Assembly (NCBI RefSeq): GCF_016909495.1
Contig: NZ_JAFBFW010000002.1
Span: 372,001 to 436,000 of the forward strand
DNA length: 64,000 nucleotides
Direction: 5' to 3'
From: Pantoea coffeiphila
GTDB taxonomy: Bacteria; Pseudomonadota; Gammaproteobacteria; Enterobacterales; Enterobacteriaceae
Shown here: piece by piece, positions 1 through 64,000 of the stretch
Numbering within the stretch: the stretch's first letter is position 1
Layout: every line of letters begins with the position of its first letter
Made by a program: the position numbers and the translations under genes
The notes under the pieces: generated by a model
The model's database searches: none
What the model was told of the DNA's origin: nothing
What the model saw: the letters and a program-made list of their open reading frames with translations, nothing else

Positions 1-1808
1 AGCCCCTGCCCCAGCTCCAGAATGTCGGCAATTTTCTTGTTCAGCGCCTGCGGCACGATACCGTTTTCTTTGTTAAAGGCGTCCTGTTTCTCACGGCGGC
101 GCTCCGTTTCACCAATGGCGCGCTCCATCGACGGGGTGATCTTATCACCGTACAGAATCGCTTTACCGTTGAGGTTACGCGCCGCACGGCCGATGGTCTG
201 GATCAGTGAACGTTCAGAACGCAGGAAGCCCTCTTTATCCGCGTCGAGGATCGCCACCAGCGAGACTTCCGGCATATCCAGCCCTTCTCGCAGCAGGTTG
301 ATACCCACCAGCACATCAAACTTGCCGAGGCGCAGGTCGCGGATAATTTCAACACGCTCAACAGTGTCGATGTCGGAGTGCAGATAGCGTACCCGCTCGC
401 CGTGCTCTTCCAGATACTCGGTTAAATCTTCCGCCATGCGCTTGGTCAGCACCGTCACCAGCACGCGTTCGTTAATCGCCACCCGCTGGCGAATCTCCGA
501 CAGCAGATCGTCAACCTGGGTACTGACCGGGCGCACTTCGACGATCGGGTCGAGCAGACCGGTTGGGCGCACCACCTGATCGATCACATCACCGCCGGAT
601 TTTTCCAACTCGTAATTTCCCGGCGTGGCGGAAACATAGATGGTCTGGGGAGCCAGCGCCTCAAACTCTTCAAACTTCATCGGGCGATTATCCAGCGCCG
701 AAGGCAGGCGGAAACCGTATTCCACCAGCGTCTCTTTTCGCGCCCGGTCGCCGCGATACATACCGCCGATCTGCGGAATGGTGACGTGTGATTCATCAAT
801 CACCAGCAGGCCATCGGGAGGCAGATAGTCAAACAGCGTCGGCGGCGCTTCGCCCGGACCGCGCCCGGAAAGATAGCGCGAGTAGTTTTCAATGCCCGAG
901 CAGTAGCCCAGCTCATTCATCATTTCCAGATCAAACTGGGTGCGCTGGCTGATACGCTGTTCTTCCAGCAGTTTATTGTTGGCCAGCAGCACCTGGCGGC
1001 GATCGGCCAGTTCCACTTTGATCTCTTCCATCGCCTGCAAAATACGCTCACGCGGCGTCACATAGTGGGTTTTCGGATAGATGGTGTAGCGTGGGATCAC
1101 CGAGGTAATTTGCCCGGTCAGCGGATCGAAAATCGACAGCCGTTCCACTTCTTCGTCAAACAGTTCAACCCGCAGCGCGTAATCGTCGGACTCCGCCGGG
1201 AAAATATCGATAACCTCACCGCGTACGCGGAACGTGCCGCGCTGGAAGGCCTGATCGTTGCGGGTGTACTGGAGTTCGGCCAGCCGCCGCAGAATGGCGC
1301 GCTGGTCAATCACCATGCCGCGCGTCAGGTGCAGCATCATCTTCAGATAGAGGTCGGGGTCGCCCAGACCGTAAATCGCCGAGACCGACGCCACCACGAT
1401 CACATCACGGCGCTCCAGCAGCGCCTTCGTCGCCGACAGGCGCATCTGTTCAATGTGTTCGTTTACTGAGGCATCTTTCTCGATAAAGGTATCCGAGCTG
1501 GGGACGTAGGCTTCAGGCTGGTAATAATCGTAATAGGAGACAAAGTATTCCACCGCATTGTCGGGGAAAAACTCCTTCATCTCGCCGTACAGCTGCGCTG
1601 CCAGGGTTTTATTGGGTGCCAGCACCATGGTTGGCCGATTGAGATCGGCAATCACGTTGGCGACGGTAAACGTTTTTCCTGAACCCGTTACCCCAAGCAG
1701 AGTCTGGTGAGCCAGCCCGTCTTCCAGACCCTCTTCCAGACGGCGGATCGCCTCAGGCTGATCGCCAGAGGGTTTAAAATCGGAGTTGAGTTTAAAGACT
1801 TTGCTCAT
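1..1808 (-). CDS. uvrB: UvrABC excinuclease subunit B (C-terminus beyond window)
   Basis: UvrB is the damage-verifying helicase-like subunit of nucleotide excision repair; it receives lesions from UvrA and recruits UvrC. About 602 of the usual 673 or so residues are visible, so the C-terminal UvrC-binding UVR motif lies outside the window. The protein starts [20 protein letters not shown]. Walker A GVTGSGKT is at residues 39-46, the [12 protein letters not shown] lesion-clamping hairpin follows, and the DESH Walker B box and the helicase motif VRPTGLLDP are all intact. The ATG is at 1806-1808. The gene is transcribed leftwards from a control region holding an SOS box 78 bp upstream. The identification is essentially certain. 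Confidence 0.97.
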
Positions 1809-1885
1809 TAGCAGGCTACCTGATGGAAATATGCACGAACCGGGTTCTAATTCTACTCCGCCATCGCCAATTTGCCAGTTAAAAA

Positions 1886-1905
1886 TACTGGATAAATTAA
1901 CAGTT
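1886..1905 (-). promoter_or_regulatory. LexA (SOS) box of uvrB
   Basis: The sequence TACTGGATAAATTAACAGTT has the CTG-N10-CAG core (1888-1890, 1901-1903). It differs from the E. coli uvrB SOS box, as I recall it, only in the central A/T tract. It lies 78 bp upstream of the uvrB start, so uvrB is very probably DNA-damage inducible. Confidence 0.88.
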
Positions 1906-2197
1906 AATTTGCATAATGCGAATCCAGAGGGCAGAGCCGCACTTTTGTCGGACAGTACGCAAACGACTGCGCATAAACTGTTACCGGGTTATCCCCAGAA
2001 ATTTTGTTATATTAACATTTGTCAAGCGTCGGTAGTTAAAAGCGCGGCCGACTTTGGTTCAAGAATCCCCGGCGCTTGATTTTAGTTAAAGTGCTGATTT
2101 TAATAAAATTTAATAACAAGCCGAGTTTCGCACCAATCAGAGCCAAAGCCGCGCCCGCTCTCGCTTTACGCAAGTTTTCACAATCTAATACACAAGG

Positions 2198-2220
2198 TTA
2201 TCCACAGTAACAGTGGATAA
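2198..2220. promoter_or_regulatory. Inverted pair of DnaA boxes upstream of uvrB
   Basis: A perfect DnaA box TTATCCACA lies at 2198-2206, followed by an inverted near-match AGTGGATAA at 2212-2220 (8 of 9). A weaker TTATCCCCA occurs at 1989-1997. E. coli uvrB also has DnaA-binding sites in its upstream promoter region, so this arrangement is probably conserved. Confidence 0.65.
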
Positions 2221-2646
2221 CTGATTACAGCGCTTGTAACGTCTGATGTGTATAAATCGTCCCCATCGCTCATAACCGCGGCTAAATATTTTTTTTTGTT
2301 TTTTTTTTCACACTTCAACGCACCTTTTTGGATAAGAAAAGGCGGAATTCTGCATAGCCAGTAGGAATTTTAAGCATCCCCCTCTTTCAGACTTCAGCTC
2401 ACTCCTGCCATTTCACGCAGCATCTGCACCACAATTGATTAGCCCGGAGCACTATCGGGGTGCAGCCCGCTGATTACCGTCAGAAATTGTTTAACGTTTC
2501 TGACAAATAGAGCCGCAGAACGGAGAGTTCATCGAGTTTTTCATCGTTATGTAGAGATGGCCCGTTAATTGCTTGTTAAATAGTACGCCAGCTAAATCGC
2601 CCTGTAATGCGGGTGCAATCGGATACTGTCTGGAGGAGAGTGCAAG

Positions 2647-3363
2647 ATGCTGAGTTTACGTTCAATCAATCAATTTTATGGGCAAAACCATATTCTGTGG
2701 GATGTGGACCTCGATCTTCCCCCCGGCACCTGTACCGGCATCATTGGCCGCCCCGGGATGGGGAAGACTACGCTGGTTAACTGCATCATGGGCCACCTGC
2801 CGATCAACAGCGGTTCGATGATTTGGCAAGAAGGCGATCTGCCGCCGCAGGATTTGCTGCTGCAGCCGGTAGAGCGGCGTGCTGCTCTCGGCATTGGCTA
2901 TGTTCCACAGGGCAGGCAAATTTTTTCTCAGCTTAGCGTGGAAGAGAACCTGCAAATCGCCCTGCTGGCCGGTGCAGGACAGGAGCGCCACCGGGCTATC
3001 CCGCAGATGGTTTATGACCTGTTTCCGGCGCTTTATTCGCTACGCCAGCAGCGCAGTGGCGAACTGCCCCTCGACCAGCAGCAGCATCTGGCGCTGGCCC
3101 GTGCGCTGGTACTGGAACCTAAGCTGCTGATTCTGGACGATCCGACCGAAGGGATGTCGCCGTGGCTGGAAGAGGAAATGGGCAATCTGATCCACCGGCT
3201 GAATCATGATTTCGGCATGACCATTTTGCTGCTGGAACAGCGCCTGTCGTTTATCCGCCGGGTGGCCGATTACTTCCTGCTGCTGCACCGCGGGCGAAAC
3301 GTCGCCCACGGTAAAATGGCGCTGCTGGATGAAGGCGTGGTGAATACCTGGCTGACGGCCTGA
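2647..3363 (+). CDS. Orphan UrtE/LivF-type ABC transporter ATPase with degenerate motifs
   Basis: This 238-residue protein has the length and layout of the UrtE/LivF ATPases of branched-chain amino-acid or urea importers. Walker A is GRPGMGKTT (about 34-42) and the Q-loop is YVPQGRQIF. The family-type segment LDDPTEGMSP replaces the usual LDEPTEG, so the catalytic Glu is Asp at about 165. The signature LSGGQ is replaced by ELPLDQ at about 139-144. The ATG follows a strong GGAGGAG site with 8-bp spacing. No permease, binding-protein or urease gene is adjacent, so the partners are unknown. It may be a repurposed or weakly active ATPase. The fold assignment is firm; the function is not. Confidence 0.8.
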   Translation: MLSLRSINQFYGQNHILWDVDLDLPPGTCTGIIGRPGMGKTTLVNCIMGHLPINSGSMIWQEGDLPPQDLLLQPVERRAALGIGYVPQGRQIFSQLSVEENLQIALLAGAGQERHRAIPQMVYDLFPALYSLRQQRSGELPLDQQQHLALARALVLEPKLLILDDPTEGMSPWLEEEMGNLIHRLNHDFGMTILLLEQRLSFIRRVADYFLLLHRGRNVAHGKMALLDEGVVNTWLTA

Positions 3364-3426
3364 ATAGCGCTGTCAGGAGTGGCATCCCGGCGTTATTCCA
3401 GCGTCTTCGCATCGGGGCGTCTGCCG

Positions 3427-4098
3427 TTACGGCAGCGACAGATACTGCCCCAGCTGCGCCCTCTGCGCTTCATCGGGCAGATAAGGGATCTCCCCCAGCA
3501 GCGGCGAAGGCAGCAGCCGTCGTAACGTCGCCATATACTCCGCGTGACGCTTGCCGGCGGGCTGTACGCAGTTGGCAATCCAGCCCACCAGCGTCAATCC
3601 ACTCGCCTGAATCGCCTGCGCGGTCAGCAGCGCGTGATTGATGCAGCCCAGCTTAACGCCCACTACCAGAATCACCGGCAGCTGCTCCTCTACCACCCAG
3701 TCGGCAAAGGTTTGATCCGCTGACAGCGGGGTAAACCAGCCTCCGGCACCCTCGGTCAGTACCCAGTCAGCGTGCTGCGCTACCGACGCCAGCCCGGCGG
3801 ACAGCTGGCTGAAGGCGATGGGACGCTGCTCTTCCGCACTGACGATATGCGGTGAGGTGGGTTCCATAAACGCCAGCGGATTGACCATCTCGTAGGGTAA
3901 ATCGATGCTGGAAAACCGCTGTAGCAACAATGCATCTTCATTGCGTAAACCTTCGGGTGTGACTTCACAGCCGGAGGCCACCGGCTTATAGCCCGCACAG
4001 CGATAACCCGCCGCGCTGGCGGCCTGCAGCAGCGCACAGCTGGCGGTCGTTTTGCCTATTTCCGTATCGGTTCCGGTCACAAACCAGCGTTTACTCAC
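3427..4098 (-). CDS. bioD: ATP-dependent dethiobiotin synthetase
   Basis: BioD closes the ureido ring of dethiobiotin from 7,8-diaminopelargonate, CO2 and ATP, the penultimate step of biotin synthesis. The P-loop GTDTEIGKT is near the N-terminus. EGAGGWFTPLS, PVILVVGVKLGCINHA and GKRHAEYM match E. coli BioD. I chose the GTG at 4098, giving MSKRWFVTG and 223 residues: an AGGAG lies 9 bases upstream and E. coli starts at the same place. An upstream TTG at 4104 is too close to that site. The gene overlaps the end of bioC by 8 bases and is last in bioBFCD. A CTGCCG-TTA-CGGCAG hairpin at 3421-3435 spans its stop codon. Confidence 0.95.
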   Translation of the reverse strand: MSKRWFVTGTDTEIGKTTASCALLQAASAAGYRCAGYKPVASGCEVTPEGLRNEDALLLQRFSSIDLPYEMVNPLAFMEPTSPHIVSAEEQRPIAFSQLSAGLASVAQHADWVLTEGAGGWFTPLSADQTFADWVVEEQLPVILVVGVKLGCINHALLTAQAIQASGLTLVGWIANCVQPAGKRHAEYMATLRRLLPSPLLGEIPYLPDEAQRAQLGQYLSLP

Positions 4099-4849
4099 GT
4101 TCAATCACTCCTAAAATCAGTTTCCAGCTCAGCAGGCAGCCGCGCCGATCGCGGCTCCAGACGTGCTCAAGCTGCTGTAGTCGTTCCCGGTTAAGAAAAT
4201 GGCTTTCCCGACCACGATGTAAATGCGTCACCCCGGTCCCTTTTAGCGAGCGTATCGTGCTAATGGCGTCCGGGTAGGCCAGCGTCAATGTGAAACGGTG
4301 CAGTTGTAAATTCATGCCGGCCCCGGCCTGCGCGATCTCGTTGGCGGTCAGCTGCGGGTTGAGAGGAGCCTCGGCTCCCAGCGCCTGCCACGCGGCCGTC
4401 ACTTCGTGCAGCGATCCGGCTTCGAGGGTAGAAAACAGCACCTGTCCTCCCGGGCGGGTCACCCGATACAGCTCGCTCAGCCCCTGGCGCAGATCGCTGC
4501 ACCACTGTACGGCAAGATTGCTCCAGCAGCGGTCGAAGCTGGCATCCGCGAACGGCAGCGCTTCGATATCCCCCAGCCGGTAGTCCGATGCGACCGCCGA
4601 TGATTCCGCCTGACGCAGCATTTCTGCCGAGAGATCCAGCGCGGTCACCCGATGGCCGTTCTGCTGCCAGCGCTGGCTGAACCAGCCGGTACCGCAGCCC
4701 GCGTCCAGCACCTGCATTGTGCTCCCGCGCCTCGCCAGCGCCATCAGCCGTTCACCGCACAGCCGTTGCAGCTCGGCGTGCTGGTTATAGCCCGATGCAG
4801 CGCGGCCAAAGGCCACGGCAACCGCCCGTTTATCAATCTCCTGTAGCAT
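4091..4849 (-). CDS. bioC: Malonyl-ACP O-methyltransferase
   Basis: BioC methylates malonyl-ACP with S-adenosylmethionine, disguising it so that fatty-acid synthase can build the pimeloyl chain for biotin. The SAM-binding motif [11 protein letters not shown] and the post-motif segment [13 protein letters not shown] mark a class I methyltransferase. The ATG at 4849 gives [19 protein letters not shown] (252 residues), aligning with the E. coli start and preceded by GGAGG inside bioF. It overlaps the bioF end by 17 bases, so translation is probably coupled. A longer reading frame upstream is not expected to be used. Confidence 0.94.
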
Positions 4850-5984
4850 GCAGCACCTCCAGCAGGCGATCGATATCATCCGGCAGATGCGCCGCGCTCA
4901 GCGTAATGCGCAGCCGCGCGGTGCCGGGCGGTACGGTTGGTGGTCGAATCGCGCTCACCCAGCAGCCCAGCCGCCGCAGCCGCGCAGCCAGTTCCACGGC
5001 GGCCCCTTCCTCGCCCACTAACAGCGGCTGAATCGCGCTGTCGGCATTCATCATCTGCCAGCGCAGACCATCGGCTCCGGCGCGAAAACGAGCGATATTC
5101 TGCCGCAGGCGCTGGCGCAGTTCGTCACCCTGCTGCACGCAGCGCAGCGCCTCCTGCAGTGCACAGACCTGAGCGGGCGGCATGGCGGTGCTGTAAATCA
5201 GATGGCGGGCAAACTGCAGCATAAACTCGGCGGTGTCGTCATCGCACAGCAGCGCCGCACCGCTGACGCCGAACGCTTTACCAAAGGTAATGATTTGCAG
5301 ATCGGGCTTAACTTCCTGCTGCCAGCAGCTGCCCCGCCCCTGTTCACCGCAGACGCCAATGCCGTGCGCATCATCCACCAGCAGCCAGGCGTTATGCTGC
5401 TGCGCAAGCTGATGCAGCGCAGTCAGCGGCGCGCTGTCGCCGTCCATGCTGAAGACGCCCTCCGTGACCACCAGCGTTTCACCGCTGCACGGGCCCGCCA
5501 GCCTGGCGGCCAGCGCCTGCGGCTGGTTATGGGCAAAGCGGCGCAGCGTCGCCGGGCTGTGGCAGGCGGCCTCCAGCAGCGAAGCGTGGCTGAGTTTGTC
5601 GGCCAGGATGCGATCGTCTTTACCCGCCAGCGCGGCGATGATCGCCTGATTGGCGGCAAAACCGGAGATAAACAGCAGCGCGCGGGGGTAGCCCAGCCAG
5701 TCGGCCAGCTGCTGCTCCAGATCCACCTGCGGGGTGCGAAATCCGGTGATATGCGCCGAGCCGCCTGCGCCAACGCCATAGCGCGCCGCGCCCTGCTGCC
5801 AGGCATTCACAATGCGCGGGTGATGGCTCAGCCCGAGGTAATCGTTGGCAGAAAAGTTGAGGTAGTCCGTCCCTGCGATGCTCAGGCTGCGGGCGTCGGC
5901 CTGCTGGCAGGGCGTGCGCTGGCGGTACTGACCGTTTTGGCGGCGCTGCTCCAGCGACTGCTTAACGCGTTGCGGCCAGCTCAT
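4833..5984 (-). CDS. bioF: 8-amino-7-oxononanoate synthase
   Basis: BioF condenses pimeloyl-ACP (or pimeloyl-CoA) with L-alanine, using PLP. The protein is 383 residues (E. coli 384). The PLP lysine is K236 in [11 protein letters not shown], with the DDAHGIG cofactor motif at about 204-210 and [13 protein letters not shown] near the N-terminus. Its ATG shares one base with the bioB stop (TAATG at 5982-5986), implying translational re-initiation. It is the second gene of bioBFCD. Confidence 0.96.
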
Positions 5985-7015
5985 TACAGGGCCGCGTTGT
6001 AAAACTGTTCGGTGTCAGCGGTCATCAGCTGGGCGGCAAGCGCCTGCTGCTGTTCGTTATCCCCGGCGTGGGTCGCGGTGTGCTGCGGGTTCAGGCCCAG
6101 CTTACGGAACAGGATCAGATCTTTATCCTCCTCCGGGTTCGGCGTAGTCAGCAGCTTGCAGCCGTAGAAAATCGAGTTAGCCCCGGCCATAAAGCACATC
6201 GCCTGGGTCTGCTCGCTCATCTGTTCACGCCCGGCGGAAAGACGCACGTGGGAACGCGGCATCATAATTCTTGCCGCCGCAATGGTGCGGATAAAGTCGA
6301 ATGGATCGACGTCCTCGTTATCCGCCAGCGGCGTGCCCTTCACTTTCACCAGCATATTGATCGGCACGCTTTCCGGCGGCGTCGGCAGGTTCGCCAGCTG
6401 CACCAGCAGTCCGGCACGGTCGTTGACCGTTTCGCCCAGGCCGACGATGCCGCCAGAACAGACTTTAATCCCGGCATCACGCACTTTTCCAAGGGTGTCC
6501 AGACGCTCCTGATAGCTGCGGGTGGTGATGATGCTGCCGTAAAATTCCGGCGAAGTGTCGAGGTTGTGGTTATAGAAATCCAGCCCGGCGGAGGCCAGCC
6601 GCTGTGCCTGCTGCTCGCTCAACGTACCGAGGGTCATACAGGTTTCCATCCCCATCGCCTTCACTCCCTGCACCATCTGCTCCAGATAGGGCATATCGCG
6701 CTCGTGCGGATTTTTCCACGCCGCCCCCATACAAAAACGACCGGAACCGGCGGCTTTCGCCTTGCGCGCGGAGTTCAGCACCTCCTCCACCTCCATCAGC
6801 CGTTCGGACTCCAGCCCGGTTTTATAGCGCGCGCTTTGCGGGCAGTACTTGCAGTCCTCCGGGCAGGCTCCGGTTTTGATCGACAGCAGCGTGCTGACCT
6901 GTACCTGACGCGGGTCAAAATGCTGGCGGTGGATCTGCTGCGCTTCAAACATCAGTTCGAGAAACGGCTTATCAAACAGCGCCTGCGTCTGTGAAAGGGT
7001 CCAACGTTTTGCCAT
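5984..7015 (-). CDS. bioB: Biotin synthase (radical SAM)
   Basis: BioB inserts sulfur into dethiobiotin to make biotin. The radical-SAM [4Fe-4S] motif is C51-x3-C55-x2-C58 in [11 protein letters not shown], and the protein is otherwise nearly colinear with E. coli BioB (343 versus 346 residues). I chose the ATG at 7015 (MAKRWTLSQ), because TTGGAGCA just upstream supplies its ribosome-binding site. The frame could be opened 12 bases earlier at that TTG, but this would put the site inside the gene. It is the first gene of the leftward biotin operon and diverges from bioA across the BirA operator. Confidence 0.96.
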
Positions 7016-7062
7016 TGCTTGCTCCAAAAAAGTCTGTCATTTGTCTTCACGGCCTGGTTATA

Positions 7063-7097
7063 CTTGTAAACTAAATTTTTTATTTTTGGTTTACAAG
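7063..7097. promoter_or_regulatory. BirA biotin operator between bioA and bioB
   Basis: Perfect inverted half-sites CTTGTAAAC (7063-7071) and GTTTACAAG (7089-7097) are separated by 17 AT-rich bases. This matches the known BirA operator architecture. It lies 6 bp from the bioA start and 47 bp from bioB, so holo-BirA would block both divergent promoters when biotin is plentiful. Confidence 0.94.
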
Positions 7098-7103
7098 TGA
7101 TTT

Positions 7104-8396
7104 ATGAATGCAGCCGATCTTGCTTTTGACCGTGACCATATCTGGCATCCCTATACCTCAATGCGCGATCCGCTGCCCTGCTATCCGGTGGTCGCCGCGC
7201 AGGAATGTCGGTTACAACTGGCCGATGGTCGGCAGCTGGTTGACGGCATGTCGTCATGGTGGGCGGCGGTTCATGGCTACAACCATCCGCGCCTGAATCA
7301 GGCGTTACAGAACCAGATGGCGCAGATGTCGCACGTGATGTTCGGCGGTATTACGCACCCGTCGGCAGTGGCGCTGTGCCGTCGGCTGGTCGCCATTACT
7401 CCCGCACCGCTGGAATGCGTGTTCCTGGCGGATTCCGGTTCGGTGGCGGTTGAGGTGGCGATGAAGATGGCCCTGCAGTTCTGGCAGGCGCGCGGTGAGA
7501 AACGTCAGCGCTTTCTGACCCTGCGTAACGGCTATCACGGCGATACCTTTGCGGCGATGTCGGTGTGCGATCCGCAGAATTCAATGCACAGCCTGTATCA
7601 GGGCTATCTGCCCGAGCATCTGTTTGCCCCCGCCCCGACGTGCCGGTTTGACGACCCGTGGCGCGAAAGCGATACCGACGCGCTGGAACAGCTGATCGTG
7701 ACCCATCATCGTCAGCTCAGTGCGGTGATCCTCGAGCCGATCGTGCAGGGTGCGGGCGGGATGCGTTTCTATCACCCGCGCTATCTACAGCGGGTACGTG
7801 AGCTGTGCGACCGCTATCAGCTGCTTCTGATCGCCGATGAGATTGCCACCGGCTTTGGCCGCACCGGCAGGCTGTTTGCCTGCGAACACGCGGGGATCGC
7901 CCCGGATATTCTCTGCGTCGGTAAAGCCCTGACCGGCGGCACGATGACGCTTTCGGCGACGCTGACCACTCGCCGGGTAGCGGACACCATCAGCAACGGG
8001 GCGGCGGGCTGCTTTATGCACGGCCCGACGTTTATGGCCAATCCGCTGGCCTGTGCGGTGGCGGCCGAGTCGCTGGCGATACTGGAAGAGAACCACTGGC
8101 CCGAACAGGTCGCGGCAATTGAAGCGCAGCTGCGGGCGGCGCTGATGCCGTTAAAGGCCGCGGCGGAAGTTGCCGATGTGCGAGTGCTGGGTGCGATTGG
8201 CGTAGTGGAAACTCACCGGCCGGTGGACGTGGCCGCCATTCAGCGCTTCTTTGTGGAGAGCGGCGTGTGGATACGTCCGTTTGGTCGCCTGATTTACCTG
8301 ATGCCGCCCTATATTATTTCCAGAGACGAGCTGGCAAAGCTGACCGCAACGATTGCCGCCGCCGTGGATAATCCGCAGCTTTTTAAAATAACCTGA
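7104..8396 (+). CDS. bioA: Adenosylmethionine-8-amino-7-oxononanoate aminotransferase
   Basis: BioA transfers an amino group from S-adenosylmethionine to KAPA, giving 7,8-diaminopelargonate. It is a 430-residue class III PLP aminotransferase. The Schiff-base lysine is K274 in CVGKALTGG, Y144 lies in RNGYHGD, and IADEIATGFGRTG is intact. The start ATG lies only 6 bp after the BirA operator, as in E. coli, so the leader is very short and the ribosome-binding site weak. The gene is transcribed away from bioBFCD. Confidence 0.96.
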   Translation: MNAADLAFDRDHIWHPYTSMRDPLPCYPVVAAQECRLQLADGRQLVDGMSSWWAAVHGYNHPRLNQALQNQMAQMSHVMFGGITHPSAVALCRRLVAITPAPLECVFLADSGSVAVEVAMKMALQFWQARGEKRQRFLTLRNGYHGDTFAAMSVCDPQNSMHSLYQGYLPEHLFAPAPTCRFDDPWRESDTDALEQLIVTHHRQLSAVILEPIVQGAGGMRFYHPRYLQRVRELCDRYQLLLIADEIATGFGRTGRLFACEHAGIAPDILCVGKALTGGTMTLSATLTTRRVADTISNGAAGCFMHGPTFMANPLACAVAAESLAILEENHWPEQVAAIEAQLRAALMPLKAAAEVADVRVLGAIGVVETHRPVDVAAIQRFFVESGVWIRPFGRLIYLMPPYIISRDELAKLTATIAAAVDNPQLFKIT

Positions 8397-8494
8397 AGGC
8401 ACGCAGCGCGAGGCAGCCGCAGGCCGTATGCACTACGCTTTTAGCATTGTGTGTACGGCACTGAAGCCGGGCACGAGATAGCGGAGGTTCTTTT

Positions 8495-9541
8495 ATGCCA
8501 CAAGATAAGCAAACCAATCGTCGCATCCTGCTGGCTTCGCGCCCGCACGGCGCACCGACGGAAAACAATTTCCGTCTGGAAGCCCAGCACGTCCCTGCCC
8601 CAAAAACCGGCCAGGTGCTGCTGCGCACCGTGTGGCTGTCACTCGACCCGTATATGCGCGGGCGGATGAGCGATGCGCCTTCCTATGCGCCGCCCGTCGG
8701 GCTGGGCGAGGTGATGTGCGGCGGCACCGTCTCGGTTGTCGAACAGTCTGAACATGCCGACTACGCCGTCGGTGACTGGGTGGTCAGCAACAACGGCTGG
8801 CAGGATTTTTCCCTGTCCGACGGCCGCGACTTATTTAAACTCAGCGGCCCGGTGCTTAAGCATCCCTCCCACGCCTTAGGGATTCTGGGCATGCCGGGCT
8901 TCACCGCCTATATGGGGCTGCTGGATATCGGTAATCCGCAGCCGGGCGAGACCGTGGTGGTGGCCGCAGCGACCGGCGCAGTTGGCTCACTGGTGGGCCA
9001 GATTGCCAAACTGAAGGGTTGCCACGTGGTCGGTATTGCCGGCGGCGCAGAGAAATGCCGCTATGCCGAACAGGTGCTGGGCTTCGACCGCTGTCTGGAT
9101 CATCGCGATGATAATCTGGCACAGCAGCTCAGCCGCCACTGCGCGGAGGGGATCGACGTCTATTTTGAAAGCGTGGGCGGCAAAGTGTTTAACGCCGTGC
9201 TGCCGCTGATGAATACCAAAGGGCGCATTCCCGTTTGCGGTCTGATCGCCGACTACAACAGCACGAATCTTCCCGCCGGACCGGACCGCCTGCCGCTGCT
9301 GCAAAGCGCCATCCTGCGTAAACGCCTGCGCGTGCAGGGCTTCATTATCAATCAGGATTACGGCCATCGCTTTGACGAATTCTTCCGCCAGATGAGCCAG
9401 TGGGTGGCGGAGGATCGTCTGGTGTTCCGTGAAGATGTGGTCGACGGTCTGGATAACGCACCGGAAACGCTGATTGGCCTGCTGGAGGGGAAAAACTTTG
9501 GCAAGGTGGTGGTGCGGGTAGCGGGCGATACGCCAGCTTAA
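8495..9541 (+). CDS. curA: CurA-type NADPH-dependent MDR oxidoreductase
   Basis: This 348-residue zinc-independent medium-chain dehydrogenase/reductase resembles E. coli CurA (curcumin reductase, former YncB) throughout. Shared segments include VLLRTVWLSLDPYMRGRMSD near residues 42-61, the nucleotide-binding AAATGAVGSLVGQIAKLKGC, IPVCGLIADYN and the C-terminal LLEGKNFGKVVVRV. The family reduces alpha,beta-unsaturated carbonyls with NADPH; the natural substrate here is unknown. A GGAGG site precedes the ATG. It follows bioA on the same strand after 98 bp, a position it does not occupy in E. coli, but there is no reason to link it to biotin synthesis. Confidence 0.88.
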   Translation: MPQDKQTNRRILLASRPHGAPTENNFRLEAQHVPAPKTGQVLLRTVWLSLDPYMRGRMSDAPSYAPPVGLGEVMCGGTVSVVEQSEHADYAVGDWVVSNNGWQDFSLSDGRDLFKLSGPVLKHPSHALGILGMPGFTAYMGLLDIGNPQPGETVVVAAATGAVGSLVGQIAKLKGCHVVGIAGGAEKCRYAEQVLGFDRCLDHRDDNLAQQLSRHCAEGIDVYFESVGGKVFNAVLPLMNTKGRIPVCGLIADYNSTNLPAGPDRLPLLQSAILRKRLRVQGFIINQDYGHRFDEFFRQMSQWVAEDRLVFREDVVDGLDNAPETLIGLLEGKNFGKVVVRVAGDTPA

Positions 9542-9610
9542 ACGCGGCAAAGGGTATCATCCCTGTATGCGTTGCAGTAAATGAACTCAGGTACAGATAT
9601 CCAGGCAATG

Positions 9611-9639
9611 CGGCTTCATCGCTCATAAAGATGAAGCCG
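9611..9639. other. Perfect 10-bp stem-loop downstream of curA
   Basis: CGGCTTCATC (9611-9620) pairs with GATGAAGCCG (9630-9639) across a 9-base loop, 70 bp past the curA stop. There is no following U-tract, so it is not a classical intrinsic terminator. It may protect the curA mRNA 3' end or be a cryptic palindrome. Confidence 0.5.
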
Positions 9640-9775
9640 TGAGCCACGAATACTTCACTGATGAACGCGGCGGCATGTGATACCTTTTCAGCATTGGCTG
9701 CGCAGGCAGCCGGGAAGACCTTTGCCGCCGCAGCGCGGCTGAAAATAGCTGACATCTTCAGTGACAGGAGAAGGA

Positions 9776-10252
9776 ATGAAACTGTTTAGCACGAGTTTTA
9801 ACGATGGCGATAAGCTGCCGGAGCGCCAGGTATTAAATGCCATGGGCTACCAGGGTGAGAATTTGTCGCCGCATCTGGCGTGGGATGAGGTTCCGGCCGG
9901 AACCAAAAGCTTTGTGGTGACCTGCTACGATCCCGATGCGCCGACCGGCTCCGGCTGGTGGCACTGGGTGGTGGCAAACCTGCCTGCGGACACCCGCGAA
10001 CTGCCGGAGGGTGCCGGTTCTGGCGTCGCCGAACTGCCGACCGGATCGCTGCAAACCCGCACCGACTTCGGTAGTGCCGGTTACGGCGGCGCGGCACCGC
10101 CGAAAGGTGAACACCACCGCTATATTTTCACCGTTCACGCGCTGGACGTGGAAAAGCTGGACGTGGACGAGAACGCCAGTGCGGCAATGGTCGGCTTTAA
10201 CGTACATTTCCATACGCTGGGCAGCGCGGCGATTACCGCTATTTACGCCTGA
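9776..10252 (+). CDS. ybhB: PEBP-family protein YbhB
   Basis: This is a 158-residue phosphatidylethanolamine-binding / Raf-kinase-inhibitor-like protein, and the E. coli homologue is cytoplasmic and of unknown role. The ligand-pocket motifs CYDPDAPTGSGWWHWVV (about 46-62) and GEHHRYIFTVHAL (about 112-124) are intact. I chose the ATG at 9776 (MKLFSTSFNDGDKLPER) because AGGAGAAGG sits just upstream; an in-frame earlier codon at 9761 lacks a site. It stands alone after a 234-bp gap and converges with pgl across a bidirectional terminator. Confidence 0.93.
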   Translation: MKLFSTSFNDGDKLPERQVLNAMGYQGENLSPHLAWDEVPAGTKSFVVTCYDPDAPTGSGWWHWVVANLPADTRELPEGAGSGVAELPTGSLQTRTDFGSAGYGGAAPPKGEHHRYIFTVHALDVEKLDVDENASAAMVGFNVHFHTLGSAAITAIYA

Positions 10253-10352
10253 TCGGCGCTCAGAAATGGCGATCGCGCAGGCTATAATTCTGCGCGACCG
10301 CAAGATTTCGACGTTACGCGGCCATTATTCAAATCTGGCAGTCGTCGCGCAT

Positions 10353-10383
10353 AAAAAAAGGCAATCTTCGGATTGCCTTTTTT
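10353..10383. terminator. Bidirectional terminator between ybhB and pgl
   Basis: GGCAATC-TTCG-GATTGCC is flanked by seven A on the left and six T on the right, giving a stable UUCG-capped hairpin with a U-run on either strand. It serves the convergent genes ybhB and pgl. Confidence 0.93.
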
Positions 10384-10402
10384 ATTACCCGTCAACGGGC
10401 GA

Positions 10403-11389
10403 TCAGAGCGCGCTGATGGTGACCCACATCGGTCCCTGGCCTACCGCATAGCGCGCCAGCTCCTGCAACAAGCCGTTATCCGCGGCGATTTTGTACACCG
10501 CGATATGGTGCGATTTCTGACCTGCCGCAATCAGATACTGCCCGGTGCTGTCGATGTTAAAACCGCGCGGCTGGGTTTCCGTCTGCTGGTAGCCTTCAAT
10601 CGTCAGCGTCGCGCCGTCGTTGCCGATGCTGAACACGGTGATCACACTGGCAGTGCGATCGCAGCTGTAGAGGAAGCGGCCATCCGGGGTGATGTGGATG
10701 TCGGCCGCCCAGCGCGTGTCGCTGAAGCCTTCCGGCATCATATCCAGACTCTGCACCTTCTCGACTTTTTCACCCAGCGCCCAGACGTCGACGCTGCTGT
10801 CCAGTTCGTTGACGCAGTAGGCAAACTTCTGGTTCGGATGGAACACCATATGGCGCGGACCGGCACCGACGGTGGTATTCACTTCTGCCTGAGCGCGTGG
10901 AGTCAGCTCGCCGTTCTGCGCCAGCTCGAACAGCGCGATACGGTCCTGCTTCAGCGCCGGAACAAACAGCGTCCGGTTATCGAGGTCGATATTCGCCGAG
11001 TGGCAGCCGTCCAGACCCTTAATTACCTGAGCTGGTTCGCCCGGCAGACCATTGTCGCCAATCGGGCTGACGCTGACGCAGGCATCGTTATACGAACCGA
11101 CGAAGATAAAGCGCCCTTCACGGTCGGTGGAAATGTGGGTCGGGCTGCCCGGCAGCGATGCGTGCCCCGCTTCTTTCAGTTTGCCTTCACTGTCGATTTT
11201 ATACGCCAGCACGCGGAAGTCCGGACGGGCGCCCACGTACAGGAACGTTTTGTCCGGGCTGACCACCATTGGCTGAACCTGGCCCGGCGCATCGACAACC
11301 TGCAACAGCGTCAGCGCGCCATCCTCATTCAGCTGCCAGGCATGGATCTGCTGGCTCTCAGGGCTGGCGGTATAAACAACGTGTTTCAT
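10403..11389 (-). CDS. pgl: 6-phosphogluconolactonase
   Basis: Pgl hydrolyses 6-phosphogluconolactone in the oxidative pentose phosphate pathway. It is the seven-bladed beta-propeller type found in E. coli (328 versus 331 residues). [38 protein letters not shown] and [20 protein letters not shown] are conserved. AGGAG lies 7 bases before the ATG. It is monocistronic and divergent from ybhA. Confidence 0.96.
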
Positions 11390-11502
11390 GAATGCTCCTT
11401 GTTAAGTCTTCGGGGTCGTAATCATTGATTGCGTTCGTCGGTTTTGTGGCCGGCGTCACAGGGTGTACACTCTTTAACTCACATTTAGTCACGGAAACGC
11501 AT

Positions 11503-12321
11503 ATGAGCTATCGCATCATCGCCCTTGATCTGGACGGCACGCTTTTAACGCCGAATAAAACCATTCTTCCCGAATCGCTGGAAGCGCTGGCTAAAGCGCG
11601 CCAGGCCGGGGTAAAAGTGTTGATCGTTACCGGTCGCCATCATGTTGCTATCCATCCTTTTTATCAGGCACTGGCGCTGGATACACCTGCAATCTGCTGT
11701 AATGGCACCTATTTGTATGATTACCAGGCGAAAAAAGTCTTACATTCCGATCCGCTGCCAAAAGATCAGGCGCAGCGCGTGATTGAAATGCTCGACGACG
11801 CCGCGATTCACGGCCTGCTGTATGTGGATGATGCCATGCTGTACCAGGCCGAAACCGGTCACGTGACCCGCACCATTAACTGGGGTCTGACGCTGCCTGA
11901 ATCCCAGCGTCCGACGTTCCTGCATGTCGACAGCCTGGCCGGTGCGGCGCAGAGCGCACAGTCGATCTGGAAATTTGCCGTTTCTCACCAGGACACGGCG
12001 GAACTGCAGCGCTTCGCGCAGAAGGTTGAGGATGAACTCGGCCTGGCCTGCGAGTGGTCGTGGCACGATCAGGTCGATATTGCCAAAGCCGGTAACAGCA
12101 AAGGCAAACGCCTGGCAGAATGGGTAGCCGCAGAAGGCTATCAGATGAGCGACGTGCTGGCCTTTGGCGACAACTACAACGACCTGAGCATGCTGGAAAC
12201 CGTGGGTCTGGGTGTGGCAATGGGCAACGCCGACGAGGCGATTAAAGCCCGCGCCGGGCGCGTGATCGGCACCAACCTTGAGCCGGGCATTGCCGAAACC
12301 ATTTACCGCGAAATTCTGTAA
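11503..12321 (+). CDS. ybhA: HAD-family phosphatase YbhA (pyridoxal phosphate phosphatase)
   Basis: This is a 272-residue Cof-type HAD hydrolase with the same length as E. coli YbhA, which dephosphorylates pyridoxal 5'-phosphate and other sugar phosphates in vitro. The nucleophile motif is D9-L-D11-G-T, followed by VTGRHH and the acidic AFGDNYNDLSML motif near residue 225. The start at 11503 gives MSYRIIALDLDGT; the reading frame extends 26 codons further upstream without a ribosome-binding site. Its stop codon directly abuts the modC stop on the other strand with no terminator between them. Confidence 0.93.
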   Translation: MSYRIIALDLDGTLLTPNKTILPESLEALAKARQAGVKVLIVTGRHHVAIHPFYQALALDTPAICCNGTYLYDYQAKKVLHSDPLPKDQAQRVIEMLDDAAIHGLLYVDDAMLYQAETGHVTRTINWGLTLPESQRPTFLHVDSLAGAAQSAQSIWKFAVSHQDTAELQRFAQKVEDELGLACEWSWHDQVDIAKAGNSKGKRLAEWVAAEGYQMSDVLAFGDNYNDLSMLETVGLGVAMGNADEAIKARAGRVIGTNLEPGIAETIYREIL

Positions 12322-13380
12322 TCAGGGCGTGATTGACACGCTTTTGATCTGCGCGTAAAGCAGCATATCCGGTTTAATTTCCAGTTCATCGCGGGCCCAG
12401 GGCGTGATACGCGCCCAAAGCTCGCTATCCCCGACCTGCAGCTTCACTTCCACCTGATTTTCGATCTCCAGCAGCTCCACCACCCTTGCCGGGATAACGT
12501 TGCGAATACTGCTGTTGACCGGTGGTTCCAGCACCAGCGAGACGTCCGCCGCATTAATACGGATGCGCATCGGCGTTTGTAACGGCGCAGCAATGCGACT
12601 GACCCAGATACGCTCCTCGCCCAGCGACAGCGCGGTCATCTCGTAGTGCGGATGCTGTTCCTGTACCTGCACGCGCAGCACGCTGCTCTGCTCGGCGCGC
12701 GGCAGCCACGGGCGCATGGCGCTGCTTGCCCATACGTCTTCCAACGGACCGTTGGCGATGACCGATCCTTTATCCAGCACCAGTACGTTTTCGGCCAGGT
12801 GCAGCAGCTCATCCAGGCTGTGGCTGACATAAAGCATCGGAATGTCGACCTCTTTCGCCAGCTTTTGCAGATAGGGCAGCAGCTCGCGCTTGCGCGGCAG
12901 ATCGAGCGAGGCCAGCGGTTCATCCATCAGCATGATCTCGGGTGCAGTCAGCAACGCACGGCCGATGGCAACGCGCTGTTTTTCACCGCCGGAGAGTGAC
13001 CACGGGAAACGGGACAGCAGCGGTTCGATGCCCAGCAGCTGAACCAGACTGTCGAACTGCGGGCGCATGCTTTTCGCCATGCCGTATTCCAGGTTGCCGC
13101 GCACCCGATAATGTGGGAACAGGCGCGCGTCCTGAAAAACATAGCCGACGCGGCGCTTTTCCGGCGGCAGCCAGATACCTTTAGCCGTATCGCTGAGCAC
13201 CCGGCCGTTGAGCACAATGCGCCCCTGCTGCGGCACCGTCAGCCCACCAATGGCGTTAATCAGCGAGGTTTTCCCCGCGCCGGACACGCCAAACACGGCG
13301 GTAATTCCCTTACCCGGCAGGCTGGTCTGCACATTAAGCAGGCAGTCGCCCAGCTGCTGGCTGAAATCGAGTTCTAACAT
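12322..13380 (-). CDS. modC: Molybdate ABC transporter ATP-binding protein
   Basis: ModC powers molybdate uptake through ModB. It is 352 residues, as in E. coli. Walker A is GVSGAGKTS (about 33-41), the signature [15 protein letters not shown], Walker [13 protein letters not shown], and the C-terminal third is a TOBE oxyanion-binding domain ([19 protein letters not shown]). Its ATG overlaps the modB stop (TAATG), so the two are translationally coupled. It is the last gene of modABC and ends immediately against ybhA. Confidence 0.96.
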
Positions 13381-14072
13381 TAAAGACCTAAACGCTTACG
13401 ACCCCAGCGGGTCAGCCATTCGGAAACAAGCAGAGAAAACAGCGCCAGCACGATAGCAATCACGCACAGTCTGGCGGCAGCGCCTTCTGCACCCGGCGTT
13501 TCAATCAGCGTATACATTGCCGACGGCAGCGTACGCGTTTCACCCGGGATATTGGAAACAAAGGTGATGGTGGCACCAAATTCGCCCAGAGAGCGGGCAA
13601 AAGCCAGCACCGTACCGACAATAATCCCCGGCAGGGTCAGCGGCAGCGTGATGGTCAGAAACACCCGCCAGCGCCCGGCACCCAGCGTGCGGGCTGCCTG
13701 CTCCAGCCGGGTATCAACCGCTTCCAGCGCCAGGCGAATGGCACGAACCATCAGCGGGAAGGCAATCACCGCCGAAGCCAGCGCGGCACCGCGCCAGCTA
13801 AAGGCAAAGCTGAAGCCAAACCAGTCATACAGGTATTCGCCAATCACACCGCGCCGCCCGAAGCCCAGCAGCAGCAGATAGCCCACCACCACTGGCGGCA
13901 GCACCAGCGGCAGGTGGATAATACTGTCGAGCAGAGTTTTACCGGGGAACTGACGGCGGACCAGCAGCCACGCCATCAGGATACCGAACGGCAGGCTGCA
14001 TGCCACCGCCACCACCGAGACTTTCAGGCTGAGCGCCACCGCCTGCCATTCGGGATCGCTGAGGAACATCAT
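13380..14072 (-). CDS. modB: Molybdate ABC transporter permease
   Basis: ModB is the inner-membrane channel subunit of the ModA2B2C2-type molybdate importer. The 230-residue protein is strongly hydrophobic with about five to six membrane segments. The cytoplasmic EAA-like loop [21 protein letters not shown] that docks to ModC is intact. The start overlaps the modA stop (ATGA). A second ATG follows directly, so the first residue could be either methionine. Confidence 0.95.
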
Positions 14073-14842
14073 GACTTAGGCGCAAATCCATACTGTTTGA
14101 AAATCGCTGCCGCCTGTGGCCCCTTCAGGTAGTCATAAAAGGCGCTGACGCTGGCATTTTTATGATCTTTCACGATAGCTACCGGATATTCGACCGGCTT
14201 GTGGCTGTCAGCCGGGAAGGTGCCGACCACGGCGACTTTCTTGCTGGCTACCGCATCAGAACCGTAAACAATGCCGTACGGGGTTTCATCACGCTCGACC
14301 AGTGCCAGAGCGGCACGAACGCTGTTGCTGCGCGCCATCACCGGAGACAGCTGATCCCAGGCGCCCAGTTTTTCCAGCGCTTCTTTGGCATAGATACCGG
14401 CCGGAACGTGGTCAGGATCGCCCACCGCCAGGCGCTGGCCGTTCAGCAGCGTTTTCCAGTCGGTGGTTTTGCTGATATCCACTTTCTGCGCTTTGGCAGA
14501 GGCTGGCGCCACCAGCACCAGATCGTTACCCAGCAGAGTAAAACGGCTGGATTCATCGATGGTTTTCTTCTCTGCGGCGTAGTCCATCCACTGCTGGTCG
14601 GCAGAGATAAACAGATCGGCCGGAGCGCCCTGCTCAATCTGACGGGCCAGGGTAGAGGATGAAGCGAATGAGGAAACGATTTTGACATCTTTCCCTTTCT
14701 CATACTGGCTGGCGATATCCTGCAGGGCGTTGGTCAGCGAGGCCGCAGCAAAAACGGTAATGTTATCCGCGGCAACCGCGTGGCCACTGATGCTCAGGGT
14801 GACGACCGCAGCGGTCAGCCAGGTATTCATTTTTACAGACAT
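14069..14842 (-). CDS. modA: Molybdate-binding periplasmic protein
   Basis: ModA captures molybdate or tungstate in the periplasm and delivers it to ModBC. The 257-residue precursor has a Sec signal (hydrophobic TAAVVTLSISGHAVAA, cleavage near residue 24-25), followed by ITVFAAASLTNALQDIA, SSFASSSTLARQIEQGAPADLFISAD, DPDHVPAGIYAKEALEKLG and GIVYGSDAV, which form the oxyanion site in the family. The first ATG is favoured because GGAG lies 7 bases upstream; the second in-frame ATG is possible. It is the first gene of modABC, under a ModE site. Confidence 0.95.
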   Translation of the reverse strand: MSVKMNTWLTAAVVTLSISGHAVAADNITVFAAASLTNALQDIASQYEKGKDVKIVSSFASSSTLARQIEQGAPADLFISADQQWMDYAAEKKTIDESSRFTLLGNDLVLVAPASAKAQKVDISKTTDWKTLLNGQRLAVGDPDHVPAGIYAKEALEKLGAWDQLSPVMARSNSVRAALALVERDETPYGIVYGSDAVASKKVAVVGTFPADSHKPVEYPVAIVKDHKNASVSAFYDYLKGPQAAAIFKQYGFAPKS

Positions 14843-14861
14843 GCACTTCTCCAGAGAGGTT

Positions 14862-14887
14862 CGTTATGTAGGCAATAATATAGCGAT
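14862..14887 (-). promoter_or_regulatory. ModE-binding site in front of modA
   Basis: Read on the minus strand, ATCGCTATAT-N7-ACATAACG is an imperfect palindrome close to the E. coli modA ModE site (ATCGCTATATA, 6-7 bp, TATATAACGAT). It lies 20-45 bp upstream of the modA ATG, overlapping the likely promoter, which fits molybdate-dependent repression. Confidence 0.82.
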
Positions 14888-14969
14888 AGCGCGGCCGAAC
14901 GTCACAGAAAAATCGATGAAGAGGAACAGAACATTATTTGAGGTCAATTTCACAAAAGCGGATAGCGGG

Positions 14970-14997
14970 GAAAACAAACGCCCGGTAAACCGGGCGT
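14970..14997 (-). terminator. Intrinsic terminator of acrZ
   Basis: ACGCCCGGT-AA-ACCGGGCGT (14978-14997) forms a 9-bp stem. On the minus strand it is followed by TTTGTTTT. It lies directly downstream of acrZ. Confidence 0.88.
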
Positions 14998-15011
14998 GAG
15001 GGGAAAACGTG

Positions 15012-15164
15012 TTACTGCTGGTTTTTAACCGGGCGGTCACGGTGCCCGATTTTAGAAATGACGTTGAAGACTTCACCTAATCCATAAATCAGACCAAGGA
15101 TAATCGCCATCACAACCGGGACCATCAGGATCGCTACAGCCAGGCCTTTCAGTAATTCCAGCAT
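15012..15164 (-). CDS. acrZ: AcrAB-TolC efflux pump accessory small membrane protein
   Basis: AcrZ is a single-span inner-membrane peptide that binds AcrB and modulates export of some antibiotics. The 50-residue product keeps the family core ([12 protein letters not shown], then [20 protein letters not shown]), with a changed C-terminal tail. The ATG at 15164 is preceded by GAGG with 5-bp spacing; the longer frame upstream is not conserved. As in E. coli it lies between modA and modE and has its own terminator. Confidence 0.93.
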
Positions 15165-15317
15165 GGAAGCCTCATTTCGCTGAACAAAAAAGTTATTGTA
15201 ACGACAGAACACAGGATTGCACTGACCTTTTGTGCTTTCGTGCTGAATTTATTCCCCACGCATCCGCATCCCCTGCTGCTACAATCCGGCAATGAGATGA
15301 TGAAAATGGAGAGCAAA

Positions 15318-16097
15318 ATGCAGGCCGAAATTGCCCTGATTCTGAAGTTACAGCAGCGGCTGTTTGCCGATCCGCGCCGTATTGAACTGCTGCGCCAGAT
15401 AAAGGAGAGCGGCTCGATCAGCCAGGGGGCGAAACTGGCAGGGATCAGCTATAAGAGCGCCTGGGATGCGATTAACGAGATGAACCAGCTGGCCGACCGC
15501 ACGCTGGTTGAGCGCGCCACCGGCGGTAAAGGCGGCGGCGGGGCCATCGTTACACCCTACGGCGAGCGGCTGATCCAACTCTATGCACTGCTGGAACAGA
15601 TTCAGCAGAAGGCATTTGATGTTTTACAGGACGATGCGCCACTCGGCAGCCTGCTGGGCGCAATCGCCCGCTTTTCACTGCAAACGAGCGCCCGAAACCA
15701 GCTGTACGGCACCGTCGTCAGCCGCGACAATCTGCCGGTACAGCAGCATGTTACGGTACAGCTGGCCGACGGTGACACCCAAATTAAGGTCGCATTGACC
15801 GAGCAGAGCGCCAACCGCCTGCAGCTGGCGGAGGGCAAAGAGGTGCTGGTGTTGATTAAAGCGCCGTGGGTTGGCATTACCCAGGAAAGCGTCAGCGCGG
15901 ACAATCTGCTGGCGGGCCACATCAGCCAGATCGAACAGGGTGAAAGCCGCAGCGAAGTGCTGGTGACGCTCGGCAGCGGTGAAACGCTCTGCGCCACCGT
16001 TGAAAATCAGCTTATCGCCCAGCAAAAACTGCAGCCCGGCTCTGCGGTGACAGCATATTTTAATGCCGATCGCGTCATCATCGCGACGCTGCTCTGA
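15318..16097 (+). CDS. modE: Molybdate-responsive transcriptional regulator
   Basis: ModE binds molybdate and represses modABC while activating molybdoenzyme genes. The 259-residue protein has an N-terminal winged helix with GSISQGAKLAGISYKSAWDAI as recognition region (about 32-52). The ERATGGKGGGGA loop follows, and two C-terminal TOBE domains bear SARNQLYG and KAPWVGITQ. I chose the ATG at 15318 (MQAEIALILKLQQRLF), with GGAGAG upstream, matching the E. coli start. It diverges from acrZ-modABC. Confidence 0.95.
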   Translation: MQAEIALILKLQQRLFADPRRIELLRQIKESGSISQGAKLAGISYKSAWDAINEMNQLADRTLVERATGGKGGGGAIVTPYGERLIQLYALLEQIQQKAFDVLQDDAPLGSLLGAIARFSLQTSARNQLYGTVVSRDNLPVQQHVTVQLADGDTQIKVALTEQSANRLQLAEGKEVLVLIKAPWVGITQESVSADNLLAGHISQIEQGESRSEVLVTLGSGETLCATVENQLIAQQKLQPGSAVTAYFNADRVIIATLL

Positions 16098-16171
16098 ATC
16101 ATCGGGCAGGATTTGACATTGTACGGCAGGAAGCCCCTAATAACCGTGTGATGCATAAAATGGAATGAATA

Positions 16172-17638
16172 ATGTCAATGTTGCAAATTACGCAAGGCAT
16201 ATTTCGCCTGAGCGATACCCGAACTCTGAACCTGAACGATCTGACTTTACGCGCCGGTGAAAGCTGGGCATTCGTCGGGGCCAACGGCAGCGGTAAGTCG
16301 TCGCTGGCCCGCGCCCTTTCCGGTGAGCTCCCCTCCTCTAAAGGCCAGGCGATCGGCGATTTCAGGCACCCCGTGCGCCTGTCGCTGGAACAGCTACAGA
16401 AACTGGTGGCCGACGAATGGCAGCGTAATAACACCGACCTGCTCAGCCCCGGCGAAGAAGATACCGGACGTACGGCGGCTGAGATTATTCAGGATGAGGT
16501 GCGCGACCCGGCGCGCTGCCAGCAGCTGGCGGAGAAGTTTGGCATTACCTACCTACTCGATCGCCGCTTCAAATACCTTTCCACCGGGGAAACGCGCAAA
16601 ACCCTGCTGTGCCAGGCGCTGATGGCGCAGCCCGACCTGCTGATCCTTGATGAACCGTTTGACGGGCTGGATGTGGCTTCGCGCGCTAATCTCGCCAGTG
16701 TGCTGGGGGAACTGCAGCGGCCTGATTTCACCCTGGTGCTGGTGCTGAATCGCTTTGATGATATCCCCGACTTCATTCAGCAGGTGGGCGTGCTGGCGGA
16801 GTGTCATCTCAGCCATACCGGCCCGCGTAAAGCGATCCTTGCCGAGGCGCTGGTCGCCCAGCTGGCGCACAGTGAAAAGCTGGACGGCATGACGCTGCCG
16901 GAACCCGACGACGCGGAGGCCATTCCCCAGCTGGCCGCCGACGCGCCGCTGATTGTGCTGCGCGACGGCGTTGTCTCCTATAACGATCGCCCGATCCTCC
17001 ACCATCTCGACTGGCAGGTCGATCGCCAGCAGCACTGGCAGATCGTTGGCCCGAACGGCGCCGGTAAATCGACGCTGCTCAGTCTGATCACCGGCGATCA
17101 TCCACAGGGCTACAGCAACGATCTGACGCTGTTTGGCCGCCGTCGCGGCAGCGGCGAAACCATCTGGGATATCAAACAGCATATCGGCTACGTCAGCAGC
17201 AGCCTGCATCTTGATTACCGGGTCAGCAGCAGCGTGCGCAATGTGATTATCTCCGGCTATTTTGATTCCATCGGCATCTACCAGGCCGTCTCGGATCGTC
17301 AGCAGGCGCTGGCAAAACAGTGGCTGCATCTGCTGGGCATGGAAAAACAGGGCGATACGCCGTTCCACGATCTCTCCTGGGGCCAGCAGCGGCTGGTACT
17401 GATCGCCCGTGCGCTGGTTAAACACCCGGCTCTGCTGATCCTCGACGAACCGCTACAGGGGCTGGACCCGATTAACCGCCTGCTGGTACGCCGCTTTGTC
17501 GATGTGCTGATCGGTGAAGGCCGCACTCAGCTGCTGTTTGTTTCCCACCACGCGGAAGATGCCCCGCAGTGCATTACCCATCGTCTGAGTTTTATTGCCG
17601 ATGGCGATCGCTACGGATATTTGCAGGAAACGCTGTAA
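16172..17638 (+). CDS. modF: Duplicated ABC ATPase ModF
   Basis: ModF has two fused ABC ATPase domains and no membrane part. E. coli modF lies in the modE operon, but its role in molybdate metabolism is unproven. The 488-residue product has Walker A GANGSGKSS (about 36-44) and GPNGAGKST (about 293-301). The signatures are LSTGETRK and LSWGQQR, and the Walker B motifs LLILDEPFDGLD and LLILDEPLQGLD. It follows modE by 74 bp on the same strand. In E. coli the next gene is galE, which is absent here. Confidence 0.94.
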   Translation: MSMLQITQGIFRLSDTRTLNLNDLTLRAGESWAFVGANGSGKSSLARALSGELPSSKGQAIGDFRHPVRLSLEQLQKLVADEWQRNNTDLLSPGEEDTGRTAAEIIQDEVRDPARCQQLAEKFGITYLLDRRFKYLSTGETRKTLLCQALMAQPDLLILDEPFDGLDVASRANLASVLGELQRPDFTLVLVLNRFDDIPDFIQQVGVLAECHLSHTGPRKAILAEALVAQLAHSEKLDGMTLPEPDDAEAIPQLAADAPLIVLRDGVVSYNDRPILHHLDWQVDRQQHWQIVGPNGAGKSTLLSLITGDHPQGYSNDLTLFGRRRGSGETIWDIKQHIGYVSSSLHLDYRVSSSVRNVIISGYFDSIGIYQAVSDRQQALAKQWLHLLGMEKQGDTPFHDLSWGQQRLVLIARALVKHPALLILDEPLQGLDPINRLLVRRFVDVLIGEGRTQLLFVSHHAEDAPQCITHRLSFIADGDRYGYLQETL

Positions 17639-17848
17639 TTCCTGCGCCGGGCGGGTTCGTTCGCGGACCTGCCCTGCCCTCCCCTCAATTCTGGTGGAAC
17701 TTACCCGGTGTTATTCTCTTCATACCCATTGGCACTCTTCCTTCCCGTTTCTGCATGACTTATCTCAAACACGGACGCGGCTCTACCTCTTCACTCCATT
17801 GCGTTTTATCCAGATTTACAGTGACCGGCACATGGTGTAAATCACATT

Positions 17849-17864
17849 GTGTAATCGCTACCAC
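17849..17864 (-). promoter_or_regulatory. GalR/GalS operator (OI-like)
   Basis: The minus-strand sequence GTGGTAGCGATTACAC differs at two positions from the E. coli gal internal operator (GTGGTAGCGGTTACAT, recalled). It lies about 180 bp upstream of galT, paired with a second operator centred 88 bp downstream. Confidence 0.72.
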
Positions 17865-17936
17865 TAATTCACTACCACAAGCTTGCGAAATTGTGGCCAC
17901 CCTTTACTCTTAGCGACATTGTCATTTTTAAAGCTT

Positions 17937-17952
17937 GTGTAAACGATTCCAT
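17937..17952 (+). promoter_or_regulatory. GalR/GalS operator (OE-like)
   Basis: GTGTAAACGATTCCAT differs at one position from the E. coli external gal operator (GTGTAAACGATTCCAC, recalled). The two operators could support a repression loop, although their order and 88-bp spacing differ from E. coli (about 114 bp). Confidence 0.75.
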
Positions 17953-18040
17953 TTTTTCCATTTCGATCACGCTTTCCGCACCGCGACTGTGCTATTTTTT
18001 TATCAGATCTGACGCAGACAGAAGGTATTCAGGACTTAAC

Positions 18041-19087
18041 ATGCAAAAATTTAATCCGGTGGATCATCCACATCGTCGCTACAATCCGCTGTCCGATCAG
18101 TGGATTCTGGTTTCCCCGCATCGCGCCAAACGACCATGGCAGGGCGCGCAGGAAACACCCTCGCAGGATAAGCTGCCTGCGCACGATCCCGACTGTTTTC
18201 TCTGCCCGGGCAATACCCGCGTAACCGGCGATAAAAATCCCGATTACACCAGCACCTATGTCTTTACCAACGACTTTGCGGCGCTGATGACCGATACGCC
18301 GGATGCCCCGGAAAGCGATGATTTACTGATGCGCTGCGAAAGCGCGCGCGGAACCAGCCGGGTGATCTGTTTTTCCCCCGATCACAGTAAAACCCTGCCG
18401 GAACTGACGCTCGATGGTCTGATTGATGTGGTGAAAACCTGGCAGGAACAAACCGCTGAGCTGGGCCAAAGCTATCCGTGGGTGCAGGTCTTTGAGAATA
18501 AAGGCGCGGCGATGGGCTGCTCCAACCCGCATCCGCACGGCCAGATTTGGGCCAACAGCTTCCTGCCGAATGAAGCGAAGCGCGAGGACGATCTGCAGCG
18601 TGCCTGGTATGCCAAAAACGGATCGCCAATGCTGGTTGATTACTGCGCACGCGAACTGCAGGACGGCAGCCGTACGGTAGTAGAAACCGAGCACTGGCTG
18701 GCCGTGGTGCCGTGGTGGGCGGCATGGCCGTTTGAAACCCTGCTGCTGCCGAAAGCCAGCGTGAAGCGCCTCACCGATCTCAGCGACGCGCAGCGCGACG
18801 ATCTGGCGCTGGCAATGAAAAAGCTGACCAGCCGCTATGACAACCTGTTCCAGTGCTCGTTCCCCTACTCCATGGGCTGGCACGGTGCGCCGTTTAACGG
18901 CGAAGACAACGAACACTGGCAGCTGCACGCACACTTCTATCCACCGCTGCTGCGTTCAGCAACGGTACGTAAATTTATGGTCGGCTACGAAATGCTGGCT
19001 GAAACTCAACGTGATTTAACGCCGGAACAGGCAGCCGAACGTCTGCGTGCCGTCAGCGATATCCATTTCCGCGAAACCGGAGCATAA
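18041..19087 (+). CDS. galT: Galactose-1-phosphate uridylyltransferase
   Basis: GalT exchanges UMP between UDP-glucose and galactose-1-phosphate in the Leloir pathway. The protein is 348 residues. The active-site triad H164-P165-H166 lies in [14 protein letters not shown], the zinc cysteines are C52 and C55 (DCFLCPG), and the C-terminal [20 protein letters not shown] is intact. The ATG at 18041 matches the E. coli start and has AGGA upstream. It now leads the operon, 2 bp before galK, because galE is missing. Confidence 0.97.
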
Positions 19088-19089
19088 CC

Positions 19090-20238
19090 ATGACTTTGAA
19101 GACCACGACCCAGCAGATTTTTAACGACGCTTTTGGCTACGCGGCAACCGATACAATCCAGGCGCCCGGCCGGGTGAATCTGATTGGCGAGCACACCGAC
19201 TATAACGACGGTTTTGTGCTGCCCTGCGCGATTGATTACCAGACGGTAATCAGCTGTGCAAAGCGCGACGACCGTCAGGTACGGGTTGTTGCGGCCGATT
19301 ACGACAGCCAGCAGGATATTTTCTCCCTCGACCAGCCTATTGTTTCCCACCCGGACTATATGTGGGCCAACTACGTGCGCGGCGTGGTGAAGCATTTACA
19401 ACAGCGTCAGCCAAATTTCGGCGGCGCGGACCTGGTAATTAGCGGCAACGTGCCGCAGGGTGCGGGTTTAAGCTCCTCGGCCTCTCTGGAAGTGGCGGTA
19501 GGCACCGTGTTCAATCACCTTTACGGACTGGCGCTGGATGGTGCAGCAATTGCCGTCAACGGTCAGGAAGCGGAAAACCAGTTTGTCGGCTGCAACTGCG
19601 GCATTATGGATCAGCTGATTTCGGCGCTGGGTGAGAAGGATCACGCCATGCTGCTGGACTGCCGCACGCTCGGCACCCGACCGGTTCCGATGCCGGAAGA
19701 CATCGCGGTCGTGATCATTAACTCCAACTTCCGCCGCAGCCTGGTCGGCAGTGAATACAATACCCGCCGCCAGCAGTGCGAAGAAGGTGCGGCGTTCTTT
19801 GGCCAGTCTTCCCTGCGTGATGTGACCCTGGCGCAGTTCAACGAGCGCCAGAACGAGCTGGACCCGCTGGTAGCGAAACGCGTACGCCACGTGCTGACGG
19901 AAAATGCCCGCACGCTGGAAGCGGCCGATGCGCTGGCCAACGGCAATCTGACCCGCATGGCGGTGCTGATGGCAGAATCCCACGCCTCAATGCGCGATGA
20001 CTTTGAAATCACCGTACCGGCAATCGATCAGCTGGTAGATATCGTTAAAGCCGCGCTGGGTGAGAGCGGTGGCGTACGCATGACCGGCGGCGGCTTTGGC
20101 GGCTGCGTGGTGGCGCTGATGCCGCAGGATCGCGTAGCGGGCGTGAAGGCGGCCGTGGCGGAGCAGTACGAGGCACAGTCCGGTATCAAAGAAACATTTT
20201 ACGTTTGCAAAGCCTCAGAAGGAGCCGGTCCATGCTAA
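19090..20238 (+). CDS. galK: Galactokinase
   Basis: GalK phosphorylates alpha-D-galactose with ATP. It is a 382-residue GHMP kinase with the galactokinase signature [19 protein letters not shown] (about 28-46), the ATP loop [16 protein letters not shown] and motif 3 [14 protein letters not shown]. It starts 2 bp after the galT stop and overlaps the galM start by 7 bases, so galTKM is a tight operon. Confidence 0.97.
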
Positions 20239-21260
20239 AACCTGATTCTCACGCCCCGGACGGACAGCCGTGGCGGATCACCACCCTGCGCAACGGCAAC
20301 GGCATGGTAGCGACATTTATGGACTGGGGCGCAACGTGGCTTTCCGCACGCGTGCCGATGCGCGACGGCAGCGTACGAGAAGCGCTGCTGGGCTGCGCGA
20401 CACCTTCCGACTATCTTCACCAGTCTGCTTATCTTGGTGCGACAGTTGGCCGCTACGCGAACCGTATCGCTCACTCACAGCTGATACTGAACGGTGAGGC
20501 CATTCAACTGAGCGCCAATCAGGGCGGACACCAGCTGCACGGCGGCCCTGAAGGCTTCAGCCATCGTCGCTGGCAGATTGTCTGCCAGAGCGAAAGCGAA
20601 GTGGAATACCGCCTTGATTCACCCGACGGCGATCAGGGCTTCCCGGGCGAACTGATCGTCTCGCTGCGCTATCATCTGGATGAAGATAACACCCTTTCGA
20701 TTAGCTACCAGGCGACGGTGGATAAACCCTGCCCGGTGAATCTGACTAATCATGCCTATTTCAATCTGGATGCGGAACACGGCGATGCGCGCCAGCATCG
20801 CCTGCTGTTAAACGCCGATTACTATCTGCCGGTGGATAGCGAAGGGATTCCCGCTGCGCCACTGAAAGCGGTAGAGGGAACCGGCTTCGATTTTCGCCAG
20901 GCGAAGAGCGTGGCGCAGGATTTCCTGAAGGATGCCGATCAGCAGCGGGTGAAAGGTTACGATCACGCTTACCTGTTGAATGACTCGCCGGAATCGGCCG
21001 CCGAGCTGTGGTCTGCCGACGGTCAACTACAGCTTAAAGTGTTTACTACCGCTCCGGCTTTGCAGCTTTACAGCGGGAATTACCTGGCGGGAACCCCGGC
21101 GCGCGAACAGGGAGTCTATAATGCTTTCCAGGGTATTGCGCTGGAGAGCGAGTTTCTGCCCGACTCGCCTAATCACCCTGAATGGCCACAGCCGGACTGT
21201 TGGCTGGCGCCAGGTGAATCGTATCAGTCGGTAACGCGTTACCAGTTGATTGCAGTTTGA
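20232..21260 (+). CDS. galM: Aldose 1-epimerase (mutarotase)
   Basis: GalM converts beta-D-galactose to the alpha anomer used by GalK. At 342 residues it is close to E. coli GalM (346). The catalytic-region segments [33 protein letters not shown] and [19 protein letters not shown] are recognisable. The ATG at 20232 lies inside the galK end, preceded by AGAAGGAG, so the start is well supported. No clear terminator follows. Confidence 0.95.
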
Positions 21261-21416
21261 TAAAGCGCATGAAAAACGCGCAACGCATGCGCGACGGGCT
21301 TACGCGCTGCGCAGATTTCAGCTATGGTAATGCACATTAAAATTGTCGCGCGCAGGCTCCGGCAGTTTACCGATTCCCATTATCATAGAAACGTAAAGTT
21401 ATTAAGGAGTTAAGCT

Positions 21417-22169
21417 ATGGCTGTAACTAAGCTGGTTCTGGTGCGTCACGGCGAAAGCCAGTGGAACAACGAAAACCGCTTTACCGGTTGGTACGACGTT
21501 GATCTGTCTGATAAAGGCCGCACCGAAGCTAAAGCAGCGGGTCAACTGCTGAAAAAAGAAGGCTTCACCTTCGATTTTGCTTACACCTCCGTGCTGAAAC
21601 GTGCCATCCACACGCTGTGGAATATTCTGGACGAAGTGGATCAGGTTTGGCTGCCGGTTGAGAAATCATGGCGTCTGAACGAGCGTCACTACGGTGCGCT
21701 GCAGGGTCTGGATAAAGCGGAAACCGCGAACAAATACGGTGACGAGCAGGTTAAGCAGTGGCGTCGCGGTTTTGCGGTGACTCCACCGGAGCTGGATCGT
21801 GCCGATGAGCGTTTCCCTGGCCACGACCCGCGCTATGCGTCACTGACCGCAGAGCAGCTGCCAACCACCGAAAGCCTGGCGCTGACTATCGATCGCGTTC
21901 TGCCTTACTGGAACGAGTCTATTCTGCCACGCATGAAAAGCGGCGAGAAAGTGATCATCGCTGCCCACGGTAACTCCCTGCGTGCGCTGGTGAAATACCT
22001 GGACAACATGAGCGAAGAAGAGATTCTGGAACTGAACATCCCAACCGGCGTGCCGTTGGTGTATGAGTTCGATGAAAACTTCAAGCCTATCAAGCACTAC
22101 TATCTGGGTGATGCTGACGAGATCGCAGCGAAAGCCGCGGCCGTAGCAAACCAGGGTAAAGCGAAGTAA
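21417..22169 (+). CDS. gpmA: 2,3-bisphosphoglycerate-dependent phosphoglycerate mutase
   Basis: GpmA interconverts 3- and 2-phosphoglycerate in glycolysis and gluconeogenesis. It is 250 residues, as in E. coli, with the catalytic H11 in [18 protein letters not shown], and the second histidine in [21 protein letters not shown] precedes the ATG. The codons are those of a highly expressed gene. It is monocistronic with a strong terminator. Confidence 0.97.
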
Positions 22170-22208
22170 TTTTCTGCCGAGAGGCAGGAGTGAGCTGAGT
22201 TGATAAAG

Positions 22209-22237
22209 CCGCCGTCTTTGAGATGGCGGTTTTTTTT
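22209..22237 (+). terminator. Intrinsic terminator of gpmA
   Basis: CCGCCGTC-TTTGA-GATGGCGG (one G-U pair) is followed by eight T, 40 bp past the gpmA stop. Confidence 0.92.
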
Positions 22238-22270
22238 GTGTGCGATTTGGGGAGAATCGCGACGAGAATG

Positions 22271-22420
22271 GCGCCAGGTTTCCAGCCTCTTCCGATGTTG
22301 CTGAAAAACCGTGCCGGGTTCCCAGCCTCTGCCGGTGTTGCTGAAAAATCGTGCCGGGTTCCCAGCTTCTGCCGGTGTTGCTGAAAAACCGTGCCGGGTT
22401 CCCAGCCTCTGCCGGGGCTT
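22271..22420. repeat. 40-bp tandem repeat array (about 3.7 copies)
   Basis: Units start at 22271, 22311, 22351 and 22391, the last truncated at about 30 bp. Each begins GTGCCGGGTTCCCAGCCTCT (first copy divergent) and ends GTTGCTGAAAAAYC. The period is not a multiple of 3, so it is not a coding repeat. The segment CAGCCTCTGCCGG inside each unit is also the left outer arm of the structured element that follows, so the array looks like an expansion of that element's edge. Confidence 0.9.
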
Positions 22421-22603
22421 CCGGTCGGTCCTCGCGTCACGCGCTGCGTGATGCCTTCGGTTACAGCATCCGGCCGGTCGGACCGCCGAAGACGTGTCAT
22501 CCCTGACCCGACTTCGCCTGACGCCAACTTCCCTGTTGGCGTCTCCTGGCCATCTGCTTTCACCTCAGCGCTGCGGATTGCCCGGTATCCCCGGCAGAGG
22601 CTG
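22403..22603 (+). repeat. Structured repeat element, copy A
   Basis: The outer arms CAGCCTCTGCCGGGG (22403-22417) and its complement (22589-22603) enclose three hairpins. Hairpin I is CGGTCC/GGACCG (22426-22431, 22480-22485) with inner TCACGC/GCGTGA (22437-22451). Hairpin II is CGAAG/CTTCG (22487-22491, 22512-22516). Hairpin III is GACGCCAAC/GTTGGCGTC (22520-22528, 22535-22543). TCCTGGC (22544-22550) and CAGCGCTGCGGATTGCC (22566-22582) follow. The same order of blocks occurs inverted at 22925-23118. Family unknown to me. Confidence 0.8.
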
Positions 22604-22621
22604 TGCACCTTCAGAGCATTG

Positions 22622-22691
22622 TTATTGCTGCCTGGCAAATCGTTCAGGCTGCGATGTTTAACATGTAAACTCAGCGAAAAAGCAGCAATAA
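22622..22691. repeat. 10-bp inverted repeat between the two structured elements
   Basis: TTATTGCTGC (22622-22631) and GCAGCAATAA (22682-22691) enclose 50 bases that contain a smaller GCCTG/CAGGC hairpin. It directly abuts the 7-bp tandem array. Function unknown. Confidence 0.6.
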
Positions 22692-22726
22692 GGCGAAAGG
22701 CGAAAGGCGAAAGGCGAAAGGCGAAA
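22692..22726. repeat. Five tandem GGCGAAA heptamers
   Basis: Five exact consecutive copies of GGCGAAA form a simple-sequence array in the gpmA-aroG interval. Such arrays vary by slippage. It is not in a credible gene. Confidence 0.93.
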
Positions 22727-22924
22727 GCAGAGTTTTGTAGATTCTTTTTGGCATGGATACAACCGCAGGCTAGACCACCGATCTCCAACTGATGGCATTA
22801 ATGCACAAAACAGATGTTTTCTGATCTGAAGACCACGCCAGAGTCGCTAATACGCAATCTGATTAACGCTAACCAGCTGAATAGTAATGAGGGGTTATCG
22901 CAAAAAAACGCTGAAGCTACGGAA

Positions 22925-23118
22925 CAGACGGATCGCTGCCCGCTTCGGCAATCCGCAGCGCTGAACGGAGAGAGAAAGCCAGGATTTGGCCGCATGGACG
23001 CGGCCAAAAAGCACAGCCGCGCGGGACACGCGTCTGTGCTGGTCCGTGAGGCTGACGAACGAAGTGAAGGCACCGCAAAGCGGCGCGAGGACCGCCGAAG
23101 CGGGCAGCGATCCGTCTG
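22925..23118 (-). repeat. Structured repeat element, copy B (inverted relative to A)
   Basis: Perfect 25-bp inverted arms (22925-22949 and 23094-23118, beginning CAGACGGATCGCTGCCC) enclose three abutting hairpins. Hairpin I is GGTCC/GGACC (23041-23045, 23089-23093) with inner CCGC/GCGG (23073-23083). Hairpin II is AGCACAG/CTGTGCT (23010-23016, 23034-23040). Hairpin III is an 8-bp TTGGCCGC stem (22986-23007). On the minus strand it shares GGTCCTCGCG, GTGTC, TCCTGGC and CAGCGCTGCGGATTGCC with copy A in the same order, while the stem arms differ but remain paired. Confidence 0.85.
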
Positions 23119-23175
23119 CTCAGGCGCTGTAGCTGTAGCAAACCTGCTCAGGTACCGCCAACCACTAATCGGACA

Positions 23176-24228
23176 TTACCCGCGACGCGCCTTCACCGCC
23201 GCAGCCAGCTGGCGCAGCACGGTTTCAGTATCTTCCCAACCGATGCAGCCATCGGTGACGCTTTTACCGTAAACCAGCGGCTCACCGCTCTCCAGGCTCT
23301 GATTACCTTCCACAAGATGGCTCTCAATCATCACACCAATGATCGCCCGCTCACCCGAAGCAATCTGCTCTGCCACATCGGTAGACACATCAAGCTGCTT
23401 TTTAAACTGCTTGCTGCTGTTAGCGTGGCTGAAATCAACCATCACCTGCGCCGGCAGACCGGCCTTTTCCAGACCGCTCTTCACCGCGCTAACATGGTGC
23501 GCGCTGTAGTTTGGCTCTTTGCCGCCGCGCAGAATGATATGGCAATCCTGATTACCGCTGGTTTCTACAATCGCAGAATGACCGTACTTGGTCACCGACA
23601 GGAAGCAATGCGGCGCACCGGCTGCACCAATCGCATCGATGGCAACTTTAATCGTGCCGTCAGTGCCGTTCTTAAAGCCAACCGGGCAGGAAAGACCGGA
23701 AGAAAGCTCACGGTGAACCTGAGATTCCGTGGTACGCGCGCCAATAGCGCCCCAGCTCATCAGATCGCCGACGTACTGCGGGGTGATCATATCAAGGAAC
23801 TCACCGGCAGCAGGCAGGCCGCTGTCATTGATATCCACCAGCAGCTTGCGCGCAATGCGCAGACCATCGTTGATCTGGAAACTACCATCCATATGTGGAT
23901 CGTTAATCAGCCCTTTCCAGCCAACCGTGGTGCGCGGCTTTTCAAAATAAACGCGCATCACCACTTCCAGCGAATCCTTCAGCTCCTCGCGCAGCTTCAG
24001 CAGACGCTCTGCATACTCTTTCGCCGCCGTCACATCGTGAATGGAACAGGGACCGATCACCACCAGCAGGCGATCGTCCTGCTGCTGCAAAATCTGGTGA
24101 ATTGCCTGGCGAGCGCGGAATACTGTGTCAGCAGCCTTATCCGTGGCAGGGAATTTTTCAAACAGGGCAACAGGAGGTAATAATTCTTTTATCTCTTTGA
24201 TTCTTAAGTCATCGTTCTGATAATTCAT
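23176..24228 (-). CDS. aroG: 3-deoxy-7-phosphoheptulonate synthase, AroG type
   Basis: AroG condenses phosphoenolpyruvate with erythrose-4-phosphate, the first step of the shikimate pathway; the E. coli AroG isozyme is feedback-inhibited by phenylalanine. It is 350 residues, as in E. coli. [58 protein letters not shown] and [10 protein letters not shown] carry the catalytic and metal-binding residues. The start is ATG at 24228 with a modest GGAA site. I did not find a convincing TyrR box upstream. It converges with gpmA across the repeat-rich interval. Confidence 0.95.
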
Positions 24229-24513
24229 AATAGTTCCAGGTTATTTCATTGCCGAACTGCACACCAGGCGCATCAGCTCCAATCTATCGCGAGTCCCCGA
24301 CGCTGTAAATCGCCTTTCCCCGACGGTTTTCAGGGTGAATTTGATTTTCTGCTTCTCTTTACTACAATTTTAAGTGTTAATTTTTTGAAAAATGGAATTG
24401 GCACAATTTATGGTTGCCTGACGTTATCTTTATGGAGCTTTATTTCTAAAGGGGATATTCCTCTTCAAATCGTTAAGCCGGTTTGGTCCATACTCAGAAC
24501 TCAACGGAGCACA

Positions 24514-24840
24514 ATGATGAATAAGTTCGCGATGATCTTCCTCACTGCAGCAATGACCCTGGGTAGCGCAACGGCGATGGCCGCAGATAGCAGCAGCAAC
24601 AACGGTGCGGCTAATGCAGCGGCAGATGCCGGTGCCAAAGCGCCAGATGCAAAACAGAATCTTCAGCCTAACAACGTGGATAACAGTAAAATCAACACTG
24701 GCGATGCCAACTCAACGCATCAGGATTTGAATGCCGCAGAAGTGCACAAAAACTCACAGTGCAAAGACGGGAAATGCCCGGATACCAGCAAGAAAGTGGG
24801 TGACGATGCCAACCATAAAACGGATGGTACTACGCAGTAA
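24514..24840 (+). CDS. ybgS: YbgS-like secreted small protein
   Basis: This 108-residue precursor has a signal peptide ([20 protein letters not shown], cleavage after AMA near residue 24) and an Asn/Asp/Lys-rich, probably disordered mature part. [22 protein letters not shown] and [18 protein letters not shown], ending KTDGTTQ, match E. coli YbgS (126 residues). Two cysteines in the CKDGKC block could form a disulfide. GGAG lies 5 bases before the first ATG and 8 before the second; either may be used. Function unknown, periplasmic by inference. Confidence 0.87.
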
Positions 24841-24859
24841 CAGCGCATTGTCGCTGTAG

Positions 24860-24888
24860 CACCGGGGCAGGTCATCGGCCCGGTGTTT
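24860..24888 (+). terminator. Probable terminator of ybgS
   Basis: CACCGGG (24860-24866) pairs with CCCGGTG (24879-24885) and is followed by only three T. It lies 20 bp past the ybgS stop. Confidence 0.55.
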
Positions 24889-25025
24889 CATCTAGCACGA
24901 CAGCTGCCCGCAAAGCGTTTGGTGACTGAGTCATCAGAACGATGAGAACAGACAGCAAAATACAATTGTTGCAGCGAATCCATTAGTATACTGGATCAAG
25001 CGTCTGTTAACTCTATCGGATATCT

Positions 25026-25958
25026 ATGGCACACAGTCATTCTGCAGCGGATGGAAACCGTTCCCGCCTGTTGGCGGCCTTCCTTGTTACCGCAATCTAT
25101 ATGGTCGCTGAAGTGGTCGGCGGCCTGTTATCCGGCTCGCTGGCCCTGCTGGCGGATGCCGGGCACATGCTCACCGATGCCGCCGCGCTGCTGGTTGCGC
25201 TCATGGCGGTTCAGTTTGCCCAACGTCGACCGGACAAACGGCATACTTTCGGTATGCTGCGCTTAACCACGCTCGCCGCGTTCGTCAACGCCCTCGCCCT
25301 GCTGGTGATTACAGTCCTGATTGTCTGGGAAGCCATTCAACGTTTTACCCATCCTCAACCCGTTGCGGGCGGAATGATGCTGGTTATTGCCGTCGGCGGC
25401 CTGCTGGCCAATATCCTTTCATTCTGGCTGCTGCATCGCGGGAGCGGTGAAAAGAATCTCAACGTACGGGCGGCGGCTTTACACGTGCTGGGTGATTTGC
25501 TGGGTTCAGTGGGAGCCATTGCGGCGGCGCTGATTATTATGTTTACCGGGTGGACGCCGATTGACCCTATTCTCTCGGTGCTGGTTTCAATGCTGGTGCT
25601 GCGCAGCGGCTGGATGCTGATTAAAGAGAGCACGCATGAACTGCTGGAAGGCGCACCGCAGCATATTGATGCCGACAAGCTGCAGCGATCGCTGACGCTG
25701 AATATTCCCGAGGTTCGCAACGTGCATCACGTTCATCTGTGGCAGGTGGGAGAAAAGCCGGTCATTACGCTGCATGTGCAGGTGATACCCCCGCGCGATC
25801 ACGATGCGCTATTGCAACGTATTCATCATTACCTGCATGAGAATTATCAGATCGAGCACGCAACGGTGCAGATAGAGTATCAGCGCTGCGACGGCGATGA
25901 CTGCGATCTGCACTGGATTCAGGGCGAGAGTCACAGCCATCACGGCCATCACCACTAA
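25026..25958 (+). CDS. zitB: Zinc exporter of the cation diffusion facilitator family
   Basis: ZitB exports Zn2+ from the cytoplasm in exchange for protons. At 310 residues it has six predicted membrane segments, the metal-site motif [11 protein letters not shown] (44-51) in segment II and HVLGDLLGS in segment V, and a C-terminal cytoplasmic domain ([21 protein letters not shown]). The ends are His-rich (MAHSHS and HSHHGHHH), as usual for ZitB. The ribosome-binding site is weak. It is convergent with pnuC. Confidence 0.95.
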
Positions 25959-25980
25959 TCAACAACGAAAGTTTGAACGA

Positions 25981-26009
25981 CGGCAGGCGGTCATCATCGC
26001 CGCCTGCCG
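25981..26009. terminator. Strong hairpin between convergent zitB and pnuC
   Basis: CGGCAGGCGG (25981-25990) pairs perfectly with CCGCCTGCCG (26000-26009) around a 9-base loop. No U-run follows on either strand, so it may stop transcription weakly or protect both mRNA ends. Confidence 0.5.
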
Positions 26010-26019
26010 CGCTGAGGTT

Positions 26020-26721
26020 TCACACCCGCTGGCGTGCGCTTTTAATCCACAGCCAGGAACCGTTAAGCGCAATCACCGTCAGAATGGCATATTCCAGCGC
26101 CATCGCATAAACCCCCTGCCGGGCAAAAATCATCACGCTGATAATGTTGATCACCACCCACAGTAGCCAGTTCTCGACGTATTTGCGCGTCATCAGGATC
26201 ATTGCGGCAATCGACAACACCATCATGCAGGAATCCCAGAACGGGAAAGCATCAGGCTGAAGTTCCGGCATCACCACGTTCATCCCCAGCCCCTGCATCA
26301 GCGCCACCGAAGTACGGGTCAGAAAGGCGAACACCGGATCGATATAGAACGTCATCAGTGCAATCGCCAGTATGCAAACAGCGCCACAAAGAAGCGCTTT
26401 TGGCAGCGGCATCCAGCGAATCTTCAACGCCTGTTGATGATCGCTGGTCTGGCGACTCCAGGCGTACCAGCCGTATATATTGGCCACGAAGAAAAATAGC
26501 TGTAGTAACAGGCTGGCGTAGAGCTGGATCTGGAAAAAGATCGCGGCGAACAGCGTGACGTTAAGCAGGCCAAACGCATAGTTGACGATCTTTTCCAGGC
26601 TTGCCAGCCAGATGCACAGCAGGCCAGCCAGCGTACCTATGGCTTCGATCCATGAAAGATCGTAACCACCGCTGCCGAGAGGAATATGAACCAGAATATT
26701 TGAGGTACTGAAGAAATCCAT
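26020..26721 (-). CDS. pnuC: Nicotinamide riboside transporter
   Basis: PnuC facilitates nicotinamide riboside entry across the inner membrane, feeding NAD salvage. The 233-residue protein has about seven hydrophobic segments and family motifs YAWSRQTSDHQ, LQPDAFPFWDSCMMVLSIAAM, TRKYVENWLLWVVINI and GVYAMALEYAIL. Its ATG at 26721 lies 28 bp after the nadA stop, so nadA-pnuC is an operon under a NadR-type operator. Confidence 0.95.
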   Translation of the reverse strand: MDFFSTSNILVHIPLGSGGYDLSWIEAIGTLAGLLCIWLASLEKIVNYAFGLLNVTLFAAIFFQIQLYASLLLQLFFFVANIYGWYAWSRQTSDHQQALKIRWMPLPKALLCGAVCILAIALMTFYIDPVFAFLTRTSVALMQGLGMNVVMPELQPDAFPFWDSCMMVLSIAAMILMTRKYVENWLLWVVINIISVMIFARQGVYAMALEYAILTVIALNGSWLWIKSARQRV

Positions 26722-26749
26722 ATTAAGACCTTATCCTGAAGACCATCGG

Positions 26750-27811
26750 TCAGGCGTTACCCTTAACCTTAAGTTTGAGTTGTGCTGCAAAGGTTAGCAT
26801 ACGATTCAGCGGGATCAATGCGCCCTGGCGCAGCGCTTCATCAACGTGTATCTCGTGGGCACTCCCACCCTGCTCAAGACCATCGGCAATCGCTTTCAGT
26901 CCGTTCATTGCCATCCACGGGCAGTGCGCACAGCTGCGGCAGGTGGCACCTTCACCAGCGGTGGGCGCTTCCAACAGCTCTTTATCCGGGCAGGCCTGCT
27001 GCATTTTGTAAAAAATGCCACGATCGGTGGCGACGATCATTTTCTTATGCGGCATGGTCTGCGCTGCCTGGATCAGCTGACTGGTCGATCCCACCGCATC
27101 GGCCAGATCGACGATCGCCTGCGGAGACTCCGGATGCACCAGTACGGCGGCTTCCGGATAGAGCGCCTTCATTTGCTGTAGCGCCTGAGTTTTAAATTCG
27201 TCGTGGACGATGCAGGCCCCCTGCCAGCACAGCACATCGGCCCCGCTTTTGCGCGTAACGTACTGGCCCAGATGGCGATCCGGTGCCCAGATAATTTTTT
27301 CCCCCAGGCTGTCGAGATGCTCGATCAGTTCAACAGCAATGCTGGAGGTGACGACCCAGTCAGCACGGGCCTTAACGGCGGCGGAAGTATTGGCGTAAAC
27401 CACGACCGTACGGTCCGGGTGCGCATCGCAGAAACGGCTGAACTCGTCGATCGGGCAGCCGAGATCCAGCGAACACTCGGCCTGCAACGTCGGCATCAGA
27501 ATGGTTTTTTCCGGGCTAAGGATCTTGGCGGTTTCGCCCATAAAACGCACGCCGGCGACCAGCAGCGTTGATGCCGGATGCTGGCTACCGAATCGGGCCA
27601 TTTCCAGCGAGTCGGAAATACACCCGCCGGTCTCTTCCGCCAGTGACTGGATTTCCGGATCGGTGTAGTAATGGGCGACCATCACCGCATCCCGCTCTTT
27701 TAGCAGGCGTTTAATCTTTTCGCGGTAAAACTGTTTCTCGTCGATGGACAGTTTTGCCGGTTTCGGCGGGAACGGATAGATGGCGTCTTCGGGATTAAAC
27801 ATCAGGCTCAT
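26750..27811 (-). CDS. nadA: Quinolinate synthase A
   Basis: NadA condenses iminoaspartate with dihydroxyacetone phosphate to quinolinate, using a [4Fe-4S] cluster. The 353-residue protein keeps the three cluster cysteines C113 (AECSLDLGC), C200 (CWQGACIV) and C297 (CRSCAHCPW) at the E. coli positions, and HYYTDPEIQ near the N-terminus. The C-terminus is a few residues longer. The start ATG gives [18 protein letters not shown]. First gene of nadA-pnuC. Confidence 0.97.
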
Positions 27812-27885
27812 AATGCAACTCTCGTTTTTTCAACTTAACCGAAACGGCCCTGGAACCCGGTCCGGTGCCAACTCTTCGGCTGGTT

Positions 27886-27903
27886 TGTTTTATATGCTAA
27901 ACA
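27886..27903 (-). promoter_or_regulatory. NadR operator upstream of nadA
   Basis: TGTTTT-ATATGC-TAAACA matches the NadR consensus TGTTTA-N6-TAAACA at 11 of 12 positions and lies 75-92 bp before the nadA start. NAD-dependent repression of nadA-pnuC is expected. Confidence 0.82.
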
Positions 27904-27970
27904 CGATAGCTGAAATATAGAGCAATGTCGCTGAGTTTTTAATTTTCACACCAGGATGTGATGTCGATCG

Positions 27971-28477
27971 TTAAAGTGCCTCTTCCGGCCATAGCTGGCC
28001 ACCGCCCTCAATGCGCAACAGGAAAGCTTTAGTTTGCAGACCGCCGGCAAAACCGGTCAGTTTACCGTTGGTGCCAATGACCCGATGACAGGGCGCAATA
28101 ATGGAAAGCGGATTACGTCCGTTGGCAGCCCCCACCGCGCGTACCGCCGTCGGATTACCGATCTGGCGTGCAATATCACCATAGCTGCGGGTTTCACCAT
28201 AGGGAATGGTGACCAGCGCGGCCCAAACCTGTTTCTGAAATTCCGTACCAACAAACTCCAGGGTCAGGGCAAACTCCCGCCGTTTGCCGGAGAAGTACTC
28301 CCACAGCTGGCGTTCCGCCTCGAGCAGAATGGGATTATCAGGTTGTTCAACCTGCGGCAGGAAACGCACGCGTTTAGGATCATCATTTTCCCACAGCACG
28401 GCAACCAGCCCGCGTTCAGAGGCGACCAGCTTCAGCTCGCCGACCGGCGACTGCATCATTTTGAAGTCATAACTCAT
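27971..28477 (-). CDS. ogt: Methylated-DNA--[protein]-cysteine S-methyltransferase
   Basis: This suicide repair enzyme transfers alkyl groups from O6-alkylguanine or O4-alkylthymine to a cysteine. The 168-residue protein carries the acceptor C130 in SIIAPCHRVIG, the helix-turn-helix region YGETRSYGDIARQIGNPTAVRAVGAANGRNP, and LTGFAGGLQTKAFLLRIEG. It belongs to the Ogt/AdaB type without an N-terminal Ada domain. It lies between nadA and a divergent Ada-AlkA gene, a position without a counterpart in E. coli. Whether it is the orthologue of E. coli ogt is uncertain; the activity class is firm. Confidence 0.92.
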   Translation of the reverse strand: MSYDFKMMQSPVGELKLVASERGLVAVLWENDDPKRVRFLPQVEQPDNPILLEAERQLWEYFSGKRREFALTLEFVGTEFQKQVWAALVTIPYGETRSYGDIARQIGNPTAVRAVGAANGRNPLSIIAPCHRVIGTNGKLTGFAGGLQTKAFLLRIEGGGQLWPEEAL

Positions 28478-28641
28478 GTGTTGCTTCCTCCATGTCTCGG
28501 TTTCCGGTTGATTATCCGCTTTTTGTATGGCGGTACTAGCCGTTTTCGGACACCGGCATAAAATAGTGTGATGTCCGAATATGGCCAGCCAGGTGTCTGC
28601 TCAGACGCTAACCTGATTCGACCGCTGTATAACAGGAGCCA

Positions 28642-30096
28642 ATGATGATCGACCGGGACTCAGCTTACCTTGCCCTCACCTCTCGTGATGCGCGTTTTGA
28701 TGGCGTTTTTTTCGTTGGCGTGACGTCAACGGGGATTTACTGCCGCCCGATCTGCCCGGTGAAAGCGCCTCAAGCAGCCAACTGCCTGTTTTTTGCCAAT
28801 GCTGAAGCCGCTGAGAAATCGGGCTTTCGCCCCTGTCTTCGTTGCCGGCCAGAGCTGGCACCCGGCAACGCTCCGGTCGATCACGGCCAGCGAGTGGCCG
28901 AACGGCTGATGCAGCAGATTGATGAGGGACTGATTGAGCAGGTAGAAAGCCTTGAGGAGATTGCAGCGCGTTTCGATCTCAGCCTGCGGCAGCTACGGCG
29001 CATTGTTCAGAAAGAGCTCGGCGTTTCGCCACAGGAACTGCGCCAAACGCGCCGCCTGCTGCTGGCAAAGCAGCTGCTTAGCGAAACGCGGCTTCCGGTG
29101 ACGGAAATTGCCTTTGCCAGCGGTTTCTCCAGCCTGCGGCGCTTTAATGACGCCTTCAGCAGTCAGTACCGCATGCCGCCCAGCCGCCTGAGAAAAGAGG
29201 GCACGGAAAAAGACTCTGATATGAATAACAGCGATACGTCGGTACTTCAGCTCGGTTATCGTCCGCCGTACGACTGGCAGGCGATGCTGGATTTCCTGCG
29301 CGTTCGCGCTTTGCAGGGGGTGGAATATGTCGATACGGAGAGCTACAGCCGGACGGTCAGGCTGGGGCAGCACTGTGGCTGGATTCAGGTTCGGCAGAAA
29401 GCGGCGAAAAATATGCTACAGGTGGAGTTCAGCCATTCACTCACCCCCGTGCTGCCTGCCCTGCTGCGCCGCCTGAGGAATCTGTTTGACCTGAGTGCAC
29501 GACCGGATTTAATTGCCGCACATCTGGGGCAGGACCCGCTGCTGCAGCCTTCTTTACAGGCTTATTCGGGTCTGCGTGTACCCGGTGCTTTCGACGGTTT
29601 CGAGATGGCAGTACGTGCGATCCTTGGGCAACAGATCACCGTTAAAGCAGCAGCGACGCTGGGTGGACGTTTTGCGACGGCTTTTGGCGATCCCTTTGAC
29701 TGCCCGCTGCCGCAGCTGACGCATCTGTCGCCGTTGGCTGAACGGGTTGCGGAGTGCAGTATTGATGATATCGCCAGCCTGGGGATCGTCAGTGCCCGCA
29801 CCCGCTGCATTCTGGCGCTGGCTGCTGCCTGCTCGCAGGGAACGCTGAAGCTGGATGCGGTAAGCCAGCCTGACAAAACCGTGACTCAGCTGCTGGCACT
29901 ACCGGGAATTGGTGACTGGACCGCACAGTATCTGTCTATGCGCGCCCTACGCTGGCCTGATGCCTTTCCTGCGGGCGATATCGTTGTGCGTAATAACCTG
30001 GGGAGGATCGATGCAAAAGAGGCGGAGAAACGCTCTCAGGCGTGGCGCCCGTGGCGGAGCTATGCGGTAATGCATATCTGGAAGAGTTTGGGCTAA
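28642..30096 (+). CDS. alkA: Ada N-terminal/AraC domain fused to AlkA 3-methyladenine glycosylase
   Basis: This 484-residue fusion has three parts. Residues 1-75 are the Ada zinc domain with C34, C38, C65 and C68 (GIYCRPICP, PCLRCRPE), which in Ada accepts methyl groups from phosphotriesters. Residues 85-185 are an AraC-type DNA-binding domain (IAARFDLSLRQLRRIVQKEL, EIAFASGFSSLRRFNDAF). Residues 200-484 are AlkA: RAILGQQITVKAAATL, LPGIGDWTAQYLSMRAL, the catalytic Asp in FPAGDIVVR, and RPWRSYAVMHIW. It thus joins a methyl sensor to a base-excision glycosylase. AGGAG is 3 bases from the first ATG and 6 from the second, so the protein may start at 28645. Confidence 0.92.
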   Translation: MMIDRDSAYLALTSRDARFDGVFFVGVTSTGIYCRPICPVKAPQAANCLFFANAEAAEKSGFRPCLRCRPELAPGNAPVDHGQRVAERLMQQIDEGLIEQVESLEEIAARFDLSLRQLRRIVQKELGVSPQELRQTRRLLLAKQLLSETRLPVTEIAFASGFSSLRRFNDAFSSQYRMPPSRLRKEGTEKDSDMNNSDTSVLQLGYRPPYDWQAMLDFLRVRALQGVEYVDTESYSRTVRLGQHCGWIQVRQKAAKNMLQVEFSHSLTPVLPALLRRLRNLFDLSARPDLIAAHLGQDPLLQPSLQAYSGLRVPGAFDGFEMAVRAILGQQITVKAAATLGGRFATAFGDPFDCPLPQLTHLSPLAERVAECSIDDIASLGIVSARTRCILALAAACSQGTLKLDAVSQPDKTVTQLLALPGIGDWTAQYLSMRALRWPDAFPAGDIVVRNNLGRIDAKEAEKRSQAWRPWRSYAVMHIWKSLG

Positions 30097-30126
30097 TCTG
30101 ATTCGAACCCTGCCCGAATCGCAGAC

Positions 30127-30176
30127 AGCAAAAAGGCGCCTTTAGGGCGCCTTCTTAACATTGGTGGGTCGTGCAG
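30127..30176 (-). repeat. Duplicated tRNA-Lys 3' end plus terminator
   Basis: These 50 bases are identical to 30283-30332, which covers the 3'-terminal 15 bases of the last tRNA-Lys (including CCA) and its terminator hairpin. The copy lies 156 bp further downstream in the direction of tRNA transcription and has no tRNA body. The spacer includes a CGTTGCC/GGCAACG hairpin (30207-30222). The arrangement recalls the tandem units behind E. coli tyrT. Confidence 0.85.
30131..30153. terminator. Terminator copy between alkA fusion and tRNA operon
   Basis: AAGGCGCC-TTTAG-GGCGCCTT lies 36 bp past the alkA stop. Its U-run is better on the minus strand, but it can act on either. It is the duplicated copy of the tRNA operon terminator. 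Confidence 0.75.
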
Positions 30177-30284
30177 TATGACTCGGCTTCGCCTCGCCCT
30201 TCGGGCCGTTGCCGTGGCAACGTTGTCTCACTGCGTTCGACCCGAACCTGCTGCAGGTACGAATCCCGCCCGAATAACGAATAG

Positions 30285-30309
30285 CAAAAAGGCGCCTTTA
30301 GGGCGCCTT
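30285..30309 (-). terminator. Intrinsic terminator of the tRNA operon
   Basis: On the minus strand AAGGCGCC-CTAAA-GGCGCCTT is followed by TTT, 9 bp after the CCA end of the last tRNA-Lys. Confidence 0.88.
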
Positions 30310-30317
30310 CTTAACAT

Positions 30318-30393
30318 TGGTGGGTCGTGCAGGATTCGAACCTGCGACCAATTGATTAAAAGTCAACTGCTCTACCAACTGAGCTAACGACCC
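30318..30393 (-). tRNA. tRNA-Lys (UUU), last in operon
   Basis: The 76-base gene starts GGGTCGTTAGCTCAG. The anticodon loop is CTTTTAA with anticodon TTT, the T-arm is GGTTCGAATCC, and a CCA end is encoded. It is identical to the other three tRNA-Lys genes here. Confidence 0.97.
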
Positions 30394-30397
30394 GAAA

Positions 30398-30473
30398 TGG
30401 TGGGCGATGACGGGCTCGAACCGCCGACCCCCTCCGTGTAAAGGAGATGCTCTACCAACTGAGCTAATCGCCC
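30398..30473 (-). tRNA. tRNA-Val (UAC)
   Basis: The 76-base gene starts GGGCGATTAGCTCAG. The anticodon loop is TTTACAC with anticodon TAC, the T-arm is GGTTCGAGCC, and CCA is encoded. It lies 4 bp from the neighbouring tRNA-Lys. Confidence 0.96.
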
Positions 30474-30522
30474 ATTTCGGAACTGCTTTTACTGCTCTTG
30501 CTCTACGCATCACTTTAAGTGA

Positions 30523-30598
30523 TGGTGGGTCGTGCAGGATTCGAACCTGCGACCAATTGATTAAAAGTCAACTGCTCTACCAACTGAGCTAACGACCC
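30523..30598 (-). tRNA. tRNA-Lys (UUU)
   Basis: Same 76-base sequence as the other tRNA-Lys genes, with anticodon TTT and encoded CCA. It lies 4 bp from the next tRNA-Val. Confidence 0.97.
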
Positions 30599-30602
30599 GA
30601 TA

Positions 30603-30678
30603 TGGTGGGTGATGACGGGCTCGAACCGCCGACCCCCTCCGTGTAAAGGAGATGCTCTACCAACTGAGCTAATCACCC
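30603..30678 (-). tRNA. tRNA-Val (UAC)
   Basis: 76 bases with anticodon TAC. It differs from the first tRNA-Val in the acceptor stem (GGGTGATT with a compensating AATCACCC on the other side), so pairing is kept. Confidence 0.96.
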
Positions 30679-30753
30679 ATATCAGAACTGCTGTACTTCT
30701 TTTATTACTCTGCGACTTACATCGCTCATCACATTAAGTATTAACCTAAGTGA

Positions 30754-30829
30754 TGGTGGGTCGTGCAGGATTCGAACCTGCGACCAATTGATTAAAAGTC
30801 AACTGCTCTACCAACTGAGCTAACGACCC
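30754..30829 (-). tRNA. tRNA-Lys (UUU)
   Basis: 76 bases identical to the other tRNA-Lys copies, with anticodon TTT and encoded CCA. Confidence 0.97.
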
Positions 30830-30859
30830 GACGCTCGGTAAATCTTTACAGCTTTAAAG

Positions 30860-30935
30860 TGGTGGGTCGTGCAGGATTCGAACCTGCGACCAATTGATTA
30901 AAAGTCAACTGCTCTACCAACTGAGCTAACGACCC
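30860..30935 (-). tRNA. tRNA-Lys (UUU), first in operon
   Basis: 76 bases with anticodon TTT and encoded CCA. It is the promoter-proximal gene of the Lys-Lys-Val-Lys-Val-Lys operon. E. coli has seven tRNA genes at this place; here there are six. Confidence 0.97.
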
Positions 30936-30985
30936 ACTTTTGTGCTGCTGGATGCTATTTACATATCCCCCGGCAACGGCGGCAT

Positions 30986-31013
30986 ATATTACTGATTTGA
31001 ATTTCCAGCGCAA
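30986..31013 (-). promoter_or_regulatory. Putative promoter of the tRNA operon
   Basis: On the minus strand TTGCGC (31008-31013) is followed after 16 bp by TAATAT (30986-30991), then a GC-rich discriminator (GCCGCC), the type found at stringently controlled stable-RNA promoters. Confidence 0.6.
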
Positions 31014-31061
31014 CCACTATTTCAACACATTACGTTCAACTGCTTAGCTTTCACGCGTTAA

Positions 31062-31087
31062 GACCAGAATTCAGGCGTATTCTGGTC
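31062..31087 (-). terminator. Hairpin downstream of cpoB
   Basis: GACCAGAAT (31062-31070) pairs with ATTCTGGTC (31079-31087), 13 bp past the cpoB stop. Only a short TT follows on the minus strand, so it is a weak terminator or an mRNA-end stabiliser. Confidence 0.6.
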
Positions 31088-31099
31088 AAATCGCGCCAG

Positions 31100-31903
31100 T
31101 TAAAGAGCTGCGGAACGCTTTTGCGCCTGCTTTGCCGCTTCACTGTTTGGATAAAGTTTTATGACCTGCTGGTAAACGGCTTTGGCTTTTGCTTTATCGC
31201 CTTTTTCCTGCATGATCACCCCAACCTTAAACAGCGCATCGGCGCTTTTTGGCGATTTAGGGTAGTTTTTGACAACGGTGGCGAAATAGTAGGCCGCATC
31301 GTCTTTTTTGCCTTTGTTGTAATTCAACTGCCCAAGCCAGTAGTTGGCATTAGGCTGATAGGTTGAATCCGGATACTTTTTCACAAAGGCCTGAAACGCT
31401 GCGATAGCCTGATCGTACTGTTTTTTTTCCAGTACCAGCGCCACCGCCGCGTTGTAGTCGGTATTCGCATCGCCGCTTTGCGTCGGTGCGGCCGCTGGGG
31501 CCGCCGCCGTTGCATCGCCTGCCGCACTGCCGGTTGCAGCCGCCGCTCCGGCTGCTGCATCTCCCGCACCGCTGGCCTGCGCACCGGCACCGCCGCTGCT
31601 CAGAGTGTCAATCTGCTGAAGGATACTTTTCTGTCGCTCAACAACCTGGTTCAGCTGATAGCTGTTTTCCTGGATCTGGCCGCGCAAAGAATCGATGTCG
31701 TTTTGCGTGTCGGAAAGCTGCTGCTGAAGCTGCTGGAGGAGTTGTGCCTGAGCATTAGAAATACGCTCAAGTGTGGTGACGCGGTCTTCGACCGAGCCTG
31801 AGCCAACGCTACTGATTGTTGCCTGGGCATTAGCGGCCCAGGGGGCCGCTATGCCAATCAGTAACGACAGACTCAATAGTTGAGTTCTGAAGCTACTAAT
31901 CAT
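31100..31903 (-). CDS. cpoB: Cell division coordinator CpoB (YbgF)
   Basis: CpoB is a periplasmic protein that links TolA and PBP1B so that outer-membrane constriction keeps pace with septal wall synthesis. The 267-residue precursor has a signal peptide (LLSLSLLIGIAAPWAANAQA), a coiled-coil trimerisation region rich in Gln (about 40-100), an Ala/Gly-rich linker, and three TPR-like repeats (SGDANTDYNAAVALV, YQPNANYWLGQLNYNKGKKDDAAYYF, KSADALFKVGVIM). It follows pal by 9 bp at the end of the tol-pal cluster. Confidence 0.95.
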   Translation of the reverse strand: MISSFRTQLLSLSLLIGIAAPWAANAQATISSVGSGSVEDRVTTLERISNAQAQLLQQLQQQLSDTQNDIDSLRGQIQENSYQLNQVVERQKSILQQIDTLSSGGAGAQASGAGDAAAGAAAATGSAAGDATAAAPAAAPTQSGDANTDYNAAVALVLEKKQYDQAIAAFQAFVKKYPDSTYQPNANYWLGQLNYNKGKKDDAAYYFATVVKNYPKSPKSADALFKVGVIMQEKGDKAKAKAVYQQVIKLYPNSEAAKQAQKRSAAL

Positions 31904-31912
31904 GTCAGTCTC

Positions 31913-32428
31913 TTAGTAAACCAGTACGGCACGACGGTTTTTAGCATAGGCTGCTTCGTCGTGGCCCAGTACAGCTGGCTTCTCTTTACCGTAAGAAACG
32001 ATAGAGATCTGGTCAGCAGAAACGCCTTTACCCTGCAGGTACATCTTAACTGCGTTAGCACGACGCTCGCCCAGTGCGATGTTGTACTCAGGAGTTCCGC
32101 GCTCATCCGCGTGACCTTCAACAGTCACTTTGTAAGACGGGTTGCTACGCAGGAAGTTAGCGTGCGCATCCAGCATCTGAGCGAATTCAGACTGGATGTC
32201 ATATTTGTCCAGACCGAAGTAAACGATGTTGTTCTGCTGCAGCTGCTGCATCTGCAGACGCGCCTGCTCGTCAGAAGACATGTTGCCGCCGTTGTTGTAG
32301 CCGCTGTTAGAACCGTCCTGACCTGCATTGGTCTGGTCGTTGTTGTTGTTCTTGTGAGAGCTACAAGCCGCTACCGCGATTACTGGCAGTGCCAGCATTA
32401 AGCCTTTCAGCACTTTGTTCAGTTGCAT
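31913..32428 (-). CDS. pal: Peptidoglycan-associated lipoprotein
   Basis: Pal anchors the outer membrane to peptidoglycan and is the cargo of the Tol motor. The 171-residue precursor has a lipoprotein signal with the lipobox ending VAAC22, an Asn-rich linker, and an OmpA-like domain ([41 protein letters not shown]) that binds meso-diaminopimelate. It lies 42 bp after tolB. Almost identical to E. coli Pal outside the linker. Confidence 0.97.
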
Positions 32429-32470
32429 TTTTGATTCCTAATTATTGTTTGTCATACATATTTATATGCA

Positions 32471-33763
32471 TTACAGATACGGCGACCAGGCAGGAAACTT
32501 GACCTGTCCATCAGTTGCCGGAAGACGCGCTTTGAAACGCCCATCCGTCGAAACCAACTGCAATACGGAACCCATACCCTGAGTTGAGCTGTAGATTACC
32601 ATTGTGCCGTTAGGTGCGAGACTTGGCGTCTCATCCAGGAACGTGTCCGTTAATTGTTGAACGGCTCCCGTTACCAGATCTTGTCGGGCGACGTGTTGAG
32701 CGCCGCCGTTGGTGCTGATCATCACCATTGATTTGCCGTCAGCGCTCACGTCCGCATCCTGGTTTTGTGAACCTTCCCAGGTAATACGCTGCGGTGTACC
32801 ACCGCTTGCACTGACTTTATAAATTTGCGGGCGTCCGGCCTGGTCAGAAGTATAGGCCAGGCTCTGGCTGTCCGGGAACCAGGTTGGTTCGGTGCTGTTG
32901 TAGCGACCGTCGGTGACCTGGCGGATCTGACCAGAGCCAATATCCATCACGTACAGGTTCAGGCTGCCGGTTTTAGACAGGGCGAAGGCCAGCTTGCTGC
33001 CGTCCGGTGAGAATGCCGGTGCGCCGTTGTGGCGTGGGAACGAAGCAACCTGACGGATAGCACCGTTGGCCAGCGTCTGGATTACCAGCGCTGATTTACC
33101 GCTCTCAAAGGTCACATAGGCGACTTTGCTACCGTCCGGAGACCAGGCCGGTGACATCAGCGGCTGTGGTGAACGGTGAACCACAAACTGGTTGTAGCCA
33201 TCGTAGTCGGAAACGCGCAGCTCATACGGGAACTGTCCGCCGTTGGTAGTCACCACGTAGGCGATACGCGTACGGAACGCACCTTTAATACCGGTCAGCT
33301 TCTCAAAGCTTTCATCACTGGCGGTGTGAGCCGCATAGCGCAGCCACTGCTTGGTGACTTTGAACTGGTTTTGCGCCAGTACCGCACCGGGGTTGCCGGA
33401 GGTATCGACCAGCTGGTAGGAAACCAGATAGCTACCGTCGGCACCAGGCTGCACCTGACCCACCACTACGGCATCAATACCCAACGCGGTCCATGCAGCA
33501 GGCTGCACTTCCGCAGCAGAGGTTGGCTGCTGTGGTAAACGTGAACGGTCCAGCGGGTTGAATTTGCCGCTGTTACGCAGGTCGGCAGCAACGATGCCAC
33601 CAATATCTTCCGGGGCAGCGCCAGGGCCATCCCACTTAAACGGTACCACGCCGATAGGACGTGCAGAGTTCACACCCTGAGTAATTTCAATGCGTACTTC
33701 TGCATGCGCCACGGCGACAAACAGCAGTAAAAAACTCAGCGCTACACGAAATGCCTGCTTCAT
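32471..33763 (-). CDS. tolB: Tol-Pal system periplasmic protein TolB
   Basis: TolB is the soluble partner that shuttles between Pal and TolA during outer-membrane invagination. It has 430 residues, the E. coli length, with a signal peptide ([21 protein letters not shown]), an N-terminal alpha/beta domain, and a six-bladed beta-propeller with repeated blade motifs such as [31 protein letters not shown] and [17 protein letters not shown]. It has its own leader, separated from tolA by 109 bp. Confidence 0.97.
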
Positions 33764-33828
33764 TATTTCTCCCTTATCCGGACAAAACGCCCATGATAAT
33801 TAGCCTTGTATCAACAAACCTAAGAGTA

Positions 33829-33857
33829 CGGCATGCTTAACATAGTTCAACATGCCG
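33829..33857 (-). other. Hairpin in the tolA-tolB interval
   Basis: CGGCATG (33829-33835) and CATGCCG (33851-33857) form a 7-bp stem with a 15-base loop, just past the tolA stop. No U-run follows. It may partly separate tolQRA from tolB-pal-cpoB expression. Confidence 0.45.
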
Positions 33858-33872
33858 CTGGTTACCGCATTC

Positions 33873-35180
33873 TTACGGTTTAAACTCCAAAGTGGCGTTT
33901 TTCACTGCCTGCCAGACTTCCGGACTAGGCGGTTTCGGAATTCTTGCCGAATTAGCCGCATTTATCGCAGCCTGACAAAGGGCATCATCGCCACCCAGTG
34001 ACGTCGGACCAAACAGCGTGCCATCCTCAGCAAGTTTAATTCGTATTTCACATTTTTTACCTGCAAAGGTATCCGCATCATAAAACTTGCTTTGAATCGC
34101 CGCTTTAACCTGGCCCAGATAGCTGTCTATCGCCGCGCCGGAGGCACCGGATTTCTTCTGCGTGCCCTGCCCTGCAGCACCGCCACCACCGGCTGCCTTA
34201 CCTGATTTCGGCGCATTCTTACCGGAGGAGAGATCCCCCAGCAGGTCGCCTACGTCACCGGCATCTTTCGCTGCCTCGGCTGCCGCTTTCTTCTTGGCTG
34301 CGGCATCGGCTTTCGCTTTTGCTGCGGCGTCAGCTTTGGCTTTCGCGGCCGCATCGGCTTTTTCCTTCGCTTCAGCGGCGGCTTTCTCTTTGGCTTCCGC
34401 TGCGGCTTTTTCTTTCGCATCTGCTGCGGCCTGGGCTTTCGCCTCGGCAGCAGCCTGCGCCTTGGCTTCCGCGGCGGCAGCTTTCGCATCCGCGGCAGCT
34501 TTCACTTTAGCCGCTTCCGCAGCGGCCTGCTTAGCCTGCTCTTCCGCTTTTTTCTTCGCGTCAGCAGCAGCCTTTTTGACCTCTTCTTCGGCTTTTTTCT
34601 TGGCATCCGCTGCGGCTTTCGCCTGAGCATCGGCATCTGCCTTAGCCTGCGCATCGGCCTTGGCTTTCGCCTGGGCATCCGCTTTCGCCTTAGCCTGGGC
34701 GTCCGCTTCGGCTTTCGCTTCAGCCTTCGCTTTTGCTGCAGCCGCCTCGGCCTGTTTCTGTTCCTGCTGCGCCTGTTTGGCTGCGGCTTCCGCCTGTTTC
34801 TGCTCGGCTGCCTGTTCCGCCGCCTGTTGCTTAGCGTCTTCCTGCGCCTGCAGGCGCTCTTTTTCCAGCTGCTTCAGCCGCTGTTGCTCAGCGGCCTGCT
34901 TCTGCTGCAGCTCTTCCGCCTGCTGTTTTGCCTGCTTCTGACGCTGCTGCTCGGCGCGCTTGCTGTCGCTCTGCTGATTTTGTTGGCGATTGTACTGTTC
35001 AACGACAGCACCAGGATCGACCATCACCGCGTCAATATCGCTACCGCCACCGCCGCCGCTGGCGTCGATATTTTCGTCAAACGAGCTCCATACCAGCGCC
35101 GCAATCAAAATGATATGCAGCACCACGGAAATGGTTATGGCTCGTTTTAACTTATCGTCTTGCTCGGTTGCCTTCGACAC
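33873..35180 (-). CDS. tolA: Tol system energy-transducing protein TolA
   Basis: TolA is anchored in the inner membrane and carries proton-motive force from TolQR to Pal-TolB. The 435-residue protein (E. coli 421) has an N-terminal membrane span with the SxxxH-type motif (ISVVLHIILIAALVWSSF), a long Ala/Lys/Glu/Gln helix of imperfect 8-residue repeats (about 60-320), and a C-terminal domain (YLGQVKAAIQSKFYD to PKPPSPEVW) with two cysteines. The start is GTG at 35180, 29 bp after tolR. The repetitive linker is longer than in E. coli. Confidence 0.95.
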   Translation of the reverse strand: MSKATEQDDKLKRAITISVVLHIILIAALVWSSFDENIDASGGGGGSDIDAVMVDPGAVVEQYNRQQNQQSDSKRAEQQRQKQAKQQAEELQQKQAAEQQRLKQLEKERLQAQEDAKQQAAEQAAEQKQAEAAAKQAQQEQKQAEAAAAKAKAEAKAEADAQAKAKADAQAKAKADAQAKADADAQAKAAADAKKKAEEEVKKAAADAKKKAEEQAKQAAAEAAKVKAAADAKAAAAEAKAQAAAEAKAQAAADAKEKAAAEAKEKAAAEAKEKADAAAKAKADAAAKAKADAAAKKKAAAEAAKDAGDVGDLLGDLSSGKNAPKSGKAAGGGGAAGQGTQKKSGASGAAIDSYLGQVKAAIQSKFYDADTFAGKKCEIRIKLAEDGTLFGPTSLGGDDALCQAAINAANSARIPKPPSPEVWQAVKNATLEFKP

Positions 35181-35209
35181 TCTCGGTTCCCAAAAACGGT
35201 TCGGATGAA

Positions 35210-35638
35210 TTAAATCGGCTGCGTCATCAGTCCGACGGACTTAACGCCTGCCTGATGCAGCAAGTTCAGCGCCTTAATGATTTCGTCGTAAGGCACTTCT
35301 TTAGCACCGCCAATCAGGAACACGGTCTTCGGATTCGCCGTAATGCGGCTTCGCGCTTCGGCAATCACCTGTTCCGGCGGCAGCTGCTCCATCCGGTCGT
35401 GATCGACCACCAGGCTGTACTGTCCGACGCCCGCGACTTCGACAATCACCGGAGGATTATCGTCGCTGGAGACTGTTTTTGAATCGGTTGCGTCCGGCAA
35501 ATCCACTTCCACGCTCTGGGTGATAATCGGTGCAGTTGCCATGAAAATCAGCAACAGAACCAGCAGCACATCCAGCAATGGCACGATATTGATTTCGGAC
35601 TTAAGGTCGCGACGACCGCGACCACGCTTTCTGGCCAT
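35210..35638 (-). CDS. tolR: Tol system proton-channel subunit TolR
   Basis: TolR works with TolQ as the proton-driven motor of the Tol complex. The 142-residue protein has a single N-terminal span with the protonatable Asp in EINIVPLLDVLLVLLLIFM (about residue 23) and a periplasmic domain homologous to ExbD. It lies 12 bp after tolQ. Confidence 0.97.
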   Translation of the reverse strand: MARKRGRGRRDLKSEINIVPLLDVLLVLLLIFMATAPIITQSVEVDLPDATDSKTVSSDDNPPVIVEVAGVGQYSLVVDHDRMEQLPPEQVIAEARSRITANPKTVFLIGGAKEVPYDEIIKALNLLHQAGVKSVGLMTQPI

Positions 35639-35650
35639 AAAACCTCCGAC

Positions 35651-36738
<1,088 letters not shown>

Positions 36739-36988
36739 TCTACATCCCGGTAATGCTTAAACGTTGGTACATGAAAACGTTGCTACTATACGCAAGAGAT
36801 TACGCCTTTGGAATGGGTTGCCAGAGGGGAACGAAAATAATTATCAGCCGGTAACAACTTAGCTGATTTCAGCACATTTAACAGACAAACATTGACAGAA
36901 ATGAAGCTAAAAAAAGATTTCTTAGCACTGAATCGTACAGAAGGAAGAAGAGAGTGAAAGGGCCAGTCACCGCTGACCCCAGAGGCGT

Positions 36989-37282
36989 TTATAAAAAGAA
37001 AAATGCCAGACCGATGATAAGTACTACCAGAGCCGGGAGCGGTGAGAAAAATCCCTGCCAGCGCAGGCGGCGCGGACGAAAGCCTACGCCGTGAATCACC
37101 CCGCTGCAAACGGCCCACATCAGCACCAGTCCCTGCCAGATAGCAAGCTGGCTGCTGTTAGCAGCAAAGCGCGACGGGTCCCAAAACATACAGCCCGCCA
37201 GCAGCAGTGCTGCTATTAGTGAAAGGACCCGCAACGGGCCCTTATCCATCAGCCGATAAAGATGAGCGATGCCCTGCCCCAT
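36989..37282 (-). CDS. ybgE: Cyd operon protein YbgE
   Basis: This 97-residue inner-membrane protein has three hydrophobic segments and is encoded with cytochrome bd. ALLLAGCMFWDPSRFAAN and MWAVCSGVIHGVGFRP are the conserved core. Its role is unknown; it is not needed for oxidase activity in E. coli as far as is known. Its ATG overlaps the cydX stop (TAATG), so expression is coupled. Confidence 0.93.
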   Translation of the reverse strand: MGQGIAHLYRLMDKGPLRVLSLIAALLLAGCMFWDPSRFAANSSQLAIWQGLVLMWAVCSGVIHGVGFRPRRLRWQGFFSPLPALVVLIIGLAFFFL

Positions 37283-37389
37283 TAATGTTTATCTTTCGCT
37301 GTTGCTTCTGCCTGCTCCAGAGCCAGCGCGGTGATCACACCGAAAGCACAGGCCAGCAGCGTGCCAAGTATCCAGGCAAAATACCACAT
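37282..37389 (-). CDS. cydX: Cytochrome bd-I oxidase small subunit CydX
   Basis: CydX is a single-span peptide needed for stability of the bd haems. The 35-residue product (MWYFAWILGTLLACAFGVIT, then ALALEQAEATAKDKH) keeps the conserved WYFAWILG start and LALE motif, with a tail that differs from E. coli. GGAG lies upstream. It starts 15 bp after cydB and overlaps ybgE. Confidence 0.94.
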   Translation of the reverse strand: MWYFAWILGTLLACAFGVITALALEQAEATAKDKH

Positions 37390-37403
37390 AGTGTCGCTCC
37401 TTC

Positions 37404-38543
37404 TTAGTAGAGAGAATGGCTGTTACTTTCAATCTGCTCTTTGGTCACACGACCGAACATTTTGTAGTAACACCAGATGGTGTAAGACAGGACAATTGGC
37501 ACAAAGATAATTGCCACTACGGTCATTACTCTCAGCGTCAGCAGAGTCGACGTTGCATCCCACATGGTCAGGCTGACGTTAGGTACGGTTACTGAAGGCA
37601 TGATGAATGGGAACATCGCCACGCCCGCGGTCAGGATAACGCAGGCCATCGTCAGAGAAGAGAAGACGAATGCCCAGGCTCCTTTCTCCAGACGAGAACA
37701 GAGAATCGTCAGCAGCGGCAGCACAACGCCCAGCGCAGGAATAACCCACAGTATCGGAGCGCTGTTGAAGTTCCGCATCCAGGCTCCCGCTTCATGACTC
37801 ACTTCTTTCAGTAACGGATTAGAAACGCCGTTATGATCGATAGCGGAGGTCACGACATAGCCATCAATGCCGTAGACAACCCAGACACCTGCCAGCAGGA
37901 AGCACACCATCATCACCAGTGCAGAAATCTGCGCGGTAACGCGTGAACGCAGATGCAGTTCACCCACGGTCCGCATTTGCAGATAAGTCGCCCCCTGGGT
38001 CAGGAACATCGTCAGGCTGACGATACCTGCCACCAGGCCAAACGGATTCAGCAGCTGGAAGAAGTTGCCGGTGTAGAACAGGCGCAGATCGCTATCAATA
38101 TGGAACGGCACACCCTGCAGCAGGTTACCAAACGCCACACCGATCACCAGCGGCGGCACAAAGCTACCGATGAAAATGCCCCAGTCCCACATTCCGCGCC
38201 AGCGCATGTCTTCAATTTTCGAGCGGTAATCAAACCCTACCGGACGGAAGAATAAAGACGCCAGCACCAGAATCATCGCTACGTAAAAACCGGAGAACGC
38301 TGCGGCATAGACCGTTGGCCAGGCAGCGAACAGTGCACCACCGGCGGTAATCAGCCAGACCTGGTTACCGTCCCAGTGCGGTGCAATACTGTTAATCATC
38401 ACGCGGCGCTCGGTATCGGTTTTACCCAGAATACGCGACAGCATACCCACGCCCATGTCAAAGCCTTCGGTGACGGCAAACCCAATCAGCAATACACCGA
38501 TCAGCACCCACCATACAAAACGCAATATCTCGTAAGAAAACAT
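37404..38543 (-). CDS. cydB: Cytochrome bd-I ubiquinol oxidase subunit II
   Basis: CydB is the structural partner of CydA in the high-affinity, non-proton-pumping terminal oxidase used at low oxygen. It has 379 residues, as in E. coli, with about nine membrane segments. The N-terminal FAVTEGFDMGVGML and HWDGNQVWLITAGGALFAAWP motifs are characteristic. It begins 15 bp after the cydA stop. Confidence 0.97.
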   Translation of the reverse strand: MFSYEILRFVWWVLIGVLLIGFAVTEGFDMGVGMLSRILGKTDTERRVMINSIAPHWDGNQVWLITAGGALFAAWPTVYAAAFSGFYVAMILVLASLFFRPVGFDYRSKIEDMRWRGMWDWGIFIGSFVPPLVIGVAFGNLLQGVPFHIDSDLRLFYTGNFFQLLNPFGLVAGIVSLTMFLTQGATYLQMRTVGELHLRSRVTAQISALVMMVCFLLAGVWVVYGIDGYVVTSAIDHNGVSNPLLKEVSHEAGAWMRNFNSAPILWVIPALGVVLPLLTILCSRLEKGAWAFVFSSLTMACVILTAGVAMFPFIMPSVTVPNVSLTMWDATSTLLTLRVMTVVAIIFVPIVLSYTIWCYYKMFGRVTKEQIESNSHSLY

Positions 38544-38558
38544 GTGAGAACTCCTGTC

Positions 38559-40127
38559 TTAGCGTGCCGGCTGCGAATGAGTACTGGACAGCTCATAGTG
38601 ATAGCGTCCGGTTTTCAGGCTACTCGGTCCAAGGCGGGCGAATTTAAACATCAGATACATTTCCGCGACCAGGAACAGGGTATACAGCCCGCAAATCAGC
38701 CCCATCGAGAACAACAGGTCACCAGCGGTCAGTGAGGAGTTCGCCACGGCAGTTGGCAGCACTTCACCGATTGCCCAAGGCTGACGACCGTACTCGGCAA
38801 CAAACCAGCCGGATTCGATAGCAATCCACGGCAGTGGAATACCGTAAAGAGCACATTTGAGCAGCGTTTTACAGTTACCGATACGGTTGCGAATCACTGA
38901 CCAGAATGACAGGCCGATAATCAGCAGCATCAGCACGCCACAGCCCACCATGATGCGGAAGGAGAAATAGAGCGGTGCTACGCGTGGAATTGAATCCTTG
39001 GTTGCCATCTCGATTTGCGCTTCGCTGGCATCAGTGACGTTTGGCGTATAGCGTTTGAGCAGCAGGCCATATCCGAGGTCATGTTTCGCCGCATTGAAGG
39101 CAGTACGAACAGCCGGGTCCTGGTTGCCGCTGCGCAGTTCCTGCAGCAGTTCATAGGCTTTCATCCCGTTACGGATACGGACTTCATGCTGGCCAAGCAG
39201 CTCTTTCAGACCGGTTACTTGTTTATCCACCGAACGGGTAGCAATCAGGCCCAGCGCCCAGGGAATTTGTACCGCGTATTTATTTTCCTGCGTATCCTGA
39301 TCGGGAATACCAAACAGGGTAAACGCAGCAGGAGCCGGCTGGGTTTCCCACTCGGCCTCTATCGCCGCCAGTTTAGTTTTCTGTACGTCACCAATTTCAT
39401 AACCGGATTCATCACCCAGTACGATAACCGACAGAATAGCGGCCATACCGAAGCTGGCTGCAATCGCGAATGAGCGTTTAGCAAATGCCAGATCGCGGCC
39501 ACGAAGCAGATAGTAAGAACTGATACCGAGGATAAACATCGCGCCGCAGGTGTAACCCGCAGCAACGGTATGAACGAATTTAACCTGAGCGACCGGGTTC
39601 AGCACCAGCTCAGAGAAGCTGACCATTTCCATACGCATGGTTTCGAAGTTAAATTCTGAGGCAATCGGGTTCTGCATCCAGCCGTTGGCGACCAGAATCC
39701 ACAGTGCAGAAAGGTTTGATCCCAGCGCAACCAGCCAGGTCACAGCCATATGCTGCACTTTACCCAGACGATCCCAACCGAAGAAGAACAGGCCGACAAA
39801 GGTCGATTCGAGGAAGAACGCCATCAGGCCTTCGATCGCCAGCGGCGCACCGAAGATATCGCCTACGTAGTGAGAGTAATAGGACCAGTTGGTACCGAAC
39901 TGGAACTCCATGGTGAGTCCTGTTGCGACGCCAAGAGCAAAGTTAATCCCAAACAACTTGCCCCAGAACTTAGTCATATCCTTATAGATTTGCTTACCTG
40001 AAAGCACATATACCGTTTCCATTATTGCCAGCAGAAACGCCATACCCAGCGTTAATGGTACAAACAGGAAGTGATACATGGCAGTCAAGGCAAACTGTAA
40101 CCGCGACAGTTCGACAATATCCAACAT
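38559..40127 (-). CDS. cydA: Cytochrome bd-I ubiquinol oxidase subunit I
   Basis: CydA binds ubiquinol and haems b558, b595 and d. It has 522 residues, with haem ligand H19 in [14 protein letters not shown], the GRQPW motif ([17 protein letters not shown]), and the periplasmic Q-loop including [23 protein letters not shown] precedes the ATG by 5 bases. It is first in cydABX-ybgE, downstream of a 600-bp AT-rich control region. Confidence 0.98.
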
Positions 40128-40685
40128 TTTGACTCCTTGCTCCGCTAATGGGTCGTGGCAAAAAATAATTGAGTAAATTACTCAGGTATATTCCGCTGAC
40201 CCGAAAATACATAATTATTCCTGGTATTGGTTTCAGACGCATAACAGCGCGCCTCCCGCCAGGGTGTTCTAAAAGTTAAAGACAGGTTAAAAAGCTCGGT
40301 AAGACTTGCACCAGCTATAATACGCCCCAATAGACTTATATTTAAAGGGGTTTATCACTGCATTATTGTTTTTTATATCCAGATCAAATTTCAGCACATG
40401 GCGGGCCAGAACATCCATTTGATATAGCGCAATTTATACCAAAATTGACAAATTCTTCCAGTTAAATACCTGGTAAATAACTCGCGTTTTTTTGATCTAA
40501 AATAATATTTAGACCATTAACAAATGGTAGCGAAGGCAGTGTTGTTAATTATTTGTACCTTATATTTACGTAACAGTTAAACATTAAGGTAATATGATGG
40601 GCAATTTAAGACATGACGAGAAATATTATATTAAATAATAAATAAGCCATTTTTTGATGAACTGCTTAAAGCCTGGCAGAGGATC
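40128..40685 (-). promoter_or_regulatory. cydA upstream control region with ArcA-type site
   Basis: This AT-rich interval has no credible gene; E. coli carries the mng genes between sucD and cydA. TGTTAATTAT at 40543-40552 is a perfect match to a recalled ArcA core (WGTTAATTAW), and an FNR-like TTGATATAGCGCAA (8 of 10) lies at 40419-40432. Oxygen control of cydA by ArcA and FNR is established in E. coli; the sites here are predictions. Confidence 0.55.
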
Positions 40686-40711
40686 AAAAAAAAGGCCACC
40701 CGAAGGTGGCC
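40686..40711 (-). terminator. Terminator of the sdh-suc operon
   Basis: On the minus strand GGCCACC-TTCG-GGTGGCC is followed by eight T. It lies 23 bp past the sucD stop and ends the sdhCDAB-sucABCD transcript. Confidence 0.93.
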
Positions 40712-40733
40712 AATATGTCGAGTTTTTTTAACG

Positions 40734-41609
40734 TTATTTCTGTGGCAGAACGGCTTTAACCGCATCGCCGATGTCAGCCAGGCTGCGTACAGTTTTAACA
40801 CCGGCCGCTTCCAGAGCTGCAAATTTCTCGTCAGCAGTACCTTTACCACCGGCGATGATCGCACCGGCGTGGCCCATACGCTTGCCCTTCGGCGCAGTAA
40901 CACCAGCAATGTAGCCAACAACAGGTTTGGTGACGTGTTCTTTGATGAACGCTGCGGCTTCTTCTTCAGCGCTGCCGCCGATTTCACCGATCATCACGAT
41001 CGCTTCAGTCTGCGGATCGTCCTGGAACAGCTTCAGAATATCAATGAAGTTAGAGCCAGGAATTGGGTCACCGCCGATACCGACGCAGGTAGACTGGCCG
41101 TAGCCGATATCAGTCGTTTGCTTAACGGCTTCATAAGTCAGTGTACCGGAACGTGAAACGATACCGATACGACCCGGCTGGTGAATGTGACCAGGCATGA
41201 TGCCGATCTTACATTCGCCTGGGGTGATAACGCCCGGACAGTTAGGACCGATCATGCGCACACCGGCTTCGTCCAGCTTCACCTTCACGGTCAGCATATC
41301 CAGCGTCGGAATACCTTCGGTGATGGTGATAATCAGTTTGATACCGGCATCGATAGCTTCCAGGATACCGTCCTTACAGAACGGAGCCGGAACATAGATA
41401 ACAGATGCGGTTGCGCCTGTCGCTTCTACGGCTTCGCGCACGGTGTTAAATACCGGCAGACCCAGGTGCTCAGTACCGCCTTTACCTGGCGTTACGCCGC
41501 CAACCAGCTGCGTACCATAGGCCAGCGCCTGTTCGGAGTGGAAGGTACCCTGACCGCCGGTGAAACCCTGGCAGATCACTTTGGTGTTTTTATCGATCAG
41601 AATTGACAT
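40734..41609 (-). CDS. sucD: Succinyl-CoA synthetase alpha subunit
   Basis: SucCD makes succinate and ATP from succinyl-CoA. The 291-residue alpha subunit carries the phosphorylated histidine in [16 protein letters not shown], the CoA site [13 protein letters not shown], and [17 protein letters not shown]. The ATG overlaps the sucC stop (TAATG). It is the last gene of the operon, followed by an intrinsic terminator. Confidence 0.97.
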
Positions 41610-42775
41610 TATTTACCCTCCGCTGCGGCAACAACGCGCTGCGCCGCGTCACTCAGGCTGGTTGCTGCAATAATATTCAGGCCGCTGTCTGCCAGTTTTT
41701 TGGCACCCAGTTCAGCATTGTTACCTTCCAGACGCACAACAACCGGTACGTTTACACCCACTTCCGCCACAGCACCGATGATACCGTCAGCGATCAGGTC
41801 ACAGCGAACAATGCCGCCGAAGATGTTCACGAATACTGCTTTCACTGCGTCATCGGACAGAATGATTTTGAACGCTTCGGTCACGCGTTCTTTGGTTGCG
41901 CCACCGCCAACGTCCAGGAAGTTAGCAGGCTGGCCGCCGCTCAGCTTAACGATGTCCATGGTACCCATCGCCAGACCTGCGCCGTTAACCATACAGCCGA
42001 TGTTGCCTTCCAGCGCCACGTAGTTCAGTTCCCACTGCGCTGCGTGTGCTTCACGGGAATCTTCCTGGCTCGGGTCACGCATTTCGCGCAGCTCAGGCTG
42101 ACGGAACATCGCGTTACCATCGGCAGTCAGTTTGCCGTCCAGGCAGACCAGATCACCCTGCTTGGTGATCACCAGCGGGTTGATCTCAACCAGTGCCAGA
42201 TCGCGCTCCAGGAACAGCGTTGCCAGACCCATGAAGATTTTGGTGAACTGCCCAATTTGCTTACCGGTCAGGCCCAGTTTAAAGGCCAGCTCGCGACCCT
42301 GGAAAGGCTGCGGGCCAGTCAGTGGGTCCAGCGCCATTTTATGAATCAGGTGCGGGGTTTCTTCCGCCACTTTTTCAATTTCCACGCCGCCTTCGGTCGA
42401 CGCCATAAACACAACGCGACGCGTTGCACGGTCAACCACTGCACCCAGATACAGCTCCTGGTCGATGTCGGTCGCCGCTTCAACCAGAATCTGGTTTACC
42501 GGCTGGCCGTTAGCATCTGTCTGGTAAGTAACCAGGTTTTTGCCCAACCAGTTTTCAGCGAAAGCACGAATGTCTTCCTTGCTGTTAACCACTTTCACAC
42601 CGCCCGCTTTACCGCGGCCACCGGCATGAACCTGACATTTCACTACCCACGGACCGGCGCCGATTTTAGAGGCGGCTTCTTCTGCTTCACGTGGCGTGGT
42701 GCAGGCATAACCGGTTGGTGCCGGTAAGCCATACCGTGCAAACAACTGTTTTGCCTGATATTCGTGTAAGTTCAT
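41609..42775 (-). CDS. sucC: Succinyl-CoA synthetase beta subunit
   Basis: The beta subunit binds nucleotide through its ATP-grasp domain and holds the succinate site. It has 388 residues, starts [20 protein letters not shown], and has [30 protein letters not shown] and [18 protein letters not shown]. It lies 91 bp after sucB; that gap has two hairpins. Confidence 0.97.
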
Positions 42776-42806
42776 GATGTTCTATCCATTCAGGTCTGAA
42801 AAGACT

Positions 42807-42856
42807 TAGCCGTCAGCAACGGCTACACATAGGATGGGTGCGGCACAGGGCCGCAC
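42807..42856 (-). other. Two adjacent hairpins between sucB and sucC
   Basis: TAGCCGT-CAGCA-ACGGCTA (42807-42825) and GTGCGGC-ACAGG-GCCGCAC (42838-42856) are perfect 7-bp stems. Neither has a U-run, so they are more likely RNA stabilisers or partial attenuators than terminators. Confidence 0.6.
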
Positions 42857-42866
42857 GCCAGGGGTT

Positions 42867-44087
42867 TTAAACGTCCAGCAGCAGACGAGCCGGATCTTCC
42901 AGCAGCTCTTTAATCGCCACCAGATAGCCGACAGATTCGCGGCCATCAATCAGACGGTGATCGTACGAGAGCGCCAGATACATCATTGGCTGAATCACAA
43001 CCTGACCGTTTACCGCCATAGGGCGATCTTTAATGGCGTGCATGCCAAGAATCGCACTCTGTGGTGGGTTGATAATCGGCGTAGACATCAGTGAGCCAAA
43101 GACGCCGCCGTTGGTAATAGTGAAGTTACCGCCAGTCAGTTCATCTACGGTCAGCTTACCGTCACGGCCTTTCACGGCCAGTTCTTTAATTTTCTTCTCG
43201 ATGTCCGCCATGCTCAGGGCATCAACATCCTTCAGAACCGGAGTCACCAGACCACGCGGGGTGGATACCGCAATGCTGACGTCGAAGTAGTTGTGGTAAA
43301 CCACATCTTCGCCGTCGATTGAGGCGTTCACTTCCGGATAACGCTTCAGCGCTTCTACCACGGCTTTGATGTAGAAGGACATGAAGCCCAGACGCACGCC
43401 GTGGCGTTTTTCGAAGGCATCACCGTACTGCTTACGCAGCGCCATGATTGGCTGCATGTTGACTTCGTTAAAGGTAGTCAGCATGGCGGTGCTGTTTTTC
43501 GCCTGCAGCAGACGCTCGGCTACGCGTTTACGCAGACGAGTCATCGGCACGCGTTTTTCACTGCGGTTGCCCAGCGAACTGGCAGGAGCAGCGTCAGCGG
43601 CTTTTGGCTCGGCGGCTTTCGGAGCCGAAGCCTTAGCCAGATGTTTCTCCACATCTTCACGAGTCAGACGACCACCGACTCCGCTACCCTTGATTGCTGC
43701 GGCATCCAGGTTGTGCTCAGCGATCAGGCGACGAATCGCCGGGCTCAGAGCATCGTTACTCTCTTCTTCCAGAGAAGCGCTCTGACGCTGTGCCGGAGTT
43801 GACTCTTTGCTGTCGGCTTTCGCAGACGTTTCTTTGCCCGCGCTATTGCCCTCTTTCAGGCGACCCAACACCTGACGAGACGTTACGGTTGCGCCTTCAT
43901 CTTCAACGATCGCTTCCAGTACGCCGTCTGCTGAAGCAGGAACTTCCAGAATCACTTTGTCAGTTTCGATCTCGACCAGCACTTCATCGCGCTGAACGCT
44001 GTCGCCAGGTTTTTTATGCCAGGTTGCAACAGTCGCATCAGCAACGGATTCTGGCAGATCGGGAACAAGAATCTCTACACTACTCAT
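42867..44087 (-). CDS. sucB: Dihydrolipoyllysine succinyltransferase (E2 of 2-oxoglutarate dehydrogenase)
   Basis: SucB forms the core of the 2-oxoglutarate dehydrogenase complex and passes succinyl groups to CoA. The 406-residue protein has one lipoyl domain with K44 in [12 protein letters not shown], an Ala/Pro/Ser-rich linker, the peripheral-subunit-binding domain ([22 protein letters not shown]), and the catalytic domain ending [16 protein letters not shown]. It starts 14 bp after sucA. Confidence 0.97.
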
Positions 44088-44101
44088 TATTTTTCCTTAA
44101 T

Positions 44102-46909
44102 TTATTCAACGTTCAGCGCGTCATCAACCAGATCTTGCTGCTGCTTCTGGTGAACGGACATATAGCCAACTGCCGGCGATGCAGATGCGGGACGACCGGC
44201 ATAACGTAATGAAGCCCCAAACGGCACGACTTCGCGGAAATGATGCTGACTGCAGTACCATGCACCCTGATTCAGAGGCTCTTCCTGACACCAGACAAAA
44301 TCATGCACGTGGGCGTACTGCTGCAGAATATCCTGTACCGCTTTGTGCGGGAACGGATACAGCTGCTCGATACGTACGATAGCCACGTTGGTTTGCTCGT
44401 TTTTGCGACGTTTTTCCAGCAGGTCGTAATAAACCTTACCGGAACACAGCACAACGCGCTTCACGCCCTGCGGATCAAGCTCATCGATTTCACCGATAGC
44501 AGGCTGGAAGCCGCCGTTAGCCAGTTCTTCCAGAGAAGATACCGCCAGCGGATGACGCAGCAATGACTTCGGTGACATCACCACCAGCGGACGGCGCATA
44601 CCGCGCAGCGCCTGGCGACGCAGCATGTGATAAACCTGAGCCGGTGTAGACGGCACGCAAACCTGCATATTCTGCTCAGCACAAAGTTGCAGATAACGCT
44701 CCAGGCGCGCGGAGGAGTGCTCCGGTCCCTGACCTTCATAGCCGTGCGGCAGCAGCATCACCAGGCCACACATACGGCCCCACTTCTGCTCGCCGGAACT
44801 GATGAACTGATCGATTACCACCTGAGCACCGTTGGCGAAGTCGCCAAACTGCGCTTCCCAGATGGTCAGGGTACGAGGTTCTGCTGTGGCATAACCATAT
44901 TCAAAGGCCAGTACCGCTTCTTCTGAGAGTACAGAGTCCCAGACTTTGAAGGTCCCTTGCCCATTGTGTACATGCTGCAGTGGGGTGTAGGTAGAACCAT
45001 TAGCCTGGTTGTGGATCACCGCATGGCGATGGAAGAAGGTACCGCGCCCCATATCCTCACCGGACAGACGGCATGGGATGCCCTCATCAACCAGCGTGGC
45101 GTAGGCAAGGTTTTCAGCTGCGCCCCAGTCGAACAGTTTATTACCCGCGGCCATTTCGGCACGGTCGTTATAAATTTTCGCTACGCGCGACTGCATTTCA
45201 ACCGCTTCCGGCACCGTACTGATGCGCTTAGCCAGTTCCTGCAGACGCTTCAGCTCTGTGGTTTCCGGATATTTCTCGTCCCACTCGTGGTTAAGATAAG
45301 GAGACCAGGTAAAGGAGTGCAGGCTCATCGGACGCCACTCAGGCACCACGCATTCACCGGCATCCAGAGCATCACGGTACAGATTGACCATTTCCGTGGC
45401 ATCTTCCAGGCTGGCGACCTTCTCGGCTTCCAGCTTGTCAGCATAGAGTTTACGCGGCGTAGGGTGTTTCTTGATTTTCTGGTACATCACCGGCTGCGTC
45501 GCACTTGGCTCATCAGCTTCGTTGTGGCCGTGACGGCGATAGCAAACCAGATCGATAAAGACGTCGCGTTTGAAGGTGTTACGGAAATCCAACGCCAGAC
45601 GAGTGACAAAGGCAACGGCTTCCGGATCGTCCGCGTTTACGTGGAAAATCGGTGCCAGCACCATTTTACCGATATCGGTACAGTACTGAGTCGAACGGGC
45701 ATCTTTCGGGTTTGAGGTGGTGAAACCAATCTGGTTGTTGATCACGATACGTACGGTACCGCCCACTTCATAACCACGAGCCTGCGACATGTTCAGGGTT
45801 TCCTGCACCACGCCCTGCCCGGTGACGGCTGCATCGCCGTGAATGGTAATCGGCAGTACTTTATTGCTGCTCGGCTCATCAAGACGATCGAGGCGCGCGC
45901 GAACGGAGCCCATAACTACCGGGCTAACGATCTCCAGGTGCGAAGGGTTAAAGGCCAGCGCCAGGTGCACGCTGCCACCCTCTGTTTCAACGTCAGAGGA
46001 GAAGCCCATATGGTACTTAACGTCGCCGGTACCCAGATGTTCTTTATGCTTGCCGGAGAACTCGTCGAACAGTTCCTGCGGCCTTTTGCCCAGCACGTTG
46101 ATCAGCACGTTAAGACGTCCGCGGTGCGCCATACCCAGCACCACTTCACGCGTGCCGCTCTTACCGGCATGACGGATCATCTCATTGAGCATTGGCACCA
46201 GTGCATCGCCGCCTTCCAGTGAGAAGCGTTTAGCACCCGGGAATTTCGCCCCCAGATAGCGCTCCAGACCTTCTGCTGCGGTCAGCTGCTTGAGGAAGCC
46301 TTTCTTCTCTTCTGGAGAGAACGAAGCGCGCCCCATCACCGACTCAAGACGCTGCTGAATCCAGCGCTTCTCATCGGTATTGGTGATATGCATATACTCA
46401 GCGCCGATTGAACCGCAGTAGGTTTGCTTCAGTGCTGCATACAGGTCGGCAAGCTTCATGGTGTCTTTGCCGATGGCAAAAGAACCGACGTTGAAGCTTT
46501 CCTGGAAATCGGCCTCACTTAATCCATGATACGCAGGATCAAGATCCGGAACCGTCTCCAGCTTCCATAGCCCTAACGGATCGAGGTTGGCATGCTGATG
46601 TCCGCGGAAGCGGAAAGTATTAATCAGCTGGAGAACCTTGACCTGCTTGGCGTTGGTTTCAGGATCGCTAACGGAGGCGGTGTAACGCGATGCGTCTTTC
46701 GCCAGACGGCGGAAGTACTCGCGAGTGGAGGAATGAAATTGCTCAGGTTTAACCCCAGTACCGGGAAGCTGCTGGAAAAGAGACTTCCATGCATCATCGA
46801 CAGAGTCAGGATCGGTTAAAAAGTCCTCATAGAGTTGTTCTATGTAGGACTGGTTCGCGCCGGCCAGCCAGGAGGAGTCCAGCCAGGGTTTCATCGCGCT
46901 GTTCTGCAT
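44102..46909 (-). CDS. sucA: 2-oxoglutarate dehydrogenase E1
   Basis: SucA decarboxylates 2-oxoglutarate with thiamine diphosphate. It has 935 residues, with FRFRGHQHANLDPLG near residue 100, the ThDP region GMAHRGRLNVLINVLGK, HGDAAVTGQGVVQE and VCYRRHGHNEADEPSATQP, and the C-terminal Rossmann-like part (VKRVVLCSGKVYYDL). It follows sdhB after a structured 229-bp interval. Confidence 0.98.
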   Translation of the reverse strand: MQNSAMKPWLDSSWLAGANQSYIEQLYEDFLTDPDSVDDAWKSLFQQLPGTGVKPEQFHSSTREYFRRLAKDASRYTASVSDPETNAKQVKVLQLINTFRFRGHQHANLDPLGLWKLETVPDLDPAYHGLSEADFQESFNVGSFAIGKDTMKLADLYAALKQTYCGSIGAEYMHITNTDEKRWIQQRLESVMGRASFSPEEKKGFLKQLTAAEGLERYLGAKFPGAKRFSLEGGDALVPMLNEMIRHAGKSGTREVVLGMAHRGRLNVLINVLGKRPQELFDEFSGKHKEHLGTGDVKYHMGFSSDVETEGGSVHLALAFNPSHLEIVSPVVMGSVRARLDRLDEPSSNKVLPITIHGDAAVTGQGVVQETLNMSQARGYEVGGTVRIVINNQIGFTTSNPKDARSTQYCTDIGKMVLAPIFHVNADDPEAVAFVTRLALDFRNTFKRDVFIDLVCYRRHGHNEADEPSATQPVMYQKIKKHPTPRKLYADKLEAEKVASLEDATEMVNLYRDALDAGECVVPEWRPMSLHSFTWSPYLNHEWDEKYPETTELKRLQELAKRISTVPEAVEMQSRVAKIYNDRAEMAAGNKLFDWGAAENLAYATLVDEGIPCRLSGEDMGRGTFFHRHAVIHNQANGSTYTPLQHVHNGQGTFKVWDSVLSEEAVLAFEYGYATAEPRTLTIWEAQFGDFANGAQVVIDQFISSGEQKWGRMCGLVMLLPHGYEGQGPEHSSARLERYLQLCAEQNMQVCVPSTPAQVYHMLRRQALRGMRRPLVVMSPKSLLRHPLAVSSLEELANGGFQPAIGEIDELDPQGVKRVVLCSGKVYYDLLEKRRKNEQTNVAIVRIEQLYPFPHKAVQDILQQYAHVHDFVWCQEEPLNQGAWYCSQHHFREVVPFGASLRYAGRPASASPAVGYMSVHQKQQQDLVDDALNVE

Positions 46910-47138
46910 TGTGATCCCTTAAGCATTTTTTGCTTTTTTTCGCCGTGGTTGTTTAATGGAACCTTTGCAAGTCCCGCGCCGCGTAAACGGCTTACCGAAA
47001 TACGGTTCTTCGATACGAGCGACCGGCCCGTAAGGGAACCTTTGCAAGACGTTTCCAACAACTGCACTCTATTGGAAACATCTTACAAAGATGTCCTGTT
47101 AAAACACCGGGAACCAGAGGTTCCCGGAAACAGCACTA
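46910..47138 (-). promoter_or_regulatory. Structured sdhB-sucA intercistronic region
   Basis: In transcription order: a perfect 9-bp hairpin CCGGGAACC-TCT-GGTTCCCGG (47107-47127) followed by TGTTTT; a 7-bp ACATCTT hairpin (47078-47094); and a competing imperfect 15-bp stem (47072-47086 with 47044-47058). GGAACCTTTGCAAG occurs twice (46958-46971, 47035-47048). E. coli has internal suc promoter activity here; the RNA structures suggest attenuation or processing. Confidence 0.6.
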
Positions 47139-47855
47139 TTATGCACCACGCTGCAGCAACATCGACTTGATATGGCCGATGGCTTTGGTCGGGTTTAGCC
47201 CTTTTGGGCAGACACTGACACAGTTCATGATGCTGTGGCAGCGGAATACACTGAAAGCATCATTCAGATTATCCAGACGCGCATCGGTTTCCGTATCGCG
47301 GCTGTCAATCAGGAAACGGTACGCAGCCAGTAAACCTGCCGGGCCAATAAACTTGTCCGGGTTCCACCAGAATGACGGGCACGAGGTGGAACAGCATGCA
47401 CACAGAATACACTCATACAGGCCATCCAGTTTTTCACGCTGCTCAGGCTGCTGCAAATGCTCCCTTGCTGGTGGTTTTTTCCCATTATTCAACAGGTAAG
47501 GCTTAATCTTCTCATACTGAGCATAGAATTGCCCCATGTCTACCACCAAATCACGAATAACCGGTAATCCCGGCAGCGGGCGGATAACAATTTTCTTCTT
47601 GCCGTTGCCCAGTGCGGAAACCGGCGTGATGCAGGCCAGACCGTTTTTACCGTTCATGTTGATACCGTCAGAACCACATACCCCTTCACGGCACGAACGG
47701 CGGAAGGCTAATGTCGGATCTTTCTCTTTCAGACGCATCAGCGCATCCAGCAGCATCATGTCGCGGCCTTCTTCAGACTCCAGCGTGTAATCCTGCATCC
47801 GCGGAGCATCATCGACATCCGGGTTGTAACGATAGATGGAAAATTCGAGTCTCAT
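47139..47855 (-). CDS. sdhB: Succinate dehydrogenase iron-sulfur subunit
   Basis: SdhB carries electrons from SdhA to the membrane quinone site through [2Fe-2S], [4Fe-4S] and [3Fe-4S] clusters. It has 238 residues, with CREGVCGSDGINMNGKNGLAC for the first cluster, CILCACCSTSCPSFWWNPDKF and CHSIMNCVSVCPKGLNPT for the others. It lies 15 bp after sdhA. Confidence 0.98.
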   Translation of the reverse strand: MRLEFSIYRYNPDVDDAPRMQDYTLESEEGRDMMLLDALMRLKEKDPTLAFRRSCREGVCGSDGINMNGKNGLACITPVSALGNGKKKIVIRPLPGLPVIRDLVVDMGQFYAQYEKIKPYLLNNGKKPPAREHLQQPEQREKLDGLYECILCACCSTSCPSFWWNPDKFIGPAGLLAAYRFLIDSRDTETDARLDNLNDAFSVFRCHSIMNCVSVCPKGLNPTKAIGHIKSMLLQRGA

Positions 47856-47870
47856 GTGTTTCTCCGCAAA

Positions 47871-49637
47871 CTAGTAAGTACGCGCTTTCGGCGGGAAGGC
47901 CGCACGCAGTTTCGGCTGCATGTTCACCTCACGGCGCGTCATGCTTTCACTTTGCGGCAGATACAGGCTGTGACATAACCAGTTCGCATCATCACGCTCA
48001 GGATAGTCGAAGCGGCTGTGCGCTCCACGGCTTTCGGTGCGGTAGTTAGCCGACACCGCGGTGGCATAAGCCGTTTCCATCAGGTTATCCAGCTCCAGGC
48101 ACTCAACGCGCTGGGTGTTGAAGTCGCTGGAACGATCGTCAAGACGGGCATTTTTCAGGCGCTCACGCAGAACTTTAAGTTCGGCCAGGCCTTTCGCCAT
48201 CGCATCACCTTCACGGAATACCGAGAAGTTATTCTGCATGCAGGCCTGCAGCGCCTTGCGCAGCTCGGCAGGATCTTCACCGGAAACGTTGTTATTCCAG
48301 CGGTTCAGACGTGCCAGCGAGGCTTCGATCTCTTCTTCTGTCGCATCGCGCAGCTCACCCTGCTCGGCGATAGATTCCTGCAGGTGCACACCCGCAGCAC
48401 GGCCAAAGACCACCAGGTCAAGCAGCGAGTTACCGCCCAGACGGTTAGCACCGTGTACCGATACGCAGGCGATTTCGCCCACGGCAAACAGGCCAGGGAT
48501 CAACACATCTTCACCCTGTTCATTTACCGTCAGCGCCTGGCCGCTTACGCGGGTCGGAATACCGCCCATCATATAGTGGCAGGTCGGGATAACCGGGATC
48601 GGCTCTTTCACCGGATCGACGTGAGCAAAGGTACGGGACAGTTCGAGGATGCCCGGCAGACGCGCTTCTAAAACATCTTTACCCAGGTGATCGAGTTTCA
48701 GCTTGGCGTGCGGGCCCCACGGACCATCGCAGCCGCGGCCTTCACGAATCTCGATCATGATCGAGCGAGCAACCACATCGCGACCGGCGAGATCTTTCGC
48801 ATTTGGCGCGTAGCGTTCCATAAAACGCTCGCCGTGTTTGTTCAGCAGGTAACCACCCTCACCACGACAGCCTTCCGTTACCAGCACGCCGGCACCGGCA
48901 ATACCCGTCGGGTGGAACTGCCACATTTCCATATCCTGTACCGGTACACCGGCACGTAGCGCCATACCCACGCCGTCACCGGTGTTGATATGCGCATTGG
49001 TGGTTGACTGGTAGATACGTCCGGCACCGCCGGTTGCCAGCACGGTAGCGCGGGCTTTGAAATAAACCACTTCACCATCTTCAATATTCAGTGCGGTACA
49101 ACCCACGATGGCACCGTCGGCGTTTTTCACCAGATCCAGCGCGTACCATTCGGAGAAGATAGTGGTGTGGTTTTTCAGGTTCTGCTGATACAGCGTATGG
49201 AGAAGCGCATGGCCGGTACGGTCAGCGGCTGCTGCAGTACGAGCAGCCTGCTCGCCACCGAAGTTCTTCGACTGGCCGCCGAACGGACGCTGGTAGATTC
49301 GGCCATCATCCAGACGGGAGAAAGGCAGACCCATATGCTCCAGTTCCAGAATCGCTTCCGGACCGACGTTGCACATATATTCAATCGCGTCCTGGTCACC
49401 GATATAGTCGGAACCCTTAACGGTATCGTACATGTGCCATTCCCAGTTATCTTCGTGGCTGTTACCCAGCGCTACGGTAATACCGCCCTGAGCAGACACG
49501 GTGTGGGAACGGGTTGGGAAAACTTTAGACAACAGGGCACAGGTCTGGCCCGATTGGGAAATTTGTAGTGCGGCGCGCATACCTGCACCACCGGCACCAA
49601 TAACTACGGCATCAAATTCTCTGACTGGCAAACTCAT
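47871..49637 (-). CDS. sdhA: Succinate dehydrogenase flavoprotein subunit
   Basis: SdhA oxidises succinate to fumarate with covalently bound FAD. I chose the ATG at 49637 ([20 protein letters not shown], 588 residues, the E. coli length), whose ATG overlaps the sdhD stop as TAATG; the reading frame runs four codons further upstream into sdhD. The FAD histidine lies in [13 protein letters not shown] (about H45). [31 protein letters not shown] and [20 protein letters not shown] are intact. Confidence 0.98.
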
Positions 49638-49984
49638 TACGCACCCCACACCACTACAGTTCCATAAATTGCATATACCAACAGCGCAACCACAATCACC
49701 AGCTGCAGCATCATGCGCAGCGCCAGTGGTTTAATGTAGTCGGTCAGTACCTGCCACATACCGATCCAGCCGTGCACCAGAATGGACAACAGCGTCAGAA
49801 GGGTGAAAACTTTAGTAAAGGAAGAGGCGAAAAAACCACGCCAGATGTCATAGGTCAGGGTCCCAGACATCACCAGAAAACCGAGGATATAAATCACATA
49901 GAGGGTCATCACCATGGCGGCGGCACGTAGCAGCAGCCAGTCATGGATGCCATTACGACCCAGTGCAGAAGCATTGCTTACCAT
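49637..49984 (-). CDS. sdhD: Succinate dehydrogenase membrane anchor subunit
   Basis: SdhD and SdhC hold haem b and form the ubiquinone site. It is 115 residues with three membrane spans. H71 is the haem ligand ([18 protein letters not shown]) and D82-Y83 contribute to the quinone pocket. Its ATG lies inside the end of sdhC (7-base overlap) and its stop overlaps sdhA. Confidence 0.97.
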
Positions 49985-50367
49985 ACAAGGACTCCAGCCA
50001 GGATTGAGAGCACGACAGTAATACCGAACGCAATTTGCGCAGAAAGTTTGCCCGTTTCTAACGTTTCACCCAGATAGCCAAAGTCCATCATTAAATGGCG
50101 AATGCCACCGGCAATGTGATAAGCCAGCGCGGTCAGAATGCCCCACATAATGAATTTAGCGATAAAACTGTCCATCACGGCGGATGCCTGCTGGAAGCCT
50201 TCGGGTGAAGAGAGTGACAGACCCAGTAACCAGAGCAGAATCCCGATCGCCACGAAGGTGATCACACCGGAAACGCGGTGGAGAATGGATGCTATTGCAG
50301 TAACGGGAAACCGGATCGTAGTGAGATCCAAGTTGACAGGTCTTTGTTTTTTCACGGTTTTGCCCAC
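49978..50367 (-). CDS. sdhC: Succinate dehydrogenase cytochrome b556 subunit
   Basis: SdhC is the other membrane anchor. It is 129 residues, with haem ligand H84 ([14 protein letters not shown]) and quinone-site S27 and R31 (ASILHRVSG). The only suitable start is GTG at 50367 (reads [14 protein letters not shown]), where E. coli uses ATG and MIRNVKKQRP. No good ribosome-binding site precedes it within 12 bases, so initiation may be weak or begin elsewhere. First gene of sdhCDAB-sucABCD. Confidence 0.94.
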
Positions 50368-50995
50368 ACAGCTTTTCTTATTTTGCTTCCTCCGGTCCTG
50401 AGGGCGGGTCAGACAGCGTTAACAAGTCAAACATTGCGCCAGGCACCTAAAACAACATCCAGTGTCAAAACGACGCGTATGAAACGCTGGGTGGCTCCTA
50501 CAACAGGGTATTCCCGGAGACCTGGCGGCAGTATAGGCGGATCACATTCTCATTACAATTCCCCTACAAACACTTTGGAGACATTTCGATAGAACAGTGA
50601 TCGCATTCACGGTTTTCATATTTGATACAAATTTAATTATCTGATTTGACATAACTTCAACATCTCTGTTACAAACTGAGCAATAAAAGTTCTATGATGC
50701 ACAAAAGTTATGGGGATACACTTTCCCCTAAGCACAAGTTATGTAACATTGAGTCGTATTCTTTATAAAGCAACGGTATTGGTTATAACGTAAGCATGTT
50801 TAGACCGGATCTCTTAACTACCATGCTACACTCTCAGGAATGTGCCTAACCCAGCCCACGAGCGCCCGTCACTCTGTACCCTGCACGCCTTAAAGATGCC
50901 ACAGAGATGATTACCTTCTGCGCCAGGCAATGAGCTGGGAGTGCGTGACTTCCCGGTGTTAAAGATCCCTATATAAGGCGCTAAGGAGACTATAA
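50368..50995. promoter_or_regulatory. 628-bp divergent sdhC-gltA control region
   Basis: This is an AT-rich promoter region between two divergent TCA-cycle units, with no gene visible. A CRP-like site AGTGATCGCATTCACG (4 of 5 in each half) is at 50596-50611. The gltA ribosome-binding site (AAGGAG) lies just before 50996. In E. coli both genes are controlled by CRP and ArcA from this interval. Confidence 0.65.
50596..50611. promoter_or_regulatory. Candidate CRP site, sdhC/gltA
   Basis: AGTGA-TCGCAT-TCACG resembles the TGTGA-N6-TCACA consensus with one mismatch per half. It is 229 bp upstream of sdhC and 385 bp upstream of gltA, so which promoter it serves is uncertain. Confidence 0.55.
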
Positions 50996-52279
50996 ATGGC
51001 TGATAAAAAAGCGACGCTAACCCTCGAAGGCGAAGCTCCTATTGAACTTAATGTGCTTAAAGGCACATTAGGTCAGGAAGAGATTGATGTCCGGGCTTTA
51101 GGTTCCAAAGGGTATTTCACCTTTGATCCAGGCTTTACCTCTACCGCGTCCTGCGAATCAAAAATTACCTACATCGACGGCGATGAAGGCATTTTGCTGC
51201 ATCGTGGTTTCCCCATCGATCAGCTGGCTCTGCATTCCAACTATCTGGAAGTCTGCTACATCCTGTTAAACGGCGAAGCTCCGACAAAAGCCCAGTTTGA
51301 CGAATTCAGAACGACAGTGACCCGCCACACCATGCTGCACGAGCAGATCCATCATCTGTTCCGCGGCTTCCGTCGCGACTCGCATCCGATGGCCGTTATG
51401 TGCGGCGTAACCGGCGCGCTGGCTGCTTTCTATCATGATGCCATGGACGTTAACATTGAACGCCATCGTGAGATCGCCGCTTTCCGCCTGCTGTCTAAAA
51501 TGCCTACCATGGCGGCAATGTGTTACAAATATTCAATCGGTCAGCCGTTTGCCTATCCGCGCAACGATCTTTCCTATGCCGGTAACTTCCTGCACATGAT
51601 GTTCTCCACACCGTGTGAGGATTATGTCGTGAATCCGGTACTGGAAAGAGCGATGGATCGTATTCTGATCCTGCATGCCGATCACGAGCAAAACGCCTCC
51701 ACCTCTACCGTACGTACCGCCGGTTCTTCCGGTGCGAACCCGTTTGCCTGTATCGCCGCGGGCATCGCCTCGCTGTGGGGACCGGCTCACGGCGGCGCGA
51801 ACGAAGCCTGCCTGCGTATGCTGGAAGAGATCAGTACCGTTGAACACATTCCTGAGTTCCTGCGCCGCGCCAAAGATAAGAACGATTCGTTCCGCCTGAT
51901 GGGCTTCGGCCACCGCGTGTACAAAAACTACGATCCGCGTGCCACCGTGATGCGTGAAACCTGCCATGAAGTGCTGAAAGAACTGGGTATGAAAGATGAC
52001 CTGCTGGAAGTCGCCATGGAACTGGAGCACATCGCGCTGAACGATCCGTACTTTATTGAACGCAAGCTCTATCCAAACGTCGACTTCTATTCCGGCATCA
52101 TTCTGAAAGCAATGGGCATTCCATCTTCAATGTTTACCGTTATCTTCGCGATGGCGCGTACCGTTGGCTGGATTGCACACTGGAAAGAAATGCACGACGA
52201 CGGCGTGAAAATTGCCCGTCCGCGTCAGCTGTACACCGGCTACGACAAACGCGATTTTACCTCCAGTCTGAAGAAGTAA
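50996..52279 (+). CDS. gltA: Citrate synthase (type II, NADH-sensitive)
   Basis: GltA condenses acetyl-CoA with oxaloacetate. It has 427 residues, as in E. coli, of the hexameric gram-negative type that NADH inhibits. The catalytic histidines lie in [12 protein letters not shown] and [14 protein letters not shown] (about H265 and H306), and the Asp in [16 protein letters not shown] (about D363). AAGGAG precedes the ATG. It is monocistronic and ends at a strong terminator. Confidence 0.98.
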
Positions 52280-52325
52280 CTGCGAGGCTGGCCTGATTTT
52301 TAATCAGTGCCAGAAACACGCCAGT

Positions 52326-52357
52326 AAAAAGCCGGGATCTGCATCCCGGTTTTTTTT
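52326..52357. terminator. Bidirectional terminator between gltA and nei
   Basis: CCGGGAT-CTGC-ATCCCGG (52332-52349) is flanked by AAAAAG on the left and eight T on the right. It overlaps the nei stop codon. Confidence 0.9.
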
Positions 52358-53147
52358 ATTTCTGGCAACCCGGGCACCAGTAAAACGGCCGGGAAGATAG
52401 CGTCGTTTTGACGATAGTTTCGCCGCATCGCTCGCAGGCCTGCCCTGCGCGATGAAACACCTTAAAACTGAAAATCGCGCCGTGATGGCGGTTTTCATCT
52501 GGTGTGCCGCGCGTTTTGTAGGAAAGTCGCGGTATTGCCAGCAGTGCTCCCGCCAGTACATCACACTGCGCATCACTCAGATCCTCGGCCCGATGACTCG
52601 CCGCCAGCTCAGCCTGCCAGAGAATTTCAACCCGCAGGTAGTTACCCAATCCGGCAAGAAAGCTTTGATCGAGCAGCAGCCCGCTGAACTGGCGACGGCG
52701 AAAGCGCTTCGACAGCAAACGCTCGCGTACCTGCTCAACCGTCAACTTCATATCCAGCACGTCCGGCCCGACCCGGTTCAGGAACGGATGGGCGGCCACG
52801 CCGTTGGCATCCAACAGTTCGATATCCGATGCGCTATATAAAAGCAGCGTTTTATCCACCGCCGACAGTTTGACCCGCAGCACGCGCTTGCTGTCCGGCT
52901 CTTTGCCGGTTGGCACCACGCGCCATACACCGTAAAGCTGATTGTGGCTGTATAGCGTTAGCCCATTGGAAAAGTGAGTCAGTAAGGCCTTACCGCGCGT
53001 CTCAATTGCCGTCACCCGCTGCCCCACCAGCTCATGCTGACGGGCCTGCAACGCAGGATAGGCGAACCAAACCTTGGTCAGCACTTTACCTTGAATTGCC
53101 TCTTCCAGGCGGTCCGCCGCCCGGCGAATTTCAGGACCTTCCGGCAT
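52356..53147 (-). CDS. nei: Endonuclease VIII
   Basis: Nei removes oxidised pyrimidines and nicks the strand by beta,delta-elimination. I chose the ATG at 53147 ([20 protein letters not shown], 263 residues), because the catalytic Pro-Glu must follow the initiator Met and GGAG lies 5 bases upstream. The H2TH region ([20 protein letters not shown]) and zinc finger ([24 protein letters not shown]) are intact. In E. coli abrB separates it from the pxp genes; here it does not. Confidence 0.96.
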
Positions 53148-53290
53148 GCAAACTCCGTTGCGTCTGTAAGAAAAAGTCGGCGACAGAAACATTTCTGACG
53201 ACGACCGTGGAATAATCAGCTTGTAAGGCTTTATGACCGGGAACGCTGCGTCGTTACATAAAGAGAGTGTATTGACTAAGAATCCCGGCT

Positions 53291-54028
53291 TTAACGTCGG
53301 GTGACATCGATTTGATGCGCACGAAAAGCCTGCCGAAGCCGCTGTGCAAAGTTAAGCGCGTGGGCGCCGTCGCCGTGCAGGCAGACTGTTTCCGCTTTTA
53401 CCTTCACCCACTCGCCAGCCACGCTCTGCACTTCGCCACGCCGTACCATATCCAGCGTCTGGCGAATCGCCAGCTCCACGTCGTCTATCAACGCCCCCGG
53501 CTGCCCGCGCGTTACCAGCGAACCGTCGGCCTGATAGCCGCGATCCGCAAACACTTCTTCGCAGGTGACCAGCCCCTGCGCGCGCGCAGCACGAATGGAT
53601 TCACTACCGGCTAATCCGACCAGAATCAGTGCCGGATCGACAGCTTTTACCGCCTGAGCTATCGCTTCCGCCAGCGGTGCTTCTCTCGCCGCCTGGTTGT
53701 ACAACATACCGTGAGGTTTGACGTGAACCAGCCTGCAGCCAAGGCTCTCGGTCAGCGCCTTCAGTGCGCCAACCTGATAGATTACCTGTGCATAGACCTC
53801 TTCCGGCGGCAGATGCATTGCAGTACGACCAAAGTTTTCCCGATCCGGAAAGCTGGGATGTGCGCCAATCGCCACGCCCGCTTCCATAGCCTGCCGCACC
53901 GACTGCAACATGGTGGAGGCATCGCCCGCGTGAAAACCGCAGGCGATATTCACCGAGGTGACCAACGTCAGAAGCTCACGCTCGCCGGAGCATCCTTCAC
54001 CGATATCAGCGTTCAGATCGATCTTCAT
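53291..54028 (-). CDS. pxpA: 5-oxoprolinase subunit A
   Basis: PxpABC hydrolyses 5-oxoproline (pyroglutamate), a spontaneous damage product of glutamine, to glutamate using ATP. PxpA is the LamB/YcsF-family subunit. The start at 54028 gives [12 protein letters not shown] and 245 residues, overlapping the pxpC stop (ATGA). [41 protein letters not shown] and [15 protein letters not shown] are family landmarks. It is last in pxpBCA. Confidence 0.95.
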
Positions 54029-54951
54029 GCACGTAACCCCCAGGCGATCTGATCCAGAACACGCTGCTGTTCCCTTTTGGCCCACAGCGCCTCTTCCAGA
54101 GTACAGTGCACAAAGTGGATCGGCTCTCCCAACCGCAGCTGTGCCAGATGATAAAGATCCGCTTCAATGACGCAGGCAATGCGCGGATAGCCACCGGTTG
54201 TTTGTGCGTCGGCCAGCAGCACGATTGGCTGCCCTCCGGCGGGAACCTGGACTACGCCGGGAACCAGCCCGTGGGAAAGTAGTTCACGATCGGCATCGCG
54301 CTGTAGCTTACGCCCCTGAAGGCGGTATCCCATCCGGTTACTTTGCGGATCGAGCCGCCATGCAGTGCGCCAGAAGGCCTCACGGCTCTCGGCACTGAAT
54401 TCATGATACTCCGGCCCGGGTAATGCGCGTACCCGGTTACCCCACAGTAATTGCCGTACGCCTGCGGGTTCACTAAAATCACGCGTCGCGGCCCTTAGAG
54501 GAAGCCTATCGCCATCCTGAATCTTGCGCCCATCAAGCCCGCCAAAACCCGCTTTCAGATCGGTGCTCATCGACCCCAGCTGCGGTTCAACAGCAAAACC
54601 GCCATTGATGGCCAGATAGCTGCGCATGCCACGCTGCGGCATACTTAAAGTCAGCCGCTGGCCTTTCTTTACTGCGGTTCGCCAGCCGGTCCAGACGGTC
54701 TTTCCGTCCAGTTTTGCGTTACAGCCCGCGCCGGTCAGTGCCAGCCAGCCGTCGCGGCCAAACTCCGCAGTAAACTGCCCAAGAGTGATTTCCAGCACCG
54801 CATCCTCCGCCGGGTTTCCTACCAGCATATTTGCGGTCTGCATTGCCGGATTATCCAGCGATCCACATCGGCTGATGCCGTACTGACGCCAGCCCTGCCG
54901 ACCGGCGTCCTGAATGCTGGTGCTGATCCCGGCACGAATGATGTTTAGCAT
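54025..54951 (-). CDS. pxpC: 5-oxoprolinase subunit C
   Basis: PxpC is the biotin-dependent-carboxylase-like (KipA-type) subunit of 5-oxoprolinase. The 308-residue protein begins [18 protein letters not shown] and has [17 protein letters not shown] and the C-terminal [20 protein letters not shown]. It overlaps pxpB at the front (7 bases) and pxpA at the back (4 bases), so the three are translated as a unit. Confidence 0.95.
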
Positions 54952-55601
54952 ACCCCCTCCTTCTGTGGCACAAAGCGCACCCGATCGCCGGGACGTAACA
55001 GCACCGGCGGCTGCTGATCTGGTGTGAAGAGCGTGGTTTGAGCCTGACCGATCAGCTGCCAGCCACCGGGCGTGGCCAGAGGATAAATACCGGTTTGTGC
55101 CCCGCCGATACCAACCGAGCCGGCAGGAACCGTTAGCCTGGGATCGGCACGCCGTGGAGTGTACAGACGACGGTCAAGGCCGCCAAGATAAGGAAAACCA
55201 GGCTGGAAACCGATGAAGTAGACGACGTACTCCACGGCGCTGTGGCATTCAACCACCTGCGAGGCGCTCATTTCGCAGTGGCGCGCGACCTCGTCAAGAT
55301 CGGGACCCGCCGGGCCACCGTAGACCACAGGGATGTCGATTAAGCGTGATTCCGGGACCTGTATTTCACTGGTTTCCCACCATTGCTGCAGCCACTCGAT
55401 GGCATCCAGTGCGGTTTGCTGCGGATCGCTTAACACGACGGTAATATTATTCATCCCGGGGACAACATCGATAACTTCAGGACGATCGTGAAGGCGCTGA
55501 GCCAGTCCCCATATTCGCTGCTGGCTGCTGAGTGAAACCGGCGGGTCCAGTTCCAGCACCACCGTGCGTTCTCCTAACAAATAACATCGTGCTCGCTGCA
55601 C
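54945..55601 (-). CDS. pxpB: 5-oxoprolinase subunit B
   Basis: PxpB is the KipI-type subunit of 5-oxoprolinase and shares the cyclophilin-like fold with PxpC. It has 218 residues, the E. coli length. [35 protein letters not shown] and [25 protein letters not shown] are conserved. The start is GTG at 55601 with GGAGG 5 bases upstream, as in E. coli. First gene of pxpBCA. Confidence 0.95.
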
Positions 55602-55675
55602 TCAAGCCTCCTGAGCGGAAGTGATAGCCATTGACGGACAGGAAAATAGTTATGCGAGATTGCGGTAACGGTGTC

Positions 55676-55711
55676 AACCTGCCGGGCAGCGACGATGGTG
55701 CCCGGCAGGTT
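55676..55711 (-). other. Perfect 13-bp stem-loop between ybgI and pxpB
   Basis: AACCTGCCGGGCA (55676-55688) pairs perfectly with its complement (55699-55711) around a 10-base loop, 12 bp past the ybgI stop. No U-run follows on the minus strand. It probably separates phr-ybgI from pxpBCA by terminating or protecting the upstream mRNA. Confidence 0.65.
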
Positions 55712-55723
55712 GCTTATCTGGGA

Positions 55724-56467
55724 TCAGACCGGGTTATTGATATCGATAAAAGTGACATCCAGCCCGTGATTTTCTGCCAGCCACTCGCCGAGCGCCTGTA
55801 TACCGCAGCGTTCGGTGGCGTGGTGACCAGCACCATAAAAATGCAGCCCCTGCTCGCGCGCGCTGTGAATGGTCTGTTCGGAAGCTTCGCCGCTGATAAA
55901 CGCATCGACGCCAAACGCGGCAGCGGCATCAATAAAGCCCTGTCCGCCGCCGCTGCACCACGCCACGCGTTTAATCAGTGCTGGTGCGTTGTCGCCACAG
56001 TGCAGAGGAGTGCGCCCCAGCGTATCTTCAATGCGTTTCGCCAGCTGTTCACCGCTAACCGGCTGGGCAAATTCACCCCAGAACAGCAGTTCTTCCACTT
56101 CACCTTTAACTTCAATCCCAAACAGCTTCGCCAGCAGCGCGTTGTTGCCCAGTTCAGGGTGCGCATCCAGCGGCAGATGCCAGCCAAACAGGTTAATGTC
56201 GTTTGCCAGCAGCGTTTTCAGGCGCTGACGCTTCATCCCTTTGATAACAGAAGGTTCGTTCTTCCAGAAATAGCCGTGATGCACCAGTACAGCATCGGCT
56301 TCCAACCGCACGGCTTCGTCGAGGAGCGCCTGGCAGGCGGTGACGCCGGTGACGATTTTTTTAATTTCGCTTCTGCCTTCAACCTGCAACCCGTTCGGGC
56401 CGTAGTCTTTGAAGGCGGCGGCATTCAGTAACTGGTTAACCAGCTGTTCGAGTTCACTATTGCGCAT
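55724..56467 (-). CDS. ybgI: Nif3-family dinuclear-metal protein YbgI
   Basis: This 247-residue protein of the NIF3/DUF34 family has the length of E. coli YbgI, a toroidal hexamer with two metal ions per subunit and an unsettled function. The metal-ligand motifs ADAVLVHHGYFW (about 58-69), LPLDAHPELGNN and FYGAGHHATERCGIQAL are intact. It starts 2 bp after the phr stop and is probably cotranscribed with it. Confidence 0.94.
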   Translation of the reverse strand: MRNSELEQLVNQLLNAAAFKDYGPNGLQVEGRSEIKKIVTGVTACQALLDEAVRLEADAVLVHHGYFWKNEPSVIKGMKRQRLKTLLANDINLFGWHLPLDAHPELGNNALLAKLFGIEVKGEVEELLFWGEFAQPVSGEQLAKRIEDTLGRTPLHCGDNAPALIKRVAWCSGGGQGFIDAAAAFGVDAFISGEASEQTIHSAREQGLHFYGAGHHATERCGIQALGEWLAENHGLDVTFIDINNPV

Positions 56468-56469
56468 AA

Positions 56470-57900
56470 TTAATCCATCTGTTTTCGTGCAGCTTCAAAG
56501 GCGTCCAGCGTTTGCTGGCGTGCCTGTTTATGTTCCACGATCGGCACAGGATAATCGAGCTTTTGGTTAGTTTTCTTTGCCCACTCGTGGGGCTGATGGA
56601 TATATTTTTCCGGCACCTGCCGCAGCTCTGGCAGCCACCGGCGGATAAACTCGCCTGCCGCATCGAAACGTTCACCCTGTGTAGTCGGGTTAAAAATGCG
56701 GAAATAAGGTGCGGCATCGGTGCCGGTAGACGCGGCCCACTGCCAGCCGCCGTTGTTGGCGGCCAGGTCGCCATCAATCAGCTGTGACATAAAGTAGCGT
56801 TCGCCCTCGCGCCAGTCGATTAGCAGATCTTTCACCAGAAAACTGGCAGTAATCATCCGCAGCCGGTTGTGCATCCAGCCAAGGCTGTTTAGCTGGCGCA
56901 TAGCGGCATCGACAATCGGATAGCCTGTTTTGCCTTCCTGCCAGGCGGCAAGATGCCTGGGTTCATCGCGCCAGGCGACTTTTCGCGTCCAGCGAACAAA
57001 AGGCTGATGGCGGCACAGCGCCGGATAAGCCACGATCAAATGGCGGTAAAACTCGCGCCAGATAAGCTCATTCAGCCAGACAAAAACCTTACCGTCTTCC
57101 AGTCCGCGCGGATGTTCTTTCAGCAGTCGATAAAGGCATTGACGCGGTGACAGCACGCCGATGGTCAAATAGACTGAAAGACGGCTGGTGCCATCAAGCG
57201 CAGGCAAATCACGCCGGTCGGGGTAGTGTGTCACAGGCTGCTGGCTGAACTCCCGCAACCTGGCAATCGCGGCCTTCTCACCAACGGGAAACAGTGAGCT
57301 GTCGACGGATTCTCGTGGATAGTTAAACGGCTTCAGCGGAGAAACGTCTTTTATCGGCCCGCTTTCTCGTGCGGCAGGTGCGGTAAAGCATTCAGGTAAT
57401 CCTTCCTGCAGGCGCTTAACAAAGGCCTTGCTGAACGGTGTAAACACCTTATACATCTCACGATTACCGGTCAGTACGCTGCCGGGAGGTAACAGCAGGC
57501 TATCGTCAAAACCCTGCACCATCACATCATTATCAAACAGCACCCGTTCGGCTGCAGCATCACGCTGGCGCTCATTGACCTCGTACTGATAGTTATAGAA
57601 CATCCGGTCAACGCGATGCTCCCGGCAGAAGTCCAGTAGCACATCTACGGAGGCGCTGAAATCATCACATTCAGCGAGGTGCAGCTCAATGCCCTTTTGC
57701 GCCAGCGATTGCTGCAGGTCCTGCAAATTCTGCCAGATAAACTCCGCCTGCTTCGCGGCCATATCATGGCTGTGCCACTGTTTCGGCGTGGCGATAAATA
57801 GCGCAATGACTTTCGCGCTGTTCGTGCGGCAGGCGGCATAAAGGGCATGATTGTCGTTTATGCGCAGATCGTTACGCAACCAGACAAGGTGGGTTGTCAT
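56470..57900 (-). CDS. phr: Deoxyribodipyrimidine photolyase
   Basis: Phr repairs cyclobutane pyrimidine dimers with blue light, using FADH and an MTHF antenna. The 476-residue protein has the N-terminal antenna domain (THLVWLRNDLRINDNHAL) and the FAD domain with TSRLSVYLTIGVLSPRQC, WLNELIWREFYRHL, MHNRLRMITASFLVKDLLIDWREGE and NNGGWQWAASTGTDAAPYFRIFNP. It lies 18 bp after a DUF523-DUF1722 gene, forming a probable ybgA-phr-ybgI operon. Confidence 0.96.
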   Translation of the reverse strand: MTTHLVWLRNDLRINDNHALYAACRTNSAKVIALFIATPKQWHSHDMAAKQAEFIWQNLQDLQQSLAQKGIELHLAECDDFSASVDVLLDFCREHRVDRMFYNYQYEVNERQRDAAAERVLFDNDVMVQGFDDSLLLPPGSVLTGNREMYKVFTPFSKAFVKRLQEGLPECFTAPAARESGPIKDVSPLKPFNYPRESVDSSLFPVGEKAAIARLREFSQQPVTHYPDRRDLPALDGTSRLSVYLTIGVLSPRQCLYRLLKEHPRGLEDGKVFVWLNELIWREFYRHLIVAYPALCRHQPFVRWTRKVAWRDEPRHLAAWQEGKTGYPIVDAAMRQLNSLGWMHNRLRMITASFLVKDLLIDWREGERYFMSQLIDGDLAANNGGWQWAASTGTDAAPYFRIFNPTTQGERFDAAGEFIRRWLPELRQVPEKYIHQPHEWAKKTNQKLDYPVPIVEHKQARQQTLDAFEAARKQMD

Positions 57901-57918
57901 AATGCTCCCTGAATTTAA

Positions 57919-58896
57919 TTAGTATCCATAACGCAGCCGCAGGGCTTCGGGATAAGGAGAGAAGTAGCGCTGCCCGGTCAGCCAGGGATGCGGATACTGC
58001 GCCATATAGTGTTTCAGCAGGGTCATCGGTGCCAGTAAAGGCTGGATGCCACGGCGGTAACTGTCAATCAGCGTGGACAGCTCCTGGCGCTGCGGCGAAT
58101 TCAGCTCGCGACGGAAATAGCCCTGAACATGCATCAGCACATTGGTGTGGTTGCTGCGCGAGGCAGGCAGCTTCATCAAATCCATCAGCAGCTGACGGTA
58201 GGCAAAAGCGAACTCCTCCAGCGATTCCCAGCGATCCATTTTTGCCACGAACGGGCCGATTTCCCGGTATTTTGGCTGGGAGTGGGCCAGCAGCAGCAGT
58301 TTGTATCGGCTGTGGTAGTCCATCAGTTTTGCCCGGGTCAGGCCACCTGCCCACAGCTGATTAAATTCATGCAGCGCGTAAACGCGCGCGACAAAATTCT
58401 CCCGCAGGATGGGGTCGTGCAGCCGCCCGTCTTCTTCCACCGGCAGCCACGGCAGTTGTGCCATCAGCTCGCGGGTGAAAATGCCGACGCCCTCTTTTTG
58501 ATTATTATTATTGTCAGGTTGATAGACACGGACGCGTTCCATGCCGCAGCTGGGCGATTTGGCACAAACAATATAGCCGCACAGGTGGTGAAGCTGAGCC
58601 ACCTTTTCAGCGGAAAACGCCTGCATATTTTCTGTGACGGCAGAGTTCTTCCCGATGACGGCAGATTCTTTATCGTTGCTAAATCGCAGGGCAACTTCGC
58701 CCTCTTCGCCCTGAGTCAAACGCAGTGCGGGTCGCGGAGCAGGCAGGCCTATCGCCATTTCCGGGCAGACCGGTTCGTAATGAAGATAAGGGGCCAGCTC
58801 TTCTGCCGCGAAAACAGAACGCTTATGCCCACCGTCGAATCTTACCCGCTCACCGAGCAGGCAGGCACTGATGCCAACAGGAATTTTTTTGCTCAT
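57919..58896 (-). CDS. ybgA: YbgA-type protein with fused DUF523 and DUF1722
   Basis: This 325-residue protein joins an N-terminal DUF523 domain (VGISACLLGERVRFDGGHKR, CPEMAIGLPAPRPALRL, AKSPSCGM) to a C-terminal DUF1722 domain (about 185-325, SRYKLLLLAHSQPKYREIG, HVQGYFRRELN). E. coli YbgA, as I recall it, has only the DUF1722 part (about 169 residues), so this is the longer form. The cysteine-rich DUF523 half suggests a redox or metal role, unproven. It heads the phr operon, with an inverted repeat immediately upstream. Confidence 0.88.
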   Translation of the reverse strand: MSKKIPVGISACLLGERVRFDGGHKRSVFAAEELAPYLHYEPVCPEMAIGLPAPRPALRLTQGEEGEVALRFSNDKESAVIGKNSAVTENMQAFSAEKVAQLHHLCGYIVCAKSPSCGMERVRVYQPDNNNNQKEGVGIFTRELMAQLPWLPVEEDGRLHDPILRENFVARVYALHEFNQLWAGGLTRAKLMDYHSRYKLLLLAHSQPKYREIGPFVAKMDRWESLEEFAFAYRQLLMDLMKLPASRSNHTNVLMHVQGYFRRELNSPQRQELSTLIDSYRRGIQPLLAPMTLLKHYMAQYPHPWLTGQRYFSPYPEALRLRYGY

Positions 58897-58899
58897 ATC

Positions 58900-58924
58900 T
58901 ATACAACCAAAAAATTATTGTACA
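58900..58924. promoter_or_regulatory. Inverted repeat before the ybgA-phr operon
   Basis: TATACAA (58900-58906) and TTGTACA (58918-58924) are inverted with one mismatch and 11 bp between. It lies 3-28 bp before the ybgA ATG. It resembles the TGTA-rich operators of MerR-family light regulators (LitR/CarH/BluR type) that control photolyase genes elsewhere. The assignment is inference. Confidence 0.4.
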
Positions 58925-58987
58925 GGTTTGAGTGTAGATCAATTTCGCTATTTTTTCTCTTAAAACCTTAATTGCTGAATTTTTCGC

Positions 58988-59014
58988 AAAAAAAATCCCG
59001 CACTCCGGCGGGAT
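58988..59014 (-). terminator. Intrinsic terminator of ybfA
   Basis: On the minus strand ATCCCGC-CGGAGT-GCGGGAT is followed by eight T; it lies 67 bp past the ybfA stop. Confidence 0.85.
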
Positions 59015-59080
59015 AGTAAACAGAACAAATTCATTGAAATCGTTGGGGTTAGCTTTAGAGCTGTAACCTCAAAGCGATGC

Positions 59081-59287
59081 TTAATAAAAATCGCAGCAGA
59101 CCGATTCAGCCTCGGCCAGCCAGACGGGCTTATCGCTGGTTTTTACCCAAACACGATGCAGATAACTGTAAAAGCGGGCGCGGTCGGCGCGGAAAAGCAT
59201 AACCGGCAGCGCGAGCACACCGGCGAGCACTACCGCTGCACGACGCATGAAAATCCGCGTAGTAGAATAAGAGTGATAAAGATTCAT
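59081..59287 (-). CDS. ybfA: Small protein YbfA
   Basis: This 68-residue protein of unknown function has a hydrophobic N-terminal half ([18 protein letters not shown]) suggesting one membrane span, then the highly conserved [21 protein letters not shown] and C-terminal CDFY, matching E. coli YbfA (68 residues). GGAGGACGT precedes the ATG. In E. coli it sits beside kdpF; here the kdpFABCD genes that should follow are missing and an orphan kdpE is next. Confidence 0.92.
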
Positions 59288-59587
59288 ACGTCCTCCTCAA
59301 ATCGGCTAAAAGATTGTCTGTAATCTGAGCAAAATAATACCGCCTTTAATGTAATTTTACTACTGATCGGACCACTTTTTTGACGAAAAATTGTGCTGTT
59401 TTTGCTCTGACTGTAATTCTGTTACAGAATGGTTAATTAAGGCTTAAAAAAGCCGTTAATAAGATCGATTAATTCACAATTACCCTCCAGTAAAACTGCG
59501 GTGGGCGAGCCGCATCATCTTTTGCTAAATTAGCCGCCATAATGACGTTTTCCGGTAAGGCTCTCTGGCTGCCGGTGCGGAGGAACA
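59288..59587. other. 300-bp ybfA-kdpE interval where kdpFABCD is absent
   Basis: No kdpF, A, B or C coding sequence is visible. The DNA is AT-rich, with a CTGTAA-TTCTG-TTACAG palindrome at 59411-59427 and a small GGCTT/AAGCC hairpin at 59441-59454. The last few codons in the old kdpD frame before the kdpE TTG end in TGA overlapping that start, which may be a scar of the kdpD 3' end, but the match is too short to prove. Confidence 0.55.
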
Positions 59588-60271
59588 TTGACCACTATTC
59601 TGATCGTTGAAGATGAAAAAGAGATCCGCCGTTTTCTGCGCGTGGCACTTGAAGGCGAAGGCTTTCGCGTGGTTGATGCCGATACGCTCAGCCGCGGGTT
59701 AATTGAGGCCGCTACACGTAAGCCTGAGATGGCGATCCTCGATCTCGGGTTGCCGGACGGCGACGGCATTCAGTTTATTCGCGAGGTGCGCCAGTGGAGC
59801 AGTATGCCGGTAATTGTCCTGTCAGCCCGCAGCGACGAGCAGGACAAAATCAACGCGCTGGATGCCGGTGCGGATGATTTCCTGACGAAACCTTTCGGCG
59901 TGGGTGAACTGCTGGCGAGAGTGCGTGTTGCCCTGCGCCACCGTCCAAGTTCCACCAGCAGCAGTGAACAGGCGCAAATTACCTTTGGCGAGGTCAGCGT
60001 CGATATTGCTGCCCGGCGAGTCACACGAGATGGCAGCGATCTGCATCTGACGCCGATTGAATTTCGTCTGCTGGTCAGCCTGCTGAATCATCCAGGCAAA
60101 GTGATGACCCAGCGCCAGCTGCTGGTTCAGGTCTGGGGACCGAATGCGGTTGAGCACAGCCACTACCTGCGGATCTATATGGGGCACCTTCGCCAGAAGC
60201 TGGAACGCGATCCTGCCCAGCCGCAGCATTTGCTGACGGAAACCGGCGTTGGCTATCGCTTTATTCCCTGA
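59588..60271 (+). CDS. kdpE: Orphan KdpE-type response regulator
   Basis: KdpE is the OmpR-family regulator that, with KdpD, turns on the high-affinity K+ pump KdpFABC. The 227-residue protein has a receiver domain with phospho-acceptor D52 (ILDLGLPDGDG), LSARS and the KPFG lysine, and a winged-helix domain (LTPIEFRLLVSLL, NAVEHSHYLRIYMGHLRQKLE). It starts with TTG at 59588 after GGAGG. Neither kdpD nor kdpFABC is in the window, although in E. coli all precede kdpE directly. All key residues are intact, so it is probably functional and may have another partner. Confidence 0.92.
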   Translation: MTTILIVEDEKEIRRFLRVALEGEGFRVVDADTLSRGLIEAATRKPEMAILDLGLPDGDGIQFIREVRQWSSMPVIVLSARSDEQDKINALDAGADDFLTKPFGVGELLARVRVALRHRPSSTSSSEQAQITFGEVSVDIAARRVTRDGSDLHLTPIEFRLLVSLLNHPGKVMTQRQLLVQVWGPNAVEHSHYLRIYMGHLRQKLERDPAQPQHLLTETGVGYRFIP

Positions 60272-60282
60272 ATCACGGCAAC

Positions 60283-60311
60283 AAAAAAGGCCATTCAGTG
60301 AATGGCCTTTT
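60283..60311. terminator. Bidirectional terminator between kdpE and pgm
   Basis: GGCCATT-CAGTG-AATGGCC is flanked by six A on the left and four T on the right, between convergent genes. Confidence 0.88.
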
Positions 60312-60339
60312 CATATTTACTGCAAAAATAACGTCAGAC

Positions 60340-61980
60340 TCAGGCGTTTTTCAACACCGCGCTAACGATCTCTACTGCTTCTTTCTCTATCTTCTCGCGA
60401 TGCTCGGCACCGAGGAAGCTTTCACAGTAGATTTTGTAGGCATCTTCAGTACCGGAAGGACGCGCGGCAAACCAGCCGTTTTTGGTCATCACTTTCAGGC
60501 CACCAATGGAGGCTCCGTTGCCTGGCGCGGCGGTCAGACGATCGGTGATCGGATCGCCTGCCAGCGTGTCTGCACTCACCATTTCCGGCGAAAGCTTCGA
60601 CAGCGCGGCTTTCTGAGCAGACGTTGCCGCTGCCTGGATACGGTTGTAGCTTGGGGCACCAAAACGTGCGGCCAGTTCATCATAGTGCTGCTGCGGATTC
60701 TTGCCGGTTACGGCGGTGATTTCTGCCGCCAGCAGACACATGATGATACCGTCTTTGTCGGTCGACCATGGGGTGCCGTCGAAGCGCAGGAAGGATGCAC
60801 CCGCGCTCTCTTCACCGCCGAATCCGAAGGTCCCGTCAAACAGGCCATCAACGAACCACTTAAAGCCCACCGGCACTTCCACCAGCTTACGGCCGATATC
60901 GTCAACCACACGGTCAATCATTGCGCTGGACACCAGCGTTTTGCCGACTGCAACATCTTTGCCCCACTGCGGACGATGCTGGAACAGGTAGTTCACCGCA
61001 ACCGCCAGATAGTGGTTAGGATTCATCAATCCGGCAGGCGTGACAATACCGTGACGGTCATAATCCGGGTCGTTAGCAAACGCCAGATCGAACTTGTCGC
61101 GCAGCGCCAGCAGGCCCGCCATTGCACACTCGGATGAGCAGTCCATACGGATCACGCCATCTTTATCCAGGTGCATAAAGCGGAAAGTCTGATCGACAGC
61201 ATCGTTAACGATGGTCAGATCGAGCTTGTAGAACTCAGCGATACGCTGCCAGTAGGCAATGCCGGAGCCACCCAACGGATCGACGCCAATTTTCAGGCCC
61301 GCTTTCTGGATTGCCGGGATATCAACGATCTGCGCCAGGCCTTCGATGTACGGCTGGATCAGATCCTGCTCCTGCAGATGGCCGCTGGCCCATGCCTGAT
61401 CGAGAGAAATACGCTTAACGTCTTTCAGACCGTCCTTAATTAAGGCGTTGGCACGATCTTCCACCACTTTGGTGACGTTGGTATCCGCCGGTCCGCCGTT
61501 TGGCGGATTGTATTTGATGCCGCCATCTTCCGGTGGATTGTGGGAAGGCGTAATCACAATGCCGTCCGCCAGTGCAGCACCGGCTTTATTATGCTCAAGG
61601 ATGGCGTTGGAAATCGCAGGGGTCGGCGTATAGCCATTATCCTGCTGCACAATCACATCCACACCGTTTGCCGCCAGCACTTCAAGAACCGAGATAATCG
61701 CCGGTTCAGACAGCGCATGGGTGTCCTTACCGACGTAGCAGGGCCCGGTCACGCCGTTCTTTTTACGTTCTTCGGCAATAGCCTGAGCAATAGCCAGGAT
61801 ATGCGTTTCATTGAAACTGTGACGACCCGCGCTACCGCGATGGCCTGAGGTACCGAATTTTACTGCATGTTCAGCATTACCCAATTCAGGCTGCAATACG
61901 TAGTACTGCGATGTTAACTGTGCAACGTTAATTAAATCGCTCTGCCGGGCTGGCTGCCCGGCACGGGGGTGATTGGCCAT
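60340..61980 (-). CDS. pgm: Phosphoglucomutase (alpha-D-glucose)
   Basis: Pgm interconverts glucose-1-phosphate and glucose-6-phosphate, linking glycolysis with UDP-glucose, glycogen and exopolysaccharide synthesis. It has 546 residues, as in E. coli. The phosphoserine is S146 in [12 protein letters not shown], the metal loop is [11 protein letters not shown], the sugar-binding loop [10 protein letters not shown], and the phosphate loop [10 protein letters not shown]. It lies 24 bp after seqA and is probably cotranscribed with it. The E. coli neighbours speF-potE are absent. Confidence 0.97.
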
Positions 61981-62004
61981 TGGCGCTTCTCCCTGACGCT
62001 TCGG

Positions 62005-62541
62005 TTAAAGGGTACCGCAAACTTTCTCGGTCAGTTCCGCCGGGAACTGCATCGATAACATGATATGTTCCACCATGCTGCGCTTGCGGCCGGTATTAGT
62101 GTTGGTGATTACCCAGTAAGGGGTACCCGGAATATGCTGAGGCTTGGTATGCGTACCATTCTGAGTCAGCGTCTGCTGGTTACCCGCGAAATAGACCCGC
62201 GTGCGGCCATGCAGCGACTCGGTGGCATCGCCAAAGGCTTTGGCGTCCAGGGTGTATAAAGTCGATAAAATCAGCATAAACCTGTTCACCACTTTCTTCT
62301 GCTCGGCATATTCGTCAGAAAGCAGCAGTTCACGCACGGCGCGAACCCGGTCCTGCGGGCGAGGTTCAGATTTCACGACAGCGGGCTCTTTAACCACCTG
62401 GGCAACGGGTGCCGCTGGCGCAGTCTGCCCCGCAGTGAACTTCAGCATACGGCGTAAAATGTCCGATGCACTTTCCCCAATATGCTGAGTATGGCTGGCA
62501 ATATAGCGGTATAGCTCTTCGTCGACTTCTATCGTTTTCAT
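62005..62541 (-). CDS. seqA: Negative modulator of replication initiation SeqA
   Basis: SeqA binds hemimethylated GATC sites, sequestering oriC after initiation and organising new DNA. The 178-residue protein has the N-terminal oligomerisation domain (MKTIEVDEELYRYIASHTQHIGESASDILRRML) and the C-terminal DNA-binding domain (ELLLSDEYAEQKKVVNRFMLILSTLY, GRTRVYFAGNQQTL, PGTPYWVITNTNTGRKRSMVEHIM), joined by an Ala/Pro/Val linker. It diverges from ybfF. Confidence 0.97.
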   Translation of the reverse strand: MKTIEVDEELYRYIASHTQHIGESASDILRRMLKFTAGQTAPAAPVAQVVKEPAVVKSEPRPQDRVRAVRELLLSDEYAEQKKVVNRFMLILSTLYTLDAKAFGDATESLHGRTRVYFAGNQQTLTQNGTHTKPQHIPGTPYWVITNTNTGRKRSMVEHIMLSMQFPAELTEKVCGTL

Positions 62542-62803
62542 CTTTATCCAGTACGGTTGTTGCTTCTATCAGAATCGAGCGCAAAAACAGATACGATCTT
62601 CAGGATCGTCGGCTTTCTGGAACCCGTATCCTAACTTCAGGATTATAAAGTTAAATCCAGCCCGGGTGTAGCCTAAGCCCTCTTTGCCAGCAAAAGTCAG
62701 AATTTGCCGTAAAAAGATCGTTGGCAGCGCCTGTGCTACCCCCGGCAGAAAATGTAAAATCCATGATACCCTAAGCCTTCGTTCCAACTGTAAGAACTTT
62801 GCT

Positions 62804-63568
62804 ATGAATTTGAATGTCCGCCTGCAATCTGAACAATCTGCAACAGACGATCTGCCTCTGGTATTGATCCACGGGCTTTTTGGCAGCCTTGATAACCTGG
62901 GTATCCTTGCTCGTGACCTCATTCAGTACCGTCGACTGATTCAGATTGATGTGCGCAATCATGGTCTGTCGCCACGCTCGAACGAAATGAGCTACGCGCT
63001 GATGGCGCAGGATGTGCTGGAAACACTAGACGGACTGGGCATTGAGCGTTTCGGCGTTATCGGCCATTCAATGGGCGGCAAAATCGCCATGATGTTAACC
63101 GCACTGGCACCGGACCGCGTGGCAGGACTGGTGGTAATTGATATGGCACCGGTCGCCTACCCCACCCGCCATCATGATGATATCTTCGCCGCGCTCCAGG
63201 CAGTTACCCATGCTGGTATCACCTCGCGTAGTCAGGCCGCAGCGCTCATGCGCCAGACACTGGCGGAAGAGGGCGTGATCCAGTTTCTGTTAAAATCTTT
63301 CCACGAAGGTGAATGGCGTTTTAATGTCCCGGTGCTGTACCAATGCTACGACCAGATTATTGGCTGGCAGCCAGTGCCTGCCTGGCCGCATCCTGCACTG
63401 TTCATTCGCGGTGAGCGTTCACCCTATCTGGCCGATGAATATCGTGACGCACTGCTGGCACAGTTTCCTCAGGCACGGGCGCATGTTGTGGCCGGGGCCG
63501 GGCACTGGGTTCACGCTGAAAAACCTGATGCAGTTTTACGCGCAATTCGTCGATTTTTTGTGCTGTAA
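62804..63568 (+). CDS. ybfF: Alpha/beta-hydrolase esterase YbfF
   Basis: YbfF is an esterase reported to hydrolyse acyl-CoA and other esters in vitro. It has 254 residues with the oxyanion motif LIHGLFGSLDNLG, nucleophile S89 in IGHSMGGK, and the catalytic His in AGAGHWVHAEKPDAVLRAI. The ATG at 62804 (MNLNVRLQSEQ) corresponds to the E. coli start; the frame is open 40 codons further upstream, into the seqA promoter region. The ribosome-binding site is weak. Confidence 0.93.
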   Translation: MNLNVRLQSEQSATDDLPLVLIHGLFGSLDNLGILARDLIQYRRLIQIDVRNHGLSPRSNEMSYALMAQDVLETLDGLGIERFGVIGHSMGGKIAMMLTALAPDRVAGLVVIDMAPVAYPTRHHDDIFAALQAVTHAGITSRSQAAALMRQTLAEEGVIQFLLKSFHEGEWRFNVPVLYQCYDQIIGWQPVPAWPHPALFIRGERSPYLADEYRDALLAQFPQARAHVVAGAGHWVHAEKPDAVLRAIRRFFVL

Positions 63569-63714
63569 AAACAATTATTTCCCTATGTTGTTAAAACATT
63601 GTCGTCATCACTTTCACTGGGGTATGATGCGCGCTGACATTTTTCCGCTGGTGATTTTTACGGCGGATAACGGCCTGACACATCAGAAATCCAGCCTTTC
63701 AGTATCACTAATCT

Positions 63715-63996
63715 ATGGCAAAAGAGAACACGGACCGCACAACGATCGATCTGTTCGCAGATGAACGTCGCCCGGGACGACCGAAAACTAATCCGCTGAC
63801 GCGTGATGAGCAGCTGCGCATCAATAAACGTAATCAGCTTAAACGCGATAAAGTTCGCGGGCTTAAGCGTGTCGAGCTGAAAATGAACAGTGAAGCCGTT
63901 GATGCACTTAACCAGCTGGCCGAAGCGCGCAATATGAGCCGCAGTGAACTGATTGAAGAGATGTTGCTAAACCAGTTGAAACACCTTCAGTCCTGA
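63715..63996 (+). CDS. ybfE: LexA-regulated protein YbfE
   Basis: This 93-residue protein, conserved in enterobacteria, resembles CopB/ribbon-helix-helix-like DNA-binding proteins. It has a basic N-terminal half (RRPGRPKTNPLTRDEQLRINKRNQLKRDKVRGLKR) and a C-terminal segment typical of RHH proteins (VELKMNSEAVDALNQLAEARNMSRSELIEEML). E. coli ybfE is in the LexA regulon; only a degenerate box is visible here. Function unknown. It is complete, with the stop at 63994-63996. Confidence 0.92.
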   Translation: MAKENTDRTTIDLFADERRPGRPKTNPLTRDEQLRINKRNQLKRDKVRGLKRVELKMNSEAVDALNQLAEARNMSRSELIEEMLLNQLKHLQS

Positions 63997-64000
63997 ATAC

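Follow-up and report, generated by a model that had tools for sequence, protein, structure and literature searches.

Two related structured units, termed A and B, lie between gpmA and aroG in the window, i.e. the whole stretch of 64,000 nucleotides that was analysed (Table 1). An earlier, sequence-only reading had proposed two copies of a multi-hairpin element here, A on the plus and B on the minus strand, and both the copies and their limits are confirmed. It also held that they fill the gpmA-aroG interval. They do occupy this interval, but share it with a 40-bp tandem array and, in the spacer, with a 7-bp repeat of the GGCGAAA type. Many other genomic copies also adjoin short simple tandem repeats, as judged by eye, and these have perhaps arisen by slippage next to strong hairpins. 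The intrinsic terminator 3′ of gpmA reads toward the element and may be native or element-borne; in another genome (G001, L073) a similar terminator also follows gpmA, at a site where neither A nor B is detected by blastn. Elsewhere in the window, Rfam models recognise six tRNA genes together with RtT RNA (30162-30935) and the CpoB/ybgF thermometer RNA (31874-32012).

Table 1. Features of the gpmA-aroG interval, in window coordinates
Feature	Positions	Strand	Basis or remark
Intrinsic terminator 3′ of gpmA, oriented toward the element; may be native or element-borne	22205..22233	+	
Tandem array, period 40, 3.6 copies, including the A outer arm	22273..22415	+	
Unit A, half of the pair	22403..22603	+	coordinates, blastn, fold, family alignment, pair geometry
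A hairpin I	22434..22454	+	predicted fold
RF01731 (TwoAYGGAY) match	22479..22548	-	model positions 43-114 of 168, 51.8 bits, gathering cutoff 43
A hairpin II, minus-strand loop CAGGGATG	22488..22515	-	limits by eye
A hairpin III, minus-strand loop CAGGGAAG	22520..22543	-	limits by eye
CAGCGCTGCGGATTGCC in A, family-conserved	22566..22582	+	
Spacer separating halves A and B	22604..22924	.	contains the 7-bp repeat at 22690-22727
Unit B, the other half, in inverted orientation to A	22925..23118	-	coordinates, blastn, fold, family alignment, pair geometry
CAGCGCTGCGGATTGCC in B, family-conserved	22947..22963	-	
B hairpin III, plus-strand loop CATGGACG	22985..23008	+	limits by eye
B hairpin II, plus-strand loop region GCGGGACAC, without the full CA(N)GGANG motif	23011..23039	+	limits by eye

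Both units are predicted to fold as an outer stem around hairpins, as had been proposed, and the folds are far better than those of dinucleotide shuffles, with -108.4 kcal/mol for A (z -8.3) and -123.5 kcal/mol for B (z -10.4), none of 200 shuffles being as good in either case. The sequence blocks shared by the two units, CAGCGCTGCGGATTGCC among them, recur throughout the family. The compensatory changes noticed between the arms are real and strong. They were counted on A-type copies only (41), with the structure predicted on the same alignment as was scored, and under these terms 96.2% of cells hold standard pairs as against 81.3% after shuffling, and only 29-48% with the partner column shifted; 37 of the 52 pairs are changed on both sides, a number equalled by none of 500 shuffles. 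Replacement of whole hairpins, and not of single paired bases, forms part of this change, as seen by eye when G013 is compared with G000 and G011 at the site of L100.

The element had been described as unrecognised, a description that gives way to the match of unit A with TwoAYGGAY RNA, Rfam family RF01731, above the gathering cutoff. An Rfam match is the kind of finding which that reading had itself named as refuting it. It is the minus strand of A that matches, across two hairpins, whereas the match extends over only part of the model. The B unit of the window scores under the gathering threshold, which many B-type copies elsewhere exceed. In the genome that carries the window, at least 76 RF01731 matches occur at E up to 1 and at least 70 above the cutoff (150 of 181 candidates scored). 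The family was found in none of 14 control genomes and in 18 of 60 genomes, own included. Its distribution within the genus is patchy: seven genomes, again counting the window's own, have at least 27 matches each, with at most 38 candidates scored per genome, and for 23 of the 35 other congeners no match was seen. A class-wide draw detected RF01731 in 15 of 369 genomes and 13 of 272 genera, own included.

Blastn within the same genome returns at least 64 matches to A and at least 66 to B, with 40 candidates scored for each. A profile search of 49 loci, which were picked from earlier hits and thus give copy numbers as lower bounds, yields 120 hits, 90 of which are full length (41 A-like and 49 B-like). 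The geometry of these copies revises the view of A and B as two separate copies, since they appear as the two different ends of one element. Full-copy neighbours less than 1 kb apart (n=36) comprise 21 cases of A on the plus strand followed by B on the minus strand, 13 of B plus followed by A minus, one of B plus with B minus and one of A plus with A plus. A is joined to B in 34 of the 36, and the order is plus then minus in 35, plus-plus in one and minus then plus in none. The lone B-B pair has, by eye, A-like outer arms on one side. Paired units are separated by 83-681 bp, the shortest spacers consisting, by eye, of about just two abutting 3′ arms, and 19 of the 90 full copies are unpaired. 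According to ORF calls that are too crude for a claim of enrichment, 15 of 34 plus-minus pairs lie between convergent genes.

The same arrangement is encountered outside this genome. At least 93 named loci were selected by exact motif in Pantoea, Erwinia and records titled Enterobacter cancerogenus M004, and the 80 that were analysed comprise 58 plus-minus, seven minus-minus and five plus-plus arrangements and no minus-plus one. Divergent subfamilies in G004, G014 and G032 keep the plus-minus order in seven of eight loci (L212-L219, some hits being weak). The units constitute a paired, two-ended family that belongs to RF01731. Rfam matches in G216, G326 and G420, which are distant members of the class, are also paired with the same divergent orientation. 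Inspection by eye of four pairs among the distant loci L313-L332 places the TwoAYGGAY pair within a wider inverted arrangement whose apparent ends are different (L325-L327 and L329), and several element families may carry the motif. Passages from five publications (PMC2864571, PMC4333381, PMC7657543, PMC11661157 and PMC11701678) mention no A/B pairing, mobile-element context or terminator target for TwoAYGGAY.

Two further observations concern the arrangement of copies. In G002, a single unit stands opposite a direct tandem of units on the other strand, five in L200 and six in L201, with a period of about 455-543 bp; these arrays are local amplifications of one half. Copies at contig ends look alike by eye, the one at C1:1246769 (L102) being close to that at C2:3139, and the one at C2:363 resembling that at C2:3399 (L103, G000 C2:355-3584). 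Because look-alike copies lie at contig ends, assembly breaks may fall inside the element.

Mobility, one of the two options left by the sequence-only reading in the form of a MITE-like element, is best documented in Pantoea. In P. agglomerans NBRC 102470 (nine loci) and HJS002 (seven loci), the pair is located inside near-identical elements of about 552-566 bp, 16 in all. These are typically bounded by TAATGCTGGTCAGTTAAG and CTTAACTGACTGGCATTA. The record of the E. coli K-12 IS4 gives TAATGCCAGTCAGTTAAG and TAATGCCGATCAGTTAAG as its two ends, and its duplication, ATCTTGGTTCTG, is 12 bp long. The first of these IS4 ends agrees with one Pantoea end at 18 of 18 positions, and the other Pantoea end matches either IS4 end at 16 of 18. 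Among 35 compact pairs of the named loci, 19 have both IS4-type ends (up to five mismatches), and 11 of these 19 are flanked by a duplication of 9-14 bp (at most one mismatch), including one, L277, with poor ends. The length of these duplications is close to the 10-13 bp given for the IS4 subgroup in the accessible part of PMC2266710 (Table 1 therein). One or both ends are undetectable in the remaining 16 pairs, five of which are Erwinia loci.

The sites of insertion share a structure. Empty sites were reconstructed for 11 loci, i.e. the ten with a duplication and both ends, L277 being left out for its poor ends, and L267, whose 13-bp duplication was recognised by eye. Ten of the 11 fold as a hairpin with its loop inside the duplicated segment; the exception is L234, for which 82 of 200 shuffles fold as well, and L239 is weaker than the others (6 of 200). 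An A- or T-run stands beside the stem, as in intrinsic terminators, in nine of the ten hairpins by eye, L239 having none. Uninterrupted sites exist in other genomes. A search with eight joined flank pairs covered 14 genomes, among them NBRC 102470, where the flank halves of its own six sites are about 560 bp apart. Joined flanks without interruption were found for the L238 site in eight of the 13 other genomes, and for L229 as well as L267 in six genomes each. At base level, six sequences display the intact junction hairpin, namely L336-L338 (site of L238), L339 (L229), L343 (L230) and L344 (L241), and local alignment reached one side only in L340-L342. Insertion with IS4-type ends into terminator hairpins is established for Pantoea. 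The element also brings a terminator of its own, located just inside its left end: in L229 this has a folding energy of -19.9 kcal/mol, with a T-run following it. A terminator scan of L229 reported zero despite this structure, and its zero is no evidence of absence.

The Pantoea element nevertheless differs from IS4 in several respects. It is without a transposase, measures about 0.56 kb compared with 1.4-1.65 kb, and carries a structured RNA-like cargo. It regularly targets terminator loops, whereas the word ‘terminator’ occurs 0 times in the accessible text of PMC2266710. An IS4-family insertion at the axis of a palindrome is described for ISRm22 in the available part of PMC1525189, which concerns a full insertion sequence with transposase, 6-bp repeats and a REP rather than a terminator target. 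In the open-access literature, a link between TwoAYGGAY and an IS4-type element was not found in print. The N-terminal domain of the IS4 transposase (PF13006) was not detected in either P. agglomerans genome (E 0.001), nor in five of six tested genomes of the window's genus, G014 giving a short 25-bit match; an autonomous IS4 residing in the same genomes was thus rejected across the eight tested. An autonomous element enclosed by wide-set copies was rejected as well for two intervals, L110 and L123, whose ORFs were judged by eye not to encode a transposase. Carriage by plasmids was likewise rejected, PLSDB yielding two weak Pantoea hits; two P. agglomerans HJS002 loci are plasmid-borne.

REP, BIME and REPIN sequences are intergenic, palindromic and organised as inverted pairs, and the paired inverted hairpins of the present family resemble REP doublets. 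Being palindromic, intergenic and present in many copies, the units could be viewed as DNA palindromes whose mobility depends on a Y1 (RAYT) transposase, an enzyme recognising hairpins in single-stranded DNA. This origin is highly improbable. TwoAYGGAY units are much longer, and those of Pantoea have terminal inverted repeats of the IS4 type and duplications of 9-14 bp. Mobilisation by RAYTs is further weakened by a search for the Y1_Tnp domain (PF01797) at E 1e-5: of the seven rich genomes, five (G000, G002, G004, G011 and G013) have no match and G014 only a weak one (2.6e-6), G035 lying outside the draw.

The situation is different in the Erwinia lineage to which the window belongs. The comparison of the gpmA-aroG interval across relatives, called for by the sequence-only reading, bears out presence and absence at this site. 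Of 30 fetched loci, 25 are measurable, and 19 of these same-genus intervals are only 53-201 bp long. The A/B pair is found in three genomes, the own one, G011 and G013, and two others have a long interval without A/B hits. The gpmA protein of the window is identical to that of G011, and the two genomes are close relatives. G004 has its own divergent plus-minus pair in the same interval (L212). With the interval short at 19 congeneric loci and occupied here by a divergent pair, the site was apparently used on two occasions.

The sites are shared with other species of the lineage. Out of 28 anchored pair loci, 27 were found in G011, with 26 fetched (L148 is cut by a contig end), and 26 of 26 were obtained in G013. 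At least one full copy is present in 24 of the 26 G011 regions and 25 of the 26 G013 regions, often with local amplification. In G014 and G016, for which eight of 27 anchors were fetched, none of the eight orthologous regions has a full copy. At one site (L184 in G013, corresponding to L130), the 5′ part of unit A is mostly gone, and its 3′ part and B are retained. IS4 ends flank the pairs of the own genome no better than in a reversed control, and stray matches to such ends number 0-2 per genome in G000, G011, G013 and G002. Since the ends beside own pairs do not exceed this control, IS4-type mobility is established for Pantoea only. Own loci are homologous to the Pantoea element across up to about 490 of 564 positions, and the copies of the window are thus homologues of an IS4 MITE without being filed as one themselves.

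Rates of change differ along these loci. In 27 orthologous comparisons with exactly one plus and one minus full copy in both genomes (23 for spacers, four being too short), the median identical fraction is 0.927 in the cores, 0.925 in the coding flank, 0.832 in the outer flank and 0.641 in the spacer. Cores match as well as the coding flank, and spacers turn over; the cores must be maintained either by constraint or by gene conversion. The latter could account for their similarity too, as the copy at the orthologous site is the best match for no more than 16 of 24 A and 19 of 26 B units. Copies of the Erwinia lineage are old residents at sites common to the species, with conserved cores and spacers that turn over.

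The two strands of the units are not equivalent. Each of the 90 units has the motif CA(N)GGANG on the strand that points outward from the pair, minus for A and plus for B, and 78 of them have exactly two, for a total of about 184 matches. The outward strand forms two adjacent hairpins with AYGGAY-like loops. In the window, A has two such motifs and B one, a GGA loop being missing in B. GGA triplets number 6.7 (A) and 7.0 (B) per copy on the outward strand, compared with 2.9 and 2.6 on the inward strand. The motif resembles the CsrA/RsmE consensus, A/UCANGGANGU/A. Evolution of the helices adds a second asymmetry. When pairs found on both strands alike are considered, which makes the count strand-neutral, wobble changes in the interior helices of 93 A and 109 B copies favour the outward strand, with 56 GU versus 23 AC events (p 0.0003), whereas the outer stems give 43 versus 37 (p 0.58; interior versus outer p 0.03). 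The bias is modest and comes to 36:11 in A and 20:12 in B, the latter being weak alone. The separation into interior and outer helices was suggested by an earlier wobble count that was biased by a structure predicted on the outward strand. A like bias could also result from single-stranded DNA of the outward strand or from a mutational strand bias.

These data bear on whether the fold is selected at all. It is conceivable that a passive repeat is kept by gene conversion and slippage, its fold being produced by template switching between arms. Hairpins exchanged wholesale at an orthologous site, flanking tandem arrays, partial copies and outer stems without strand bias would all agree with such a process, which is unlikely in view of the conserved loops within variable stems, of the strand-specific wobble of the interior helices and of the conservation of cores between changing spacers. 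The same three features, i.e. loops with GGA retained while stems change, interior strand specificity and cores conserved like genes at shared sites, are what a host-encoded family of regulatory RNAs would display. Each pair would then specify two outward CsrA-binding RNAs, or parts of 3′ UTRs, at fixed sites, and mobility would be incidental or long past. A match of RF01731 to a CsrA motif, reported in the accessible portion of PMC4333381, points in this direction. The patchy presence across genomes and congeners described above, the exact Pantoea insertions with target duplications and the existence of tandem and partial copies speak against it, as does a search in and beside the window pair and L229 that found no promoter-like sites. 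A host-encoded family is, accordingly, a possible but rather unlikely account. Because of the lack of such promoter-like sites, transcription and function are the most uncertain parts of any interpretation.

We consider it likely that A and B are halves of one small non-coding, MITE-like and terminator-seeking element, which is old and possibly domesticated in the lineage of the window. It would be composed of two related hairpin units of about 200 nt set 3′ end to 3′ end, with the TwoAYGGAY motif on the outward strands. Its intact form, as shown in Pantoea, is about 0.56 kb long, with IS4-type terminal inverted repeats, duplications of 9-14 bp across terminator loops and a terminator brought along. 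A transposase of the IS4 subgroup presumably moved it in trans. The element would be nearly harmless, because it lands in a terminator and supplies a new one. Pantoea and Erwinia copies probably have a common origin, with loss of the ends in Erwinia.

Less surely, the outward strand may be the functional folded strand, and its GGA loops, if transcribed, may bind a protein of the CsrA/Rsm type, which would explain why cores outlive ends. As in CsrA-sequestering RNAs, multiple GGA hairpin loops are gathered on one strand; CsrB, CsrC, RsmY and RsmZ likewise have several GGA motifs on one strand, and here two of them are in hairpin loops. The TwoAYGGAY units differ from these RNAs in being dispersed in tens of copies, in having no promoter seen and in being known here from sequence. 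A bolder proposal, advanced tentatively and as rather unlikely, is that a terminator-landing transposon family scatters paired CsrA-binding hairpins and that, once the ends are lost, some hosts keep them as a CsrA sponge spread over the genome and supplied by read-through of terminators.

Since 2010, RF01731 has stood as an orphan RNA motif with no known function. Its recognition as the paired cargo of a probable terminator-seeking mobile element, with GGA loops on a definite strand, opens the TwoAYGGAY question to direct experiments. If the RNA reading is true, this would be a mobile element that distributes the binding sites of a global regulator.
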